From assembly GCF_014323725.1 (NCBI RefSeq), contig NZ_JABVED010000014.1, positions 62,001 to 126,000 of the forward strand: a stretch of DNA of 64,000 nucleotides, read 5' to 3'. The notes beneath the pieces were generated by a model. That model did not search any database. It had not been told where the DNA came from and was given only the letters and a program-made list of their open reading frames with translations. The DNA is from Actinokineospora xionganensis (lineage in GTDB: Bacteria; Actinomycetota; Actinomycetes; Mycobacteriales; Pseudonocardiaceae). The position numbers were made by a program, and so were the translations under genes. Shown here one piece after another: positions 1 to 64,000 of this stretch. How positions within the stretch are numbered: the first letter of the stretch is position 1; each line of letters begins with the position of its first letter.

Positions 1-1538
1 TGCGGGCCCGCGCCGTCGACGACCAGCAGGTTCGGCGGATAGGCGAAGCGGCGGGGTTTGCCCGTGTCCGGGTCGATGCCCGGGGTGCGGTCCTGGCCGC
101 CGGACTCCCCCGCGTACTTGGCGAACCGGCGGCGCACGACCTCGGCGATGGACGCGACGTCGCCCTCGGTGGCGGCCTCGCGGATGGCGAAGCGCCGGTA
201 CTCGTTCTTGCGGGCCAGGCCGTCCTCGAACACCACCAGCGAGGCGACGACGTCGCTGCCCTGGATGTGGCTGATGTCGACGCACTCGATGCGCAGCGGC
301 GCGCTGTCGAGCCCGAGGTTGTCCTGCAACTCCTGCAGGGCGGCCGAGCGGGCCGTCAGGTCGCCCGCGCGGCGCAGTTTGTGCTGGGTGAACGCCTCTT
401 TGGCGTTGCGCTCGACGGTCTCCATCAGCGCCCGCTTGTCGCCGCGCTGCGGCACCCGGATCTGCACGCGCGAGCCGCGCAGCCCGGTCAGCCACTCGCC
501 GATCGCGTCGGCGTCGGCGGGCAGCTCGGGGACCAGGACCTCACGCGGAACCGAGTTCACTGTGTCGTCCACGTCGTCGGCGAGGTCGGCCTGGTCGCCG
601 TAGAACTGGCTGACGAACTGGTCGACGAGCCCGGTGACCGGCGACTCCTCCCCCGCGTCCTCCAGCCGGTCGACGACCCAGCCGCGCTGGCCGCGGACCC
701 GGCCGCCGCGCACATGGAAGACCTGGACGGCGGCTTCGAGCTCGTCGTAGGCGAAGGACACCACGTCGGCGTCGGTGCCGTCGCCCAGAACGACGGCCTG
801 CTTCTCCATAGCCCGGCGCAGGGCGGCGATGTCGTCGCGCAGCCGGGCCGCGCGCTCGAACTCCAGCTCGTTCGACGCCTGCGCCATCTCCTTCTCCAGG
901 CGGCGGACCATGGCGTCGGTCTTGCCGGAGAGGAAGTCGCAGAAGTCTCCCACGATGGCCCGGTGCTCGTCGGCGCTGACCTTGCCCACGCAGGGCGCGG
1001 AGCACTTGTCGATGTAGCCGAGCAGGCAGGGCCGCCCGATCTGGCCGTGGCGGCGGAACACGCCGGTGGAGCAGGTGCGCGCGGGGAAGACCCGCAGCAG
1101 CAGGTCGAGGGTCTCGCGGATGGCCCAGGCGTGGGCGTACGGCCCGAAGTACCGCACCCCCTTCTTGCGCGCGCCGCGGTAGACGTGCAGGCGCGGATAT
1201 TCCTCGTTGAGGGTGACGGCGAGGACCGGGTAGGACTTGTCGTCGCGGTAGCGGACGTTGAACCGCGGGTCGAACTCCTTGATCCAGTTGTACTCCAGCT
1301 GCAGCGCCTCGACCTCTGTGGACACCACGGTCCACTCGACGGCGCCCGCGGTGGTGACCATCTGGCGGGTGCGCGGGTGCAGGGAGGTGATGTCGGCGAA
1401 GTACGAACTCAGCCGCGAGCGCAGGCTCTTGGCCTTGCCCACGTAGACGACCCGGCCACCAGGATCACGGAATTTGTACACGCCAGGCGCGTCCGGGATG
1501 GTGCCGGGAGAAGGTCGGTAGGCGGACGGGTCGGCCAC
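1..1538 (-). CDS. uvrC: UvrC, excinuclease ABC subunit C (3' end outside window)
   Basis: UvrC makes the dual incisions of nucleotide excision repair after UvrAB damage recognition. About 512 residues are present; the family is usually 600-660, so the C-terminal HhH region lies beyond base 1. The N-terminus carries the GIY-YIG nuclease (GVYKF then VYVGKA, residues about 19-40), followed by the Cys-containing linker (CSTGVF, CSAPCVG), a UVR domain for UvrB contact ([13 protein letters not shown], about 217-230) and the start of the RNase H-like nuclease with its Asp in CVDISH (about 416) and LLVVDG near the window edge. The start is a GTG at 1538, giving [19 protein letters not shown], the usual UvrC beginning. 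It is divergent from the methyltransferase gene. Identification is secure. Confidence 0.97.
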
Positions 1539-1624
1539 ATCGACAACCCTACGGCCGAGCACCGACAACGGTCGCGGCCGGGCTCACGCGAGTACGGTGG
1601 GGCAGGCTTGATCAGGACGATGAC

Positions 1625-2260
1625 ATGGGGTTGAACATGGGTGTGCGGACCGCGATGCGGAAGTTGCTCGCGAGCCAATTGGGCAATCCCCGGGGCCCGA
1701 TGGGCAAGATGCTGGCGAAGCGGCTGAACAAGTTCAACCACGCGGCCACCAGCGGCGCCGTCGAGGCGCTCGCGGTCGTGGACGACGAGGTCGTCGCCGA
1801 CCTGGGGTTCGGCGGCGGCGTGGGACTGCGGCTGCTGCTCGACACCCAGGCCGTCGAAGTCCACGGCGTGGACTACTCCCCCACCATGGTGGAGCGCGCC
1901 CGCCGCGAATTCACCGACGACCGACTCCGGCTGCACACCGGATCGATCACCGCGCTACCCCTTCCCGACGACTCGGTCGACGGGCTGATCACCTTGAACA
2001 CGATCTACTTCATCGAGGAACTGTCCACGGCGTTCGGCGAGATCGGCCGGATCCTCCGCCCGGACGGCCGCGCCGTGATCGGCATCGGCGACCCGGTGGC
2101 GATGGCGAAGATGCCCGTCACCCAGCACGGCTTCCTCGTGCGACCGGTGGCCGAGGTGGTGGAGACGCTGGAGCGGGCGGGCCTTGTCCTGACCGCGCAC
2201 CGGCGGGTCAGTGAGTCCGACCTGTCCCCGCACCTGCTGGTGGTCGGCCACGCGAAGTAG
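1625..2260 (+). CDS. Class I SAM-dependent methyltransferase
   Basis: A 211-residue protein with a Rossmann-type methyltransferase core. Motif I reads VADLGFGGGVGLR (about 58-70), motif II ends in VHGVDYS, and LPDDSVDGLITLNTIYF followed by GRILRPDGRAVIG matches the methyltransferase 11/UbiE-like pattern. The N-terminal 50 residues are basic and lack signal features. The ATG at 1625 was chosen; a second ATG at 1637 is equally possible, and neither has a strong ribosome binding site. The substrate cannot be told from sequence. It is transcribed divergently from uvrC and ends at a strong hairpin shared with the convergent Rieske gene, so it is probably monocistronic. Confidence 0.85.
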   Translation: MGLNMGVRTAMRKLLASQLGNPRGPMGKMLAKRLNKFNHAATSGAVEALAVVDDEVVADLGFGGGVGLRLLLDTQAVEVHGVDYSPTMVERARREFTDDRLRLHTGSITALPLPDDSVDGLITLNTIYFIEELSTAFGEIGRILRPDGRAVIGIGDPVAMAKMPVTQHGFLVRPVAEVVETLERAGLVLTAHRRVSESDLSPHLLVVGHAK

Positions 2261-2270
2261 ACATCCCGAT

Positions 2271-2315
2271 TCCCCCTTGATCAGCCGGGAGCACGGCTCC
2301 AGCGATCAAGGGGGA
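2271..2315. terminator. Bidirectional hairpin terminator
   Basis: A perfect 12-bp inverted repeat (2271-2282 TCCCCCTTGATC against 2304-2315) with an extra 5-bp stem (AGCCG 2283-2287 / CGGCT 2294-2298) inside the loop. It sits between two convergent genes, with their stops at 2260 and 2325, so it probably ends transcription from both sides. There is no long U tract, which is common for actinobacterial terminators. Confidence 0.75.
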
Positions 2316-2324
2316 GCCTCGGGG

Positions 2325-2792
2325 TCAGGCGAAGACGACCTTGTCGCCCTCGACCTTGACCGGGACCTCCTTGAGACCGGTCGTGGCGGGGCCGCGCTTG
2401 AGGGCTCCGGTGGCGGCGTCGAAGGTGCTGCCGTGGTTGGGGCAGGTGATCGTCCCGCCTGCCGGGGCCGAGACGACGGTGCCCTGGTGCGGGCACGCGG
2501 CGGTGAATGCCTTGACCGTGTCGGCGGTGGGCCTGACCAGGACGAGCGGGCCCTTCGGGGTGCTCTCCAGCACCAGGCCGCTGTCGCCGGGGATGTCGGC
2601 GAGCGCGGCCAGCGGGCCCGACGGGGTGGCGCCGCCGCCCGTGGTGGTGGTGCCGCCGGAAGGCGTGGGGGCGGTGGTGTCCGAACAAGCCGCGACGAGG
2701 GCGCCGGGGGCGACCAGGGCCACCATCAGGCCGCACAGCACCTCGCGGCGGGACCGGGCTTCGGGTTTCGTGGTGGGTTCTACGGCGGTCAA
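2325..2792 (-). CDS. Rieske [2Fe-2S] lipoprotein
   Basis: A 155-residue exported electron-transfer protein. The N-terminus has twin arginines (RSRREVL, 14-20), a hydrophobic stretch, and a lipobox LVAAC with Cys36 as the probable lipidated residue, suggesting Tat export and membrane anchoring. A Gly/Thr/Pro linker follows. The Rieske cluster ligands are Cys100-His102 (CPHQG) and Cys117-His120 (CPNHGS), with the second loop intact. Such small stand-alone Rieske proteins are common in actinobacteria; the redox partner is unknown. The start is a TTG at 2792, preceded by GGAGG. No upstream partner gene shares the operon. Confidence 0.9.
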   Translation of the reverse strand: MTAVEPTTKPEARSRREVLCGLMVALVAPGALVAACSDTTAPTPSGGTTTTGGGATPSGPLAALADIPGDSGLVLESTPKGPLVLVRPTADTVKAFTAACPHQGTVVSAPAGGTITCPNHGSTFDAATGALKRGPATTGLKEVPVKVEGDKVVFA

Positions 2793-2853
2793 GCGAGCCT
2801 CCAGGTCCGGGAAGGATCTACACCTTGCCCTACGCGACGGGCAGGCGCCCGGT

Positions 2854-3204
2854 TCACCCTAGGGCGAGATGCGTGCGCAGTGCGTCGTCGAGGCGGGCGA
2901 GCAGTTGCGGGGGCAGCTTGCCGACGCGCTTGCGCACCCGGTTGGTCGCGACGGACCGGACCTGCTCCGCCTGCGCTTTCGAGTCGACCACCAGCCCACA
3001 CGCCTTCGAGGGCAGCAGGACCTGGAATCCGAAGACCCGTTCGATGTTCGAGGTGATCGGCACGACCGTGACCACTCCCCGGCCCGTGCGGGCGGCGACG
3101 GCGTTGGCGGCGTTGTTGCTGACGATCACGGCCGGGCGGACCTTGTCGGCTTCGGAGCCGCGCGCGGGGTCCAGGTCGACCAGGTGGATGTCACCGCGCC
3201 GCAT
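2854..3204 (-). CDS. MazF/PemK-family endoribonuclease toxin
   Basis: A 116-residue toxin of the MazF/PemK fold, which cleaves mRNA at short sequences. MRRGDIHLVDLDPARGSE at the N-terminus, KVRPAVIVSNN and VTVVPITSN are the typical conserved segments; the Arg in RPAVIVSNN and the Thr/Ser of PITSN correspond to catalytic positions in the family. The ATG at 3204 lies inside the end of the antitoxin gene (14-nt overlap), so the two are translated together. Identification is from recognised family motifs, and the cleavage specificity is unknown. Confidence 0.92.
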   Translation of the reverse strand: MRRGDIHLVDLDPARGSEADKVRPAVIVSNNAANAVAARTGRGVVTVVPITSNIERVFGFQVLLPSKACGLVVDSKAQAEQVRSVATNRVRKRVGKLPPQLLARLDDALRTHLALG

Positions 3205-3430
3205 CGGCCAGGCCGTCGGCGGTGGCGGCGTCCCACAGGCCCGCTTCCTCGGCCTCTTCCCACTCGGCGAAGGCGGCGGCGTACTCGTCCTGCAACTGCG
3301 ACTCACGCAACCGGGCTATGGCGAGCTGGATCACCGAGGACCGGGAGGGCTCACCGGCCCGCGCCGAGTACTCGTCGATGAACCGGACGTCGTCCTCCGG
3401 CAGGCTGACACTGAGCTTCACACCACCCAT
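3191..3430 (-). CDS. MazE-type ribbon-helix-helix antitoxin
   Basis: A 79-residue antitoxin. KLSVSLPEDDVRFIDEY (residues 5-21) is the beta strand plus first helix of a ribbon-helix-helix DNA-binding domain, and SRSSVIQLAIARLR is the second helix. The acidic C-terminus (EYAAAFAEWEEAEEAGLWD) is the likely toxin-wrapping segment. The ATG at 3430 was chosen because the RHH domain begins just after it; the open frame upstream is not protein-like. It is the first gene of the pair, overlapping the toxin, which suits autoregulation by the complex. The TGCTACCTGGGGTAGCA dyad at 3431-3447 just upstream is a plausible operator. Confidence 0.9.
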   Translation of the reverse strand: MGGVKLSVSLPEDDVRFIDEYSARAGEPSRSSVIQLAIARLRESQLQDEYAAAFAEWEEAEEAGLWDAATADGLADAAR

Positions 3431-3455
3431 GCTACCTGGGGTAGCACCGGCCGTG

Positions 3456-5638
<2,183 letters not shown>

Positions 5639-5646
<8 letters not shown>

Positions 5647-6274
5647 CGGTGTTCTCCTCCTCGGTGCCGCGCCCGGTCGATCCGAGGTGCGGGATAGCCA
5701 GTCTTTCCACGTACTTGGCGATGACGTCCACTTCCAGGTTGACCTTCTCGCCCGGCTTGCGGACACCGAGCGTGGTCGCGCGCAGCGTCTCCGGGATCAG
5801 GCTGACCGAGAACCAGTCGGCGCCGACCTCCACGACGGTCAGCGAGACGCCGTCGACGGTGATCGAGCCCTTCTCCACCACATACCGGGCCAGGGTGCCC
5901 GGGAGGCTGATCTTGACCAGTTCCCAGTGCTCGGAGGGCTCACGCGAGATCAGCTCGCCGGTGCCGTCGACGTGGCCCTGCACGATGTGGCCGCCGAAGC
6001 GCTGCCCCACGGCGGCGGCGCGCTCCAGGTTCACGTGGTCGCCCTTGGCGACTTTGTCGAGGCTGCTGCGGAGCAGGGTCTCGCGCATGACGTCGGCGGT
6101 GAAGCTGCCGTCGGCGAGGTCGACCACGGTCAGGCAGACACCGTTGACCGCGATGGAGTCACCCTGCTTGGCGTCGCTGGTGACCAGCGGCCCGGCGATG
6201 GTGACCCGCGCGGCGTCCGCGAGATCCTCCACAGCGATGACCTCGCCGCGTTCCTCGACGATCCCGGTGAACAC
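5639..6274 (-). CDS. ribE: Riboflavin synthase alpha subunit
   Basis: Riboflavin synthase dismutates two lumazine molecules into riboflavin. The 211-residue protein shows the two internal lumazine-binding repeats: repeat 1 begins [12 protein letters not shown] and contains [10 protein letters not shown]; repeat 2 contains [11 protein letters not shown] and [10 protein letters not shown]. The GTG start at 6274 gives the invariant FTGIVE terminus and has an AGGAGG upstream. It lies 11 nt after ribD and overlaps ribBA by 8 nt, so it is expressed in the same operon. It is also called ribC in some species. Confidence 0.96.
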
Positions 6275-6285
6275 CGACTGCCTCC

Positions 6286-7317
6286 TCAGTTCCGGTCCGG
6301 CACGGCGGAGATCCGCACGTCCGGTCCACACATGGTGACGCCTTCGACCCTGAACCGGTGAGCTCCGGTGATGGTCGACACGCCCGATGCGCCCAACGCC
6401 ACAGGACCATCACCCAGAAGCGTAGGCGCTACGTAAGCGAGGACCCGGTCGACCGCGCCCGCCTGGACGAACGCGCCCGCGAGCGTCGGGCCGCCTTCGA
6501 GCAGCACGTCGACCACTCCGCGCTCGCCTAGAGCGGCCAAGACCTCGCTTGGTTCGCGCGTACGCAGGTGCAGCGTCTCGGCGGCGTCGTCCAGCACGCG
6601 CGCGCCCTCGGGCAGGTCTCCGGTTCCCACAACCACTCGCAACGGCTGCCGGTCCACGCTTGTTCCATCAGCTGTTCCGTCCGCTGACCTCGCGGTCAGC
6701 GCGGAGTCGTCGGCGAGGATCGTGCCCCGGCCGGCGACGATCGCGTCGATGCGCCGGCGCAGGTCGTGGACCTGGGCGCGGGACTCCTCGGAGCTGATCC
6801 ACCGGCTGGTCCCGTCGGCGGCGGCGACCCGGCCGTCGAGGGTGGCGGCGTACTTCCAGGTGACGTGCGGACGGCCGGTCCGCGCGTAGTGCAGCCAGGC
6901 GCGCAGCGGGCCGAGTTCGACCTCGTCGGCCAGCAGTCCACTCTCGACGGTGACGCCCGCGTCGGTCAGGACGGTGCGTCCGCCCGCGGCGGCGGGGTTC
7001 GGATCGGCGACGGCGAAGACGACCTTCTTGACGCCCGCGGCGATGAGGGCGCGGGTGCAGGGCGGGGTGCGGCCGTGGTGGGCGCACGGTTCGAGGGTGA
7101 CGACCGCGGTGCCGCCCCGGGCCTTCGTCCCCGCGTCGACCAGGGCCATGACCTCGGCGTGCGAGCCGCCGGGCGGCTGGGTGGCGCCCAGGCCGACCTG
7201 GTTTCCCTCGGCGTCGAGGATGACGCAGCCCACCGGCGGGTTGGGACTCGTCGTCCCCCGCACCGCGTCGGAACCCGCGATGGCGGCCCGCATCGCCGCG
7301 GTCAGCTTGTCGTCCAC
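6286..7317 (-). CDS. ribD: Bifunctional riboflavin deaminase/reductase
   Basis: RibD performs the second and third steps of riboflavin synthesis: deamination of the pyrimidine and reduction of the ribosyl side chain. The protein has 343 residues. The deaminase half has the zinc site HAEVMAL (about 52) and EPCAHHGRTPPC (about 76-87). The reductase half begins near RPHVTWKYAATLDGR and contains EGGPTLAGAFVQAG, typical of the NADPH-dependent domain. The GTG start at 7317 is 41 nt downstream of rpe. All catalytic motifs are intact. Confidence 0.96.
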   Translation of the reverse strand: MDDKLTAAMRAAIAGSDAVRGTTSPNPPVGCVILDAEGNQVGLGATQPPGGSHAEVMALVDAGTKARGGTAVVTLEPCAHHGRTPPCTRALIAAGVKKVVFAVADPNPAAAGGRTVLTDAGVTVESGLLADEVELGPLRAWLHYARTGRPHVTWKYAATLDGRVAAADGTSRWISSEESRAQVHDLRRRIDAIVAGRGTILADDSALTARSADGTADGTSVDRQPLRVVVGTGDLPEGARVLDDAAETLHLRTREPSEVLAALGERGVVDVLLEGGPTLAGAFVQAGAVDRVLAYVAPTLLGDGPVALGASGVSTITGAHRFRVEGVTMCGPDVRISAVPDRN

Positions 7318-7358
7318 CCGATCAGTTTCGCAGCCCGCGCCAGCCGGCTCGCGCGGGA

Positions 7359-8036
7359 TCAGGCGAAACGGTGGTTGGCCGAGACGGCCTGGGTGCGCAG
7401 GGCCTCGATCGCGCGCGCGGGGTCGGCGGCGTTGTAGACGGCGGAGCCCGCGACGAAGCAGTCGACGCCCGCCTCCGAGGCCTGTTCGATCGTGTCGCTG
7501 TTGATGCCGCCGTCGATCTCGACCAGCAGGTTCAGGTGGCCGGTGTCGACGAGGTCGCGCACCGTGCGGACCTTGTCCAGCACGTGGGCGATGAAGCTCT
7601 GGCCGCCGAACCCGGGCTCGACCGACATCACCAGCAGGGTGTCGTACTCCTTGAGCACGTCGAGATACGGCTCGATGGGAGTGCCCGGCTTGATCGACAG
7701 ACCGGCCTTCGACCCGGCCGCGCGCAGATCGCGGGCGAGCTTGATCGGGTCCTTGGCCGCCTCGACGTGGACGGTGACGTTGTGGGCGCCCGCCTCGGCG
7801 TAGCCGATGGCCCAGCGGTCCGGGTCCTCGATCATGAGGTGGCAGTCCATCGGGATGTCGGTGACCTTGAGCAGCGACTCGACGATGGGCAGGCCGAGGG
7901 TCAGGTTCGGCACGAAGTGCGCGTCCATCACGTCGACGTGGACCCAGTCGGCGCCGTGGATCGCGGCGAGCTCGTCGGCGAGCCGGGCGAAGTCGGCGGA
8001 CAGGATGCTGGGGGCGATCATCGGTGCGGTGGACAC
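7359..8036 (-). CDS. rpe: Ribulose-phosphate 3-epimerase
   Basis: Rpe interconverts ribulose 5-phosphate and xylulose 5-phosphate in the pentose phosphate pathway. The 225-residue TIM barrel shows [27 protein letters not shown] (metal-binding His and Asp), [24 protein letters not shown] (catalytic Asp region shifted to the usual SVEPGFGGQ) and LVEIDGGIN. The GTG at 8036 was chosen; ATG at 8021 would also preserve the whole domain. As first gene of the operon with ribD, it may balance supply of ribulose 5-phosphate, the substrate of RibBA. I see no FMN riboswitch in the 100 bases upstream. Confidence 0.95.
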
Positions 8037-8139
8037 AGGCCCGGAGCATAAGCGCCGGTCGGGGCCGCGCACGAACCGGGAACCCGCGCCGTGAGGCAGC
8101 TCTCGGAAACGCGGTCGCGACCCCGGGTACGTTCGCCTC

Positions 8140-8781
8140 ATGGCGAAGGTGCTCTCAGTCAACCTAGGTGTCCCGCGACCCATCGAGGGGAAGTCGGGGA
8201 TCAGCGCGATCGACAAGCGCCCGGTGGACCACCCGGTGGCCGTGCGGGAGCCCGAACCGGCGGCGGGTGGCCTGGCGGGCGACCGGATCTGCGACAAGAA
8301 GAACCACGGCGGACCGGACCAGGCGGTCTACGCCTACGCGCGCGAAGACCTCGACGCCTGGGAGTCGGAGCTGGGCGTGTCCCTGGCATCGGGCGGGTTC
8401 GGCGAGAACCTGACCACCCTCGGTGTGGACGTGACCGGGGCCGAGGTCGGCGAGCGGTGGCGGGTCGGGCCGGACCTCGAACTGCAGGTCACCTCGCCAC
8501 GGATCCCGTGCCAGGTGTTCGCCGTGTGGATGGAGCGGCAGGGCTGGGTCAAGACCTTCACCCAGCGGGCGATCCCGGGCGCGTACTTCAAGGTGATCAC
8601 CCCGGGCACGGTCAGCGCGGGCGACGAGATCACCGTGGTCCACCGGCCCGGGCACGGGGTGACGATGGGGATGACGTTCCGGGCGATCACGACCGAGCCC
8701 GAGTTGCTGCCCGAGTTGCTCGCCGCCGACGACCTGCCCGAGGACCTCCGCGCCAAGATCACCGAGCGGCTGGCGAAGTGA
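8140..8781 (+). CDS. MOSC domain protein, YiiM-like
   Basis: A 213-residue MOSC-domain protein. MOSC proteins bind molybdenum cofactor and transfer sulfur or reduce N-hydroxylated compounds. Family features are [11 protein letters not shown] at the start, [22 protein letters not shown], the FGENLTTLG motif and the conserved Cys in SPRIPCQVF (about 127), followed by GWVKTF. The C-terminal 50 residues match the YiiM-type extension. The ATG at 8140 is 103 nt from the divergent rpe gene. It is translationally coupled to the next gene, a Nudix hydrolase, through a GTGA overlap. Confidence 0.9.
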
Positions 8782-9227
8782 CCGGAAAGCAGCTCAACAC
8801 CCGGCTCTCGGCGTACGGGATCTGTGTCCAGGACGGCAGAATCCTGCTGGCCCGGTGGGTCCACGGTGATGGTCCACTGTGGAGCTTGCCGGGTGGCGGG
8901 GTCGACTTCGGCGAGGACCCGTGGGACGCGGTGGTGCGCGAGGTCGCCGAGGAGACCGGCTACGACTTCGAGGCCGACACCCTGCTCGGGATCGACAACC
9001 TCCACCGGCCGGGCCGGTTCCACGGCGTGCGGGTGTACTACGAGGGCCGGATCGTCGGCGGCGAACTGCGCCACGAGGTGAACGGGTCGACGGACATGGC
9101 GGCGTGGTTCGATCTGGCCGAGCTGGACTCGCTGCCCGTGAGCGACCTCGTCGGCCCCGGGCTCGCGCTCGCCAGGAACCGACCCGCGACCGGCCATACT
9201 CCGCTAGCGGTCGAGGTAGACCTTTAG
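8778..9227 (+). CDS. Nudix hydrolase (paralogue 1)
   Basis: A 149-residue Nudix hydrolase, which cleaves nucleoside diphosphate-linked substrates. The Nudix box spans about residues 41-63: GGGVDFGED, then REVAEETGYDF with the metal-binding Glu residues intact. The GTG at 8778 overlaps the MOSC stop. It is very similar over its whole length to the Nudix protein at 9764-10192 (both share GVRV-YEGR-VGGELR and DMAAWFDL). Its last residues after RPATG differ from the paralogue and are encoded by bases that also encode the antisense TetR remnant, so the 3' end was probably altered by a rearrangement. Confidence 0.93.
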   Translation: MTGKQLNTRLSAYGICVQDGRILLARWVHGDGPLWSLPGGGVDFGEDPWDAVVREVAEETGYDFEADTLLGIDNLHRPGRFHGVRVYYEGRIVGGELRHEVNGSTDMAAWFDLAELDSLPVSDLVGPGLALARNRPATGHTPLAVEVDL

Positions 9228-9333
9228 GCCCTCGATCATCAGCCGCAGACCGAAGTCGAACAGAACCTCGCCGCTGCCCGCGAAGGCGTCCTGAGACGGG
9301 GCGGCATCCCGGTGGTGCGGAAGTTCCAGTGCG
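9204..9333 (-). pseudogene. C-terminal remnant of a TetR-family regulator
   Basis: Translating the minus strand from about 9330 to the TAG at 9204-9206 gives about 42 residues containing GEVLFDFGLRLMIEGLKVYL, which is the characteristic last helix of TetR-type repressors (FDFGL...GL). There is no HTH domain upstream, since the VOC gene occupies that position in another frame. It is best read as the tail of a TetR gene whose front was lost, leaving VOC and this fragment between the two Nudix paralogues. It overlaps the 3' end of the first Nudix gene by 24 nt on the opposite strand. Confidence 0.6.
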
Positions 9334-9714
9334 TCAGTCGCGGACCCGGGTCAGGCAGAAGGGATGTCCCGCCGGATCGGCGAACACCCGCCAGTTGTCC
9401 AGGCCCGGCTGGTGGTCGAGCGGCTGGTGGTCGAGCTTGGTCGCGCCCAGCTCCAGCAGCCGGGCCTCGGCCGCGTCGAGGTCGTCGACGGCGAAGTCGA
9501 GGTGGACCTGCTGCGGCACTGTTTGGGCGGGCCAGCGCGGCGGCCGGTAGCCGTCGACGCGTTGGAAGCCGAGGAAGAGGCCGTCCGCGCGGGTCAGGCC
9601 GGCGAAGTCACTGTCGGATTTGGGGTGCGGCTCGAATTCGGTGGCCTGCCGGTAGAACTCGGCTAGTTCCTCGGGATCGGCGCAGTCGAGTGTGATCGCC
9701 GTCAGCCTCATCAT
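9334..9714 (-). CDS. VOC (glyoxalase/bleomycin resistance fold) protein
   Basis: A 126-residue vicinal-oxygen-chelate protein. It begins MMRLTAITLDCADPEELAEFY, the classic first beta-alpha unit, and continues with QVHLDFAVDDLDAAEARLLELGAT and a terminal VFADPAGHPFCLTR. The His of QVHLDF and the C-terminal Asp/His positions are the usual metal ligands. Start at 9714 (or 9711), because the open frame before it does not fit the fold. The substrate is unknown; proteins of this subtype are usually annotated only as VOC family. It lies divergent from the second Nudix gene. Confidence 0.88.
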   Translation of the reverse strand: MMRLTAITLDCADPEELAEFYRQATEFEPHPKSDSDFAGLTRADGLFLGFQRVDGYRPPRWPAQTVPQQVHLDFAVDDLDAAEARLLELGATKLDHQPLDHQPGLDNWRVFADPAGHPFCLTRVRD

Positions 9715-9763
9715 GCCGTCCAACTCAATCACAGCGGTCCGGTCGCGGCGATAAGGTGCGGAC

Positions 9764-10192
9764 ATGTCCCAAAACCCGCGCAAGACCCGGCTCGCCGCCT
9801 ACGTCATCTGCGTCGACGACGGCAAGGTGCTGCTTTCGCGCTGGGTCAGCCCGAAGGGCCCGGTGTGGATGCTGCCCGGGGGCGGCGTCGACTTCGGTGA
9901 GCACCCGATGGACGGCGCGATCCGCGAAGTCGAAGAGGAAACCGGGCATATCGCCGAAATCGACACCCTCCTCGGCATCGACACGATCGTGCGGCCGGAC
10001 TTCCACGGTGTGCGCGTGATCTACGAGGGCCGGGTCGTCGGCGGGGAACTGCGGTTCGAGGTCGGCGGCAGCTCGGACATGGCCGCCTGGTTCGACCTCG
10101 ACGAGATCGACGACCTGGTCCACGCCGAAATGCTCGACACCGCCCTGGCCCTGTTGCGCACCCGACCGGCGACGGGCCGGCTGGCCTGCTGA
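9764..10192 (+). CDS. Nudix hydrolase (paralogue 2)
   Basis: A 142-residue Nudix hydrolase with an intact Nudix box (GGGVDFGEHP then REVEEETGHIAE, residues about 38-62). It aligns without gaps to the Nudix protein 540 bases upstream, from the TRLAAYVICVDDG segment to RPATG, indicating a tandem duplication followed by divergence and insertion of other genes. ATG at 9764 leaves 49 nt to the divergent VOC gene. The substrate cannot be assigned. Confidence 0.94.
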   Translation: MSQNPRKTRLAAYVICVDDGKVLLSRWVSPKGPVWMLPGGGVDFGEHPMDGAIREVEEETGHIAEIDTLLGIDTIVRPDFHGVRVIYEGRVVGGELRFEVGGSSDMAAWFDLDEIDDLVHAEMLDTALALLRTRPATGRLAC

Positions 10193-10231
10193 GTTTCCGG
10201 GGGTGAGATCTCGTCCCCGATCGGGCAATGG

Positions 10232-10263
10232 CTGATCACCGTGTCCCCTGGTGAGATGATCAG
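10232..10263. promoter_or_regulatory. Imperfect dyad before the XRE regulator gene
   Basis: CTGATCACC (10232-10240) faces GGTGA...GATCAG (10250-10263) immediately before the ATG at 10264. The outer CTGATC/GATCAG arms are perfect and the inner ACC/GGT pair is offset by three bases. Its position over the ribosome binding region suits autoregulation by the XRE protein, but this is inference only. Confidence 0.3.
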
Positions 10264-11100
10264 ATGACCAAGCACGACACCGCCAGGGACCGCGCGATCG
10301 GCAGCCTGTTCGCCGAATTGCGCGCGGCAGCCGAAATGAGCACGTCGGTCGCGGCCGAGAAGGCGGGCTTCTCCAACGCCAGCCTGAATCGGATGGAGAA
10401 CGGCATCCGGCCGACCAGCCCCGAAGCCGCCGCCGCCCTCCTGACGGCCTACGCCGTCCCCAAACTCGAACGCAAACGCATCCTCACGCTGATCAGCAGT
10501 CCGCTGTCGCCGACCTGGTGGAGCCTGCTCGCGGCCATCCGGGTGACCAAGCAGCCCATCTTGGCCATATTCGAAGCCGAGGCGACCCGAATCTCCCACG
10601 TCAACGTGGTGCGAGTGCCTGGCCTGCTCCAAACCCCCGCGTACATCCGTGCGCTGATCTACGCCAACGTGGGCATGACCGAGGAGTCCGAGCACCAGAT
10701 CAAGGTCCGGTTGGAACGCCAGGCAGTGCTGCGCAAGCCATGTGCACCCAAGTACTTCGCCGTGCTGGAAGAGGCCGCCCTACGCAGGATGCACGGCGGC
10801 GCCGAGGTTATGGCCGAGCAGATTCAGCACATCGCCGACATGGCAGAGCTACCCCACGTCGATGTGCGCGTAGCCCCCTTCGACTTGGAGCGATGGGAGG
10901 GTTCCACCAGTAACTACGGCTTGATGGAGTACCGGAACGCGCCAACGGTCCTCCATGTCGACATCGACGCCTTCACCGATGCGCCAGAGCACGTCGGGAG
11001 GTTTCAGACGAACCTGGATACGATGCGTAGGGAGGCGCTGAGTTCAGCCGAATCGGTGAAGTTTCTCCGCCGCGTGGCACTCGAATACCGACGAAGGTGA
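10264..11100 (+). CDS. XRE-family regulator with DUF5753 domain
   Basis: A 278-residue protein. The N-terminal HTH (about 12-65: LFAELRAAAEMSTSVAAEKA, then SNASLNRMENGIRP) is XRE-like, and the rest (from about 100: VNVVRVPGLLQTPAYIRALI, VRLERQAVLRK, LPHVDVRVAPF) is DUF5753. This architecture is the WhiJ-like class, abundant in filamentous actinobacteria, where members pair with small DUF397 proteins and affect development or antibiotic production. Here a DUF397 gene follows after 6 nt, completing the standard pair. The signal sensed is unknown. Confidence 0.92.
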   Translation: MTKHDTARDRAIGSLFAELRAAAEMSTSVAAEKAGFSNASLNRMENGIRPTSPEAAAALLTAYAVPKLERKRILTLISSPLSPTWWSLLAAIRVTKQPILAIFEAEATRISHVNVVRVPGLLQTPAYIRALIYANVGMTEESEHQIKVRLERQAVLRKPCAPKYFAVLEEAALRRMHGGAEVMAEQIQHIADMAELPHVDVRVAPFDLERWEGSTSNYGLMEYRNAPTVLHVDIDAFTDAPEHVGRFQTNLDTMRREALSSAESVKFLRRVALEYRRR

Positions 11101-11106
11101 AACAAG

Positions 11107-11292
11107 ATGGATCTTGATCACGCACGGTGGCGCAAGTCCAGCCGAAGCGGCAGCGGCGGCGAAAACGACGAGTGTGTCGAGGTCGCGTTCGTGCCGGGGA
11201 CCGTGGGTGTGCGGGATTCCAAGAAGCCTGAGGCGGGCGCGCTGGTCGTCTCCGAGCAGGCCTGGCGATCGGCGCTGGCCACTTTCCGCTGA
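11107..11292 (+). CDS. DUF397 protein, partner of the XRE regulator
   Basis: A 61-residue DUF397 protein: ARWRKSSRSGSGGENDECVEVAF, then VRDSKKPEAGALVVSEQAW, matching the family from end to end. DUF397 includes BldB-type proteins, which are thought to act together with adjacent XRE/DUF5753 regulators. It is 6 nt after that gene and 2 nt before the AlkD-like gene, whose inclusion in the operon may be incidental. The ATG at 11107 follows a short AACAAG with little Shine-Dalgarno character, so coupling to the upstream gene is likely. Confidence 0.93.
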   Translation: MDLDHARWRKSSRSGSGGENDECVEVAFVPGTVGVRDSKKPEAGALVVSEQAWRSALATFR

Positions 11293-11294
11293 CC

Positions 11295-11969
11295 GTGGAG
11301 TTCATCGACGCCGTGCGGGCCGGGCTGGTCGAGGTCGGAAACCCGGCGCGGGCGCCCGAGATGCAGCGCTACATGAAGTCCGACCTGCCTTTCCGCGGCG
11401 TCCCCAAGCCGGAGCGGACGGCACTGGTGCGAACGCTGTTCGCCGAGCACGTCTTCACCGACCGCGCCGTCTGGATCGCCGCCGTCACCGAACTCTGGCG
11501 CGACGCGGAGTACCGCGAGGAGCGCTACGTCGCCCTCGACCTGCTCGCCCACAAGCGTTACGCCCCCTGGGACGGTCTCGACCTCCTCCCCCTTTACGAG
11601 GAAATGATCGTCACCGGGGCCTGGTGGGACTTCGTGGACGAGATCGCCGCCCGCCGAGTCGGCCCGCTCGTGCTCGCCCACCCCGACGTCCTCACCCCCG
11701 CCATGCGCGCCTGGGCAGGCGACCCGGACCGCTGGAAGCGCCGCACCTCGGTCCTCTGCCAGCTCAAGGCCCGCGACGCCACCGACACCGACCTGCTGAC
11801 CGACACCATCGAGTCCACAGTGGACGACCCGGACTTCTTCCTGCGCAAGGCGATCGGGTGGGCGCTGCGCGAGTACGCGAAGACCGACCCGGACTGGGTG
11901 CGGCACTTCGTCGACATCCACCCCGAGCTGTCACCCCTGTCCCGGCGTGAGGCGCTCAAACACCTCTGA
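11295..11969 (+). CDS. AlkD-like DNA alkylation repair protein
   Basis: A 224-residue HEAT-like-repeat DNA glycosylase of the AlkD family, which removes positively charged alkyl adducts such as 3-methyladenine. RAPEMQRYMKSDLPFRGVP is the usual N-terminal signature. The catalytic region GAWWDFVDEIA (about 115-125) keeps the Trp and Asp of AlkD, and FFLRKAIGWALREYAK carries the second conserved Trp. The start is a GTG at 11295, 2 nt after the DUF397 stop. The TCCACAGTGGA palindrome at 11814-11824 lies within this gene. Confidence 0.92.
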   Translation: MEFIDAVRAGLVEVGNPARAPEMQRYMKSDLPFRGVPKPERTALVRTLFAEHVFTDRAVWIAAVTELWRDAEYREERYVALDLLAHKRYAPWDGLDLLPLYEEMIVTGAWWDFVDEIAARRVGPLVLAHPDVLTPAMRAWAGDPDRWKRRTSVLCQLKARDATDTDLLTDTIESTVDDPDFFLRKAIGWALREYAKTDPDWVRHFVDIHPELSPLSRREALKHL

Positions 11970-11971
11970 CC

Positions 11972-12325
11972 TCACTTGACGGACAAGGCCGTCTCGCTGC
12001 GCAGCGCCCGCAGCGTGTCGAGTTCACGATCAATGTCGCGCCGCTTGGCTTCGAGGCGCTCGACTTCCTGGGCGAGCAACTGCTCCATGACGCCGGTGCG
12101 CTCCTCGGGTGGGGCCTCCAGGCACGGGAGCAGCTCGTTGATCGTCGAGCTGGACAGGCCTGCGGCGAACAGGTGCTGGATCATGACCACCCGCTCGACC
12201 ATGGCGCTGTCGAAGTCGCGCCAGCCGCCGGGCGTGCGCTCGGAGCGGATCAGCCCGTGCTCCTCGTAGTACCGCAGGGAGCGGGTGCTGACTCCGCTCG
12301 CGTCCGCCAGCTCACCGATGCGCAT
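11972..12325 (-). CDS. MerR-family transcriptional regulator
   Basis: A 117-residue MerR protein. MRIGELADASGVSTRSLRYY then EEHGLIRSERTPGGWRDF is the winged HTH, and the C-terminal coiled coil (EQLLAQEVERLEAKRRDIDREL, a helix of about 35 residues) is the dimerisation helix; no Cys-rich metal or large effector domain follows. The start ATG at 12325 is fixed by the family N-terminus. It is divergent from two SMR transporter genes and probably activates them from the shared 86-nt promoter region, which holds a TTGACA and an ACACCGGTGT palindrome. Confidence 0.93.
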   Translation of the reverse strand: MRIGELADASGVSTRSLRYYEEHGLIRSERTPGGWRDFDSAMVERVVMIQHLFAAGLSSSTINELLPCLEAPPEERTGVMEQLLAQEVERLEAKRRDIDRELDTLRALRSETALSVK

Positions 12326-12342
12326 GAGACCCAGTCTTGCAC

Positions 12343-12355
12343 TTGACACCGGTGT
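12343..12355 (+). promoter_or_regulatory. MerR-type promoter: TTGACA with ACACCGGTGT palindrome
   Basis: TTGACA (12343-12348) overlaps a perfect 10-bp palindrome ACACCGGTGT (12346-12355) between the divergent merR and SMR genes. MerR regulators bind dyads between the -35 and -10 boxes of promoters with long spacers. The -10 is not obvious (ATGGCA at 12367-12372 is the best-placed candidate, at an 18-nt spacing). Confidence 0.6.
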
Positions 12356-12411
12356 GAGGTTCCACGATGGCAGGGCACCCGCGTGACCCACCTCAATGAA
12401 GGACACCCGCC

Positions 12412-12729
12412 ATGCACTGGCTGTACCTCGGCATCGCCGTGGTCTTCGAGATCACCGTCGCCATCTCCGCGGGCAAAGCCCACGGCTTCACCCGACCCGC
12501 CTGGACCGCCGCCACGCTGGTCAGCGGGGGAATCGCCACCTACTTCCTCAGCCTGGCCCTGCTCACCTTCGATGTCGGCGTCGGCTACGCGATCTGGACG
12601 TCGGTGGCAGGCGTCGGGATCGTCGTCCTCGGCGCGGTGCTCGGCCAACGGGTCGGGTGGCGCAAGCTCCTCGGCATCGCCGCCGTCATCGTCGGCGTCG
12701 TCGGCCTGCAGCTCAGCGGAGCAGCGTGA
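12412..12729 (+). CDS. SMR-family efflux subunit A
   Basis: A 105-residue small multidrug resistance protein with four membrane helices. The first helix holds the essential membrane Glu (MHWLYLGIAVVFEITVAIS; Glu13), the proton/drug-coupling residue of EmrE-like proteins; GVGYAIWTSVAGVGIVVLG is the third helix signature. A GAAGGA precedes the ATG. It overlaps the next SMR gene by one base, which suggests a heteromeric pair such as EbrAB or YkkCD. The substrate may be a quaternary ammonium or guanidinium compound, but no riboswitch is seen. Confidence 0.92.
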   Translation: MHWLYLGIAVVFEITVAISAGKAHGFTRPAWTAATLVSGGIATYFLSLALLTFDVGVGYAIWTSVAGVGIVVLGAVLGQRVGWRKLLGIAAVIVGVVGLQLSGAA

Positions 12730-13064
12730 TGACCCGCGCCTGGCTCGCGCTCCTGCTCGCCGGAGCCTTCGAGGTCGGCTACGCCCTGTCCGTCGGCGGC
12801 AGCCAGGGCTTCACCGTGCTGTCCTGGTCGCTCGTGGCGGTGGTCTTCTTCCTGCTGACGCTCTTTGCGCTGAGCCTCGCCCTGCGCACCATCGACGTGG
12901 GCATCGGCTACGCCGTCTGGGCAGGCATCGGCGCCGTCGGAGCCGCCCTGCTCGGCCCCCTCTTCTTCAGCGAGACCCTCACCCCGGTCAAGGCGCTCTG
13001 GCTCACCGTGATCATCGCGGGCGTCGTCTGGCTCAAGCTCTCCGACCGGCCCGCACCCACCTAG
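12729..13064 (+). CDS. SMR-family efflux subunit B
   Basis: A 111-residue SMR protein, partner of the preceding gene. The helix 1 Glu is present (RAWLALLLAGAFEVGYAL; Glu14), and GIGYAVWAGIGAVGAALLG and VIIAGVVWLKL match helices 3 and 4. Its ATG shares a base with the previous stop (TGATG), so the two chains are made together and probably form a hetero-dimer in the inner membrane. The 3' end overlaps the convergent hydrolase gene by 4 nt. Confidence 0.92.
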   Translation: MTRAWLALLLAGAFEVGYALSVGGSQGFTVLSWSLVAVVFFLLTLFALSLALRTIDVGIGYAVWAGIGAVGAALLGPLFFSETLTPVKALWLTVIIAGVVWLKLSDRPAPT

Positions 13065-14617
13065 GGCCGGTACATCGTCCGCGGCCGGTCTCCGGCGTCC
13101 TCCCACGCAGCCCGCACGCCCGGTGTGGGCTGCGGGTGCGGGTCGCACTTGCTGTCGGACACCCGCCCCTGTCTGCGTTCCGGGAGCTTGCCACTGGCGA
13201 GGTAGTCGGCGATCTGGTCGTCGACGCAGGCGTTGCCGAACAGGCTCGCGGAGTGGGTGGTGCCGCCGACGCCCTCGATCAGCGCCGAGTTCGGGAACCG
13301 GTCGCGCACCTCCAACGCGCCCTCGAACGGGGTGGCGCCGTCCAGGGTCTCGCTGATCAGCAGGACCGGCGGGGCCTTCGAGCCGTCCACCTGGACCGGG
13401 GTGCCCGCGGGCGCGCCCCACTCGCGGCAGGGGGCGTTGTACCAGGCGTTGCTCCAGGTCTCGAACGGCGCGATGGCGTAGGTCTTCCAGTTGTCGGCCC
13501 GCCAGCGGTCCCAACTCGTGGGCCACCGCACATCAGTGCACTGCACGCCCAGGTACACCGCGAAACTGTTGTCCGAGCCCGGTTCCGAGCTGTGGATGCC
13601 GTCGTAGAGGGCCTTGAGCCCGGAGACATCGCCGTCGTTGCGGTACTTCGCGTACGCGGTCGCCAGGTCCTGCCAGCCGAAGACGAAGTACGCGGCGGGC
13701 AGGAACACGTCCGACAACTCGTCGGGGCCGAACACCCCGCCTGCGGGCTCGGTGCGGAGTTTCTGCTGCGTGGCGTAGAAGTCGGCTTCGATCTGGCTGC
13801 CGTCAGTGCCCAGGTGGTAGGTGGCGTCGTGCTTGGCGAGCCAGTCGAAGTAGATCTTGATGTTGCGCTCGAAGCCGACATTCTGTTCGAGATTCGACTT
13901 GTACCAGACGTTTCGCGGGTCGACCACGCCGTCGAGGACCATCCGGCCCACGCGGTCGGGGAACAGGGTGCCGTAGACCTGGCCGAGGTAGGTGCCGTAG
14001 GAGTAGCCCAGGAAGTTGATCCGCTCCTGGCCCAGCGCCACCCGCAGGGCTTCCATGTCCTTGACCGTGTCGGTGGTGCGCAGGTGCGCCAACAGGTCGC
14101 CGCCCTGGGCCGCGCAGGCCTGCGCGTAGCCCTTCGTCCGGTCGAGCCAGGTCTGCTCCAGTTCGCCGGACACCGGCACGTAGTACGGCCGGTTGTAGCT
14201 GAAGTAACCGCTGTCGCAGGTCAACGAGGGCTCGCTGGACCCGACGCCGCGCGGGTCGAAGCCGATCCAGTCGTAGGTCTTGCCCGCGCCCTTCGGCACG
14301 CGCTCGCCGAGGATCGACAGGTGGATGCCCGACCCGCCCGGTCCGCCCGGGTTGGTCAGCATGACGCCCTGGTACTGGTCGGCGGGCGCGGTGGCCTTGA
14401 TCCGCGACACCGCGATTTTGATCTTCTTGCCCTCGCGCGCGTCGTGGTCGAGCGGGACTTCGAGCTTCCCGCATTCCGCGCCACGCAGGACAAGCACCGG
14501 ATGCTCACACGGACCCCAGGCGATCGGCGGCGGCTCATAAGCCGCCACCACCGGTGCCCACGCCACGATTCCCGCCACGACACCCACAGCCGCGGCGGCG
14601 GCCACGATCTTCCTCAC
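13061..14617 (-). CDS. Secreted alpha/beta hydrolase, TAP-like (tripeptidyl aminopeptidase family)
   Basis: A 518-residue exported hydrolase of the Streptomyces tripeptidyl aminopeptidase (Tap/SlpD) family. The N-terminus is a Sec signal (KIVAAAAAVGVVAGIVAW then APVVAAYEPP). The nucleophile elbow is GYSYGTYLG with Ser about 203; NPGGPGGSG is the oxyanion loop; the acid and base are in LDGATPFEGA (about 422) and VGGTTHSAS (about 454), and the last 100 residues form the TAP-like C-terminal domain. Start ATG at 14617. It likely trims peptides outside the cell. No operon partner. Confidence 0.92.
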   Translation of the reverse strand: MRKIVAAAAAVGVVAGIVAWAPVVAAYEPPPIAWGPCEHPVLVLRGAECGKLEVPLDHDAREGKKIKIAVSRIKATAPADQYQGVMLTNPGGPGGSGIHLSILGERVPKGAGKTYDWIGFDPRGVGSSEPSLTCDSGYFSYNRPYYVPVSGELEQTWLDRTKGYAQACAAQGGDLLAHLRTTDTVKDMEALRVALGQERINFLGYSYGTYLGQVYGTLFPDRVGRMVLDGVVDPRNVWYKSNLEQNVGFERNIKIYFDWLAKHDATYHLGTDGSQIEADFYATQQKLRTEPAGGVFGPDELSDVFLPAAYFVFGWQDLATAYAKYRNDGDVSGLKALYDGIHSSEPGSDNSFAVYLGVQCTDVRWPTSWDRWRADNWKTYAIAPFETWSNAWYNAPCREWGAPAGTPVQVDGSKAPPVLLISETLDGATPFEGALEVRDRFPNSALIEGVGGTTHSASLFGNACVDDQIADYLASGKLPERRQGRVSDSKCDPHPQPTPGVRAAWEDAGDRPRTMYRP

Positions 14618-14754
14618 AGCGTCCCTTCGATCAGATCCGGTCGACGTACCGGATCACCCGATGCTGCCCGGTGCGGCTCCACAGGGGAACCGCGCCGCGC
14701 CGCGTTCTCGGTGGGGACTGGAGAAAACCGCTCAGCCGTCGTAGGCCATCAGTG

Positions 14755-17265
14755 TCACGCGCGCAGCGCGGCGCCGAAACGCTCGGCCGCCGAGGCCACC
14801 GCAGCATCGCGCGCCGTGGTCGCCTCGTCCACCGTCAACGTGCGGTCCGGCGCGCGGAAGCGCAGCGAGTACGCCAGCGACCGCTTGCCCTCGCCGACCT
14901 GCTCACCGGTGAACACGTCGAACAGGCTCAGGTCTTCGAGCAGCTCGCCGCCGCCCGCGCGCAACGCGTCGGAGAGCTCCGCGGCGGGCACCTCGTCGTC
15001 GACGACCAGCGCCACGTCGAGCAGCACCGGCGGGTACGGCGAGACATGCGGCACCGGGCGGTGCTCGGTCAGCGGCAGCGCGTCCAGGTCGATCTCCATC
15101 GCGCAGGTGCGCGCGGGAAGACCCATCGCCTCGGTGACCTTCGGGTGCAGCTCACCCGCGTGTCCGACGGGGAACCCGCCGACGCGCAGCTGCGCGCACC
15201 GGCCCGGGTGCCACGGAGCCAGGTCGGCCTTGTGGACACTCAGCTCGACGCCCGCGGCCCGGGCGACGAGCTTGGCCGCCTCGACCGCGTCGGCCCAGCT
15301 CGCCTGCTCGCCCTTGCCCCACCAGCCCGCGCGCTGCCGGTGGCCCGCGAGGACCACGGCGACATGCGCAGGCTGCACCGGCAGGGTGCCGTTGAGCTGG
15401 ACGATCTCCTCGTCACTCGGCCTGCCGTCGACGCCCACCTCGGGCATCGGGACCCGCTCGGTGCGCGGCAGCACGACCTGTCCGATGTGGAAGATCGAGA
15501 CATCCTTCGCGCCACGGGAGACGTTGCGCGACAAGACATCGAGCATCCCCGGCAGCAGCGTGGACGCCAGCTCGGCGCGGTCGGCCTCCAGCGGGTTGCT
15601 CACCGACAGGGTGCGCCTGCGGATGTCGTCGGCAGCCAGGCCCAACTGGTCCCACACCGTCTTGGCGACGAACGGGAACGGCAGCACCTCGACGTAACCC
15701 GACTCGGCGAGCGCACGGGAAACCGCGCGCTGCCGCCGCTGCTTCGGGCTCAGGCCCTGACCGGCCGGGGCGGGCGGCAGCACCGACGGGATCGTGTCGT
15801 AACCCTGCAGGCGCAGCACCTCCTCCACCAGGTCGGCGGGCTGGTTGAGGTCGGCACGCCAGGTCGGCGGGTGCGCGGTGACGTTGGGCTTGCCGTCCTC
15901 GCCGGTGCCGACGTCGACCAGGCAACCGATCTGCTGCAGCCGCGAGACGGTGACGCCGCGGTCGTAGCGGACGCCGGCGACCCGGTCGGGCAGGTCCATC
16001 GCGATGGTGATGGGCGCGGGCGCGGTCGGGTTGCCCACGTCGGTGCGGCCGGGCTGGATGCTGCCTTCGCCGAACTCGCGGAGCAGGCGCGCGGCCCGCT
16101 CCAGCGCGACCGGCGGCAGCGCCGGGTCGACCACACGCTCGAAGCGCTTGGACGCCTCGCTGGGCAGCTTGTGCCTGCGCACGGCCCGGGCGATGGACGC
16201 CGGGTCCCAGATGGCCGCCTCGAGCAGGATGTCGGTGGACTCGGCGCTGACCTCGGTGCTCGCGCCGCCCATCACACCGGCGAGTGAGATCGGGCCCGAC
16301 TCGTCGCACACGACGATGTCGTCGGGGTCGAGGGTGCGGGTCACGTCGTCGAGGGTGACCAGCTTCTCCCCCGCCTTCGCCCGGCGGATCGTGAGACCGC
16401 CCCGCAGCTTGGTGGTGTCGAAGGCGTGCATGGGCTGGCCCATTTCGAGCATCACGTAGTTGGTGATGTCGACGGCCAGCGAGATCGAGCGGATGCCCGC
16501 GAGCATCAGCCTGCGGTGGATCCACCACGGTGTGGGCGCGGTCGGGTCGACCCCGGTGACGCGGCGGACCACGAACCGGGCGCAGCCGTCGGTGTCCTCG
16601 ATGGTCACCGGCACGGCCTCGGAGTCGGCCTCGGGCACCTCGATGGCGGCCGGGTCGACCATCCGCAGGTCGAACGCGCACGCCAGCTCACGGGCCAGGC
16701 CGCGCACCGAGAAGCAATAGCCGCGGTCGGGGGTCAGGGCCAGCTCGATGACCTTGTCGGTCAGGCCGAGCAGGTCGATGGCGTCGTCGCCGGGGGCGAT
16801 CTCGCCGGTCGGCAGGACCATGATCCCGGCGTGGTCGTCGCCAAGCCCCAGCTCGCGGGCGGAGCAGATCATGCCCTTGCTGGTGCGCCCATAGGTCTCG
16901 CGCGCGGTGATCTTGAAGTCTCCGGGCAGGACCGCGCCGGGCAACGCGACGACGACGAGGTCGCCCTCGACGAAGTTGGTCGCACCGCAGATGACCTGGG
17001 TGCTGACGGGCTCGTCGGAGTCGGTGTCCTCGGGGTCGCCGATCTCGACGGTGACGAACCGGATCGGCTTTTTGAACTCGGTGAGCTCGGTGATCTCGGC
17101 CACCCGGCCGACCACGAGCGGACCGGTGACCGGCCCGAGCGTGCTGATCTCCTCCACCTCCATGCCGACCCGGACGAAAGCGTCCGCGATCTGCTCGGCG
17201 GTGAGGTCCCGGTGTTCCTCGTTGAGCTGAAGCTGCTGGATGAGCCAGCTGACGGGGATCCTCAA
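14755..17265 (-). CDS. pheT: Phenylalanine-tRNA ligase beta subunit
   Basis: PheT is the large subunit of the alpha2-beta2 phenylalanyl-tRNA synthetase. It has 836 residues, as expected. In order: N-terminal part (IPVSWL), EMAP-like tRNA-binding domain (about 40-155), B3/B4 editing domain, B5 domain, core fold, and the C-terminal FDX-ACB anticodon-binding domain (HVSPYPPVLLDVALVVDD, about 735). The start is a TTG placed directly after the pheS stop codon (TAG then TTG, no gap), so translation is probably coupled. Confidence 0.97.
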   Translation of the reverse strand: MRIPVSWLIQQLQLNEEHRDLTAEQIADAFVRVGMEVEEISTLGPVTGPLVVGRVAEITELTEFKKPIRFVTVEIGDPEDTDSDEPVSTQVICGATNFVEGDLVVVALPGAVLPGDFKITARETYGRTSKGMICSARELGLGDDHAGIMVLPTGEIAPGDDAIDLLGLTDKVIELALTPDRGYCFSVRGLARELACAFDLRMVDPAAIEVPEADSEAVPVTIEDTDGCARFVVRRVTGVDPTAPTPWWIHRRLMLAGIRSISLAVDITNYVMLEMGQPMHAFDTTKLRGGLTIRRAKAGEKLVTLDDVTRTLDPDDIVVCDESGPISLAGVMGGASTEVSAESTDILLEAAIWDPASIARAVRRHKLPSEASKRFERVVDPALPPVALERAARLLREFGEGSIQPGRTDVGNPTAPAPITIAMDLPDRVAGVRYDRGVTVSRLQQIGCLVDVGTGEDGKPNVTAHPPTWRADLNQPADLVEEVLRLQGYDTIPSVLPPAPAGQGLSPKQRRQRAVSRALAESGYVEVLPFPFVAKTVWDQLGLAADDIRRRTLSVSNPLEADRAELASTLLPGMLDVLSRNVSRGAKDVSIFHIGQVVLPRTERVPMPEVGVDGRPSDEEIVQLNGTLPVQPAHVAVVLAGHRQRAGWWGKGEQASWADAVEAAKLVARAAGVELSVHKADLAPWHPGRCAQLRVGGFPVGHAGELHPKVTEAMGLPARTCAMEIDLDALPLTEHRPVPHVSPYPPVLLDVALVVDDEVPAAELSDALRAGGGELLEDLSLFDVFTGEQVGEGKRSLAYSLRFRAPDRTLTVDEATTARDAAVASAAERFGAALRA

Positions 17266-18438
<1,173 letters not shown>

Positions 18439-18540
18439 TTACCCCCGCGACACCTTCACCGCCGAATGTCACCGACCTATGTCTCAGGACACCTGTACTG
18501 TCACAGCGCCCGCTGTCCCTACCGCTGTTGAGGTTCCGTC

Positions 18541-20337
18541 TTGGCCCAGACCTTCGGTGTGAACCTGCGCGGCGTCATCGATCTGCTCAGCCACCATCTC
18601 TACAGCAGCCCCCGCGTCTACCTGCGCGAACTCCTCCAGAACGCGGTCGACGCGGTCACCGCGCGCAGGCTGGGCGACCCGTCGACGCCGGGGCGGATCC
18701 TGATCGAGTCCACCGAGCGGACCGGCAACGGCACCCTGCGGATAACGGACACCGGGATCGGCCTCGACGAGTCCGAGGTGCACTCCCTGCTGTCCACCCT
18801 GGGCGGCACCTCCAAGCGCGACGAGTTGGGGTTCGCCCGGCAGGACTTCCTCGGGCAGTTCGGGGTGGGCCTGCTCTCCTGCTTCCTGGTCGCCGACGAG
18901 GTGCGGTTGGTGAGCCGTTCGGCCAACGGCAGCCCAGCGGTGCGCTGGGTCGCCCACGGCGACGGCACCTACGACGTCGAGGTCGACGACTCCGCCCGCG
19001 CCGAGGTCGGCACGACGGTGGAGCTGGTCCCCCGGCGCGACTGCGACCACTGGGCCGAGTACGACACGGTGGCGATGCTGGCCGCCGAGTTCGGGTCGCT
19101 GCTGCCGGTGGAGGTCCGGGTCGCCGGGCCGAACGGGCAGGTGCTGGTCACCGAGGACGAGCTGCCCTGGATCCGCCGCGAGGACGAGTCCGTCGCCCAG
19201 CACCACGACCGGCTGGCCGAGTACTGCCGCGAGACCCTGGGCTTCGAGCCGTTCGACGTGGTGCCGCTGGAGTTCGGCGCGGTCGGGCTGACCGGAGCGG
19301 CGTTCGTGCTGCCGGCGGGCGCCAACCCGGGGACCCGGCAGGCGCACCGGGTGTACCTCAAGCGGATGCTCGTGGGCACCTCGATCGAGGGCCTGCTGCC
19401 CGACTGGGCCTACTTCGTCCGCTGCGTGGTCGACACGTCGGCGCTGCGCCCGACGGCGAGCCGTGAATCCCTCTATGAGGACGAGACGCTGCTGGCCGTG
19501 CGCGACGCGCTGGGCACCCGGCTGCGCGACTGGCTGCTGCGGCTGGACGCGACCGAGCCGGAGCGGGCGGCCTCGATGCTGGCCGCGCACCAGCTAGGCA
19601 TCAAGTCCGTCGCCCTGGTCGACGACGAGCTGCTGCGCCTGGCCGAGCGGTGGGTGCCGTTCGAGACGACCCGGGGCACGATGCCGCTGCGCCAGTTCCG
19701 CCGCGGCCACGCCACCGTGCTCTACACCCCCGACGTCGACGAGTTCCGTCAGCTCGCCCCGGTGGCCCGGGCTCAGGGCATCGGCCTGGTCAACGCCGGC
19801 TACGCCTACGACACGGAGCTGCTCAAGCGGCTGGCCGCCCTCGACGGCGCCAACACCGCGCGCCGGGTGGAGCCCTCGGAGTTGCTGGCCGCCCTGGGCA
19901 GGCCCAACGCCCAGGTCGAGGCGACGATGAAGCGGACCATGTCGGTGGCGTCGAAGGTCCTCGACGGCCACGACTGCGAGCCCATGCTGCGCGACTTCGA
20001 CCCGGTGTCGCTGCCCGCGCTGCTGGTGGCCGACGCCGGCGGCGCGCGCAGGCGCGACACCGCCGAGGCCCGGGAGACCGCGGACCCCCTGTGGCAGGAC
20101 CTCCTGGGCAGGCTGGTGGACGCCGACTCGGGCGCCGCGCAACAGCTGGTCTTGAACACGCGCAACCCGCTGGTGGCCCGCCTCGCCGGGATCGACGACC
20201 CGACGCTGTTGGAGACGGCCGTGCTCGCGCTGTACGTCCACGCGCTGCTGCAGTCGCACCGCCCGCTGCGCCCCAAGGACACCGCGACGCTCAACGGGTC
20301 CTTCCTGGACCTGCTGGACCGCGCGATCGGCGACTGA
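18541..20337 (+). CDS. Hsp90-like GHKL ATPase
   Basis: A 598-residue protein related to HtpG but divergent. The GHKL nucleotide site is intact: LRELLQNAVDA gives Glu30, Asn34 and Asp37; ITDTGIGL (68-75) is the DxGxG loop; LGQFGVGLLSCF (104-115) is the glycine lid. The middle domain keeps VYLKRMLV, FVRCVVDTSAL and the catalytic-loop TASRESLYED (about 304-313). The C-terminal part is shorter than in HtpG and lacks a recognisable dimerisation domain. The start is TTG at 18541 with GAGG upstream. It is followed after 9 nt by a large TPR protein, a pairing that suggests a dedicated chaperone and co-factor. Function not known. Confidence 0.85.
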   Translation: MAQTFGVNLRGVIDLLSHHLYSSPRVYLRELLQNAVDAVTARRLGDPSTPGRILIESTERTGNGTLRITDTGIGLDESEVHSLLSTLGGTSKRDELGFARQDFLGQFGVGLLSCFLVADEVRLVSRSANGSPAVRWVAHGDGTYDVEVDDSARAEVGTTVELVPRRDCDHWAEYDTVAMLAAEFGSLLPVEVRVAGPNGQVLVTEDELPWIRREDESVAQHHDRLAEYCRETLGFEPFDVVPLEFGAVGLTGAAFVLPAGANPGTRQAHRVYLKRMLVGTSIEGLLPDWAYFVRCVVDTSALRPTASRESLYEDETLLAVRDALGTRLRDWLLRLDATEPERAASMLAAHQLGIKSVALVDDELLRLAERWVPFETTRGTMPLRQFRRGHATVLYTPDVDEFRQLAPVARAQGIGLVNAGYAYDTELLKRLAALDGANTARRVEPSELLAALGRPNAQVEATMKRTMSVASKVLDGHDCEPMLRDFDPVSLPALLVADAGGARRRDTAEARETADPLWQDLLGRLVDADSGAAQQLVLNTRNPLVARLAGIDDPTLLETAVLALYVHALLQSHRPLRPKDTATLNGSFLDLLDRAIGD

Positions 20338-20346
20338 GAGCAGAGT

Positions 20347-23145
20347 ATGTCCACGTCAGAGCCCGACGAGTCCCGTGACCGTGTCGCGCACATGGTGCAC
20401 GCGACCGAATCGATGCCCGCGGGCCAAGCCAAGTGCGAGGCGCTGGAGCGAGCGGCGCGCGCGGCCGACGCGGCGGGCTTCACCGACTACGCCGTCGCAG
20501 CCCGGCTGGTCCTGGTCAACGCCTACCGGGAGATCCGCCGCTACGACCTGATGCTCACCCCGTTCGCCTGGCTGCGCACCACCGAGCGGCTGCACCCGGA
20601 GGCCTTCGACGAGTGGGCGCTGCACCAGTTCAACTGGATGCACAAGTGGCTGCCGACGGGTCTGCTCGGCGATCCACGGTTCAGCCTGGAGCAGATCGGC
20701 TCCGTGGTGGAGGAACTCGCCGAGCGCTACCGGCAGCAGGGGTATTCGCTGCATCCGGTGCACGACAAGCTGCGCGCGGTCGCCCACCACATCGGCGACA
20801 CGGAGGCCGCGGACGCGCACTTCGCCGCGTGGCGGGCGGCGGAGCCGGACGAGATGAGCGACTGCGCGGCGTGCGTCGTGGACAGCCAGGTCGGGTACTT
20901 CGTCTCCCGCAAGCGGTTCACCGAAGCCATCGACGCGGCCGGCTCGGTGCTCACCGAGCCGTCGGACTGCGCCGAGCAGCCGCACGGGGTGATGGCGTCG
21001 CTGCTGGAGGCATACCTCGCCACCGGCAGGCTCGATGAGGCCGCCCACGCGCACCTGGTGTCGTACCGGGTGGTGCGCGACACCCCGCAGGCCCGGTCGG
21101 CGCTGCACGCGCACCTGCGGTTCTGCGCGCTGACCGGCAACGCCGCGCGCGGGCTGGACATCCTGAGCCGCAACCTCGACGTGCTCGCCGGCCCGCCCAG
21201 CCCGAAGGTGCGCCAGGACTTCGCGGCCGCCGCCGCCCTGCTGCTGAGCCGGGTCCCCGACCGCGCGGACCGGATGTTCCGGCTCGGCGAGCAGGCGCTC
21301 ACCGGCGAGGAGCTGTGGGCGCACTGCGTCGAGACAGCGCGCGGCACGGCGAAGAAGTTCGACGAGCGCAACGGGACCGACGCCGCGAGTCGCCGGGTCG
21401 AGGAGACCCTGGCGCTGCCCGACGCCGAGCCGATCGTGCTCGCTGTGCCGGGAACCGTTGTCCCGCTTAGGGATTCCGATCCGGAGGACCTGGCCGACCC
21501 GGTGGACGTCGCCGAGCGCGCGTGCGTCGCGATGGACGGCGGCAGCCTGTTCACCGGGGCCCGGCTACTGGCCGCGCTGCCCGCCGACCTCGACGGTCTG
21601 CTGCCCGACGGGCTCGCCGCCCGGGTCGCCGTGCACCGCACCTGGCTCGCGCGCCGCGCCAGGCCTGAGGAGCTGATCGACAGCCTCAACGGCATCCTCG
21701 TGCGGCTCACCGCCGCGGGTGAGGACGCGGCGGCGGCGCGGCTGCACTCGTTCCTCGCCGACCTGCTGAGTTCGGTCGAACGGCCCGACGACGCCGCCGA
21801 GCACGCGCGCCTGGCCCTGGAGATCTCCCGCCGCGTGGGCGACCCGATCGGGGTCATGCGGGCCCACCTGGCCACGGCGGACCTGCTCGCCGAAACCGAT
21901 CCGGAACGCGCTTCGTCCGAAGTGGACGAAGCCGAGCGGATCGCCGTCGCGCAGGCGCCGAACCGGCTCGGCGGCGTCCGCAAGGCACGCGCGGAACTGT
22001 TGGAGCGCAAGGGAGACCTTGAAGGCTCGCTGAAGATCATCGAGGCGCTCGCGGCCGACGCCGACCGGTGGCCGGAGTCGACCCGGCTCGCGGTGAGCGG
22101 CCACCGGGCGCGGCTGCTGGCCAACCTCGGGCGGATCGAGGAGTCCGTCGAGCAGTTCGCGCACTTCGTCGAGGTGGCGCGCACGTACCCGGGGCCGTGG
22201 GTGGCCGAGGCGCTGATGCAGTCGGCGAGCCTGCTCGACCAGACCGACCTCGCCGGATCCCACCTGCCGGTGCTGATCGACGCGGTCGCCGCCGCCCGCA
22301 CCTACCTGACCCCGGGGGCGGTCGGGCAGGCGTGTCTGCACCTGTCTGCGGGGTATCTGGCGGCCGGGCGGGACATCGAGGCGGCGGAGACGCTGGAGGA
22401 AGCGCTGCGGCTGATGCCCACGGCGTTCGTCGGCCCGGTGGCCGACATCCACTACCGGTTGGCCCTGGCGTGCCGAAACCTCGGCGAGTTCGACGGCGCC
22501 GCCAACCACTTCGACGCGGTCCTGGCCACGGCGGACGACGGCGACCACGGCCTGCGCGCCCACGTGCTGTTCCAACTCGGCGACGCCCGGCTCGAACTCG
22601 GGGACTACCCGGGGGCGGCGGCGTCCTTCCGCGAGTCGGCGGCGACGTGGCAGATCGCGGACAACCCGGTGGCGGCGGCGGAATCCCTGGTCAAGCTCGC
22701 ACACGCGGCCGGGTTGGACGACCTGCAGGCGGGCCTGCTGGCGCTGGACGAAGCCGCGAACCTGCTGCCCGACGACTCGGTGCCGGGCGCGTTGGACCAG
22801 CAGGCTGATGTGATCGGGTTCCGGGTGGCGCTGCTGGCCCACCACCAGCGCTTCGCCGAGGCCCTGGAAGTCAACCAGCGCACGGAGGAGTACGCGGTCC
22901 GGTTGGGAAACAGCGAGTGGCATGCCTTCCTGGCCGGCCGCGCGGCCCGGCTGCGGTTGGACCTCGGGCAACTCGCGGCGGCCGAGTCCGATGCCCGGCG
23001 GGCGGCGGCATTGCTGACCGACGACGCCGGGGACGCGACTGTCGGGGCGGTGTTGGGGACATTGGCGCGGACGTTGGAGGAACAGGCGAAAACGGTGGAC
23101 ACCGACCCCCTGGTCCGCGAACTCACCGACCGCCTGTCCCAGTAG
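20347..23145 (+). CDS. Large tetratricopeptide-repeat protein
   Basis: A 932-residue, almost wholly alpha-helical protein rich in Ala, Leu, Asp and Glu with repeated TPR-like helices, for example ALAADADRWPESTRLAV, GQACLHLSAGYLAAGRDIEA and LACRNLGEFDGAANHFDAVL. No enzymatic motif, signal peptide or membrane segment is seen. TPR domains bind protein partners, and eukaryotic Hsp90 co-chaperones are TPR proteins, so the protein may be the client adaptor of the Hsp90-like ATPase encoded 9 nt upstream; that is inference. The ATG at 20347 follows GAGCAGAG. Stop 52 nt before a 56-residue gene that probably belongs to the same transcript. Confidence 0.85.
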   Translation: MSTSEPDESRDRVAHMVHATESMPAGQAKCEALERAARAADAAGFTDYAVAARLVLVNAYREIRRYDLMLTPFAWLRTTERLHPEAFDEWALHQFNWMHKWLPTGLLGDPRFSLEQIGSVVEELAERYRQQGYSLHPVHDKLRAVAHHIGDTEAADAHFAAWRAAEPDEMSDCAACVVDSQVGYFVSRKRFTEAIDAAGSVLTEPSDCAEQPHGVMASLLEAYLATGRLDEAAHAHLVSYRVVRDTPQARSALHAHLRFCALTGNAARGLDILSRNLDVLAGPPSPKVRQDFAAAAALLLSRVPDRADRMFRLGEQALTGEELWAHCVETARGTAKKFDERNGTDAASRRVEETLALPDAEPIVLAVPGTVVPLRDSDPEDLADPVDVAERACVAMDGGSLFTGARLLAALPADLDGLLPDGLAARVAVHRTWLARRARPEELIDSLNGILVRLTAAGEDAAAARLHSFLADLLSSVERPDDAAEHARLALEISRRVGDPIGVMRAHLATADLLAETDPERASSEVDEAERIAVAQAPNRLGGVRKARAELLERKGDLEGSLKIIEALAADADRWPESTRLAVSGHRARLLANLGRIEESVEQFAHFVEVARTYPGPWVAEALMQSASLLDQTDLAGSHLPVLIDAVAAARTYLTPGAVGQACLHLSAGYLAAGRDIEAAETLEEALRLMPTAFVGPVADIHYRLALACRNLGEFDGAANHFDAVLATADDGDHGLRAHVLFQLGDARLELGDYPGAAASFRESAATWQIADNPVAAAESLVKLAHAAGLDDLQAGLLALDEAANLLPDDSVPGALDQQADVIGFRVALLAHHQRFAEALEVNQRTEEYAVRLGNSEWHAFLAGRAARLRLDLGQLAAAESDARRAAALLTDDAGDATVGAVLGTLARTLEEQAKTVDTDPLVRELTDRLSQ

Positions 23146-23197
23146 GCCGGACTGACATGATCTTGGCGAGCAGCAAGCCGATGATCAGGAGAGTCCC

Positions 23198-23368
23198 ATG
23201 GCCGAACTCGAGCCGACACCCGCCGACACCACAGCGAAGCCCGACGGGTTCCAGGTGAAAGTTGAGGAATCAGACGTTGTGGTGAACAAGAAGTTCGAAG
23301 ACGAGACCGTCGAGATCACCCTGAACGTGAACCACACGGTCGACGCCGAAGGACCTGAAGAGGATTAG
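23198..23368 (+). CDS. 56-residue acidic protein, last gene of the Hsp90-TPR unit
   Basis: Not a recognised family. ATG at 23198 is preceded by AGGAGAG at a good distance. The protein is short, acidic and has a beta-strand pattern: GFQVKVEESDVVVNKKFEDE then TVEITLNVNHTVDAEGPEED. The alternation KF-EDETVEITLNVNHT loosely resembles the first strands of the p32/Mam33 fold, but the protein is too short for that fold and the resemblance may be chance. It lies 52 nt after the TPR gene and directly before a strong terminator. It is probably real given its ribosome binding site, composition and position. Confidence 0.65.
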   Translation: MAELEPTPADTTAKPDGFQVKVEESDVVVNKKFEDETVEITLNVNHTVDAEGPEED

Positions 23369-23382
23369 GGTCAGGTCATCGG

Positions 23383-23413
23383 GGCCCCGAGTCGCCACAC
23401 GCGGCTCGGGGCC
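23383..23413 (+). terminator. Intrinsic terminator after the Hsp90-TPR unit
   Basis: GGCCCCGAG (23383-23391) pairs perfectly with CTCGGGGCC (23405-23413) around a 13-nt loop and is followed by ATCTTCCT. It lies 15 nt after the 56-residue gene and 40 nt before the end of the convergent alkylation-repair gene, so it may serve both. Confidence 0.75.
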
Positions 23414-23452
23414 ATCTTCCTGGCCCCCGATCGGACAGGTGTCGCGAACCTG

Positions 23453-24127
23453 CTATTTGGCGTGCTGTCGGCGCACTATCTCGGCGATCCAGGTCGGCGC
23501 GAACGGGGACGTGCAGTTCGGCGGGGTCGGGTAGTCCTTGAGCACCTGCAGGCGTTCGCCGATGTCGATCGCACGCGCCCGGTGGTCGGGGTGCTCGATG
23601 CCGATCTGGGCCAGGCAGTGGTTCATCGCCCACTGCAGCCGGTCTGGCGCCCCCTTCATCTCCGCCTCGATGACATCGAGCAGCCCTTCGAGATCAAGGC
23701 CCTCGGGGTTCTTCACCACGCGCTCGGACGTCAGCGCCCAGCCCGCGCTCGCGACCACCGGGTCCGGGTCGGCGAACCAGGTCAGGCGCAGTTCCTCGGC
23801 GTGCGGCGTCTTCTTCACCACGTAGTTCACGAGCCAGTCGTGCACCTTGGGGACGCGCGCGTCACGCAGCATGACGTCCAACCCGGCGCGCTCGAATGAC
23901 TTCGGCCGACAGATCAGAATCGCCAGGAGTCTCGCCGCGGTGTCCCCCGTCGCCCAGAGCCCGAGTGCGAGGTCCTGCTGCGTCCTCAACCGCTTCGCGA
24001 GCGCGCGCAGCTTGGTGAGGTTCACCCCGTGATCGTCGCCGTGTCTCTCGTTGACCGCGCGTATCTTCGGGTCCTCGAGAGCGGCCAACTCGGCCATGAC
24101 CCCGGCCACCGTCGTCTCAGTCACCAT
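23453..24127 (-). CDS. DNA alkylation repair family protein (HEAT-like repeats)
   Basis: A 224-residue helical-repeat protein of the COG4912 (AlkD-related) group. AVNERHGDDHGVNLTKLRAL is the typical start, followed by QDLALGLWATGDTAARLLAI, VHDWLVNYVVKKT and VASAGWALTSERV. Its sequence is clearly different from the AlkD-like protein at 11295-11969, so these are distant relatives and not recent duplicates. The WWDxVD catalytic signature is not evident, so glycosylase activity is uncertain. ATG at 24127 overlaps the DUF4386 gene end by 7 nt; it is third in a TetR-controlled operon. Confidence 0.85.
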   Translation of the reverse strand: MVTETTVAGVMAELAALEDPKIRAVNERHGDDHGVNLTKLRALAKRLRTQQDLALGLWATGDTAARLLAILICRPKSFERAGLDVMLRDARVPKVHDWLVNYVVKKTPHAEELRLTWFADPDPVVASAGWALTSERVVKNPEGLDLEGLLDVIEAEMKGAPDRLQWAMNHCLAQIGIEHPDHRARAIDIGERLQVLKDYPTPPNCTSPFAPTWIAEIVRRQHAK

Positions 24128-24798
24128 GCGGGCGATTGTGCCTGATCAGCCGCGACGCGCGACCGGGGAACAGCCTTGACCAGCAGCCACGCGATGAACG
24201 TGAGTTCCGCGACCGCCGCCGGGGTCATGGCGAACGGTGAGATGGTCGCGCCGAACTCGGGGGCGAGGAAGCGGGCGAGGACATCCACGAGGTGGCCGGC
24301 GCAGCCGATCACCAGCAGCACACCCAACACCTTCGGGAAGTAGCCCGATTTGACGATCAGGTACGCCAGCGGCAGCAGCCACAGGCCGAAGTAGACCTGG
24401 GCGATGAGGTACCCGTCACGCTGCATTTCGATGAACAGCGTGGCCAGGTGATCCGAACCGGTCCGGCTGGTGGCGATCGCCAACGCCGTCTTCTGGTTGA
24501 GCAGGTTGAGGCTTTGGATCGCGACACTGACCGCGACGAAGACGACCATCGCCGCGGCCGCCGCCTGGCTGACGTGCTTGAGCAACGCGAACAATGCCAT
24601 GGCGGTCAGAAGGAAGGCCGCGGCCCCGACCAACTCGCCGACGAAGCCGAGGCGGTACAAGGTCGCCGAGGCCTCGATGCTGTCGGCTGTGGCCGCCTGC
24701 TCCACGACGCTCGTGTTCACCAGTCCGGCGAAGATGGTGAGCACGGCGACCATCAGATACAGCGACCCCGCGATCCTCGCGAGCGTTCTCGGGCTCAC
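24121..24798 (-). CDS. DUF4386 integral membrane protein
   Basis: A 225-residue membrane protein with about six hydrophobic helices. RTLARIAGSLYLMVAVLTIF begins the DUF4386 domain, followed by LGFVGELVGAAAFLLTAMAL and QVYFGLWLLPLAYLIVKSGY, then FPKVLGVLLVIGCAGHLVD; these are typical of the family. The function is unknown. The GTG start at 24798 overlaps the stop of the NAD(P)H-binding gene (GTGA). Confidence 0.88.
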   Translation of the reverse strand: MSPRTLARIAGSLYLMVAVLTIFAGLVNTSVVEQAATADSIEASATLYRLGFVGELVGAAAFLLTAMALFALLKHVSQAAAAAMVVFVAVSVAIQSLNLLNQKTALAIATSRTGSDHLATLFIEMQRDGYLIAQVYFGLWLLPLAYLIVKSGYFPKVLGVLLVIGCAGHLVDVLARFLAPEFGATISPFAMTPAAVAELTFIAWLLVKAVPRSRVAADQAQSPAW

Positions 24799-25490
24799 GC
24801 CTGCCTGCCCGCGTGCGCGAGGGCCGACGGGGTCAGCCTGCCGACGATGGCCGGGGCCTCGTGGACGAGGGTGTCGTCCTCCACCGCCTCGACCATGAAC
24901 AGGGCGTAGTCCACGCGCCGAGTCCGGTTGCTTGCCAGGGCCGGGTCGCCGACGTGTCCGCGCCACACCGGGAGACCCTGGCTTTCGCCGTCCTCCAGGT
25001 CGCTGCCCCGCACGACCGTCCACCTGGTGTCACTGGCGAAAACCCGCCTGCACGCCTCCACCTGGTCGTCCACGTCGACGAGCCGGATGAGCTTCGCCAG
25101 CCTGCCGAACACGGCCGCGTACGCCTTGAACGTCCAGGGGTACACGTCCTTCCCGTCGCGGGTGATGTGCCAGCCGCAGGAGAAGATCAGGCGGGCGCCC
25201 GGCCGGGCGTGGTCGAGGACGGCCTGGGCCGTGCCAGTGGCCAGGTGGCTTCTCCCCCATGGCACCAGGACCGTGAGCACGGCGTCGCATCCGTTCACCG
25301 CCTTGGCGATGACCGCGCGGTCGTCGGTCGGGCCGGGGATCACCGTGATCCGTCCCTCGAACTCGGCGAGCTTGGGCACGCTCTTCTCCCGGCACACGCC
25401 CACGACCTCGTATCCGCGGTCCAACGCGTGCCGAACCAGATGGCGCCCGAGCTTCCCGGACGCGCCGATGACGCACAGCTTCTTGCCCAT
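24795..25490 (-). CDS. NAD(P)H-binding protein, atypical SDR/NmrA-like
   Basis: A 231-residue Rossmann protein. The dinucleotide motif GASGKLGRHLVRHAL (residues 8-22) and GCDAVLTVL are typical of the NAD(P)-binding NmrA/SDR_a5 group; no SDR Tyr-x-x-x-Lys catalytic motif is visible, so it may be a sensor or an oxidoreductase of unknown substrate. The ATG at 25490 fixes the MGKKLCVIGASG start. It is first gene of the operon and is divergent from a TetR regulator, which probably represses it. Confidence 0.85.
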   Translation of the reverse strand: MGKKLCVIGASGKLGRHLVRHALDRGYEVVGVCREKSVPKLAEFEGRITVIPGPTDDRAVIAKAVNGCDAVLTVLVPWGRSHLATGTAQAVLDHARPGARLIFSCGWHITRDGKDVYPWTFKAYAAVFGRLAKLIRLVDVDDQVEACRRVFASDTRWTVVRGSDLEDGESQGLPVWRGHVGDPALASNRTRRVDYALFMVEAVEDDTLVHEAPAIVGRLTPSALAHAGRQA

Positions 25491-25515
25491 TTCCAAGCTC
25501 CTCGACTCGCTGCGA

Positions 25516-25549
25516 CTTACAGCGTAAGGCTGTACCTTGCGGTGTAAGG
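25516..25549. promoter_or_regulatory. Probable TetR operator with two dyads
   Basis: CTTAC-AGC-GTAAG (25516-25528) and CCTT...AAGG (25535-25549) lie in the 86-nt gap between the NAD(P)H-binding gene and the TetR gene, with GTAAGGCTGT and GTAAGGTTGT as a direct repeat. Paired dyads in such a divergent gap are typical for autoregulated TetR proteins. Confidence 0.6.
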
Positions 25550-25576
25550 TTGTCAAGCCGTCAGACAGGAGACCTC

Positions 25577-26236
25577 GTGGCCACCGACCCGCCCCGCCGC
25601 CCCGCGCTCAGCAAGGAACTGGTGCTGCACACGGCGGTCGCGTTGGCGGACGAGACGGGCGCGGGCGTGCCGAGCATGCGCAAGCTCGCCGAACGGCTCG
25701 GTGTCGAGGCGATGTCGCTGTACCACCACTTCCGCAACAAGGACCTGATCCTCGACGGCATGGTCGACCTCGTCTTCGCCGAGATCGAACTCCCGTCCGA
25801 CGACGCCGACTGGCGGCCCGCGATGCGCGAACGGGCGGCCTCGATGCGCGACGCGCTGATGCGGCACCCCTGGGCGATCAGCCTGATGGACTCGCGGACG
25901 AATCCGGGACACGCGACGCTGCGCCACCACAACGCGGTGATCGGCAGCCTTCGGTCCGGCGGCTTCTCGATTTCCGGTGCGGCCCATGCGTTCTCGGTGC
26001 TGGACAGCTACGTCTACGGGTTCACGCTCCAGCAGCTCAGCCTGCCGTTCACGTCATCGGCCGAACTTGAGGACGTGGCGGGGTCGGTCCTAAACCAGCT
26101 GCCCGGCGACGAGTTCCCGCACCTCGCCGAGATGATCGCCGAACACACCCGGATACCGGATTACACCAAGGAGTTCGAGATCGGACTCGACCTGATCCTC
26201 GACGGGCTTGGGCGTCAGTGCGAGAGCTGGCGGTAA
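25577..26236 (+). CDS. TetR-family transcriptional regulator
   Basis: A 219-residue TetR protein. The HTH (about 12-60) is LSKELVLHTAVALADETGAG then SMRKLAERLGVEAMSLYHHF, with the recognition helix ending LYHHFRNKDLILD. The C-terminal TetR_C domain includes FSVLDSYVYGFTLQQL and ends EFEIGLDLILDGL. The GTG at 25577 was preferred over TTG at 25550 because AGGAG lies just before it. It is divergent from the NAD(P)H-binding operon. Confidence 0.92.
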   Translation: MATDPPRRPALSKELVLHTAVALADETGAGVPSMRKLAERLGVEAMSLYHHFRNKDLILDGMVDLVFAEIELPSDDADWRPAMRERAASMRDALMRHPWAISLMDSRTNPGHATLRHHNAVIGSLRSGGFSISGAAHAFSVLDSYVYGFTLQQLSLPFTSSAELEDVAGSVLNQLPGDEFPHLAEMIAEHTRIPDYTKEFEIGLDLILDGLGRQCESWR

Positions 26237-26322
26237 TTCGGCTGCGCGGGTCCCGTACAACTGTTGCGGGACAAGGAATCCTGACCGCGGCGGCATGTAA
26301 CCACGGTGGGAAGGTACACGAG

Positions 26323-26504
26323 ATGGCACTAGCGACCAAGACCGCCGACTCGTCGCACTGGATCGCCGAGTAGCGGAGCGGCCTCGGCCCGAGGCCTACG
26401 GCGCCCAGGCCCGAGAAGCCGCACTCTTCCACGAGTTGGACACCGGGTCCACGCCGCTGACGAGGCCGGCTCGCCAGGACGCGTTGGCTGCGGCCTCTGG
26501 GTGA
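26323..26504 (+). pseudogene. Possible disrupted small gene
   Basis: ATG at 26323 has a GGGAAGG upstream but its frame stops at 26371. A second frame from about 26331 to a TGA at 26502 reads as a protein-like sequence (RPEAYGAQAREAALFHELD) with no start codon of its own. One frameshift near 26340 would join them into about 60 residues. I do not recognise it. Together with the next entry it fills the 590-nt gap between the TetR gene and the isomerase gene, which otherwise shows nothing. Confidence 0.3.
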
Positions 26505-26506
26505 AA

Positions 26507-26782
26507 TCAGTTGGTGCGGCGGCGGAAGGCGGCGCGGTACGCATCAGAGCGAAACAGATCTGACAGCGGCTCGCCGCCCTGGACGAGGTTCTCGATGCCG
26601 CCGTCTGCGTCTCGTCCGCACACCGCGTCGCACGTGGTGAGGCTCGGTGCTGGCCGGACAACCCCGAAATCCTCAGCGACGGCCCCTCTTGCGCGATCTG
26701 GGCTTGAGTCACCGCACACGTGGACAAAGGACCAACCGTGATCATCATCTGCCCCAACTGATTCAGCGCCGACGACGTGCAA
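26507..26782 (-). CDS. Uncertain 91-residue reading frame
   Basis: An open frame with a TTG at 26782 and stop at 26507. Its product (for example ADDDHGWSFVHVCGDSSPD and CGRDADGGIENLVQGGEPL) looks protein-like in composition, but it lacks a convincing ribosome binding site and I recognise no family. The same frame stays open upstream to about 26835 without a start, overlapping the end of the isomerase gene. It ends 3 nt from the end of the convergent fragment at 26323-26504. It may be a gene remnant. Confidence 0.3.
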   Translation of the reverse strand: MHVVGAESVGADDDHGWSFVHVCGDSSPDRARGAVAEDFGVVRPAPSLTTCDAVCGRDADGGIENLVQGGEPLSDLFRSDAYRAAFRRRTN

Positions 26783-26825
26783 CTCCCCCGTGCGCAGCCC
26801 CTGACTCGCCAGCGTAGGCAGATCG

Positions 26826-27446
26826 TCAGACCGCCAGCCTGACTACTCCCGGCCCGGAAAGCTCGTCCAACGCCACCCGGCGACCGGAAATGGCCAGGAG
26901 CAAGGCAAGTGCGGGTCCACTGGCCTCCGCGCCCTCGCCGATCGTCAGGTCCGCGTCCGTGGCCGTCAACCGGAGGCCGGAAACCAGTTCCTTGGCTCCA
27001 CCAAAGGACGCCGGGGTGCGGGCCTGCAGTTGGAGCGACCGGATCACCGCCTCCGGCGCGTACGTGTGGGTGATGCCCAGGGGGCGGCGGATGTCCTCGC
27101 CGTGGAGGACTTCCTCGACGAGTCTGGTGTCGAGTGGGGCCGGTGGGGTCGACGTGCGTGACACCACCTGACGCAGGCGGTTCAGGGTCTCCGCCGGGGT
27201 GGCGCCGCGTTCGCGTTCTACGCCGGAGGCGTTCTGGCGGTGGAAGTCGAAGCGGGCGCGGATGAAGGTGGTCACGAAGCTGACCCGCGTCGTCTTGGCT
27301 GTGTTGATCAGGTGGGCTACGACGTCGTGGACGGTCCAGCCCTCGCACAGTGACGGCGTGTCCCACTGTTCGTCGCCCAGGCGGGTGAGGTCTTCGATCA
27401 GTGCCGCTCGCTCGGCGTGCACCATCGGCCAGACGTCGTTGTTCAC
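26826..27446 (-). CDS. Mycothiol-dependent maleylpyruvate isomerase family protein
   Basis: A 206-residue DinB-like four-helix-bundle protein of the MDMPI/TIGR03083 group. Signatures are ERAALIEDLTRLGDEQWDTP, SLCEGWTVHDVVAHLI with the metal-binding His of VAHL, and EEVLHGEDIRRPLG with a second His. Members use mycothiol in isomerisation or detoxification, or have unknown substrates. The GTG start at 27446 has AAGGAG upstream. No pathway neighbour suggests a substrate. Confidence 0.88.
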   Translation of the reverse strand: MNNDVWPMVHAERAALIEDLTRLGDEQWDTPSLCEGWTVHDVVAHLINTAKTTRVSFVTTFIRARFDFHRQNASGVERERGATPAETLNRLRQVVSRTSTPPAPLDTRLVEEVLHGEDIRRPLGITHTYAPEAVIRSLQLQARTPASFGGAKELVSGLRLTATDADLTIGEGAEASGPALALLLAISGRRVALDELSGPGVVRLAV

Positions 27447-27527
27447 GGGCTGCTCCTTCGCTCGACCAAGTGTCTACGAATGAGACTGTCGGCGCGGCCG
27501 AAACTCGTCGGTCGGAGGGCCGTGACT

Positions 27528-28325
27528 TTAAGCGCGGTGGGCGCGGGCGCTGGCGTAGAGGCACACCGCGGCGGCGGTGGCGAGATTCAAGCTCTCGGCG
27601 GCGCCGTACAGGGGGACCTTCACCACCGAGTCCATCTGGGACAGCACGTGGTCGTCCAGGCCGTGAGCCTCGCTGCCGAAGACCCAGGCGGTCGGTTCCG
27701 TCAGCTCGCCGGTGGCCTCAAAGAGGTCCTGGGTGGCGTGGCCGTCCGCCGCGACCAGGCGCAGACCTGCTGAGCGGCAGGCGTCGAAGACGGCGGCGGT
27801 GTCGCGGGAACGGATCAACGGCAGGTGGAAGACGCTGCCGGTCGACGCTCGCACGCACTTGCCGTTGTGCGGGTCGACGGTGTCGCCCGCGAACACGACC
27901 GCGCAAGCACCCGCCGCGTCCGCCACTCGGGTCACGGTGCCCGCGTTGCCCGGGTCGGAGACGCCGACCATGACCGCGACCAGTGGACCCGCGAGCGATC
28001 CCAACGGCTGGTCGAGCACGTCACAGACCGCGATGATGCCTTGCGGCGTAATGGTTTCCGACAGACCGGACGCGGCCTTGTCGTTGACGTACGAGACCGG
28101 CACGCTCACCGAGTCGAGCAGTTCGGCGTTGCGCGTAGCCGCCTCTGGGGTCACGAACAGCTCGTGGACCCGTCCGTAGGCCAGGGCTTCACGTACCGCC
28201 TGGGCGCCCTCGACCAGGAAGCGGCCTGCCTTGTCCCGACCCGCGCGGCGAGTCAGGGCGCGAGCGGCAGCGACCCGGGGGGTCCGTTCAGTGAACGGTT
28301 CCACCCCGGGTCGCTGCGAGCGCAT
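27528..28325 (-). CDS. TrmH/SpoU-family RNA 2'-O-ribose methyltransferase
   Basis: A 265-residue SPOUT methyltransferase of the 23S rRNA/TsnR type. The N-terminal substrate-binding domain contains RFLVEGAQAVREAL, and the C-terminal knot shows motif 1 VSDPGNAGTVTRVADAAG, motif 2 VFGSEAHGL and motif 3 PLYGAAESLNLATAAAV. All SAM-knot residues are intact. The ATG at 28325 lies 2 nt after rplT, so it is co-transcribed with infC-rpmI-rplT, as commonly seen in actinobacteria. The exact rRNA target is unknown. Confidence 0.93.
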   Translation of the reverse strand: MRSQRPGVEPFTERTPRVAAARALTRRAGRDKAGRFLVEGAQAVREALAYGRVHELFVTPEAATRNAELLDSVSVPVSYVNDKAASGLSETITPQGIIAVCDVLDQPLGSLAGPLVAVMVGVSDPGNAGTVTRVADAAGACAVVFAGDTVDPHNGKCVRASTGSVFHLPLIRSRDTAAVFDACRSAGLRLVAADGHATQDLFEATGELTEPTAWVFGSEAHGLDDHVLSQMDSVVKVPLYGAAESLNLATAAAVCLYASARAHRA

Positions 28326-28327
28326 GC

Positions 28328-28720
28328 TCAGGAAGCTGCCTCGGCCTCGGCGGCCTTGCCCTGAGTACCGGCGTTGACGCGGGCGATCTCGACCAGCGCG
28401 GTGAACGCGGTCGGGTCGCTCACGGCGAGCTCGGCCAGGATCTTGCGGTCGACCTCGACACCGCCGACCCGAAGGCCCTCGATGAAGCGGTTGTAGCTCA
28501 TGCCGTTCTGGCGCGCGGCGGCGTTGATCCGCTGGATCCAGAGCTTGCGGAAGTCACCCTTGCGGGCCCGACGGTCCCGGTAGGCGTAGTTGAGCGAGTG
28601 GAGCACCTGCTCCTTGGCCTTGCGGTACAGCCGCGAGCGCTGGCCGCGGTAACCGCTGGCGAGCTCGAGAGTCGTGCGGCGCTTCTTTTGGGCGTTGACC
28701 GCCCGCTTGACGCGTGCCAC
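28328..28720 (-). CDS. rplT: 50S ribosomal protein L20
   Basis: L20 is an early large-subunit assembly protein. The 130-residue chain begins [15 protein letters not shown] and contains [17 protein letters not shown] and [18 protein letters not shown], matching L20 from end to end. The start is GTG at 28720. The C-terminal 15 residues ([13 protein letters not shown]) are a longer Ala-rich tail than in the classical protein. Third gene of the infC operon. Confidence 0.98.
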
Positions 28721-28780
28721 GGTTCCGTCCTGTCGATCTAGTGGGCGGAGTGATCCGCCCGGTGGGCATTCGGGGGTGTC

Positions 28781-28975
28781 TTAGCGAGCAAGCATCCGGT
28801 TGAGGCGCTTCTCGTCGACCTTCGCGACCTCGGCGGTGCCGGAGAGCCTGCGGGTCAGCGAGGTGGGCTTCTTCTCCAGCTTGTGGCGAAGGCCTGCCTG
28901 CTGGCGGCGGAGCTTGCCCTTACCGGTGACGCGGACTCGCTTGGAGGCCCCGGAATGGGTCTTCATCTTCGGCAT
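28781..28975 (-). CDS. rpmI: 50S ribosomal protein L35
   Basis: L35, 64 residues: [20 protein letters not shown], then [16 protein letters not shown] and [19 protein letters not shown]. The ATG at 28975 is the family start. It lies between infC and rplT in the canonical order. Confidence 0.98.
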
Positions 28976-29062
28976 GTTGGTTCCTCGTCTCGTGCCGTCC
29001 CGAGCCTTGGTGGCACTCGGGGCGGCAGCCAATCGGGGGTGTTCGTCGACCGGCGGACCGGT

Positions 29063-29647
29063 CTAGGGCTCCTCGGTCGAGCTGTCGCTCAGTTCGTCGG
29101 AGTCCGCGCCCTCGGTCGCCTTGGGCTTGGGCTTAAGGTTCTTGTGCGGCGCCAACACCATGATCATGTTTCGGCCGTCCTGCTTCGCGGACGACTCGAC
29201 GAAGCCCAGCTCCTCCACGTCCTCGGCGAGCCGCTGCAGCAGTCGGAAGCCCAACTCAGGGCGGGACTGCTCGCGGCCGCGGAACATGATGGTGACCTTG
29301 ACCTTGTTCCCGTGCTCGAGGAAGCGAACAACGTTGCGCTTCTTGGTCTCGTAGTCGTGGGAATCGATCTTGGGCCGGAGCTTCTGCTCCTTGATGACGG
29401 TGAGCACCTGGTTGCGCCGGGACTCCCGGGCCTTCTGCGCGCTCTCGTACTTGAACTTTCCGAAGTCCATGAGCTTGCATACCGGCGGGCGCGCCTGAGG
29501 TGCGACCTCCACGAGATCAAGATCCGCTTCCTGCGCGAGCCGGAGGGCGTCCTCGATGCGGACGATTCCGACCTGCTCGCCGTTGGGTCCGACAAGTCGG
29601 ACTTCCGGCACGCGGATGCGGTCGTTGATGCGTGTCTCCGTGCTGAT
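29063..29647 (-). CDS. infC: Translation initiation factor IF-3, AUC start
   Basis: IF-3 binds the 30S subunit and rejects non-initiator tRNA and non-canonical start codons. The full protein is 194 residues if it begins at the ATC at 29645-29647: [20 protein letters not shown] is the normal IF-3 beginning, with GAGGAGG at 5-11 nt upstream. The first ATG/GTG-type start in frame (29611) would remove the conserved RINDRIR segment. AUU/AUC starts are known for infC and allow autoregulation. [16 protein letters not shown] and IMVLAPHKN mark the C-terminal domain. First gene of the operon. Confidence 0.95.
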
Positions 29648-29905
29648 GGGGCCTCCTCGGTCCAGTGATATGACAGCGCGCGAGTGAGGTCCCCTGAACT
29701 ACATCGAGCCCCGATGCCTGATGGCATGCGGGGCCCGCTTCCGACCGATCCTCGACATTGGCGTCGGTTAGGACACCGTCGAGTACACCAACAACACACC
29801 GAATGAACGGCGGTTTTCAGTGACCGGACCCGGCCGCCTCGCGGTGACTCGGGTGGGAGCGGGGGCTCCACTTTGCCGCCCCCGCGCTAACGGGGGCTGG
29901 TCGCA
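29648..29905 (-). promoter_or_regulatory. Long structured 5' leader of infC
   Basis: About 258 nt separate the likely promoter from infC. Two hairpins are visible: GCGGGGGC (29859-29866) with GCCCCCGC (29878-29885), and GCCCCG-ATGCC (29708-29718) with GGCAT-G-CGGGGC (29723-29734) around a TGAT loop. The second lies 60 nt before the start codon. A leader for autogenous control of infC-rpmI-rplT is plausible from knowledge of other bacteria, but I cannot match it to a named RNA family. Confidence 0.45.
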
Positions 29906-29911
29906 CGTGGA

Positions 29912-29920
29912 ATGGTAGCA
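29912..29920 (-). promoter_or_regulatory. Extended -10 (TGCTACCAT) of the infC promoter
   Basis: On the minus strand TGCTACCAT fits TGnTAnnnT. No TTGACA-like box lies 16-18 nt upstream, because that position is occupied by the right end of the TnpB element. The promoter may therefore work from the extended -10 alone or from sequence supplied by the element. Confidence 0.5.
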
Positions 29921-29924
29921 GACC

Positions 29925-30070
29925 TTGACATCCTCCCCCGCCAGTGGCCGGGGATACCAACAGCGACTACCGCACGAGGAGGAGGTCGCGTTGAGGTTCA
30001 CGGTTCATTGGCTCACCCAACGGCGGGCCTCCCCGTGCAGCCACGGCATGCCCTGCCGCGAATCGAATAT
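29925..30070 (-). ncRNA. Predicted TnpB guide RNA (omega RNA), approximate extent
   Basis: TnpB guide RNAs overlap the 3' end of tnpB and extend through the right end of the element, with the guide being the flanking bases just beyond. Here the right end hairpin CCCC-GCC/GGC-GGGG (29935-29953) precedes GGATGTCAA, so the guide would begin with GGTCTGCTACCATTCC read on the minus strand from 29924. The 5' limit is not determinable and is set arbitrarily. Confidence 0.4.
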
Positions 30071-31160
30071 TCAGTGCCGCGTTCACGTCCGCATTGGCAG
30101 CGAAACCGCAGGACCGGCACCGGAAGGCGGCTTGGCTCTCGCGCGCCTCCCGATCCACTACCCCGCACGCCGAACAACGCTGACTCGTAAACCGCGGATC
30201 GACCTTCACCACCCGACCCGGGGCCTTGTGCTCCAAGCGGGTCACCAGCAGGCCCCACCCATTGGCCAGGATGCCCCGGTTCAGGCCCGCCTTCTGCCGA
30301 ACACCCCGACCGGGGACGTCGAGCGTGCCCCTAGCCGACCGGGTCATCTTGCTGATCTTGAGGTCCTCGAACGCGATCACATCGAACTCCCGGGCCAGGC
30401 GGGTGCTGATCTTCTCCACCCAGTCCTTGCGCCGGTCGGTTTCGCGGGCCCTGAGCCTCGCGATCGCCGTCTTGACCTTGCCGCGCCGGTTGGAGCCGCG
30501 CTGAGCCCGCGCAAGCTTGCGTTGCAGGCGCAGCAGCCGGGCTTTCTCGGTTCCACGCAGAGTGGGCGCGCTCAGCAGTTCCCCGGTGGACAGCGCCGCC
30601 GAGACCACGACACCGCGATCCACGCCCACAACCGCACCAGCGCCAGGTGGAGGTATCGGGGTTGGCAGCACGTTGAACGCGATATGCCAGCGCCGCGCTC
30701 CGTCCCGAGTGACGCGGTAGGACTTCACCCCGTCGGCAACCGCACGCGACCAACGGAACCGCACCCAACCGACCTTGGGCACCTTTACCTCGCCGACCTT
30801 GCGGGAGATCCGGCGCACATCGCCCGGTTTGACCGCGACGATCCGGAAGCCTTCGCCGCGCCCGCGTCGGCGCCAGGCCGGCCGTCGATGGGTCCGGCGG
30901 ACAAAGTTGGCCATCGCCTGGGTGAAGTCCTTCAGTGCCTGCTGCTGCACGGTCACCGACCCTGCGGCCAGCCAGGCGTTCGCCGCTCGCGCCTCGGTCA
31001 ACTGACGGCACTGCGCAACGAATCCCGGCGCCGCCCGTCGCCCTGTCCTCCAGTGAGCGTGCTGCTCCACTGCGAGATTCCACACAAACCGGGCATGTCC
31101 ACAGTGCTCCAGCAACACTCGCTCCTGAGCGGGCGTCGACTGAAGACGGAAGCGGGACAT
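29967..31160 (-). CDS. tnpB: TnpB RNA-guided endonuclease
   Basis: A 397-residue TnpB, ancestor-like to Cas12, which uses an RNA made from its own 3' end to cut DNA. The OrfB N-terminal domain is HARFVWNLAVEQH. The RuvC catalytic residues are intact: Asp in VVGVDRGVVV, Glu in VIAFEDLKISKM, and Asp in ANADVNAALNI. The zinc finger CSACG...CRSCG is present. ATG at 31160 was chosen from the family N-terminus (FRLQSTPAQERVLLEH). The open frame continues upstream to 31532, but that part is antisense to DUF1844. All features suggest an active protein. Confidence 0.95.
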   Translation of the reverse strand: MSRFRLQSTPAQERVLLEHCGHARFVWNLAVEQHAHWRTGRRAAPGFVAQCRQLTEARAANAWLAAGSVTVQQQALKDFTQAMANFVRRTHRRPAWRRRGRGEGFRIVAVKPGDVRRISRKVGEVKVPKVGWVRFRWSRAVADGVKSYRVTRDGARRWHIAFNVLPTPIPPPGAGAVVGVDRGVVVSAALSTGELLSAPTLRGTEKARLLRLQRKLARAQRGSNRRGKVKTAIARLRARETDRRKDWVEKISTRLAREFDVIAFEDLKISKMTRSARGTLDVPGRGVRQKAGLNRGILANGWGLLVTRLEHKAPGRVVKVDPRFTSQRCSACGVVDREARESQAAFRCRSCGFAANADVNAALNIRFAAGHAVAARGGPPLGEPMNREPQRDLLLVR

Positions 31161-31206
31161 GTCGATCAAATTAGCGGCGACCACCGACAAACCACGGGAG
31201 ATCCTG

Positions 31207-31548
31207 GTGAACGAGAGCCTTGAGGAGAACGACCGGGACCTGGCGAGTATTCCCAGCGTGGAGGTGATCAGCCGGGCCGCGGTGATGCTCATGTCGGCCT
31301 CGGCGGAGCGTCTCGGCCTGGCTGACGCCGACCCGGAGAGCAGCCCGCACCGCGACCTGGACGAGGCGCGGCGGCTCATCACGGCGCTCGCGGGGCTGGT
31401 GACCGCGTCGGTCGAGTACCTCGGGCCGCACGCCGGGCCGATCCGGGACGGGCTGCAGTCGCTGCAGCGGGCGTTCCGGGAGTCGTCGGCCTTTCCCGAC
31501 GAGCCGGGACATGGCCCTGGGGAGAAGTTCACCGGGCCGGTTTACTGA
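31207..31548 (+). CDS. DUF1844 protein
   Basis: A 113-residue protein that matches the actinobacterial DUF1844 family: IPSVEVISRAAVMLMSASAE, then DLDEARRLITALAGLVTASV, ending GPGEKFTGPVY. The function is unknown. The family is commonly found next to infC, as here. GTG at 31207 was chosen because GGGAG precedes it by 6 nt and the family begins shortly afterwards; the frame is open to 31159, but that part belongs to the element junction. It is divergent from tnpB and, before the insertion, from infC. Confidence 0.88.
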   Translation: MNESLEENDRDLASIPSVEVISRAAVMLMSASAERLGLADADPESSPHRDLDEARRLITALAGLVTASVEYLGPHAGPIRDGLQSLQRAFRESSAFPDEPGHGPGEKFTGPVY

Positions 31549-31609
31549 GGGTCGTCACGACTCGGCAACTGCGGCGACGCCGACGCCTGCCGACGTCTAG
31601 CTTTCACCG

Positions 31610-32919
31610 GTGACCACAGTCGACCCGCGGGCCCCGACGACGGCCGTCCTCATCGGGACCGCCCTGCTCGTCCTCCCCGCCATCGCCCTGCCGCTGGAAG
31701 CGTCGCGGATGACGATGGTCAACGCACCCACTCCATGGTTGTTCGCGCTCGTGGCCCCGGTGGTCGTTCTCGCGGCCCTCGCGGCGATCTGGTGGTGGCC
31801 GGACGGGGGGTGGCGGTGGGTCCTGCTGGGCGAATCCCTCTGCGCGGTATCGGTCGGGTTGCTGTCCGGCACGGCTGACCGTGCGGTGACCGCCCTCATC
31901 GCGAGCCTCGTGGGAACGACGGCACTACTCGGTGTCCTCGGCGCGGCCGGGTGGCTCGCCCGGTCCGGCGCGCGGGCGCTCGCCGCGGCGGTCGCGGGTC
32001 TGGCGGTCGTGACGCACACGCTCCGGTATGTCCTGGGCGTGGTCGAATATGGCCGTCCGGTAGCGGACTTGACTCTGCTGTTCGCCATGGCCGCGGCGAC
32101 CGTCCTGTGCGCGTCGGCCTTGCTGGCCCTCGGCGCCCGGTTCAGGAGCGAACACGCCCAGATCTCCGGGCGCGTTGTCATCGCGGCGGCGGCCGCATCG
32201 CTCATTCCGGTCGCTTTCGCCGCTATGTCCTCGCTGGGCCCCCGCCCATCGATGACTTCGCGGCATTCGCCACTCGCCTCCGGGAGACCGGCATCGTCGC
32301 CCTCGTGGCGGTGGTGGCTGTCGTCGCGCTCACGGCGTGGGCCGGACCGCGTCTCGCCCTCGGCGCGCTGTCGCTCGGCGCCTTGGTGGCGAGCGCCGGG
32401 ACAGTCGTGTTCTACCTCCTGTTCCTCAGCATCAGCGGCGACGAACCGGCCCCGGGGCTGGGCTTGACGTCGTGGCTGTTGATCCTGGCCGGCCTCGCCG
32501 TGGGCGTCGCGCTCGCACTTCCGTCGATCCGGGGATACCTCGGGGCCGGGGCCGCGCTCGTCGGCGCGGTGGCGCTCTACCTGGCCGACGCGGCGGGCCC
32601 CAGAGACCCGGTGTGGCAGCAGTTCGTGGTGGCGGCGGTGATCGCCGCGGCGGTCGCGGGCGCCGCGGCCGTGTGCGACGGGCCGTCGGCGGTGGCCGGC
32701 GGCGTCATCGGGGTCATGCTCGGCGCGGCCCTGGGCACGGTCGACTGGATCTGGAACGCCAGGCCCACCTCTCCGGTGTACACCGAGGGTGTCGTCAACT
32801 GGATGCCGATCGCCCTGATGGCCGGGGCCGCGATCGGGCTGGCGGCGTTCACCTATCTCGGCCTGCGGGCTCAGCGACTCCAGACGTACCAGACCTCGGG
32901 TCTGCCGACGGTGCCGTAG
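31610..32919 (+). pseudogene. Frameshifted polytopic membrane protein
   Basis: Two frames together encode about 436 residues with some ten hydrophobic helices. The first frame runs from GTG 31610 to about 32236 (APVVVLAALAAIWWW, GVLGAAGWLARSG); the second continues with PPPIDDFAAFATRLRE, TSWLLILAGLAVGVAL and WNARPTSPVYTEGVVNW to TAG 32919. The break is in a run of three G and five C near 32241; one missing base restores the frame. It may be a true mutation or a read error. I do not recognise the family. Its 3' end overlaps the response regulator gene by 49 nt on the other strand. Confidence 0.7.
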
Positions 32920-33542
32920 CGGGGTTTGCGGGCGACCTGGCCGTTGTCGGCGAGGTACTCGAGATAGCGTCGGGCGGTGACCCGGGAGACCCCGACCTCG
33001 TCGGCCGCCGCGGTGGCGGGCAGTCCCTCCGGGGCGGCCCGGACGGCGCTGATGACGAGGTCCAGCGTCGGGGCGCTCATTCCCTTGGGCAGCACGAGGT
33101 TTTCCGACCCGCGCAGGGCGCCGAACGCCTCGTCCACATCGGACTGTCCGGTGGCCTCGCCGTGCCGGACGTGGGCGCGGAAGCGGGCGTAGCCGTCGAG
33201 TTTCTCGCGCAGGCCCGCGAAGGTGAAGGGCTTGAGCAGGTACTGCACGACGCCCGCGGACACCGCCGCGCGCACGACGTTGAGGTCTCGGGCGGAGGTC
33301 ACGGTGATCACGTCGGCGGCGTGCCCGTTGGCGCGCAGGGCGCGGACGACTTCGAGGCCGTGGGCGTCGGGCAGGTACAGGTCGAGCAGGACCAGGTCGA
33401 CCGGGGTCGCGTCGAGGAAGCGCAGGGCATCGCGTCCTGAGTGGACGACACCGGCGACGGTGAAACCGGGCACCCGCCCCACATAGAGCCGGTGCGCCTC
33501 GGCGGCGACGGTGTTGTCCTCGACCACGAGCACGGTGATCAC
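32871..33542 (-). CDS. Response regulator, DcuR/CitB type
   Basis: A 223-residue regulator. The receiver domain has the acidic pair in VVEDN (about 8-10), phosphoacceptor Asp54 in VLLDLYLPD, Thr/Ser in VTSARD and Lys in LLKPFTF. The C-terminal domain (ATAAADEVGVSRVTARRYLEY) is the HTH of the CitB/DctR group. The GTG at 33542 has GGAGGAG upstream. It follows the kinase gene by 55 nt and probably responds to external C4-dicarboxylates or citrate, activating the carrier gene at 35262. Confidence 0.93.
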   Translation of the reverse strand: MITVLVVEDNTVAAEAHRLYVGRVPGFTVAGVVHSGRDALRFLDATPVDLVLLDLYLPDAHGLEVVRALRANGHAADVITVTSARDLNVVRAAVSAGVVQYLLKPFTFAGLREKLDGYARFRAHVRHGEATGQSDVDEAFGALRGSENLVLPKGMSAPTLDLVISAVRAAPEGLPATAAADEVGVSRVTARRYLEYLADNGQVARKPRYGTVGRPEVWYVWSR

Positions 33543-33597
33543 GGCCGCTCCTCCCGCCGGACATCGGCGAACCGCCCCAGCAAGCGCCCCACAGTGA

Positions 33598-35169
33598 TCA
33601 CGTCCGCTCTCCTCTCGGCAGGCGCACAGTGAACACCGCACCCACGTCACGTCCCACCTCGACCGTTCCGCCCGCCCGCCGCACCGCTTGGCCGACCAGG
33701 GCCAGGCCCAGCCCCCGGGAATCCCCCGGCTTGGTCGACCAACCACGCCGGAAGGCCTGGTCGCGCACCTCCTCCGGGAGCCCGGCCCCGCTGTCGGCGA
33801 CCCGTAGGACCAGTTCGTCGGCGTCGCTGTGGGCGCTGATCCGGACCCACCGGCCCTCGCTGTCCGCGGCGGCGTCGACGGCGTTGTCGACCAGGTTGCC
33901 GAGGATGGTGACCAGGTCCCGCGCGGGCACCCCGCCCTGGTCGGCGATCTCGGTGTCCTCCGCGACGATCAGCTCGACCCCGCGCTCGCTCGCGTCCGCC
34001 GCCTTGCCCAGCAACAGGGCGGCAAGGATGGGCTCGGCGACCGCGCCGACGACCTGGTCGGTCAGCCGTTGGGCGATGGCCAGCTCCCCCGTGGCGAACT
34101 CGACGGCCTCCGCGGGCCGCCCGAGTTCGACCAGCGACACAACCGTGTGCAGCCGGTTCGCGGCCTCGTGCGCCTGCGCGCGGAGAGCTTCGGCGAAGCC
34201 GCGCACGGTGTCGAGTTCGCCGGTCAGGGCCTGCAGGTCGGTGCGGTCGCGCAGGGTCACGACCGTGCCCAGCGCGCGGCCGTCGTGGTGCACGGTCGAG
34301 GAGTTGACGACCAGCATGCGGGTGTCGGTCAGGTGCAGTTCGTCGTGCATCTCGGTGTCCGAGAGCAGCCGCTCGACCAGGGCTTGCGGTAGGCCGAGTT
34401 CGTCGACGCGCTTGCCGTCGGCGTCGGCGGGCAGGTCGAGCAGGGCGCGGACACCGTCGTTGCACAGCGTGACCCGGTGGTCGTCATCGACCAGCACCAG
34501 GCCCTCGCGGACGGCGTGCAGGATCGACTCGTGGTAGCCGATCATCCGGCGCAGCTCGGCTGGGGCCAGTCCTCCGGTCTGCCGCCGCAGCCGCCTGCTG
34601 ACGAGGTAGGTGGCGAGCGCGCCGAGGACGAGGATCACCGCGGCGATGACGACCAGCCACAGCACCCGGTCGGCGACTTCCGCGCTGATCGCCGAGACGC
34701 TGATCCCGGCGCTGACCAGGGCGATCACCCTGCCGTCAGCCATGGCCGTCACCGGCACGACCGCGCGCACCGACGGCCCGAGGGTGCCGGTGTAGGTCTC
34801 GGTGAACGCCCGGCCCGCGAGAGCCTCCGCGGTGTTGCCGAGGAACCGGCCGCCGATCATCGCCGGGTTTGGGTGGGTGTAACGGACACCGTCGGTGCTC
34901 ATGATCGTGATGAAGTCGACCCCGGTGTCGGCGCGCACGCGCTCGGCGTAGGGCTGCAGCACCGCGGTCGGGTCGAGGCCCGCCACGGCGGTCGCGACAG
35001 TCGGCCCGCCCGCGATCGCCTTGGCCAGCGCCGTCACCTCCGCGGCACTCGACTCCTCGGCCCGGTCGGCGACATCCGCCCAGGCCAGGGCCGCGCTCGC
35101 GGCCACCAGCAAACCCACGATCACCACCTGGACGACCAAGAGCTGCCGGGCCAAGCTCCACTGCTTCAT
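33598..35169 (-). CDS. Sensor histidine kinase, DcuS/CitA type
   Basis: A 523-residue membrane kinase. Membrane helices at about 8-30 and 165-190 flank an extracytoplasmic PDC/PAS sensor (FITIMSTDGVRYTHPNP, FLGNTAEALAGRAFTETY) typical of dicarboxylate/citrate sensors. A cytoplasmic PAS follows (ILHAVREGLVLVDDDHRVTL). The H-box is QAHEAANRLHTVVSL with His about 334, and the ATPase has ILGNLVDNAVDAA, DSGAGLP and SRGLGLALVGQA. The ATG at 35169 is divergent from the transporter gene it likely controls. Confidence 0.95.
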   Translation of the reverse strand: MKQWSLARQLLVVQVVIVGLLVAASAALAWADVADRAEESSAAEVTALAKAIAGGPTVATAVAGLDPTAVLQPYAERVRADTGVDFITIMSTDGVRYTHPNPAMIGGRFLGNTAEALAGRAFTETYTGTLGPSVRAVVPVTAMADGRVIALVSAGISVSAISAEVADRVLWLVVIAAVILVLGALATYLVSRRLRRQTGGLAPAELRRMIGYHESILHAVREGLVLVDDDHRVTLCNDGVRALLDLPADADGKRVDELGLPQALVERLLSDTEMHDELHLTDTRMLVVNSSTVHHDGRALGTVVTLRDRTDLQALTGELDTVRGFAEALRAQAHEAANRLHTVVSLVELGRPAEAVEFATGELAIAQRLTDQVVGAVAEPILAALLLGKAADASERGVELIVAEDTEIADQGGVPARDLVTILGNLVDNAVDAAADSEGRWVRISAHSDADELVLRVADSGAGLPEEVRDQAFRRGWSTKPGDSRGLGLALVGQAVRRAGGTVEVGRDVGAVFTVRLPRGERT

Positions 35170-35261
35170 GACGCCAGTGTGAACGCTATGAACTCAATCG
35201 TGACCGCGGCCACAGCAAAGGAGACGGTGTTCGGCAACCAGCCCACAGAGAGGCCCCCACC

Positions 35262-36620
35262 GTGTCGACACGCACCGAGCCCCGCCGCCGAGACCGAACC
35301 CACTACCTCTACCTGGCCGTCATCGCCGCCGTCATCCTCGGGATCACCGTCGGCTTCGCGGCGCCGGACCTCGCGAAGTCGTTGAAGCCGCTGGGCACGG
35401 CGTTCGTCAACCTGATCAAGATGATGATCAGCCCGATCATCTTCTGCACGATCGTGCTGGGCGTCGGTTCGGTGGCGCGGGCGAGCAAGATCGGCAAGGT
35501 CGGCGGCCTGGCGCTGGGCTACTTCATGGTCATGTCGACCGTCGCGCTGGGCATCGGCCTGGTCGTGGGCAACATCCTGCACCCCGGCGACGGGCTGCAG
35601 CTGACCGAGGCGGTCGCCGCGAAGGGCGAGGCGCAGGTCAAGTCGGCCGAGGGAACAACTGACTTCCTGCTCGGGATCATCCCGAAGACGCTGGTGTCGG
35701 CGTTCACCGAGGGCTCGGTGCTGCAGACGCTGTTCGTCGCGCTGCTCGTCGGGTTCGGGCTGCTGGCCCTCGGTTCGCGCGGAGAGCCGGTGCTGCGCGG
35801 CATCGGGCATATCCAGACGCTGGTGTTCCGGGTGCTGGGCATGATCATGTGGGCGGCGCCGATCGGCGCGTTCGGCGCGATCGCGGCCGTGGTCGGCGAG
35901 ACCGGGCTGGCGGCGCTGAAGAGCCTCGCGGTGATCATGCTGGGCTTCTACGCGACCTGCCTGCTGTTCGTCGTGGTGGTCCTGGGTCTGCTGCTGTGGC
36001 TGGTCTCGCGGGTCAACCTGTTCTCGCTGCTGCGCTACCTGGGCCGCGAGTTCGTGCTGATCCTGTCGACGTCGTCGTCCGAGGTCGCGCTGCCGCGGCT
36101 CATCGCGAAGATGGAGCACCTGGGCGTCAGCAAGCCGGTCGTCGGCATCACGGTGCCCACCGGCTACTCGTTCAACCTCGACGGCACCGCGATCTACCTG
36201 ACGATGGCGACGTTGTTCGTCGCGAACGCCATGGGCAACCCACTCTCGGCGGGCGAGCAGATCTCACTGCTGCTGTTCATGATCATCGCGTCCAAGGGCG
36301 CGGCGGGCGTGACCGGAGCCGGTCTGGCCACCCTCGCGGGCGGGCTGCAGTCGCACCGGCCGGAACTGGTCGACGGCGTCGGCCTGATCGTCGGTATCGA
36401 CCGGTTCATGTCCGAGGCCCGGGCGCTGACCAACTTCGCCGGCAACGCCGTCGCCACCGTCCTGGTCGGCACTTGGACCAAGGAATTCGACCGCGCTCAG
36501 GCCGCTCTGGTGTTCGCCGGGCAGGCACCGTTCGACGAAGCGTCACTGGTCGATGACCAGGAGGAATCGGTTCCCGAGCCGCGGCACGAACTGCTCGAAC
36601 AAACCGCCGCGCGGCCGTAG
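35262..36620 (+). CDS. dctA: Dicarboxylate:cation symporter, DctA family
   Basis: A 452-residue secondary carrier of the DAACS family, which imports C4-dicarboxylates or glutamate with cations. About eight helices and two hairpin loops are visible; family motifs are KMMISPIIFCTIVLGV, LILSTSSSEVALPRL (serine-rich hairpin HP1), PTGYSFNLDGTAIYLTMATL and SKGAAGVTGAGLATL (HP2). GIDRFMSEARALTNFAGNA gives the Asp and Arg that bind carboxylates. GTG at 35262. It is 92 nt from the divergent sensor kinase, a standard layout for regulated DctA. Confidence 0.95.
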   Translation: MSTRTEPRRRDRTHYLYLAVIAAVILGITVGFAAPDLAKSLKPLGTAFVNLIKMMISPIIFCTIVLGVGSVARASKIGKVGGLALGYFMVMSTVALGIGLVVGNILHPGDGLQLTEAVAAKGEAQVKSAEGTTDFLLGIIPKTLVSAFTEGSVLQTLFVALLVGFGLLALGSRGEPVLRGIGHIQTLVFRVLGMIMWAAPIGAFGAIAAVVGETGLAALKSLAVIMLGFYATCLLFVVVVLGLLLWLVSRVNLFSLLRYLGREFVLILSTSSSEVALPRLIAKMEHLGVSKPVVGITVPTGYSFNLDGTAIYLTMATLFVANAMGNPLSAGEQISLLLFMIIASKGAAGVTGAGLATLAGGLQSHRPELVDGVGLIVGIDRFMSEARALTNFAGNAVATVLVGTWTKEFDRAQAALVFAGQAPFDEASLVDDQEESVPEPRHELLEQTAARP

Positions 36621-36646
36621 CCTGGCCATTAGTTGTTCGTTGAACG

Positions 36647-36691
36647 ACCGAACCGCCCGCCGACCGATGCCCCCGGAGCGGGCGGTTCGGT
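36647..36691 (+). terminator. Terminator after dctA
   Basis: A perfect 14-bp inverted repeat: ACCGAACCGCCCGC (36647-36660) against 36678-36691, with a 17-nt loop. It lies 27 nt downstream of the dctA stop and 40 nt before the LuxR gene, so it ends dctA transcription and insulates the next gene. Confidence 0.8.
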
Positions 36692-36730
36692 ATGTAAAGC
36701 GGATCTTCAATACATCGTTAAGATCGCTTG

Positions 36731-39028
36731 ATGCACGAGGGTCCTGAGCCGCTCCCGGTCGACCGCACGAGCTACGTCGGTCGCGACGAGGAGCTGGCTG
36801 TCGCGAGGAAGCTGCTCGCCGCGGGCCCGATCGTCACCCTGGTCGGGCCCGGTGGGGTGGGAAAGAGCAGATTGGCGGCCCGGGTCGCGACCGAGGCGCG
36901 CTTCAACGACGGTGTCGCGTTCATCGAGCTGGCCGACCTGGGCGATCCGCAGCTGCTGGCGAGCACCGTCGCCGACCGGCTGGGGCTGCGCGACCAGTCC
37001 GCCCGGCCCGCCGTGGACGCGGTGGTCGAGCACCTGCGGGACCGGCGGACGCTGCTGGTGCTGGACAACTGCGAGCACCTGGTCGGCGCGTGCGGCGCGT
37101 TCGTCGCCGCCCTGGTCTCCGCGTGCCCGCGGCTGGCGGTGCTGGCCACGAGCAGGCAGTCACTCGGCATCGCCGGTGAGCGGCTGCTCTCGGTGTTGCC
37201 GCTGGCGGCGCCGGGGGTCGACGAGGTGGTCAGCGCGGCGGACGCGCAGCGGTTCGACTCGGTGCGCCTCTTCGCCGACCGGGCGGCCGCGGTCGTGCCC
37301 GGGTTCACCGTCACCGACGGGAACTGCCGGGACATCGCCCGGGTGTGCCGCGCGCTCGAAGGGCTTCCGCTGGCCATCGAGCTGGCCGCGGTGCGGCTGC
37401 GGTCGCTGTCGCTGGGCCAGATCGCGGGGCGGCTGACCAGGCCGATGTCGCTGCTGACGGTGGGCAGGCGCACCGGCCCGCCGCGGCAGCAGACGCTGCG
37501 GGCGATGATCGACTGGAGCCACCAGCTGTGCTCCGAGCCCGAGCGGCTGGTGTGGGCGCGCGCGTCGGTGTTCTCGGGGACCTTCGGTCTTGAGGCCGCC
37601 GAGCAGGTGTGCGGTGGCGCCGGGGTCGAACCCGGGCTGGTGCTCGACCTGGTCGACGCGCTGCTGGACAAGTCGATCCTGGTCCGCGAGGAACAGGACG
37701 GCCTGGCCCGGTACCGGATGCTGGAGACACTGCGCGAGTACGGGCACGACCGGCTGGTGGCGTCCGGCGACGCGGACCGGGTCCGCCGCCTGCACCGCGA
37801 TTGGTACGCCGAGCTGACCGCGCGGTTGGAGAGCGGGTGGGTCGGCAAGGACCAGATCGCGTGGGTCGCGCGGCTGCGCAATGAACACGCGAACCTTCGG
37901 GCGGCGCTGGACTTCTGCGTGACCGAGCCGGGCGAGGCGACCGCCGGGCTGGTGATGGCGACCCGGATCGGGCCGTACTGGGGCATCCGCAGCCTCTACA
38001 GCGAGGCCCGGATGTGGATCGACCGCACGCTCGCGCTCACTCCCGCCCGCGCGCCCGGGCGGGTCGGCGCGCTGCGTCTCCACGGGATGTTCGCGCTGCT
38101 GCAAGGCGACCGGGAAGCCGCCGAACGGCTGTTGGCCGAGGCGGAGGAACTGTGCGCGGACCGGACCGAGGGTGCGTACCTCGCTGTCGTGCGCGGAATG
38201 GCGGCCCTGTTCGCCTTCGACGGGGCGCGGGCGCGCGACCTGCTGGACGACGCGCGGGCGGTGTTCCGCGAGTCGGGGGTGCTCAACGGCGAACTGTTCG
38301 CCGCCTACCTGGGCGCGCTGGCCACAGCGCTGTGCGGCGACCCCGACAAGGGGCGGATCCGGCTGCGGGAGACCATCGCGACCTGCGAGCGGATGGGCGA
38401 GGTGTCGTACCACTCGCTGGCCCTGTGGGCGCTGAGCTCCATCGAGATCCTCTACGGCGATTCGGCGTCGGCCCACCGGGCGACTCTGCCCGCGCTGCGG
38501 CTCACGGGCCTGATCGACAACCGGATCGTCGAGGCGTTCCTGGTGACCAACCTCGTCCTGATCGCCGCCGACAAGGGCGAACACCGACGGTGCGCCTTGC
38601 TGCTGGGCGCGGCCGACTCGATGTGGACGGCCCTGGGAACCGACCCCGAGGAGGTCGGCTGGCTCAGCGGCCGCCGCCGCGACGCCATCGCCGCCACCCG
38701 CGAGGCCCTTGGGGAAGCGGCGTTCACCGATGCCCGCGCGACCGGCCGCGCGATGCCCCGTCGCGAGGCGGTCCGGGTCGCGCTGAACGATACGGTGCCC
38801 ACGATCACCCCGGTCGCAGGCGACTTCGGACCACTGACGCGACGGGAAGCGGAGATCGCGGGGCTCATCGCGCAGGGGCTGACCAACAAGGACATCGCGG
38901 CGAGACTGTTCATCGCGCCCCGGACAGCGGAGACGCATGTGGCGCACATCTTGGCGAAGCTCGGGTTCAACACACGGGCGCAGATCGCGGGATGGGTGGT
39001 CCGGCTGCCTGAGCGGGCACAGCGGTAG
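36731..39028 (+). CDS. AAA/NB-ARC ATPase with C-terminal LuxR HTH
   Basis: A 765-residue transcription regulator. The N-terminal P-loop ATPase has YVGRDEEL, Walker A GPGGVGKS (39-46), Walker B TLLVLDNCEHL and the downstream ERLLSVLPLAAP and CRALEGLPLAIELAA segments seen in LuxR/SARP-type NB-ARC ATPases. A TPR-like middle follows, and residues 700-765 are the LuxR HTH (LTRREAEIAGLIAQGLTNKD, RTAETHVAHILAKLG). The ATG at 36731 was chosen over TTG at 36728. Its targets and ligand are unknown; it is the only plus-strand gene here. Confidence 0.93.
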   Translation: MHEGPEPLPVDRTSYVGRDEELAVARKLLAAGPIVTLVGPGGVGKSRLAARVATEARFNDGVAFIELADLGDPQLLASTVADRLGLRDQSARPAVDAVVEHLRDRRTLLVLDNCEHLVGACGAFVAALVSACPRLAVLATSRQSLGIAGERLLSVLPLAAPGVDEVVSAADAQRFDSVRLFADRAAAVVPGFTVTDGNCRDIARVCRALEGLPLAIELAAVRLRSLSLGQIAGRLTRPMSLLTVGRRTGPPRQQTLRAMIDWSHQLCSEPERLVWARASVFSGTFGLEAAEQVCGGAGVEPGLVLDLVDALLDKSILVREEQDGLARYRMLETLREYGHDRLVASGDADRVRRLHRDWYAELTARLESGWVGKDQIAWVARLRNEHANLRAALDFCVTEPGEATAGLVMATRIGPYWGIRSLYSEARMWIDRTLALTPARAPGRVGALRLHGMFALLQGDREAAERLLAEAEELCADRTEGAYLAVVRGMAALFAFDGARARDLLDDARAVFRESGVLNGELFAAYLGALATALCGDPDKGRIRLRETIATCERMGEVSYHSLALWALSSIEILYGDSASAHRATLPALRLTGLIDNRIVEAFLVTNLVLIAADKGEHRRCALLLGAADSMWTALGTDPEEVGWLSGRRRDAIAATREALGEAAFTDARATGRAMPRREAVRVALNDTVPTITPVAGDFGPLTRREAEIAGLIAQGLTNKDIAARLFIAPRTAETHVAHILAKLGFNTRAQIAGWVVRLPERAQR

Positions 39029-39051
39029 GGACTTCCCGGACCGCGGACCGA

Positions 39052-39870
39052 TCATCGCCAGGGAACGAAGTCCGGCAGGTCCTTGCTGACCAACCCGGTG
39101 AACTCCGGCGCCCGCTTCTGCAGGAACGACATGATCCCCTCGATCGTGTCCGCCGTTCCGAAGGCGTGCGCGATGAGTTTCGAGTCCAACTGGAACGATG
39201 CCTCCGGTGAAGGCTCACCGAGCATGTGGAGCAACGTCCGGCGGATCACCGCCTCCGACACCGCCGCGGTGTTCGCGATCAGGTCCCGGGCAAGCCCATA
39301 AGCCCTCTCCAGCAACATCTCCGGCGCGACCACCTGTGTCACCAACCCCGCTGCGAGCGCCTCGTCAACCGGAATCAGCCGCCCGGTGAGCATCCAGTCC
39401 TGCGCCCGCCCCAACCCGACGATGCGCGGCAGGAACCACGTCGAACCGCCCTCCGGGAACAAACCCCGCCGCGGGAAGACGAAGCCGAAGCGGGCGTTGG
39501 ACGCGGCGATGCGGAAGTCCGCGGGCAGGACCAAGGTTGAGCCCACGCCGACGGCTGAGCCCTGGATGGCGGCGATGACCGGTTTGTCGAGGCGCGACAG
39601 CGGCCGGGTCGCGCGGGTCGCCGGTTCGATCCAGTCGGGCGCGGTGAAGTCCGGGGCGTCGCCGCCCGACATGTCCATGCCGACGCAGAAGTCCTTGCCG
39701 TTGGCGGCGATCACGACGACGCGGACTTCGTCGTCGGCGTCGGCGAGAGCGAAGGCCGCGGCGAGTTCGTCGGCCATCTGGTTGGTGTAGCCGTTCCGGG
39801 CTTCGGGACGGTTGAGCGTGACCGTGGCGATCCGGTCCTCGAGCGCATACGTGATGGCCTCGAATGTCAT
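39052..39870 (-). CDS. Enoyl-CoA hydratase/isomerase
   Basis: A 272-residue crotonase-fold enzyme, which hydrates 2-enoyl-CoA in beta-oxidation or related pathways. ATVTLNRPEARNGYTNQMAD is the start of the fold, the oxyanion loops are GKDFCVGMDMSGG and IQGSAVGVGSTLVLPADFRI, and the catalytic Glu lies in RGLFPEGGSTWFLPR (about 137). The ATG at 39870 matches the family N-terminus. It follows the acyl-CoA dehydrogenase gene by 14 nt and shares its operon. Confidence 0.93.
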   Translation of the reverse strand: MTFEAITYALEDRIATVTLNRPEARNGYTNQMADELAAAFALADADDEVRVVVIAANGKDFCVGMDMSGGDAPDFTAPDWIEPATRATRPLSRLDKPVIAAIQGSAVGVGSTLVLPADFRIAASNARFGFVFPRRGLFPEGGSTWFLPRIVGLGRAQDWMLTGRLIPVDEALAAGLVTQVVAPEMLLERAYGLARDLIANTAAVSEAVIRRTLLHMLGEPSPEASFQLDSKLIAHAFGTADTIEGIMSFLQKRAPEFTGLVSKDLPDFVPWR

Positions 39871-39884
39871 GGCACTCCTCGGGC

Positions 39885-41039
39885 TCACAGCGAGCGGGCG
39901 ATCAGGTCTTTCATGACTTCGTTGGCTCCGGCCAGAATCCGCATGACGCGGGCGCCGGTGTAGATCTGGGAGATCGGGTACTCGGCCATGTACCCGTAGC
40001 CGCCGAACAGCTGCAGGCACCGGTCGGCGACCTCGCCTTGGCGATCGGTGAGCCAGTACTTGACCATCGCCGCGGTCGGCACATCCAGCTCACCACGCAG
40101 GTGTTTGCCGATGCAGTCGTCGAGGAAGGTCCGGCCGACCCGGGTGATGGTGGCGCACTCGGCGAGCTCGAACCTGGTGTTCTGCATGGCGAAGAGCGGT
40201 TTGCCGAACGCCTCCCGCCGCTTGGTGTCCTCGACCGTCAGGTCGACCGCGACCTCCATGGACGCGACAGCCAACGCGCCGGTCAGCAGGCGTTCCTGCG
40301 GGAGTTGCCGCATCAGCTGGACGAAGCCGGTGCCCTCGGCCGGGCCGAGAAGGTTCGCCTGGGGCACGCGAAGTCCGTCGAAGAACAGCTCGGCGGTGTC
40401 CTGACCCTGGTTGCCGATCTTGTGCAGAATCCGGCCACGCTGGAATCCGGGGGTGTCGTCGGCGACCTCGGCGACGACCAGGCTGATGCCCGCCGCCCCG
40501 GCGGCGTCGCCGGTCTTGCAGGCGATGATCACCAGGTCGCACAGGGCGCCGTTGGTGATGAACGTCTTGGCGCCGCTGATGACGTAGTCGTCGCCGTCCT
40601 TGGTGGCACGGGTGGCGATCGCCTGCAGGTCCGAGCCGGTGCCGGGCTCGGTCATCGCGATGGAGCCGACCCACTCGCCGCTCGCGAGTTTGGGCAGCCA
40701 CCGCTTCTTCTGCCCGTCGGAGGCGTAGGCGAGCAGGTAGTGCGCGACGATGCCGGCGTGCACGACGAAGCCCATCGCGTGGTCGCCCGCGCGGACCTGC
40801 TCCTCGATCAGCACGATCTCACTGGCGAACGTTCCCCCACCGCCGCCGTAGTCCTCGGGGATGGACATGCAGTTGAGGCCCAGCTCCCCCGCCCGCGCGT
40901 ACAGCTCGCGGTCGGGATGGCCCTGCTCGATGAACCGCTCCTCGTGCGGGGCGACCTCCTTGGTGAAGTAGGTGCGAGCCAGGTCGCGCACGGCGGCCAA
41001 CTCGTCGTCCATCCACGGTGACCGCACGGTTCGCAGCAT
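39885..41039 (-). CDS. Acyl-CoA dehydrogenase
   Basis: A 384-residue flavoenzyme that introduces the alpha-beta double bond in acyl-CoA. IAMTEPGTGSDLQAIATRA is the FAD/substrate signature 1, VISGAKTFITNGALCDLVII the middle beta domain, QERLLTGALAVASMEVAVDL and LQLFGGYGYMAEYPISQIYT the C-terminal helices, with RVMRILAGANEVM at the end. The ATG at 41039 gives MLRTVRSPWMDDEL. With the enoyl-CoA hydratase it forms a two-gene lipid oxidation operon controlled by the divergent TetR gene. Confidence 0.95.
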   Translation of the reverse strand: MLRTVRSPWMDDELAAVRDLARTYFTKEVAPHEERFIEQGHPDRELYARAGELGLNCMSIPEDYGGGGGTFASEIVLIEEQVRAGDHAMGFVVHAGIVAHYLLAYASDGQKKRWLPKLASGEWVGSIAMTEPGTGSDLQAIATRATKDGDDYVISGAKTFITNGALCDLVIIACKTGDAAGAAGISLVVAEVADDTPGFQRGRILHKIGNQGQDTAELFFDGLRVPQANLLGPAEGTGFVQLMRQLPQERLLTGALAVASMEVAVDLTVEDTKRREAFGKPLFAMQNTRFELAECATITRVGRTFLDDCIGKHLRGELDVPTAAMVKYWLTDRQGEVADRCLQLFGGYGYMAEYPISQIYTGARVMRILAGANEVMKDLIARSL

Positions 41040-41055
41040 CCGCCGACTGTACGAT

Positions 41056-41072
41056 GCAACATGTGATGTTGC
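41056..41072. promoter_or_regulatory. Perfect dyad GCAACAT-GTG-ATGTTGC, probable TetR operator
   Basis: A 17-bp perfect inverted repeat in the 55-nt gap between the divergent acyl-CoA dehydrogenase and TetR genes. A further half-site ATGTTGCA follows at 41074-41081. The location over both promoters indicates autoregulation and repression of the lipid operon. Confidence 0.75.
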
Positions 41073-41094
41073 AATGTTGCAGTAAGGTGAGCCT

Positions 41095-41676
41095 GTGAGC
41101 GACTTGTCGACCAGCCGGATCCTCGATGCCGCGCGTGATCTCTTCACCGATGTAGGCATCCGCCGCACCACGCTGGAGGACATCGCGCGTCGGGCCAGGG
41201 TCGACCGGGTGACCGTCTACCGGCGACTCGGGTCGAAGAGCGATGTCGTGGTGGCGGTGTCCAACCGGGAAGCCCGCCGCGCCTTCGACGAGGTGTTCCT
41301 GGTGGCCGACAAGGCGGACACGGCGGCGGGCCGGATCGCGGTCGTCTTCGCCCGGATCGTGCACGTCCTGTGGATCCATCCCCTGTTCAACCGGCTGCTG
41401 AAGCTGGAGCCGGACACCGCGCTGCCGAAGGTGACCACCGAGGCGGGTGGCGCCATGTCGCTGGCGATCACCGGGCTGGTCGAACTGCTCGACAAGGCGG
41501 TCGACGACGGCCTGCTCGCCCCCGCCGGGGACTTCCGCGCCCGCGCCGAGATCGTGGTGCGGCTGGCGCACTCCTTCATCGTCACGCCCCGGGCCGACCT
41601 CGCCCTGGACACTGAGGCCGACCTGATGGAGTTCGCCCACGCCCACATCGTCCCGATCATCACCGGGACCCGGTGA
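41095..41676 (+). CDS. TetR-family transcriptional regulator
   Basis: A 193-residue TetR protein. The HTH (about 8-52) is SRILDAARDLFTDVGIRRTT then IARRARVDRVTVYRRLGSKS. The C-terminal domain (HVLWIHPLFNRLLKLEPDT, TEAGGAMSLAITGLVELLD) belongs to the same subgroup as the TetR protein at 50142-50735. The GTG at 41095 lies just after the GCAACAT dyad. It probably represses the divergent acyl-CoA dehydrogenase/hydratase operon in response to an acyl-CoA-like ligand; this is inference. Confidence 0.92.
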   Translation: MSDLSTSRILDAARDLFTDVGIRRTTLEDIARRARVDRVTVYRRLGSKSDVVVAVSNREARRAFDEVFLVADKADTAAGRIAVVFARIVHVLWIHPLFNRLLKLEPDTALPKVTTEAGGAMSLAITGLVELLDKAVDDGLLAPAGDFRARAEIVVRLAHSFIVTPRADLALDTEADLMEFAHAHIVPIITGTR

Positions 41677-41721
41677 TCGCGCGTCCTGCCGACTGGGCGG
41701 CGCGCCGGTAGCGTCGGACTG

Positions 41722-42453
41722 GTGATCGGATTGCCAGACGATGTGACCGCCTGCCTGTTCGACCTCGACGGTGTGCTGACCAGCACGGCCGCACTGCACG
41801 AGATCGCCTGGAAGCAGACTTTCGACGAGTTCCTGGCCGCCCACGCGGGGCCGGATGAGCCGCCGTTCAGCGAGCGCGACTACGCCGCCTATGTGGACGG
41901 AAGGCCGCGCGCCGACGGGGTGCGCACCTTCCTCGCTTCGCGCGGGATCACGCTGCCGGAAGGCCTGCCCGACGACGATCCGAACGATCCGACCGTCAAC
42001 GGTGTCGGCAACCGCAAGAACGGACTGGTGCTGAGGATCATCGAAGACCAGGGTGTCCAGCCGTTCCCCGGCTCGGTGGCGTATCTGGAGGCCGCGCACA
42101 AGGCCGGGCTCGCCATCGGCGTGGTCACCTCGTCGGCGAACGGCGCGCGGGTGCTCGACGCGGCCGGGCTGACCCGGTTCGTGCAGGCGCGGATCGACGG
42201 GCTGACGATCGGCGAGCGCAAGCTGCGCGGCAAACCCGCGCCGGACTCGTTCATCGCAGGCGCGGCCGACCTCGGCGCGACCCCCGCGACGACGGCGGTG
42301 TTCGAGGACGCGCTGGCCGGGGTCAAGGCGGGCCGCGACGGCGGGTTCCGCTTCGTCGTCGGCGTGAACCGCGCCGACCAGGCCGAGGAACTGCGCGCGA
42401 ACGGGGCCGACATCGTCGTGCTCGACCTGGCCGAACTGCTGGACGAGTCGTGA
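41722..42453 (+). CDS. HAD hydrolase, beta-phosphoglucomutase type
   Basis: A 243-residue HAD enzyme. CLFDLDGVLTSTAALHEIAW (motif I with Asp14 and Asp16, then the beta-PGM cap start), GVVTSSANGARVL (motif II Ser/Thr), KPAPDSFIAGAADLG (motif III Lys) and TAVFEDALAGVKAGRDGGF (motif IV acids) are all present. Coupled by a GTGA overlap to a GH65 phosphorylase, it most likely converts beta-glucose 1-phosphate to glucose 6-phosphate. Phosphatase activity on other sugars cannot be excluded. Confidence 0.93.
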   Translation: MIGLPDDVTACLFDLDGVLTSTAALHEIAWKQTFDEFLAAHAGPDEPPFSERDYAAYVDGRPRADGVRTFLASRGITLPEGLPDDDPNDPTVNGVGNRKNGLVLRIIEDQGVQPFPGSVAYLEAAHKAGLAIGVVTSSANGARVLDAAGLTRFVQARIDGLTIGERKLRGKPAPDSFIAGAADLGATPATTAVFEDALAGVKAGRDGGFRFVVGVNRADQAEELRANGADIVVLDLAELLDES

Positions 42454-44789
42454 ACGGCTACGAGATCTCGCCGTGGGAGCTGCGGTGGCGCGGCCTCGCG
42501 ATCGACCAGCTACACCGGACCGAGTCCACGTTCGCGCTGGCCAACGGGCACATCGGTATGCGCGGCGCACTGGAGGAAGGCGAGCCCGTCGGGTTGCCGG
42601 GCACCTACCTCAACGGGTTCTACGAGTCGCACGCGCTGCCGTACGCCGAGATCGGGTACGGCTACCCCGAGGACGGCCAGACGATCGTCAACGTCACCGA
42701 CGGCAAGATCATCCGCCTGCTGGTCGAGGACGAGCCGCTGGACCTGCGCTACGGCCGCACCCTCGCCCACCAGCGGTGGATCGACTTCCGCTCCGGGATC
42801 CTGAGCCGGGACACCGTGTGGGAGTCGCCGACCGGCCGCCGGGTCCGCATCCGGTCGCAGCGCATCGTGTCGTTCACCCAGCGCGCGGTCGCCGCGATCC
42901 ACTACGAGATCGAACCCGCGGACGACCTGCAGCTCGTCGTGCAGTCCGACTTGCTGGCCAATGAGCCGATCGTGTCGCGCGGCAAGGACCCGCGGGTCGC
43001 CGCCGCGCTGCGCTCGCCGCTGGTCGCCGACTTCGCCACCGCCGACGGGTACGGCGCGGTACTGGTGCACCACACGCGGGAGTCCGGCCTGCGGGTGGCG
43101 GCCGGGATGGACCACGAGATCGATACCTCCGACGGCATGCGCACCGACATCCGCGCCGAGGGCGACCTGGCCCGGCTGACCGCGGCGGTCGACGTGCCCG
43201 CGGGCGGGAAGCTGCGGCTGGTCAAGTACCTCGGCTACGGCTGGTCGGCGCAGCGGTCGGTGCCCGCGCTGCGCTCGCAGGTGGAGGCGGCGCTGGCGGG
43301 CGCGCGGCAGACCGGCTGGGACGGGCTGCTGCGTGAGCAGCGCACGTTCCTCGACGACTTCTGGACCGCCGCCGACATCGAGATCGACGGGGACGAGCGG
43401 CTGCAGCAGGCCGTCCGGTTCGCCCTGTTCCACATCCTGCAGGCGGGAGCGCGCGGGGAAAGCCGGGCCATCGCGGGCAAGGGGCTCACCGGCCCCGGAT
43501 ACGACGGGCATGCCTTCTGGGACACGGAGACCTTCGTGCTGCCGGTGCTCACGTACACGATGCCCGACGCGGCGCGCGACGCCCTGCGGTGGCGGCACAG
43601 CACGCTGCCGCAGGCGCGCGAGCGGGCGCGAGTGCTGGGCAAACGCGGTGCGGCGTTTCCCTGGCGGTCGATCACCGGTGCGGAGTGCTCGGCGTACTGG
43701 CCCGCCGGGACGGCCGCGTTCCACGTCAGCGCCGCGGTCGCCGACGCCGCGGCCCGTTACACCGCCGCGTGCGCCGACGACACCTTCGACCGGGAGTACG
43801 GCACGGAACTGTTGGTGGAGACCGCGCGGCTGTGGGTTTCGCTCGGGCACCACGACCAGCACGGCGGGTTCCGCATCGACGGCGTCACCGGGCCGGACGA
43901 GTACACCGCGGTCGTCGACAACAACGTCTACACAAACCTGATGGCGCAACGGAACCTGGTCGAGGCGGCGGCCGCGTGCGGGCGCAACCCGGAGGTCGCC
44001 GAGCGGCTGGGGGTCTTCCCCGACGAGATCGAGGCGTGGCGACGCGCGGCCGAGGAGATGGTCATCCCGTTCGACGATCTCCTCGGGGTGCACCCGCAGT
44101 CGGAGGGCTTCACCCAGCACGCGGAGTGGGATTTCGAGGCCACGCCGAAGGAGAAGTACCCGCTGCTGCTGCACTATCCGTACTTCGACCTCTACCGCAA
44201 ACAGGTCGTCAAGCAGGCCGACCTGGTCCTCGCGATGCACCTGCGCGGCGACGCGTTCACGCCCGAGCAGAAGGCCGCGAACTTCGCCTACTACGAGGCG
44301 CGGACGGTGCGGGACTCGTCGCTGTCGGCGGGAACGCAGGCAGTGCTGGCGGCCGAGGTCGGGCATCTGGGCCTCGCCTACGACTACATCTTCGAGGCGG
44401 CGATGACCGACCTCGCGGACCTGCACGACAACGTCCGCAACGGGCTGCACATGGCTTCCCTGGCGGGCGCGTGGGCCGGGGTCGTGGCGGGGCTGGGCGG
44501 TTTCCGCGACCACGGCGGCACTCCCACGTTCGCGCCGCGACTGCCTTCGGAGCTCGACCGGGTGTCGTTCCGCATGTGTGTGCACCGCACCCGCGTCCAG
44601 GTCGAGATCAAACGGGACACCGCGCACTACCGCCACATCTCCGGCGGTGCGCTGTCGACGTCGCACCATGGCGAGCCGATCGTCATCGAACCCGGGCCGG
44701 GGCTGAGTCTGCCGATTCCCGAGTGCCCTTCGCTGCCCAGACCGACCCAGCCCGCGGGCCGCGAGCCCGGCAACAGACGCTCGTCGTGA
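42450..44789 (+). CDS. GH65 disaccharide phosphorylase
   Basis: A 779-residue glycoside hydrolase of family 65, whose members phosphorolyse maltose, trehalose, kojibiose or nigerose to beta-glucose 1-phosphate. The N-terminal domain starts TESTFALANGHIGMRG; the (alpha/alpha)6 barrel contains GHAFWDTETFVLPVLTYT and the general acid Glu in VTGPDEYTAVVDNNVYTN (about 484). HHGEPI is in the C-terminal domain. GTG at 42450 overlaps the HAD gene, an arrangement that joins phosphorolysis to conversion into glucose 6-phosphate. The specific disaccharide is uncertain. Confidence 0.94.
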   Translation: MNGYEISPWELRWRGLAIDQLHRTESTFALANGHIGMRGALEEGEPVGLPGTYLNGFYESHALPYAEIGYGYPEDGQTIVNVTDGKIIRLLVEDEPLDLRYGRTLAHQRWIDFRSGILSRDTVWESPTGRRVRIRSQRIVSFTQRAVAAIHYEIEPADDLQLVVQSDLLANEPIVSRGKDPRVAAALRSPLVADFATADGYGAVLVHHTRESGLRVAAGMDHEIDTSDGMRTDIRAEGDLARLTAAVDVPAGGKLRLVKYLGYGWSAQRSVPALRSQVEAALAGARQTGWDGLLREQRTFLDDFWTAADIEIDGDERLQQAVRFALFHILQAGARGESRAIAGKGLTGPGYDGHAFWDTETFVLPVLTYTMPDAARDALRWRHSTLPQARERARVLGKRGAAFPWRSITGAECSAYWPAGTAAFHVSAAVADAAARYTAACADDTFDREYGTELLVETARLWVSLGHHDQHGGFRIDGVTGPDEYTAVVDNNVYTNLMAQRNLVEAAAACGRNPEVAERLGVFPDEIEAWRRAAEEMVIPFDDLLGVHPQSEGFTQHAEWDFEATPKEKYPLLLHYPYFDLYRKQVVKQADLVLAMHLRGDAFTPEQKAANFAYYEARTVRDSSLSAGTQAVLAAEVGHLGLAYDYIFEAAMTDLADLHDNVRNGLHMASLAGAWAGVVAGLGGFRDHGGTPTFAPRLPSELDRVSFRMCVHRTRVQVEIKRDTAHYRHISGGALSTSHHGEPIVIEPGPGLSLPIPECPSLPRPTQPAGREPGNRRSS

Positions 44790-45089
44790 TCAGGGACGAC
44801 GGGCGCACGACGGACGTCGGGGGAGATCTTTCCTCGTCGACCCTGGGCAACCTGACGCGAAGCCCGGACCGGGCACGGCAGCAGTAAGGTCCACAGTGGA
44901 CCATCTGCGGGGAACCGGTGGAGACGCGCAAAGACAACGCCTCGACGATGTGTCGATCGCGGTCACGTGGCCGGACACCGAAGACACTGAACAGCAGCGC
45001 TCAAGCACTCCGAGCCCGCCACAGCACAACCCGCGATGCCGCAGGCGAGCCGCCAAGGCCCAGAAGAGTCCCAAGGCCTCACCACCACC
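44790..45089. other. Gap between GH65 and DUF3040 genes
   Basis: About 300 nt with no gene. It holds a perfect palindromic GGTCCAC-A-GTGGACC (44888-44902), which includes the TCCACAGTGGA motif that recurs elsewhere in the window. It could act as a short terminator for the GH65 operon. Nothing else is seen. Confidence 0.5.
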
Positions 45090-45395
45090 TCACCACCGAG
45101 GCCGCCACCGAGCGTCCCGAGACCACAAATGCGACCGCCGAACACAGGTCCGATACTTCACAACGGCACAAACCAGCCCGATGGTCGCCATCAACATCAC
45201 CATCAGACTCCCGGCAAGCGTCGCCACCAACAGCACCAGCGCCGTCCCGATCCCCAACGCGACGACTGGGGCGCGCCGGTCGTCGCGAGGCGGCACGGGA
45301 TCCCAGTCACGCAGCCCGTCGGCGAAGTCGGGGTCCGCCGCGCGGGTCAGCGATTCGATCTCGTCGAGTCGCCTGCGGTCGCCCATGCTGAGCAT
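45090..45395 (-). CDS. DUF3040 small membrane protein
   Basis: A 101-residue protein. MLSMGDRRRLDEIESLTRAA then DPDFADGLRDW is the DUF3040 signature, followed by two membrane helices (APVVALGIGTALVLLVATLA, LMVMLMATIGLVCAVV). The ATG at 45395 has GAGGAGGACG upstream. Function unknown; such proteins are widespread in actinobacteria. It follows the eRF1-like gene by 10 nt. Confidence 0.88.
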   Translation of the reverse strand: MLSMGDRRRLDEIESLTRAADPDFADGLRDWDPVPPRDDRRAPVVALGIGTALVLLVATLAGSLMVMLMATIGLVCAVVKYRTCVRRSHLWSRDARWRPRW

Positions 45396-45405
45396 CTCGT
45401 CCTCC

Positions 45406-46485
45406 TCAGCCTGCCCCGTGCCGTGGCCGCACGCCGACGCCGTCGGCGAGTTCCATGCCCGCGGGAGCGATGACAACTGTTGCCCCGACGGCGAGGGCGG
45501 CGGCGGGCAGCGCCTCGGCTGCCGGGACCTCGGCCAGGTCGGGTAGGCCCAGGCCGCGCAGGACCTGGTCGTCCACACCGATTTGCGCCGGTGCGGCGGG
45601 TGAGCACCACACCGTGCGGCTTTCCAGTTCCTCCGGCGCCACCACCAGGGTTTCGGCGTTGGCTTCACGCAGTGCGGCCGTCACCGCGGGCAGGCCCTGC
45701 TCGGCGTCGACCTGGTATTGCTCCAGCAGTTCAGCCCGGCGCTCGGCGGCGACACCGGACATGACCTGGTCGATCTCCTCGGCCAGCGGGGAACGCTCGG
45801 TGCCCGCCGCGCGGCCGCCGGAGGTCAGTTCGACGGCGACCTCACGCAGGTGCGGGGTCAGGGCGGCGAGCAGTTCGGTTCGGGCCCGCACCTCCCCCGC
45901 GATCAGCACGCGCCGCGCCGACACGTCGGTGACCAGCTTCTCGACCTCCGCGGCGACCGCGTCGGCGTTGCGTTTGACCGTCGCCTCGACCCGGCTTTGC
46001 ATCGACCGGTGCGACCAGCCGCCGTCGGGGACCTTGTGCAGCGGGTGCGACTCGCCGTCGACGGTTTTCTCCGTCATCCGCCGCGCGCCGACCGCCAGCA
46101 GGTCCGCGCCTTCCTTGTCCGCCACGGCGAGGACGTACGGCATCGGCTCGGAGTCGAGCAGTGGCAGCACGAACGGCAGGGGACTCCAGCGCACAACCGG
46201 CGTCGCGGGCGGCTCGGGCAGTTCCTCGTCGACCAGGACGTCGCCGCCAGCGGCGATCAGGGCGAGGCCACCGCGGCCCTCGGCGGGGGTGTGCTCGCTG
46301 AACGCCTGTTCCAACGCGGCCGTGGTGGGCTCGTCGGCTCCCAGTTCGGCCAGCTCAGCGCGCGCCGAGTCCCATTTGAGCCGCAGCTGCCGCGCGGCGT
46401 CCTCGGTGTCGTGGGAGAAGTCCAGATAGACGGAGGCGAACGGCCCTGGATGCCGGATCACCTCACGCAGCGTAGTGCTGTTCAC
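45406..46485 (-). CDS. Vms1/eRF1-like (baeRF) protein
   Basis: A 359-residue protein of the bacterial/archaeal eRF1-like group related to Vms1 peptidyl-tRNA release enzymes, also similar to mycobacterial Rv2629-type proteins. FASVYLDFSHDTEDAARQLR is the start; YVLAVADKEGADLLAVGARR begins the central domain; HRSMQSRVEATVKRNADAVA and VLIAGEVRARTELLAALTPH follow; the C-terminal part resembles an L7Ae-like domain. GTG at 46485. A role in ribosome rescue or stress is likely from the family, but activity is not shown by sequence. It forms an operon with DUF3040. Confidence 0.82.
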   Translation of the reverse strand: MNSTTLREVIRHPGPFASVYLDFSHDTEDAARQLRLKWDSARAELAELGADEPTTAALEQAFSEHTPAEGRGGLALIAAGGDVLVDEELPEPPATPVVRWSPLPFVLPLLDSEPMPYVLAVADKEGADLLAVGARRMTEKTVDGESHPLHKVPDGGWSHRSMQSRVEATVKRNADAVAAEVEKLVTDVSARRVLIAGEVRARTELLAALTPHLREVAVELTSGGRAAGTERSPLAEEIDQVMSGVAAERRAELLEQYQVDAEQGLPAVTAALREANAETLVVAPEELESRTVWCSPAAPAQIGVDDQVLRGLGLPDLAEVPAAEALPAAALAVGATVVIAPAGMELADGVGVRPRHGAG

Positions 46486-46577
46486 AGTGCGACCTCCGTT
46501 TCCCCGGTGCGTTCCGAGTACCCACCCGCGGGACGGTTAACCAGTTTGCGCGCGCGAGGCGGCGGGTAGCCGCAGCC

Positions 46578-47435
46578 ATGACGAGCACCGGCGAACAACC
46601 ACCTCAACAACAGCCGCGACCCGGCGACACTGAATCGATGCGACCACGGCCGCGGGACACGATGGCCGACTACGTGGGCCGAGGGTTGCTGGCGGGGAAG
46701 TCCGCGCTCATCACCGGTGGCGACTCCGGCATCGGGCGGGCGGTCGCCGTGGCCTTCGCCAAGGAGGGCGCCGACATCGCCATCGCGTACCTCAGCGAAC
46801 ACGACGACGCCGAGGACACCGCCCAGTTCGTCCGCGACGCGGGGTCCAAGTGTGTGCTGCTGCCTGGTGACCTGGGGTCCCGCGCGCACTGCGTCGAGGT
46901 CGTCGAGTCGGCAGTCCACCACCTCGGCGGGCTCGACATCCTGGTGAACAACGTGGCGACTCAGGCAGAGGTCGAGCGCCCGGAGGACATCACCGACGAG
47001 CAGTGGCTGCGGACCTTCGAGGTGAACATCCACAGCTACTTCCGGGTGACCAACGCGGCCCTGCCGCACCTGGGCGACGGGTCGGCGATCATCAACACCG
47101 CGTCGGTCAACGGGTTGCGCGGCAACAAGAAGCTCATCGACTACTCGGCCACGAAGGGCGCGGTCATCGCGTGGACGTACGCGATGGCGCAGACGCTGGT
47201 GAAGCGCGGGATCCGGGTCAACTGCGTGGCCCCGGGGCCGGTGTGGACGCCGCTGATCCCGTCCACCATGTCGCCGGACCATGTCGCGAAGTTCGGCGAA
47301 CACGTCCCGATGGGCCGCGCCGCCCACCCGGATGAGCTGGCCCCGTCCTACGTCTTCTTCGCCGCGGAACGCATGTCGTCGTACTACAGCGGCGAAGTGC
47401 TGGCCGCCCTGGGCGGCGAGACCATGCCCGGCTGA
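46578..47435 (+). CDS. SDR-family oxidoreductase
   Basis: A 285-residue classical short-chain dehydrogenase of the YghA/YhxC general-stress group. The NADP motif is ITGGDSGIGRAVAVAFAKEG (about 45-64), NNVA follows at about 125, and the catalytic set is Ser in NTASVNG, then Tyr and Lys of DYSATKGAVIA. The N-terminal 35 residues (PPQQQPRPGDTESMRP) are the Pro/Gln-rich extension usual for this group. The ATG at 46578 is 92 nt from the divergent eRF1-like gene. The substrate is unknown. Confidence 0.93.
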   Translation: MTSTGEQPPQQQPRPGDTESMRPRPRDTMADYVGRGLLAGKSALITGGDSGIGRAVAVAFAKEGADIAIAYLSEHDDAEDTAQFVRDAGSKCVLLPGDLGSRAHCVEVVESAVHHLGGLDILVNNVATQAEVERPEDITDEQWLRTFEVNIHSYFRVTNAALPHLGDGSAIINTASVNGLRGNKKLIDYSATKGAVIAWTYAMAQTLVKRGIRVNCVAPGPVWTPLIPSTMSPDHVAKFGEHVPMGRAAHPDELAPSYVFFAAERMSSYYSGEVLAALGGETMPG

Positions 47436-47453
47436 TCGGAAAGGAATCAGGAC

Positions 47454-47777
47454 ATGACCGACGACGACCTCTGGAACGAGTTCCACCGCGTCGTGAACAT
47501 GACTTCACGCGAACTCAGCGACTGGCTGCGGACCGACTCGGCGACCCCGGACACGGAAGCCCTGCCCGACGAGGCGGGCTCCCCCACCGGCCAGGACGTC
47601 CTGCACATCCTGGGCAAACGCCGAGGGGACCTCACTGACCAGGACGAACAGGTCATGCGAAAGGTCGTGGCCCAGGTCCACAGCCAACGCCGCGACGACT
47701 TGGAACCCACAGCGGGCCAGGGCGCGTGGCGGCACCGCCTGATGTCGCTGGGACATGACCCCCTCAAGCCCGCCTGA
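47454..47777 (+). CDS. DUF3140 protein
   Basis: A 107-residue protein matching DUF3140: NEFHRVVNMTSRELSDWL, GQDVLHILGKRRGDLTDQDE and MRKVVAQVHSQRRDD. The function is unknown; the family often accompanies stress-related genes. AAAGGAA precedes the ATG at 47454, which lies 18 nt after the SDR gene, suggesting one operon with it and with UdgX. Confidence 0.88.
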   Translation: MTDDDLWNEFHRVVNMTSRELSDWLRTDSATPDTEALPDEAGSPTGQDVLHILGKRRGDLTDQDEQVMRKVVAQVHSQRRDDLEPTAGQGAWRHRLMSLGHDPLKPA

Positions 47778-47816
47778 GCCCTGTTTCAGTGAGCGCGGAC
47801 GGGGAACACCTGACCC

Positions 47817-48458
47817 ATGAAAGCCCCAGGCGCGGCCGAATTCGTCCCCGACCAAGCGGACCTCGACACCCTGCGCTCCGCCATCCAAGGGTGTCGGGGC
47901 TGCGACCTCTACCGGGACGCCACCCAGGCGGTGTTCGGCGACGGTCCCAGCCGCGCGACGGTGCTGCTCATCGGGGAGCAGCCGGGTGACAAGGAGGACC
48001 TCCAGGGGGCGCCCTTCGTCGGTCCGGCGGGCAAGCTGCTCGACCGGGCGCTTGAGGAGGCGGGGTTCGATCGGTCGATGGTCTACCTGACCAACGCCGT
48101 CAAGCACTTCAAGTTCGAGGAGCGCGGCAAGCAGCGGATCCACAAGAAGCCCGGTCGCACGGAGGTCGTGGCTTGCAGGCCGTGGCTGCTGGCGGAGGTG
48201 GCCCGGGTGCAGCCGCGGCTCATCGTCTGTCTCGGCGCCACGGCGGCGCAGTCGGTGTTGGGGACCGCGTTCCGGCTGACCAAGCAGCGGGGTGTGCTGG
48301 TCGACCCGGGTGAGGGGGACTTCGCCGGGCACCGCGTGCTGGCGACGATCCATCCGTCGGCGGTCCTGCGCTCACGCGACCGGGATGCCGACTACGCAGG
48401 CCTGGTCGACGACCTCCGCGCCGCGGTGAGCCTCGCGGGAAAGGTCAGCGCGCGCTGA
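47817..48458 (+). CDS. udgX: UdgX-type uracil-DNA glycosylase
   Basis: A 213-residue family 4-like uracil glycosylase of the UdgX group. The four Fe-S cysteines include CRGCDLYRDA and later VACRPWL; motif A is GEQPGDKED (Glu/Gln form). The UdgX hallmark loop GKQRIHKKP (about 103-111) contains the His that forms a covalent link to the deaminated site in characterised mycobacterial UdgX. ATIHPSAVLR is motif B. The gene is fourth in the run from the SDR gene and ends at a TTCG hairpin. Confidence 0.93.
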   Translation: MKAPGAAEFVPDQADLDTLRSAIQGCRGCDLYRDATQAVFGDGPSRATVLLIGEQPGDKEDLQGAPFVGPAGKLLDRALEEAGFDRSMVYLTNAVKHFKFEERGKQRIHKKPGRTEVVACRPWLLAEVARVQPRLIVCLGATAAQSVLGTAFRLTKQRGVLVDPGEGDFAGHRVLATIHPSAVLRSRDRDADYAGLVDDLRAAVSLAGKVSAR

Positions 48459-48479
48459 CCTGCCCGTTCGCGGGCGGGT
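48458..48479 (+). terminator. Terminator with TTCG tetraloop after udgX
   Basis: ACCTGCCCG (48458-48466) faces CGGGCGGGT (48471-48479), with one T-G wobble, around TTCG. It overlaps the last base of the udgX stop. Confidence 0.7.
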
Positions 48480-49340
48480 GATGCGCCGGGTGAGCAGGTC
48501 GTTGGGACCCACCGACGGCACTGTGACGGCCGCCCGCAGGTCGTCGGCGGCGGCGGGGCCCACCCCGACGGCGCCAGTCCACCCCGACGGGGGCGATCCC
48601 ACCCCAGTTGGGGCGGCGCGCTGTTGCCCTGGTTGGCGCTCTGTCTCGTGCGCGCGCCCGGGGCGATGGCGGTCATGCATCCGCTGCGCCTGCCGCCCGA
48701 CGGCGTGGTGATCCTGACCCTGCCGGCGCCGCGGCTGAAGACCGGTGTCGCGTAGCCAACCGCGCCCATGGGCGGCGGACCACACACACAGCACCAGCCG
48801 CTTGGTCTCGCCCCGACGGCGGTGGGCGCCGGAGAGGTGGAGTCGGCAGCCGATCGCGCGGGGGTCGACGACATGCTGTCGGTTAGTTCGGCCGTCTTCC
48901 GCGGTCCCCGGTGACCGGCGTCGGGTTGGGCGTGGGTTCGGGGACACGGGTTGTGACGATGGTTTTGCTCCGCTGCGTACATCCGCGTCGCACTTTTGGC
49001 CAGGCGCGGTTCCAACTATCGGGTTAACAAGTTCACTCATCGGTGCCCATTGCTGATGACTGTTCACCTGGGACGGTGGCCCGACCAGCGCGAATTTCCG
49101 GTCCAGCCCCAGCCATGCGGTGTCCGGAATGGACGGCCGTAATTTCGTGCGACTCTTTCGGGAAGATCGTCACCGCCTGGGTAATCGTGCGCCCCTTGCT
49201 TGCCCGATCGAATGATCGGGGCACACGGGTCGGGTGACAAGTGCGTGTGGCGGCGGCGCGGCGCGGGGTGGAGTGGGCAAAGTGGCCGTGGTGGCAGCCC
49301 CGCCACCCGTGAATCGTTCCCGACAGAAATCAGGTTTCCC
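48480..49340. other. Gene-poor stretch
   Basis: No convincing gene in about 860 nt. Short Pro-rich frames occur on both strands, but none has a ribosome binding site or family match. From 48560 there are near-repeats of CCACCCCGACGG (two copies) and a CCCCAGTTGGGG hairpin (48603-48614). A plus frame from about 48620 to 48755 (LPWLALCLVRAPGAMAVMHP) looks faintly protein-like without a start. From about 49000 the DNA is less GC-rich and probably holds the promoter of the repeat protein. Confidence 0.4.
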
Positions 49341-49721
49341 TTGTTCAAGAGGACTTTCGCCGCCGCGGTCGTTACCGGCGCGGCACTGATCACCGGATTC
49401 GCAACCGCCGGGACCGCCACGGCGGACCCCCAGAACGTCGCCACCGAGCCCGGCCACGGCCACTCGATGACCATCCTGGGCAACCTCTGCGTCGCCCCGT
49501 GGCAGTGGAACGGCCCGATCGAGGCCCTGACCGCCGGCCACACCGCCGGTTACGTCGCCTGCAACGGCAACACCGTGGGCACCGACGGCGGCGGCCACCA
49601 CCTGAGCATCCTCGACAACGCCTGCGTCGCGCCGTGGCAGTGGAACGGCCCGATCGAGGCCCTGACCGTCGGCCACACCGCCGACTACGTCGCCTGCAAC
49701 GACAACGTGGTCAACGGCTGA
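49341..49721 (+). CDS. Secreted protein with two 39-residue repeats
   Basis: Not a recognised family. A 126-residue precursor. TTG at 49341 starts a Sec signal peptide (FKRTFAAAVVTGAALITGFA then TAGTATADPQ). The mature part is two repeats of 39 residues, 30 of them identical, with shared CVAPWQWNGPIEALT and YVACN; each contains two Cys, probably one disulfide per repeat. A 6-residue Gly-rich linker joins them. It may be a surface or hydrophobin-like protein (chaplins are built from Cys-bearing repeats, but the sequences differ). No Shine-Dalgarno is obvious. A strong terminator follows. Confidence 0.75.
   Translation: MFKRTFAAAVVTGAALITGFATAGTATADPQNVATEPGHGHSMTILGNLCVAPWQWNGPIEALTAGHTAGYVACNGNTVGTDGGGHHLSILDNACVAPWQWNGPIEALTVGHTADYVACNDNVVNG
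49461..49712 (+). repeat. Two 117-bp tandem repeats within the secreted protein gene
   Basis: Unit 1 is 49461-49577 and unit 2 is 49596-49712, separated by 18 nt. A 54-nt core around GTGGCAGTGGAACGGCCC is identical or nearly identical in both. Selection or recent gene conversion could explain this. Confidence 0.85.
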
Positions 49722-49739
49722 CGTTCGCCGTAACCACGA

Positions 49740-49765
49740 GGGGCGTGATCTTCGGATCACGCCCC
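49740..49765 (+). terminator. Intrinsic terminator with TTCG loop
   Basis: A perfect 11-bp stem, GGGGCGTGATC (49740-49750) and 49755-49765, with loop TTCG and trailing TTT. It lies 18 nt after the secreted repeat protein gene. Confidence 0.9.
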
Positions 49766-49896
49766 TTTGCCGTGTGTTGGACTCAGGGTCGGCCTCAGGG
49801 TCGACTCCTACCGCAGGTGGATGGCGGCCGACGACGCCAGGACGACGCGGGAGGACAGCACGGGCGGCCACAGTGGTGTTGGGGAGAGGAGAACTC

Positions 49897-50052
49897 ATGA
49901 CCATCACCACGATGCGGCATTCGGAGCCGGTCACCATTCGCACGGCTGTCAGGTTCGCGGGGAACTTGCTCTACGCGCTGGTCGCCGTTGTGCTGTTCGG
50001 CCGGTCCGACTCCGACGAGAGCAAGTCCCGGTCGCGGACGGATGACCGTTAG
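49897..50052 (+). CDS. Small membrane protein, 51 residues
   Basis: Not a recognised family. The ATG at 49897 has a strong GAGAGGAG 7 nt upstream. The product is 51 residues: a short polar N-terminus, one membrane helix (VRFAGNLLYALVAVVLFG), then a charged Ser/Asp/Arg tail. It stands alone between a terminator and the convergent TetR gene. The ribosome binding site is the main support. Confidence 0.5.
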   Translation: MTITTMRHSEPVTIRTAVRFAGNLLYALVAVVLFGRSDSDESKSRSRTDDR

Positions 50053-50141
50053 AGAACTGCCTGCGGGCTTTGCGTTTGGCTGGCCCCATGCGTTATCGGG
50101 GTTGGTGAACGGTGGGCGGTCACTCAGCAGTGGGTTCTCAC

Positions 50142-50735
50142 CTATGTCAAGCGCACCAAGGGGGTTATGTGGGTGCGGGCGAAGGTGCGGGCGGCGTCGA
50201 CGTCATCTACCGGGATGACTCCGTCCGGGGTAAGCACCAGTGAGAGGGCGAGTCGGGCGAGGATTTCGGCTACCGGTTCCGGCTCATACGGCTGCAGCTT
50301 TCCCTCCGCCTGCAGCCGTCGGGTGATGGCCGCCAGGTAGTCGCGGCCCAGGGCCAGGAATGGGCCCGCCTCGGTGGTCAACAGCGGCAGCGTGAACTCC
50401 GGCTCGGTGACCAGCAGCCGGGTCAGCAGCTGGTTTCGTCGCACACCCTGGGTGAAGGCGACGAACCCCTCCACGACTTGCTCCTCCGCCGACGCGTCCT
50501 GGTCTATTCGGGCGTCGACGTCGGCGATGAAGCGGTGGGCTTCTCTGATGGCCACGGCGCGGACTATGTCGCTTTTCTGGGCGAATCTGCGGTACAGGGT
50601 TGCCGGGCTCAGCTTTGAGCGTTTGGCGACTTCGCCCATGCTGGTGCGGCGGATGCCGAACTCAAGGAACGCCGATAAGGCGCCGTCGAGGATCTCTGGT
50701 TGGGTGGGGTCTTCGCGTTCGTCGAGGGTGATCAC
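50142..50735 (-). CDS. TetR-family transcriptional regulator
   Basis: A 197-residue TetR protein. The HTH is LDGALSAFLEFGIRRTSMGE then KRSKLSPATLYRRFAQKSD (about 16-55). The C-terminal domain (NQLLTRLLVTEPEFTLPLLT) is like that of the TetR protein at 41095. The GTG at 50735 overlaps the stop of the DUF2236 gene, so the regulator is second in the operon and probably controls it through the dyad at 51633-51661. Confidence 0.92.
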   Translation of the reverse strand: MITLDEREDPTQPEILDGALSAFLEFGIRRTSMGEVAKRSKLSPATLYRRFAQKSDIVRAVAIREAHRFIADVDARIDQDASAEEQVVEGFVAFTQGVRRNQLLTRLLVTEPEFTLPLLTTEAGPFLALGRDYLAAITRRLQAEGKLQPYEPEPVAEILARLALSLVLTPDGVIPVDDVDAARTFARTHITPLVRLT

Positions 50736-51622
50736 AGGATTCCCGCCGTTCGCTTGGCCTCGTAGGCGATCTTGTAGAGCCGGAGGCGGGCGGGGGCCCG
50801 GTTTCCGGCCAGGCCGATCAGCTTTCCCAGGCGACGGAAGCGTTTCTCGTCGCCTGGGGACCACCGCAAACCGGTGATCTCGCGCATCCTCGGTGGCAGC
50901 AGCCCGGCCGTGGCCAAGCGCAGGACCTCGCGGTTGAGGGGTTTGGCCATGGTCCAGGCGACACCGGGGACGAACCACACCGGGGGTTTCGGCACGTCCC
51001 ACAGCCGCAGTGACGCCAGGACGTCGCGTACCGAGTCGTTGTCTTCCAAGCGGTTCTCGACCATGTCGGCGAAATAGTCGTGGAAGCCGTCGATGGTGTC
51101 GGGCATGTGGTGGTCGCGCAGGCCCAGGATGCGGCCCAGTTGCCGCCACTCCGCGTACATCCGGTCCTGGTCCGCCGCGCTGATCTCCTCGCCGAGCATG
51201 TCCTTGTACCGCAGCATGGTCTCGAAGAGCGTGGCGTGCACCCACCAGTACGCCTCGGGGTTCAACGCGTGATATCGCTCGCCGCGGTGGTCGACGCCCT
51301 TGATCGACTTGTGCAGTTCCCGCAGCCGGGCGGCTTCGTCGAGGGCCCGGTCGCCTGCGAAGATGAGGGAGAACAGCGACTGCAGGGTGTCGTCGAGCCG
51401 CTTCCATGGGTCCTCGCGGAAGTTCGAGTGCTCCTTCACCCCCGCGCCGACAACCGGGTGGGCGACCTGCAGCAGCAGAGCCGCCCCACCGGCGAGGATG
51501 GCGCGCCGGTCGCCACCGACGCGCCAGGCCACCGAGTCCGGCCCGAGTGGGCACGGTTGGGTCTCCGGGTCCCCCACGAAGTCGTCAGCTGAAGTGTCGC
51601 GGGACCGATCGACCGGGTTCAT
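50732..51622 (-). CDS. DUF2236 oxygenase (MpaB/latex-clearing-protein related)
   Basis: A 296-residue protein of the oxygenase MpaB family (DUF2236). Members include heme b-type oxygenases such as the latex clearing protein. ILAGGAALLLQVAHPVVGAG carries the conserved Gln-x-x-His-Pro; NPEAYWWVHATLFETMLR the second His; the middle part WDVPKPPVWFVP and the C-terminal LPPRMREITGLRWSPGD complete the family pattern. The ATG at 51622 has GGAGGTG upstream. Substrate unknown. Confidence 0.9.
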   Translation of the reverse strand: MNPVDRSRDTSADDFVGDPETQPCPLGPDSVAWRVGGDRRAILAGGAALLLQVAHPVVGAGVKEHSNFREDPWKRLDDTLQSLFSLIFAGDRALDEAARLRELHKSIKGVDHRGERYHALNPEAYWWVHATLFETMLRYKDMLGEEISAADQDRMYAEWRQLGRILGLRDHHMPDTIDGFHDYFADMVENRLEDNDSVRDVLASLRLWDVPKPPVWFVPGVAWTMAKPLNREVLRLATAGLLPPRMREITGLRWSPGDEKRFRRLGKLIGLAGNRAPARLRLYKIAYEAKRTAGIL

Positions 51623-51632
51623 CCGCACCTCC

Positions 51633-51661
51633 GTGAGAGAGTGACACCCAAACTCTCTCAC
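51633..51661. promoter_or_regulatory. Operator: GTGAGAGAGT and its perfect inverse
   Basis: GTGAGAGAGT (51633-51642) and ACTCTCTCAC (51652-51661) are perfect 10-bp inverted arms with a 9-nt spacer, 11 nt upstream of the DUF2236 start. The position over the promoter indicates control by the TetR protein encoded in the same operon. Confidence 0.75.
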
Positions 51662-51684
51662 GCTGTCTGGCAGGCGACCACTCG

Positions 51685-52518
51685 TCAGGCGACGCCGTCG
51701 ATGACCGGGATCAGCTGCTCCTCCTCGTAGTCGAGGTGGCGTTCAAGCTCCTCGGTGAGCCGCTCGACCTCGGCGAGCACCACCTGGGTGTCCGCGCCGA
51801 CGGTGGAGATGACCGACTGGAGGTCGGCGAGGAGGGCCGTGATCTTCACGTGCTCAGCCCGCAGCCGGTCCAGGGTCGGGGCGAGCTCGGGGTGGCCCGC
51901 CTCCAGCGCCGAGAACATCCCCTGATCCTCGTGGGTGTGATGGATGTGCAGCCCATGGCACATCGTCAGGCAGTTCACCCGCAGCTGCGCGCCCAGCCGC
52001 GGTCCGGACTCGGCGATCTCGCCGCGGATCAGTGCGAGTTCCCGACGGAACGCGCCGTGGATGGCCTTGAGGGCCTCGCCGAACGTCGCGCCGTTCGGCG
52101 GCCCGCCGGAGACCTGCTCCAAGGCCACCACGGGAATGATCCGGTCCGTCATGGCTTCGTACTCGGCCCACTCGGGGTCGCCCTCGGCCGCGCGGGCGTA
52201 GGCCTCGTCGCGTTCGGCGCCGGTCAGGACGGTCGCCCTGGCCTCGTAGGTGAACACACCGTCCTCGACCTGGACCAGCGGATCCGCCACCAGGTTGGTG
52301 TACCAGTGCGGGGGTTTCGACGAACCACTCGCGGAGGCGATGACGAGCACACGGTCACCTCCGTCGGGCAGGTAGCTGACCGGGGTCGTGTGCCGGACGC
52401 CGGAGCGGGCGCCCGTGGTGGTGAGCAGGAGCAGGCGGGAACCTTCGAACTGGCCGCCGACCTGGCCTGCATTGGCGCGGAACTCGTCGATGATCCGCTG
52501 GTTGAACGGGTTGGGCAT
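51685..52518 (-). CDS. F420-type nitroreductase fused to a hemerythrin domain
   Basis: A 277-residue two-domain protein. Residues 1-130 are a deazaflavin (F420)-dependent nitroreductase of the Ddn family: GSRLLLLTTTGARSGVRHTT, VIASASGSSKPPHWYTNLVA and the PEWAEYEAMTDRIIPVVALE region. Residues 145-277 form an HHE/hemerythrin domain with iron-binding His residues in HGLHIHHTHEDQGMF, AEHVKI and LERHLDYEEEQLIPVI. The fusion suggests that redox of F420 and an O2- or NO-binding di-iron site are linked. The ATG at 52518 is the family start. It is a single gene. Confidence 0.9.
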   Translation of the reverse strand: MPNPFNQRIIDEFRANAGQVGGQFEGSRLLLLTTTGARSGVRHTTPVSYLPDGGDRVLVIASASGSSKPPHWYTNLVADPLVQVEDGVFTYEARATVLTGAERDEAYARAAEGDPEWAEYEAMTDRIIPVVALEQVSGGPPNGATFGEALKAIHGAFRRELALIRGEIAESGPRLGAQLRVNCLTMCHGLHIHHTHEDQGMFSALEAGHPELAPTLDRLRAEHVKITALLADLQSVISTVGADTQVVLAEVERLTEELERHLDYEEEQLIPVIDGVA

Positions 52519-52800
52519 AGTGCGTTGTCTCCATGACTGTTGGTTTTCGGGCGCGGGGAAGCGCGGCTCACATCAGGTGGAAGTCGTGTGGAGACAACAG
52601 CAGGCGGGCCTCTGGCCCGCCCGACGGTCAAGCGTTCGCCGGACCGCTTACTCGCTCGTGGCCCATGGCCGACCCGGCAGTCACGGCGACGATCTTACTG
52701 ACGCAGCCGACCACGGCAAACCGATAAACGGGAAATTCTGGTCTAGACCAGAAGGGGCAGAACCCTTGACGCCGCCTATACCGCAGTTCTAGGTTTCGCC

Positions 52801-52827
52801 ATTAGTTAGACAGTCTGCCTAACTAAT
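52801..52827. promoter_or_regulatory. ROK-type operator: 27-bp near-palindrome
   Basis: ATTAGTTAG (52801-52809) and CTAACTAAT (52819-52827) are perfect inverse arms; the pairing continues to 12 bp per side with one mismatch. It lies 34 nt before the ROK gene and is AT-rich in an otherwise GC-rich context. The TTAGTTAG pattern is like operators known for ROK/NagC/XylR-type sugar repressors. Confidence 0.8.
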
Positions 52828-52860
52828 TGTTCGCCCACCGCCGAAGAACCGGGACCTGAC

Positions 52861-54015
52861 GTGGATCAACTGGCCGGCTCGTCACGCCTGCTCCGCGAGA
52901 TCAATGAGACCGCGGCGCTCGGCCTGCTGCTGGAGCACGGCCCGCTCACCCGTGGGCACCTGCGCGAGCTGACCGGGCTCGCCAAGCCCACCACCTCCGA
53001 GGTCATGCGCAGGCTCCAGGAGGCGGGCCTGGCCAAGGTTGTCGGGCAGACCACCGGTGGACCCGGCCGCAACGCCGACGTCTACGCGGTCAACCCGGAC
53101 GCGGCCTACGCCGCCGCGGTCACCCTCAGCACGCCGACGAACACCCTGGTCACGGCGGTCTGCGATCTCACCGGCCAGGTCCGGGTGCGTGAGGAGGCCG
53201 CGGTCGACTTCGAGGTCACCGACCCGGTCGACGCCGTGGCGGGCGCCATCCGCGCGGCCTGCAAGCAGGCCCGGGTCCCGCTGCGCAAGCTCGACCACGT
53301 CCAACTCGGGGTGCCCGGCTCCTACGACGAGCGCGCCGACGTGATCCGCTACGTCGACGTGCCGGGGTGGTCGCGTCCGGGGCTCATCGGCGAGATCCGC
53401 TCGCGGCTGCGGACCGAGGTGAGCGTCGACAACGACGTCAACCTCGCCGCGGTCGCCGAACGCAGCCGGGGCATCGCGGCCGGGTCCGACGGGTTCGCCC
53501 TGCTGTGGCTCGGCGACGGGCTCGGTCTGGCCATCGACCTGGGCGGCAAACTGCTGCGCGGCGCCCGGGGCGGGGCGGGCGAGATCGGGTACATCCCGGT
53601 CGGGATGCCGGGCCAGCTCCAAGGCGTGCAGGACTTCCAGGACCTCGTCGGCGGCCCGGCGATCCGTGAACTGGCGCTGCGCCACGGAATCACCGCCGAC
53701 ACCGGCCACGCCGCCGTGGCCGCCGCCTGCATTCGCCCCGACGACTCCCCGTTCCTCGACGAACTGGCGATCCGCGTCGCGGTCGGGCTCGCCGCGGTCG
53801 TCGCGGTGCTCGACCCGCCCCTGGTGGTGCTCAGCGGCGAGGTCGGGCAGGCGGGCGGCGTCGCCCTGCAAGACGCCGTGAGCACCGCTCTGCGCACCGT
53901 CTCCGTACTCGAAACCACCGTGGCCGCCACCAGTCTCACCGACGACGTCGTCCTGTTGGGCGCGCTCGACGCCACCCTGTCCGCGGTTCGCGCCGCGCTG
54001 CTCGGCCGGAAGTAA
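52861..54015 (+). CDS. ROK-family transcriptional regulator
   Basis: A 384-residue regulator. The N-terminal wHTH (RGHLRELTGLAKPTTSEVM, then MRRLQEAGLAKVVGQT) is followed by the sugar-kinase-like ROK domain (VSVDNDVNLAAVAERS, LLWLGDGLGLAIDLG, GGAGEIGYIPVG). The canonical ROK zinc/Cys set is reduced, since GEIGYIPVG lacks the usual His-Cys motif; the domain probably only binds sugar. GTG at 52861. It starts the beta-glucan cluster and probably represses it and itself. Confidence 0.92.
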   Translation: MDQLAGSSRLLREINETAALGLLLEHGPLTRGHLRELTGLAKPTTSEVMRRLQEAGLAKVVGQTTGGPGRNADVYAVNPDAAYAAAVTLSTPTNTLVTAVCDLTGQVRVREEAAVDFEVTDPVDAVAGAIRAACKQARVPLRKLDHVQLGVPGSYDERADVIRYVDVPGWSRPGLIGEIRSRLRTEVSVDNDVNLAAVAERSRGIAAGSDGFALLWLGDGLGLAIDLGGKLLRGARGGAGEIGYIPVGMPGQLQGVQDFQDLVGGPAIRELALRHGITADTGHAAVAAACIRPDDSPFLDELAIRVAVGLAAVVAVLDPPLVVLSGEVGQAGGVALQDAVSTALRTVSVLETTVAATSLTDDVVLLGALDATLSAVRAALLGRK

Positions 54016-54042
54016 GTCCCACACCCCATCCCGGGAGATCGC

Positions 54043-55359
54043 ATGAAAACCCGCTCCCTGTTAGCCGCCGCTGCCGCATTGCTGATCACGACCGCCTGCA
54101 CACCGGGAGGGTCGACGGACACCGCCGTGGCTCCGGCCGGACAGGATGTCTCGGGCACCGTCGAGTTCTGGCACTTCTTCACCGGCCGCGAGGCCAAGTC
54201 GATCGAGGACGCCGTCGCCGCGTTCAAGGCCACGCACCCCAAGATCGACGTGAAGATCACTTCCGGCCAGGACGACACCAAGATGCTGCAGGCGATCTCA
54301 GCGGGCAACGGCCCCGACGTCGGCCTGTCCTATTCCACCGACATCGTCGGCAAGTTCTGCTCCAGCGCGGCCTGGCGCGACCTGAAGCCCTATATCGAGC
54401 GGGACAAAGTGGACCTGGGCCAGTTCCCGGACACGGTTCGCAGCTACACCGAGTACCGCGGCAAGCGCTGCGCCATGCCGTTCCTCGCAGACGTGTACGG
54501 CTTGTACTTCAACAAGAAGCTCCTCGCCGACGCGGGCTACACCGCTCCCCCGAAGTCGATGGCCGAGCTGTCCGACATGGCGAAGAAGCTCACCAAGCGC
54601 GCACCGGACGGCACGATCGAGGTCGCGGGTTTCGTGCCCCTGCTGAACTTCTACGAGAACGTTCCCTCGCACATGGCGCCGGTGTGGAACGCGCAGTGGC
54701 TCACCGGCGAGGAGAAGTCGGCCATCGGCGCCGACGCCCAGTGGCAGGAGATGCTCCGCTGGCACAAGGACCTGGTCGACTGGTTCGGCCACGACAACCT
54801 GGTGAAGTTCACCTCGGGCCTGGGTGACGAGTGGAGCGCCGACAACGCGTTCCACCAGTCGAAGGTGGCGATCGCGGTCGACGGCGAGTACCGGGTGGCG
54901 TTCCTGCGCGAGCAGGCCCCGACCATCGACTTCGGCACCGCGCCGCTCCCGGTCCCCGACGGCCAGCAGGACCGCTACGGCGCCGGGTATGTCACCGGCA
55001 ACATCGCGGGCATCTCCGCGAACGCCAAGAACCCGGAAGCGGCTTGGGAACTGGTCCGGTATCTGACCACGAACACGGACTCGATCGTCACGCTGTCGAA
55101 CGCGATCAAGAACGTGCCGAGCACCCGCGACGCGCTCAAGTCGGACAAACTCGAGACGGACCCGCACTTCAAGACGTTCCTGGACATCTTCGCCCACCCC
55201 AAGACGGCGACCACGCCGCCGAACGCGGCCGGGCCGAAGTACGTGGAGCTGACCCAGGAGTTCGTGGACGCCTACCTCGGCGGCAAGCACCCCGACCTCA
55301 AGAAGGGTCTGACCGACCTGGACACCCGGATCGACCAGGCGTTGGAACTCGGGCGCTGA
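54043..55359 (+). CDS. ABC sugar transporter, substrate-binding lipoprotein
   Basis: A 438-residue family 1 extracellular solute-binding protein. The signal ends in a lipobox (LLITTAC; Cys19), then VEFWHFFTGREAKSIEDAVA and GPDVGLSY. Sequences such as YFNKKLLADAGYTAPPKSMA and KNPEAAWELVRYLTTNTDS are typical of oligosaccharide binders. AGGAGATC precedes the ATG at 54043 by a normal distance. It captures the sugar for the two permeases that follow. No ATP-binding subunit is in the cluster, so a shared ATPase such as MsiK is implied. Confidence 0.94.
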   Translation: MKTRSLLAAAAALLITTACTPGGSTDTAVAPAGQDVSGTVEFWHFFTGREAKSIEDAVAAFKATHPKIDVKITSGQDDTKMLQAISAGNGPDVGLSYSTDIVGKFCSSAAWRDLKPYIERDKVDLGQFPDTVRSYTEYRGKRCAMPFLADVYGLYFNKKLLADAGYTAPPKSMAELSDMAKKLTKRAPDGTIEVAGFVPLLNFYENVPSHMAPVWNAQWLTGEEKSAIGADAQWQEMLRWHKDLVDWFGHDNLVKFTSGLGDEWSADNAFHQSKVAIAVDGEYRVAFLREQAPTIDFGTAPLPVPDGQQDRYGAGYVTGNIAGISANAKNPEAAWELVRYLTTNTDSIVTLSNAIKNVPSTRDALKSDKLETDPHFKTFLDIFAHPKTATTPPNAAGPKYVELTQEFVDAYLGGKHPDLKKGLTDLDTRIDQALELGR

Positions 55360-56363
55360 TGGCGGCGACAATCGCCGGCGTCACGCGGCCCGCGGTTCCC
55401 AGCCGGGGGGTGCCCCACCGCCGCCGAGCTGACCGGCGGCGGTGGCGGCACCGGCTGACCGTGCTCAGCTTCCTGGCTCCCGCGCTCATCGGGATCTCGG
55501 TCTTCCTCATCTACCCGCTGCTGTCGGCCATCTACTTCTCGTTCACCCGGTTCGACCTGCTCACCGCCCCGGTCTGGGTGGGTCTGCGCAACTATGAGCA
55601 CCTCTTCGGCAGCGACCAGACGGCGTGGAAGGCGGCAGCGAACACGCTGTGGCTGGTGGCCTTCCTGGTGCCCGCGCGGATGCTGGCGGCGCTGGCGACG
55701 GCCATGCTGCTGACCACGGTGAAGCGCGGCGGGTCGGTCTTCCGGATCATCTTCTACCTGCCCGCCCTCGCTCCCCCGGTCGCCGCGACCATCGCGTTCG
55801 TGTTCCTGTTCAACCCGGCCACGGGGCCGGTGAACGAGCTGCTCGCGGTGTTCGGTGTGGACGGTCCACTGTGGTTCGACTCGCCGGAGTGGGCCAAACC
55901 ATCACTGGTGCTGCTGGGCACCTGGGCGGTCGGCGACCTGATGGTGATCTTCCTGGCCGGGCTGCTCGACGTGCCGAAGCCGCTGTACGAGGCCGCCTCG
56001 ATCGACGGCGCGAGCAGCTGGCAGAAGTTCCGGTTCATCACCCTGCCGTCGATCTCCCCGGTGCTGATGTTCGCCGGCATCACCGGCGTGATCCAGACGC
56101 TGCAGTTCTTCACCCAGGCCGCGGTCGCGGCGAGCGTGGCCAGCGGCAAGGCCACCACGGGCGGCGGCATCTCGTCGACGTTCGGCTACCCCGACCAGGC
56201 GCTGCTGACCTACCCGATGCACCTGTACGTCTCGGGTTTCCGCTTCTACGACATGGGTTACGCGAACGCGCTCGCCGTCATGTTGTTCCTGGTCGCCTTC
56301 GCGGTGACCCTGGTCCTGCTGCGCCGGTTCCGGGTGTTCGTCACCGGAGGTGAGCGCGGATGA
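55359..56363 (+). CDS. ABC sugar transporter permease 1 (MalF type)
   Basis: A 334-residue permease with six membrane helices. After a basic N-terminus (HRRRADRRRWRHRLTVL) the helices begin with FLAPALIGISVFLIYPLL; the EAA loop EAASIDGASSWQKFRFITLP (about 207-226) contacts the ATPase. The ATG shares a base with the preceding stop (TGATG). The fourth and fifth helices are long and uninterrupted. It pairs with the next permease. Confidence 0.93.
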   Translation: MAATIAGVTRPAVPSRGVPHRRRADRRRWRHRLTVLSFLAPALIGISVFLIYPLLSAIYFSFTRFDLLTAPVWVGLRNYEHLFGSDQTAWKAAANTLWLVAFLVPARMLAALATAMLLTTVKRGGSVFRIIFYLPALAPPVAATIAFVFLFNPATGPVNELLAVFGVDGPLWFDSPEWAKPSLVLLGTWAVGDLMVIFLAGLLDVPKPLYEAASIDGASSWQKFRFITLPSISPVLMFAGITGVIQTLQFFTQAAVAASVASGKATTGGGISSTFGYPDQALLTYPMHLYVSGFRFYDMGYANALAVMLFLVAFAVTLVLLRRFRVFVTGGERG

Positions 56364-57184
56364 GGCAGTCCTGGCTGGTGGGCGTCGCCCGGCACAGCAT
56401 CCTGATCGCCGTGGCCGTGATGTTCCTGGCGCCGTTCGGCTTCGTGCTCCTGACCTCGTTCATGACGAGCGAGCAGGCGCTGACGAGCGACTGGTGGCCG
56501 TCGTCGTGGCACCCGGAGAACTTCGTCACGATCTTCACCCAGGTCCCGATGCTGCGGTATCTGGGGAACACGCTGATGTACAGCGTGCTGGCGACACTGT
56601 TCATGCTGCTCTCCAGCGTGCCCGCCGCCTATGCGCTGGCGAAGCTGCGGTGGCGCGGCAGCAACGCGACGTTCGTCGTGATCATCTGCATGATGATGCT
56701 GCCGCCCCAGGTGGTCACGGTGCCGCTTTACCTGATGTGGGCCGACGTCGGCCTGACCGGCACCCTGTGGCCGCTGATCCTGCCGATGCTGGCGGGCGAC
56801 GCGTTCAGCATCTTCCTGCTGCGCCAGTTCCTGCTGACCATCCCGGCCGACTACCTCGACGCGGCCCGCATCGACGGCTGCGGCGAGTGGCAGGTGCTGC
56901 TGCGGGTCGTGCTGCCGATGGCCCGGCCGGGCATCGCCGCCACCGCGATCTTCCAGTTCTTCTTCACCTGGAACGACTACTACGGGCCGCTGCTCTACAC
57001 CAGCGAGAGCCAGGAGTACTGGACGCTCTCGCTGGCGCTGTCGCAGTTCAAACATCTGCACCACGTCGAATGGAACCTCGTCATGGCGGCCACTGTGCTG
57101 GTGATGGCACCGGTGATCATCGTTTTCTTCTTCGCCCAGAAGGCATTCGTACAGGGCGTCACACTCACGGGGGTGAAGGGATGA
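56360..57184 (+). CDS. ABC sugar transporter permease 2 (MalG type)
   Basis: A 274-residue permease with six helices. MFLAPFGFVLLTSFMTSEQA starts the core; the EAA-loop is DAARIDGCGEWQVLLRVVLP (about 171-190), and FQFFFTWNDYYGPLLYTS is the conserved C-terminal segment of MalG-type permeases. ATGA overlap with permease 1 and, at its end, with the GH4 gene shows tight coupling. Confidence 0.94.
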   Translation: MRQSWLVGVARHSILIAVAVMFLAPFGFVLLTSFMTSEQALTSDWWPSSWHPENFVTIFTQVPMLRYLGNTLMYSVLATLFMLLSSVPAAYALAKLRWRGSNATFVVIICMMMLPPQVVTVPLYLMWADVGLTGTLWPLILPMLAGDAFSIFLLRQFLLTIPADYLDAARIDGCGEWQVLLRVVLPMARPGIAATAIFQFFFTWNDYYGPLLYTSESQEYWTLSLALSQFKHLHHVEWNLVMAATVLVMAPVIIVFFFAQKAFVQGVTLTGVKG

Positions 57185-58431
57185 AGGTGGCCGTCGTCGG
57201 CGGCGGGTCGACGTACACGCCCGAACTGGTCGACGGGTTCGCCCGCTCCGGCCCGTTCGACGAGCTGGTGCTGATCGACCCGGCGGCCGACCGGCTGGCC
57301 GTGATCGGCCCGTTCGCCCGGCGCATCCTCGCCCGGCACGGCCATCCCGGCCGTCTCAATTGGACAGATGATCTCGACGCGGGGCTCACCGACGCGGACA
57401 TGGTGGTCATCCAGCTACGGGTGGGCGGGCAGGCCGCCCGGATCAGCGACGAGACGTTCCCGCTGGACTGCGGCTGCGTCGGTCAGGAGACCACGGGGGC
57501 CGGCGGGCTGGCGAAGGCCATGCGGACGGTGCCGGTCGTGCTCGACATCGCCCGGCGCGCCCGCGAACTGGCCGCGCCCGGGGCCTGGGTCGTGGCGTTC
57601 ACCAACCCGGTCGGCATCGTCACCCGGGCGCTGCTCGATGACGGCCACCGCGCCGTCGGGCTGTGCAACGTCGCGATCGGCCTGCAGCGCCACGTCGCGG
57701 GGCTGCTGGACGTGCGGGCGGGCGAGGTCGTGCTCGACCATGTCGGCCTCAACCACCTGAGTTGGGAGCGCGCGGTCACCGTCGGCGGGACCGACCGGCT
57801 GCCGGACCTGCTCGCCGAGCACGTTGGCGCGCTGGCCGAGCAGGTCCGGCTTCCATCACGGATCCTGGAGCTGACCGGCACGATCCCGTCCTACTACCTG
57901 CGCTACTTCTACTGCCACGACGAGGTTGTCACCGAACAGCGCGCAACCCCGTCACGCGGGCAGCGGGTCGCCGACATCGAGCGCGAACTGCTGGCCATGT
58001 ACGCCGATCCCCTGCTGGACACCAAACCGGCCCTGCTCGGCGAGCGTGGTGGCGCGTACTACTCGGAGGCCGCGGTCGGGCTGATCGCCTCACTCGCCGG
58101 GGACGACCAGGCGGTGCACGCGGTCAACGTGCGCAACGACGGGACGCTGCCGAACCTGGCCGACGACGCGGTCGTCGAGGTGTCCTGCCGGGTGGGGGCG
58201 CTGGGCGCGACGCCGCTGCCGACCGCGCCGCTCGGGCCCGACCTCGCGGGTCTGGTCGGCCACGTGTCCGGCTACGAGGAACTCGCGGTCCAAGCCGCGG
58301 TCCATGGCGGACGCGACCGGGTGTTCCGCGCCCTGCTGGCGCATCCGCTGGTCGGCCAGTTCGACCTCGCCGAGCAGCTGACCGACCGGCTGCTGGCCGA
58401 GAACGCCGCACACCTGGCCTGGGCCAGATGA
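57181..58431 (+). CDS. GH4 6-phospho-beta-glucosidase
   Basis: A 416-residue NAD- and Mn-dependent glycosidase of family 4. The NAD site is VAVVGGGSTYTPELVDG (residues 3-19). The DETFPLDCGCVGQETTGAGG region and FTNPVGIVTRALL follow; Cys in VGLCNVAIG and His in GLNHLSWER are metal ligands. The pattern VIQLRVGGQAARISDE is typical of 6-phospho-beta-glucosidases. Because uptake is by ABC transport (unphosphorylated sugar), a phospho-substrate would have to be made by the adjacent kinase. The ATG at 57181 overlaps the preceding stop. Confidence 0.93.
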   Translation: MKVAVVGGGSTYTPELVDGFARSGPFDELVLIDPAADRLAVIGPFARRILARHGHPGRLNWTDDLDAGLTDADMVVIQLRVGGQAARISDETFPLDCGCVGQETTGAGGLAKAMRTVPVVLDIARRARELAAPGAWVVAFTNPVGIVTRALLDDGHRAVGLCNVAIGLQRHVAGLLDVRAGEVVLDHVGLNHLSWERAVTVGGTDRLPDLLAEHVGALAEQVRLPSRILELTGTIPSYYLRYFYCHDEVVTEQRATPSRGQRVADIERELLAMYADPLLDTKPALLGERGGAYYSEAAVGLIASLAGDDQAVHAVNVRNDGTLPNLADDAVVEVSCRVGALGATPLPTAPLGPDLAGLVGHVSGYEELAVQAAVHGGRDRVFRALLAHPLVGQFDLAEQLTDRLLAENAAHLAWAR

Positions 58432-59414
58432 GCGTGTTCCTCGCCGTGGACGGCGGCAACTCCAAGACCGAGGTGCTGGTCGGCGACACCGACGGGCAGG
58501 TCGTGGGCTTCGCCCGGGGCGGCGGGACCAACCACCAGACCTCGGGCGGGCTGTCCGCGGTGATGGGCAAGCTCACGCAGCTGGTGCGCGGCGTCGGCGA
58601 CGGCAGGCGCCCGGAACTGGCTGTCGTCTGCCTGGCGGGAGCGGACCTGCCGGTCGAGGTCGCCGCGCTCACCGCGGCGGTCGAGACGGCGGACTGGGCC
58701 GACAAGTCCATTGTGGACAACGACATGGCGGCGCTGTTGCGGGCGGGCACCGAAGCCCCCGACGCCGTCGCGGTGGTGTGCGGGGCGGGGATCAACTGCC
58801 TGGGCCGCGCGGCGGACGGCCGGATGGTCCGGTTTCCCGCACTCGGCCACGTCTCCGGCGACTGGGGCGGTGGCCAGCACCTCGGTGCGCTCGCGCTGTG
58901 GCACGCCGCCCGGGCCGAGGACGGCCGCGGCCAGGCGACCGCCCTGGTCGCCGCCGTGGCCGGGCACTTCGACCGCAGCACCGCCGCCGAGGTGTCCGCC
59001 GCCGTGCACCTCGGCGAGATCTCCCCGCGGCGGCTGGGCGAGCTGAGCCCGGTGCTGTTCCGGGTCTCGGCGGCGGGCGACGAGGTGGCGCGTTCGGTGG
59101 TGGCCAGGCAGGCCGACGAGATCGTCGCCCTGGCCACCGCCGCGCTGCGCAGGCTCGACCTGCTCGCCGCGCCTGCCACCGTGGTGCTCGGCGGCGGGGT
59201 GCTCCGCGCCCTCGACCCACTGCTGTTCCAACTGGTCAGCGCCGGTCTGCACGCCGAAGCGCCGCGCGCGGAGATCACGCTGGTCACCGATCCGCCGGTC
59301 GTGGGCGCCGCCCTGCTGGCGATGGACACACTCGGGGCGGACCGACCCGCCCAGGAGGCGATGCGCGCGCAAGTGCGGCGCCTGATCGCCGCACACCAAC
59401 CGGGAGAGCTCTGA
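58428..59414 (+). CDS. BadF/BadG-type sugar kinase (GlcNAc kinase-like)
   Basis: A 328-residue ASKHA kinase. FLAVDGGNSKTEVLVGDTDG is the phosphate 1 motif, VDNDMAAL and AVVCGAGINCLG the sugar/phosphate 2 region, HVSGDWGGGQHLG follows, and VLGGGVLRALDPL is the adenosine motif. Family members phosphorylate N-acetylglucosamine or other hexoses at C6. ATGA overlap with GH4 suggests they act on the same intermediate. Whether it phosphorylates the disaccharide before GH4 or the released sugar after it is unclear. Confidence 0.9.
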   Translation: MSVFLAVDGGNSKTEVLVGDTDGQVVGFARGGGTNHQTSGGLSAVMGKLTQLVRGVGDGRRPELAVVCLAGADLPVEVAALTAAVETADWADKSIVDNDMAALLRAGTEAPDAVAVVCGAGINCLGRAADGRMVRFPALGHVSGDWGGGQHLGALALWHAARAEDGRGQATALVAAVAGHFDRSTAAEVSAAVHLGEISPRRLGELSPVLFRVSAAGDEVARSVVARQADEIVALATAALRRLDLLAAPATVVLGGGVLRALDPLLFQLVSAGLHAEAPRAEITLVTDPPVVGAALLAMDTLGADRPAQEAMRAQVRRLIAAHQPGEL

Positions 59415-59431
59415 CAACAAGGAGGAACGAC

Positions 59432-60874
59432 GTGCGACCCTTCGCCAAACCACGTTCGCGAACGACCGGTGCCTTTCTCGCCTTGGGGGCCGCCACCGCG
59501 ATGGTGGCGATCGTCCTGCCGACCCAGCCGGTGTCCGCCGCTCCGACGGTGCACCAGGCCGAAGCCGCGACCGTGTCCCAGGGGGTGGTCGAGTCCAACC
59601 ACGCCGGCTTCACCGGGACCGGGTTCGTCAACTACCACAACGTGAGCGGCAGCTACGCCGAGTTCACCGTGACCGCCGCCGCGGCGGGGCCGACCACGTT
59701 GACCTTCCGCTTCGCCAACGGCACCACGGCCAACCGGCCGATGGATATCCGGGTCAACGGGGCGCTCGCCGCCGACGACCTCGCCTTCGGCCCCACGGGC
59801 GCCTGGTCGACGTGGAAGACCGCGTCGACCACCGCGACGCTGGCCGCGGGCACCAACCGGATCCGGGCCACCGCGGTCGCCGCCACCGGCGGGCCGAACC
59901 TCGACAGCCTCACGATCGGCGGCCCGACCGCAGGCTCGACACCCGCCGCGATCAACGGCCAGCTGAAGGTCTGCGGCACGAAACTGTGCAACCAGTACGG
60001 AAAACCGATCCAGCTGCGCGGCGCCAGCACGCATGGACTGCAGTGGTACAGCAACTGCGTCAGCGGCGCCTCGCTCGACGCGCTCGCCACGGACTGGAAC
60101 GGCGATGTCCTGCGGATCTCGATGTACATCCAGGAAGGCGGGTATGAGACCAACCCGCGCTACTACACCGATCTGGTCCACTCGATCATCGAGCAGGCCA
60201 CGGCCCGCGGGATGTACGCGATCGTGGACTGGCACATGCTCAGCCCGGGCGACCCGTACCACAACCTGAGCCGTGCCAAGACCTTCTTCACCGAGATCGC
60301 CCAGCGGCACAACAACAAGACGAACCTGCTCTACGAGATCGCCAACGAGCCCAGTGGCGTGAGCTGGTCGCGGATCAAGTCCTACGCCCAGGAGCTGATC
60401 CCGGTGATCCGCGCGCACGACCCGCAGACGCCTATCCTGGTCGGCACCCGCGCGTGGTCGTCGCTCGGCGTGTCCGAGGGCGGCAGCGAGGCCGAGGTCG
60501 TCAACAATCCGGTGGCGGCGGCCAACATCATGTACGTCTTCCACTTCTACGCCGCCTCCCACACCGACGAGTACCTCAACACGCTCTCGCGGGCGGCCGA
60601 CCGGATCCCGGTGTTCGTCACGGAGTTCGGCACCCAGGACTACAGCGGTGACGGCGCGAACAACTTCACCATGTCGCAGCGGTACCTGGACTTGATGGCG
60701 ACGAAGAAGATCAGCTGGGTCAACTGGAACTTCTCCGACGACCAGCGCTCGGGTGCGGTCTTCCAGCCGGGGACCTGCCCTGGCGGCCCGTACGCGGGCA
60801 CCTCGCGGCTCAAGCCCGCGGGCGTGTGGATCCGTGAACGGATGCGGACCGCGGACAACTTCCCGACAAGCTGA
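59432..60874 (+). CDS. Secreted CBM35-GH5 endoglucanase
   Basis: A 480-residue exported enzyme. A signal peptide (FLALGAATAMVAIVLPTQPV then SAAPTVHQAE) is followed by a CBM35/6-like carbohydrate-binding module (about 39-165: GFTGTGFVNYHNVSGSYAEF, PNLDSLTIGG) and a GH5 catalytic domain. LRGASTHGLQWY and IVDWHML mark the barrel; the general acid is Glu in YEIANEPSG (about 305), and the nucleophile is Glu in VFVTEFGTQ (about 397). GTG at 59432 has AAGGAGGAAC upstream. It cuts cellulose or related beta-glucan outside the cell, giving substrate for the importer. Confidence 0.95.
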   Translation: MRPFAKPRSRTTGAFLALGAATAMVAIVLPTQPVSAAPTVHQAEAATVSQGVVESNHAGFTGTGFVNYHNVSGSYAEFTVTAAAAGPTTLTFRFANGTTANRPMDIRVNGALAADDLAFGPTGAWSTWKTASTTATLAAGTNRIRATAVAATGGPNLDSLTIGGPTAGSTPAAINGQLKVCGTKLCNQYGKPIQLRGASTHGLQWYSNCVSGASLDALATDWNGDVLRISMYIQEGGYETNPRYYTDLVHSIIEQATARGMYAIVDWHMLSPGDPYHNLSRAKTFFTEIAQRHNNKTNLLYEIANEPSGVSWSRIKSYAQELIPVIRAHDPQTPILVGTRAWSSLGVSEGGSEAEVVNNPVAAANIMYVFHFYAASHTDEYLNTLSRAADRIPVFVTEFGTQDYSGDGANNFTMSQRYLDLMATKKISWVNWNFSDDQRSGAVFQPGTCPGGPYAGTSRLKPAGVWIRERMRTADNFPTS

Positions 60875-60886
60875 GCTGACCGAGCG

Positions 60887-60916
60887 GCGGGTCCCGGTGC
60901 GCGCGCCGGGGCCCGC
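60887..60916 (+). terminator. Terminator of the beta-glucan cluster
   Basis: GCGGGTCCCGG (60887-60897) pairs with CCGGGGCCCGC (60906-60916) with one T-G wobble and an 8-nt loop. It lies 12 nt after the GH5 stop and 67 nt before the NACHT gene, separating them. Confidence 0.7.
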
Positions 60917-60983
60917 GTTCGTAACGACCCGATCTTCGACGCGATGTAGTGGTCTGACACCTCTCTGTCGACCTTGGACTCGC

Positions 60984-63900
60984 ATGCAGCGTCACACCGG
61001 GTTCGCCGTCGAGTCCGCAAGCGGCGACAGCCCACTCAAGCTGATCAACGACTATCTCGCCGTGCTGGGCTGGCGGTTGCCTGCTGCGTTCATCGCGGTC
61101 CTGGCAGGACTGCTCCTGCTCGGCGTGGTGCTGACCATCATCAAACCGCTGGCCCCGCTGGTGCGCCAGTGCTGGATCTTCACGACGTGGATCGCCCGGC
61201 GCCGGGTGAGCGCCGAGCGGCGCAGGCAGCGCAGGCGGCGGATGTTCGCCACGCATGTCGATGACCAACTGCGGCACTTGGAGCTGCAGGAGGACTGGCG
61301 CGACGAGAAGTACGCCGAGCTGGAAGCCGAAGTCGAGGTGGAGCGGAGTTGGCGCGGCCGGTGGCTGCGCAAGCTGATGCCGTTCCGCCGCGCGCAGCTG
61401 CAGCGAGTCAAGTCCCTGTCGAGTGCCCTGGCTCGCAGCGCGGAGCCGCTGGTCCTGCTCGAAGGCGAGCCGGGCGCGGGTAAGAGCGTAGCGCTGCGCC
61501 ACCTTGCCCGGAAACTGGCCCGAAGCGCGGCGGACAGTCGGGATCCGCGCTCCGTGATCCCGCTCTACCTCAACCTGAAGTCCCTCGACGTACGCCCAGA
61601 GCAGGTCTCACCCGACGAGATCCGCCGCTTCGTGCTCACCACGCTCAACGAGGTCAACAGCCGCGACGTGCAAGATGTGCTCGACGAGGAGTTCGACCGG
61701 GGGCTGGAGGAGGGCACCTGGCTGTTCCTCTTCGACTCGTTCGACGAGATACCGGACCTCCTCTCCGCTGAGGACGCCCGCGAGATCGCGCCCCGGTACG
61801 CGCGGGCGATCGCCGGTTTCCTCGGGCCGTTCACCCGGTGTCGGGGCATCGTGGCGTCCCGCGACTTCAGCAGCCCGGACATCGTCCAGTTCACCCGCTT
61901 CCGCATCCTGCGGCTGTCGCAGCGCCAGCAGCAGCGGCTCATCACCCGCGCCGACCTGCAGCGCCCGGTCGACCGGGCGCTGCGCGCGGGACTGGCGACC
62001 GCTTCGCGGGACATCACGACCTTCGCCGGGAACCCCATGTTCCTTGGCCTGCTGTGCGAACACCTGCGCAACGGTGTCGAGTTCCCCGCGAGTTCGCACT
62101 CGGTGTTCGAGGAGTACCTGGCGCACCGACTGCGCCGCGACGCCGAGCGGATAGAGGCGCGGTTCGGGGTCGGAGTCGAGTTCGTCAGGGCGGGCGCCGA
62201 GGAGGTCGCGTTCCTGATGGCCGCGACCCCGCGGATGGGCCTCACCCCGGAGCGATCGACGCTGCGCGGGCTGGCCTCGTCCATGGAGCGGCTGGCACCC
62301 ACCTCGCTCACCACCGTGCTCGACGTGCTGGAGTACTCGAAGCTCGGCCGCGGCGACACCAACGCCGGGAACGAGCCGACCTTCTCGTTTGTCCACCGTC
62401 GCTTCCAGGAGTATTTCGCGACCTGCGTGGTGATCCGCGACTTCGCCCGGGTGCCGGTGACCGCGCTGATCGACAATGACCAGTGGCGCGAAACCGCCGT
62501 CACCCTGCTCCAGTCGCAGGAAGACCCCGCGGTGATCCCCCTGATCGATGAGGCGCACCGCAGACTGTGCCGCTACACCGGCGAGGTCTCCGGGGACCGG
62601 TTCCGATGGCCGTCCGGCTGCCTGCACCTGCTGGGAATCCTGGCGACGGGACTGGAGATCAACCCGGGCCGGGTTCCGGCCGAGATGCGCACGCTGGTGG
62701 ACGATCTCCTGACCAGCGCCTGGTCCCAGGGCCATCGGCTCGACAAGCGGCGTTCCTTGGCCTTCGTGAGCATCGCGAGCACCCCGACCGCCGAACACCT
62801 GTTGACCGAGGCATTCCGCTCCCGAAACGACTACCTGCGCGAAGGCGCTTTCCGGGCGGCGGGGTCACTGCCGGACCTCACCGACACGATGCGGGGACAG
62901 ATCCGTCGGACGCTGCTCGGCGTCGCGAGCACCTCGGCCCTCTACACCAAGCGTGCTTCGACGGTCGCCCAGGTCAAGCGGCTCGCGCGCCCTGCGGAGT
63001 TCCTGCGTCTGCTCGCCCTGCTGACCTTCGCGATGCCGCTCGCGCTCGGCTTCTCGGTCGGCGGCACACTGGCCGTGATGACGGCCTCGGACACGCGGGC
63101 CCTCGTCCTGGACTCGGTGGCGTGGCTCGTCGCCCAGGTCTTCATCGTGGTGGCGGCGGCGGCCGTTCTGCGGACGCTGTTCTCCACCGCCGCGCTGCGC
63201 CGTGGCGGCAGGCTCGGCGCCTACCCAGCGCCACCATTGGAAGACCGGCTGTGGCGCGGCGCGGTGATCACGATCATGCTCGTCCTGAACACCTTGTTGT
63301 GTACCGCCTCCGTAGGGGCACTGATGGGCGGCCCGAGTATCCCGGCGCTGGCGCTTTCCGCCTACGGCGCGCTGTGGGCCCCCGCGGTGATCTGGGTGGC
63401 CCGCCGCGGGATCGGCATCCATCCGGCTCTCTGGCTCATTCTCCCCGCGCTACTGGTCACCATCGGCACGGCACGGCTGCCCGGCTGGTTCCGCGAGCGC
63501 GTCGAGCAGGTGTGGGTGGCCGGCACGAGCCCGCGCAGGCTGATCCTGGATTACCTGAGCGCGACACTGCGGTCAGTGGTCCTCCGATTGGCGGGCTACA
63601 CGTTGGTCGCCATCGTGATCGCTGTGCTCGGCGCGGCCATGATCACCGTGATGCCCGAGCTCTACGGACCCACTCCCCCGGCGCTGCTCGTGTGGGCGTT
63701 CGGGATTCCCCTCATGGCCGCCGCGGCGGTTCAGGGGGCCGTGAGCGGCCTCGGCCTGCTGCCCCGGGCGGCCCGGGCCAGGTCCGCGGACGACGTCCTC
63801 GACCTGTTCGCCCGGGCCCGCGGCGACGAAGCGGTCACCCTGCTGACCAACCGCTTCACCAGTCTTCGACTCAACCAGGACCCCGAGGTCCGGGCCGTGT

Positions 63901-64000
63901 TGGAGGACTTGGTGGGCGAGATCGAGCGCGCCCAGCTGATCGCGCTGCTCGAACAGCGACTGTGCGTTCGGGAGTCATGCCCGAGCCTGGCCGCGCGCGA
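60984..64000 (+). CDS. Membrane-anchored NACHT-family NTPase (3' end outside window)
   Basis: About 1005 residues are present and the frame is still open at base 64000. One membrane helix near the N-terminus (about 29-52: AAFIAVLAGLLLLGVVLTII) is followed by a basic/coiled stretch (RRRVSAERRRQRRRR). The NACHT domain has Walker A GEPGAGKSVALRH (about 161-173), Walker B WLFLFDSFDEIPDLL (about 246-260), SRD in IVASRDFSS and the winged-helix FVHRRFQEYFA (about 470). HEAT-like helices follow, then five or six membrane helices from about 675 onwards. STAND NTPases of this class act in signalling or anti-phage immunity. The start is ATG at 60984; no strong ribosome binding site is seen. Confidence 0.88.
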   Translation, partial: MQRHTGFAVESASGDSPLKLINDYLAVLGWRLPAAFIAVLAGLLLLGVVLTIIKPLAPLVRQCWIFTTWIARRRVSAERRRQRRRRMFATHVDDQLRHLELQEDWRDEKYAELEAEVEVERSWRGRWLRKLMPFRRAQLQRVKSLSSALARSAEPLVLLEGEPGAGKSVALRHLARKLARSAADSRDPRSVIPLYLNLKSLDVRPEQVSPDEIRRFVLTTLNEVNSRDVQDVLDEEFDRGLEEGTWLFLFDSFDEIPDLLSAEDAREIAPRYARAIAGFLGPFTRCRGIVASRDFSSPDIVQFTRFRILRLSQRQQQRLITRADLQRPVDRALRAGLATASRDITTFAGNPMFLGLLCEHLRNGVEFPASSHSVFEEYLAHRLRRDAERIEARFGVGVEFVRAGAEEVAFLMAATPRMGLTPERSTLRGLASSMERLAPTSLTTVLDVLEYSKLGRGDTNAGNEPTFSFVHRRFQEYFATCVVIRDFARVPVTALIDNDQWRETAVTLLQSQEDPAVIPLIDEAHRRLCRYTGEVSGDRFRWPSGCLHLLGILATGLEINPGRVPAEMRTLVDDLLTSAWSQGHRLDKRRSLAFVSIASTPTAEHLLTEAFRSRNDYLREGAFRAAGSLPDLTDTMRGQIRRTLLGVASTSALYTKRASTVAQVKRLARPAEFLRLLALLTFAMPLALGFSVGGTLAVMTASDTRALVLDSVAWLVAQVFIVVAAAAVLRTLFSTAALRRGGRLGAYPAPPLEDRLWRGAVITIMLVLNTLLCTASVGALMGGPSIPALALSAYGALWAPAVIWVARRGIGIHPALWLILPALLVTIGTARLPGWFRERVEQVWVAGTSPRRLILDYLSATLRSVVLRLAGYTLVAIVIAVLGAAMITVMPELYGPTPPALLVWAFGIPLMAAAAVQGAVSGLGLLPRAARARSADDVLDLFARARGDEAVTLLTNRFTSLRLNQDPEVRAVLEDLVGEIERAQLIALLEQRLCVRESCPSLAAR

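Follow-up and report, generated by a model that had tools for sequence, protein, structure and literature searches.

An Hsp90-family ATPase gene paired with the gene of a predicted helical-repeat protein in Actinokineospora and other bacteria

The TPR co-chaperones of eukaryotic Hsp90 include Hop, FKBP51/52, PP5 and UNC45, and Hsp90 is also known to act for NLR immune receptors. Bacterial Hsp90 is usually presented as working by itself: according to the accessible text of PMC4428384 no co-chaperones have been identified for E. coli HtpG, and according to that of PMC6986101 bacterial Hsp90 functions in their absence. An association of M. tuberculosis HtpG with DnaJ2 is reported in the available part of PMC10269695. 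Already known, too, are the Hsp90 family of the locus described here, which is named in NCBIfam, and, as a kind, the combination of an Hsp90 with a helical-repeat partner. Within the open-licence PMC literature we did not find the pair of genes treated below described as a system; a Pseudomonas operon of this type is mentioned in passing in the accessible part of PMC4053335.

The locus lies in a stretch of 64,000 nucleotides (henceforth the window) from Actinokineospora xionganensis (contig NZ_JABVED010000014.1, positions 62,001 to 126,000). A preliminary description made from the sequence alone had proposed that an Hsp90-like ATPase, a TPR protein and a small protein form a chaperone-type unit here, perhaps in stress or defence. 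The comparisons presented below retain the two large genes as a conserved unit and lead us to a different view of several of its other parts.

The locus and its Hsp90

Three open reading frames follow one another on the forward strand, with the spacing that the preliminary description had given. The Hsp90-family gene (18541..20337, 598 aa, TTG start) is separated by 9 nt from that of its partner (20347..23145, 932 aa, ATG start), and 52 nt further on there is a 56-aa ORF (23198..23368). Upstream, on the opposite strand, are pheS and pheT, while rplT and infC are found further downstream. The closest relatives by locus are from Actinokineospora, most of them at 77–79%.

Against the NCBIfam model NF010683 (PRK14083 type, 'HSP90 family protein') the Hsp90 of the window reaches 777.9 bits (cut-off 455) over residues 1–596, whereas it stays under the HtpG cut-off (NF003555, 167 bits vs 371), so that by these profile scores it is a full member of NF010683 and not an HtpG. 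The same model is matched at E ≤ 1e-20 by all 28 rows of the Hsp90 alignment, and TRAP1 appears as a relative in the PDB (E 1.9e-29). Residue conservation, counted over 28 relatives that represent three or more phyla, confirmed the ATPase residues and the SRE loop that had been picked out from the single sequence. Invariant in 28/28 are Glu30, Asn34 and Asp37, as well as Asp70, Gly72 and Gly74 of the DTGIG motif, Gly105, Phe107, Gly108 and Gly110 of GQFGVG (the FGVG of the preliminary description) and Arg308 of the SRE loop, whose Ser307 and Glu309 are conserved in at least 90%. Judged by these residues, the protein retains the Bergerat-fold ATPase set together with the catalytic Arg of the middle domain and is a predicted ATPase.

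The preliminary description had also given this Hsp90 a reduced C-terminus, which two comparisons contradict. The protein aligns to positions 3–599 of the 614 in the HtpG profile, and its structural model can be superimposed on HtpG chain 9a6t_B over residues 5–626 (Z 26.4, rmsd 6.7, 532 aligned); with full-length TRAP1, HtpG and Hsp90 chains it aligns over ~490–540 residues, reaching into the C-terminal domain. N-terminal, middle and C-terminal domains are all present in the model, and the C-terminal region has diverged but is not missing. As for the very end of the protein, no MEEVD-type tail was seen: in the last 12 residues of the Hsp90s from 86 loci (85 of them readable, L130 being decayed) none ends in EEVD.

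The partner protein and the small ORF

The 932-aa partner is predicted to consist of two alpha-solenoids. Its AlphaFold2 model, built with 27 sequences (pLDDT 92.8, pTM 0.85), has an N-terminal helical domain at residues ~7–355 (20365..21411, forward strand), joined by a short linker to a second solenoid at 385–931 (21499..23139, same strand). The second is a TPR superhelix matched by TPR_12 and other Pfam TPR models; although Pfam's best TPR stretches lie at ~670–786, the predicted structure is a helical repeat nearly throughout. The best structural match of this C-terminal half is the TPR domain of LGN (3sf4_C: Z 23.7, rmsd 3.9, 328 aligned, residues 540–872 of the model). None of the loci seen in Listeria, Paenibacillus and Chloroflexi has the superhelix; there, as in locus L125, the N-domain alone (320–374 aa) makes up the whole partner.

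This N-domain, the conserved core of the partner, is harder to place. In the window protein it has no Pfam match, among its relatives each of the Pfam TPR-type models matches at most 3/29, and the structural match lists obtained for the partner and Hsp90 models barely cover it. In a profile search of PDB sequences, natural as well as designed TPRs matched weakly at profile positions ~180–290, in the second half of the domain, the best of them (E 2.4e-7) being a designed protein. On these grounds its ~350 residues are best called a divergent TPR-like domain.

Two features stand out in its alignment. The motif FDxRNG (residues 338–343) is nearly invariant among 29 N-domains, with F338, D339 and R341 present in 29/29, N342 in 28/29 and G343 in 27/29. 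The other is a cysteine set, C173xxC176 and C208, each member of which is found in 28/29; the exception, L104, has none of the three. The same behaviour is seen in ten orphan N-domain proteins, encoded away from any Hsp90 gene and aligned over the cysteine region, three of which keep all three cysteines (L225, L233, L234) while seven keep none (L226–L232), and the paired N-domain of L240 retains the full set. No intermediate set occurs among the N-domains compared (the 29, the orphans and L240). Cysteines kept or lost all-or-none in this way fit a metal site or a linked redox site. A simple link between the cysteines and Hsp90 is argued against by the three cysteine-bearing orphans, since they come from genomes in which no NF010683 Hsp90 was found. 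Profile searches with both proteins of the unit found no signalling domain.

The 56-aa ORF, in turn, seems to be specific to this genome. No relative was detected by tblastn in 123 related loci (E < 1, same strand). Setting aside its own genome, the ORF had no match below E 0.4 in the family sample (119 of 120 genomes) and none at E ≤ 0.01 in the class sample (196 of 197). A match to MAM33 just above the gathering threshold (22.4 vs 21.9 bits) was rejected, as it covers just positions 19–70 of 212 (52 positions). The ORF is possibly translated and may be a real small gene; from its distribution we do not count it as part of the Hsp90–partner unit, to which the preliminary description had assigned it. 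Nor could the single terminator proposed to close all three ORFs be confirmed as such. There is a very stable GC hairpin (23383..23413, forward strand; −45.3 kcal/mol, z −6.1 for the fold of 23366–23430), a possible transcription end, but it has no T-run and a terminator scan of the locus found none.

Pairing of the two genes across genomes

A homologue of the partner adjoins the Hsp90 gene in 82 of the 86 loci surveyed, in at least six gene contexts. The survey comprised the window, 80 loci and five of 43 further ones, the rest of the 43 being taken as mostly repeats from species already included. In a partly overlapping set, tblastn placed the partner on the same strand in 119/123 loci. Close to half of the pairs (38/82) have their genes overlapping by 4 nt, as read by a simple gene caller. 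Beyond the pair, the neighbours vary by clade (gene names were checked in the window and in L131): pheS/pheT and rplT/infC in the core group, recG/coaD in Streptomyces and several others elsewhere. The pheST-to-infC neighbourhood is widely conserved within the core Pseudonocardiaceae group. Two Chloroflexi loci (L179 and L181) have the gene order reversed, and their partner is the N-domain alone, with 366 aa. The four loci in which no partner adjoins the Hsp90 are L127–L130, and in the last of these the Hsp90 itself is decayed, with two stops; L125, from the same genus and with similar surroundings, keeps an N-domain of 374 aa.

The two genes also co-occur genome by genome. Among 200 family genomes, taken as the same in both lists because the genome identifiers agree, Hsp90 was found in 61, the N-domain in 69 and both in 61; 131 of the 139 genomes lacking the Hsp90 lack the N-domain too, and eight have the N-domain only (Fisher p 5e-43, a value that ignores shared ancestry). 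One genome, G416, was left out of the count, its hit being a contig-edge fragment (129.5 bits, 32% identity) read as HtpG-like. These searches score only some candidates per genome, so that misses are possible. In 296 genomes of the phylum the Hsp90 scored over the cut-off in 10 and the N-domain was present in 12, including all 10, i.e. in 2 of the 286 genomes without an Hsp90 over the cut-off. When 14 control genomes were searched with the Hsp90, 6 gave a match, 2 of them over the cut-off. The N-domain genomes without Hsp90 (8/69), along with the orphan N-domain proteins, which lie apart from Hsp90 in other genomes, indicate that the domain can act alone.

HtpG genes served as a control. Within 6-kb flanks the N-domain was found at 0/20 HtpG loci vs 76/80 loci of NF010683 type, the misses being L127–L130. 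An earlier control, on 20 other HtpG loci, had given 0/20 vs 10/10 (the window among the ten), but on short stretches beyond the HtpG gene, because the flanks were counted from the matched segment and the contig ended early at two loci.

The histories of the two proteins run in parallel. For 44 pairs, hand-chosen for spread and with five loci omitted whose genes are truncated or decayed, the distances in the Hsp90 and N-domain trees correlate at 0.927, the best of 2000 permutations reaching 0.36. The trees agree in their main clades, not everywhere (a fecal scaffold, L212, is placed differently), and paralogous Hsp90s keep paralogous partners. The pairing is seen again in loci retrieved without any use of the partner, by an Hsp90-only search of plasmid and phage collections. 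Directly 3' of the Paenibacillus Hsp90 is a gene for 353 aa with a 4-nt overlap (226 bits against the N-domain profile), and directly 3' of the Listeria one is a gene for 324 aa (208 bits), followed by a second copy (207 bits). The two large genes are a real, conserved unit. The preliminary description had called for a neighbourhood survey, and a partner absent beside most orthologues was the outcome that it named as speaking against the Hsp90–TPR pairing; instead the partner is there at 82/86 loci and in 61/61 family genomes and 10/10 phylum genomes with the Hsp90, as against 0/20 HtpG loci. The 56-aa ORF, put to the same survey, has no such company.

A more divergent version exists in gamma-proteobacteria. 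In Pseudomonas aeruginosa, Xanthomonas and Salmonella a full-length Hsp90 relative (hhalign 100% over 558 columns) is followed directly by a protein of ~770 aa. The latter resembles the N-domain with an hhalign probability of 82% (E 1.1e-5) and at most 9.2 bits by HMMER; a CxxC stands where the N-domain has its own, whereas the positions of FDxRNG and the third cysteine do not correspond. From such scores the gamma partner may be a distant, weakly related homologue. The P. aeruginosa copy is, going by gene order, presumably PA1068/PA1069. Each of the two Salmonella-type genes was found in 245/5426 complete E. coli genomes; their adjacency was read in one of these, between fdhD and yiiG/rha, and in a second, NZ_CP014111.1, it follows from the coordinates. 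The accessible parts of four papers mention PA1069. It appears operonic with an Hsp90 gene, and is induced by Ca2+ and/or biofilm growth, in PMC4053335; in the heat-shock transcriptome of PMC4957987 its log2 change is −1.98 and that of htpG +2.83; it is listed as changed on surfaces in PMC5541441 and among the proteins co-immunoprecipitated with BatR in PMC13411936.

Interpretation and comparison with known systems

The best reading of the locus, and in our judgement a probable one, is a dedicated pair of an Hsp90 and its co-chaperone. The NF010683 Hsp90 would be an ATP-driven clamp produced together with its own helper, with which it would form a physical complex. The part working with the Hsp90 would be the N-domain, which carries the cysteines and the FDxRNG motif, because it is the part common to partners of three phyla. 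Where present, the variable TPR superhelix, shaped like TPRs that bind peptides or cargo, may supply the clamp with its clients or with further proteins. Against this reading stand the joined model of Hsp90 and N-domain, which reached pTM 0.59 with no confident docking, the four loci without an adjoining partner, the N-domains in genomes or places away from the Hsp90, the lack of a MEEVD-like end, the weak relation of the gamma partner and the incomplete agreement of the two trees. On a wider scale we suggest, tentatively and at somewhat lower confidence, an old and independently evolved family of bacterial co-chaperones, in which a non-HtpG Hsp90 is controlled by a compact, distantly TPR-like domain whose cysteines probably either bind a metal or serve as a redox switch, and to which lineages add client-choosing TPR superhelices. 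Such a family would span Actinomycetota, Bacillota and Chloroflexota and include the divergent gamma-proteobacterial version.

The main rival turns the direction of action around, the partner being a client or effector and the Hsp90 a private folding chaperone or gatekeeper of a large solenoid receptor, much as Hsp90 serves NLR receptors. The TPR protein would then do the work and the Hsp90 would maintain it. Such an arrangement would account for the rarity of the Hsp90 without partner when the partner domain does occur without Hsp90 (8/69 genomes, plus the orphan paralogues), and long solenoids are plausible as difficult clients. Yet partners that are N-domain alone mean that a long solenoid cannot be the sole reason for the Hsp90, and partner-type genes survive without any Hsp90. 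We consider this reading unlikely, if still deserving of attention. Less probable again is that the Hsp90 is not a folding chaperone at all but an ATP-driven switch in a solenoid-based signalling or scaffold complex, possibly metal- or redox-responsive through the cysteines. The joint retention or loss of these residues would suit a switch, as would the opposite heat-shock changes of PA1069 and htpG and the response of the former to Ca2+, biofilm or surfaces. So would the upstream regions: in 17 of them, each of 260 nt, neither HAIR nor CIRCE operators were found (4 or 5 mismatches allowed). Two alternative-sigma patterns, sought upstream of these loci as well, gave one chance-like match. However, the expression data come from a distant relative, the unit has no recognisable signalling domain, and all three Hsp90 domains are kept along with the full ATPase residue set.

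Two further readings we consider very improbable. That the two genes adjoin simply because the chromosomal region around them is conserved, with no functional link, might be thought from the core Pseudonocardiaceae, but they stay together in unrelated surroundings and in phyla beyond Actinomycetota, even in reversed order, and these changes of gene context already contradict the idea, as do the genome-by-genome co-occurrence and the negative HtpG control. An anti-phage or other defence role, to which we give an equally small chance, would draw on the accessory distribution in E. coli, on the presence of the pair on Streptomyces and Xanthomonas plasmids and on three records with an NF010683-type Hsp90 in a phage collection. 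One of the three, L212, is an unverified 6.6-kb fecal scaffold that carries the pair, and the other two are Listeria fragments of 1.5 kb; all are short, no phage gene was recognised in them, and they are probably host DNA. Moreover, the viral sequences of IMG/VR, scanned with the 28-row Hsp90 alignment, gave six short generic ATPase matches and no close relative. PADLOC returned partial generic ATPase matches only (at best 31.4 bits for Hsp90 residues 12–130 against a model of 1655 positions) and nothing for the partner or the 56-aa ORF, and no defence-annotated gene was seen at the one E. coli site inspected. Most of the core group has the pair among housekeeping genes, and no heat-shock operators were seen in the upstream regions searched; the suggestion of stress or defence made in the preliminary description finds no support in these results.

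If the co-chaperone reading is true, an Hsp90 with a dedicated partner suggests that some bacteria do have Hsp90 helpers, against the usual statement (as in the accessible text of PMC4428384 and PMC6986101). Conserved across phyla, the pair would then offer a simple two-component system for studying the influence of a partner on the Hsp90 cycle and on the choice of clients, and would let one ask whether partnerships of Hsp90 with solenoids arose more than once. A divergent form of the unit occurs in part of E. coli, and the partners of ~320–374 aa that consist of the N-domain only are convenient for biochemistry.

Compared with what has been described, the NCBIfam record that takes in the window Hsp90 as a full member covers the Hsp90 alone, not the partner or the pairing. 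HtpG has the three-domain architecture and the ATPase residues in common with it, but its own loci are without the partner and its cut-off lies well above the score of the window protein. With the PA1068/PA1069-type pair the locus shares a full-length Hsp90 relative followed by a large partner, the relation between the partners being weak. LGN/Pins and other peptide-binding TPR superhelices have the repeat fold of the partner's C-terminal half, a likeness that implies no functional identity. With the eukaryotic Hsp90–TPR systems the window pair has in common an Hsp90 and a helical-repeat partner, and it differs from them in lacking the MEEVD tail and in a conserved partner domain that matches nothing in Pfam in the window protein, with no sequence sign of common origin seen. 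What appears to be new here, as far as sequences tell, is a partner domain for which we found no family record, next to an Hsp90 that does without such a tail.

A small ORF beside the Hsp90 and partner genes

The acidic 56-residue ORF of the window (23198-23368) has a Shine-Dalgarno-like AGGAG and gave a weak match to MAM33, a mitochondrial p32-like protein. It appears specific to this genome, as relatives were not found in 123 related loci or in 119 other genomes of the family and 196 others of the class.

Partners without an adjoining Hsp90

Paralogues of the partner, the helical-repeat protein encoded beside the non-HtpG Hsp90 of family NF010683, also occur as orphans with no such Hsp90 adjoining (loci L225-L239, 543-922 aa), and seven of them lack the cysteine set (C173, C176, C208). 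More strongly diverged orphan forms were seen in one genus (g214), carried by genomes in which NF010683 Hsp90 was not found.

Labels of the sequence records

Two records, titled Rhodococcus rhodnii NRRL B-16535 (L147) and Nocardia sp. NRRL S-836 (L172), carry a locus resembling those of Kibdelosporangium and Lentzea, and their titles may be wrong. NZ_CP131792.1 and NZ_LR134399.1, from the plasmid collection, look chromosomal around the Hsp90 locus, given genes such as queG, liv/bra-type transport and a Na+/H+ antiporter.

Similar gene sets in other bacteria

A plasmid of Pseudanabaena (L209:5932-10795) encodes an 877-aa Hsp90-like protein and, behind it, one small protein plus a TPR protein, the latter matching the profile of the partner's conserved N-domain only weakly (12 bits); genes for a TIR-domain protein and for a large helicase adjoin. 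In Listeria (L208:7797-9765), a non-HtpG Hsp90 precedes two tandem N-domain proteins, one of which is probably lmo0941, and fri adjoins. The divergent Hsp90 and ~770-aa partner genes of gamma-proteobacteria are chromosomal in E. coli (245 of 5426 genomes); at the single site inspected (L246:7001-11144) they are flanked by fdhD and yiiG/rha and adjoined by frv operon remnants. For lmo0941, signatures of selection are reported in PMC6901971.
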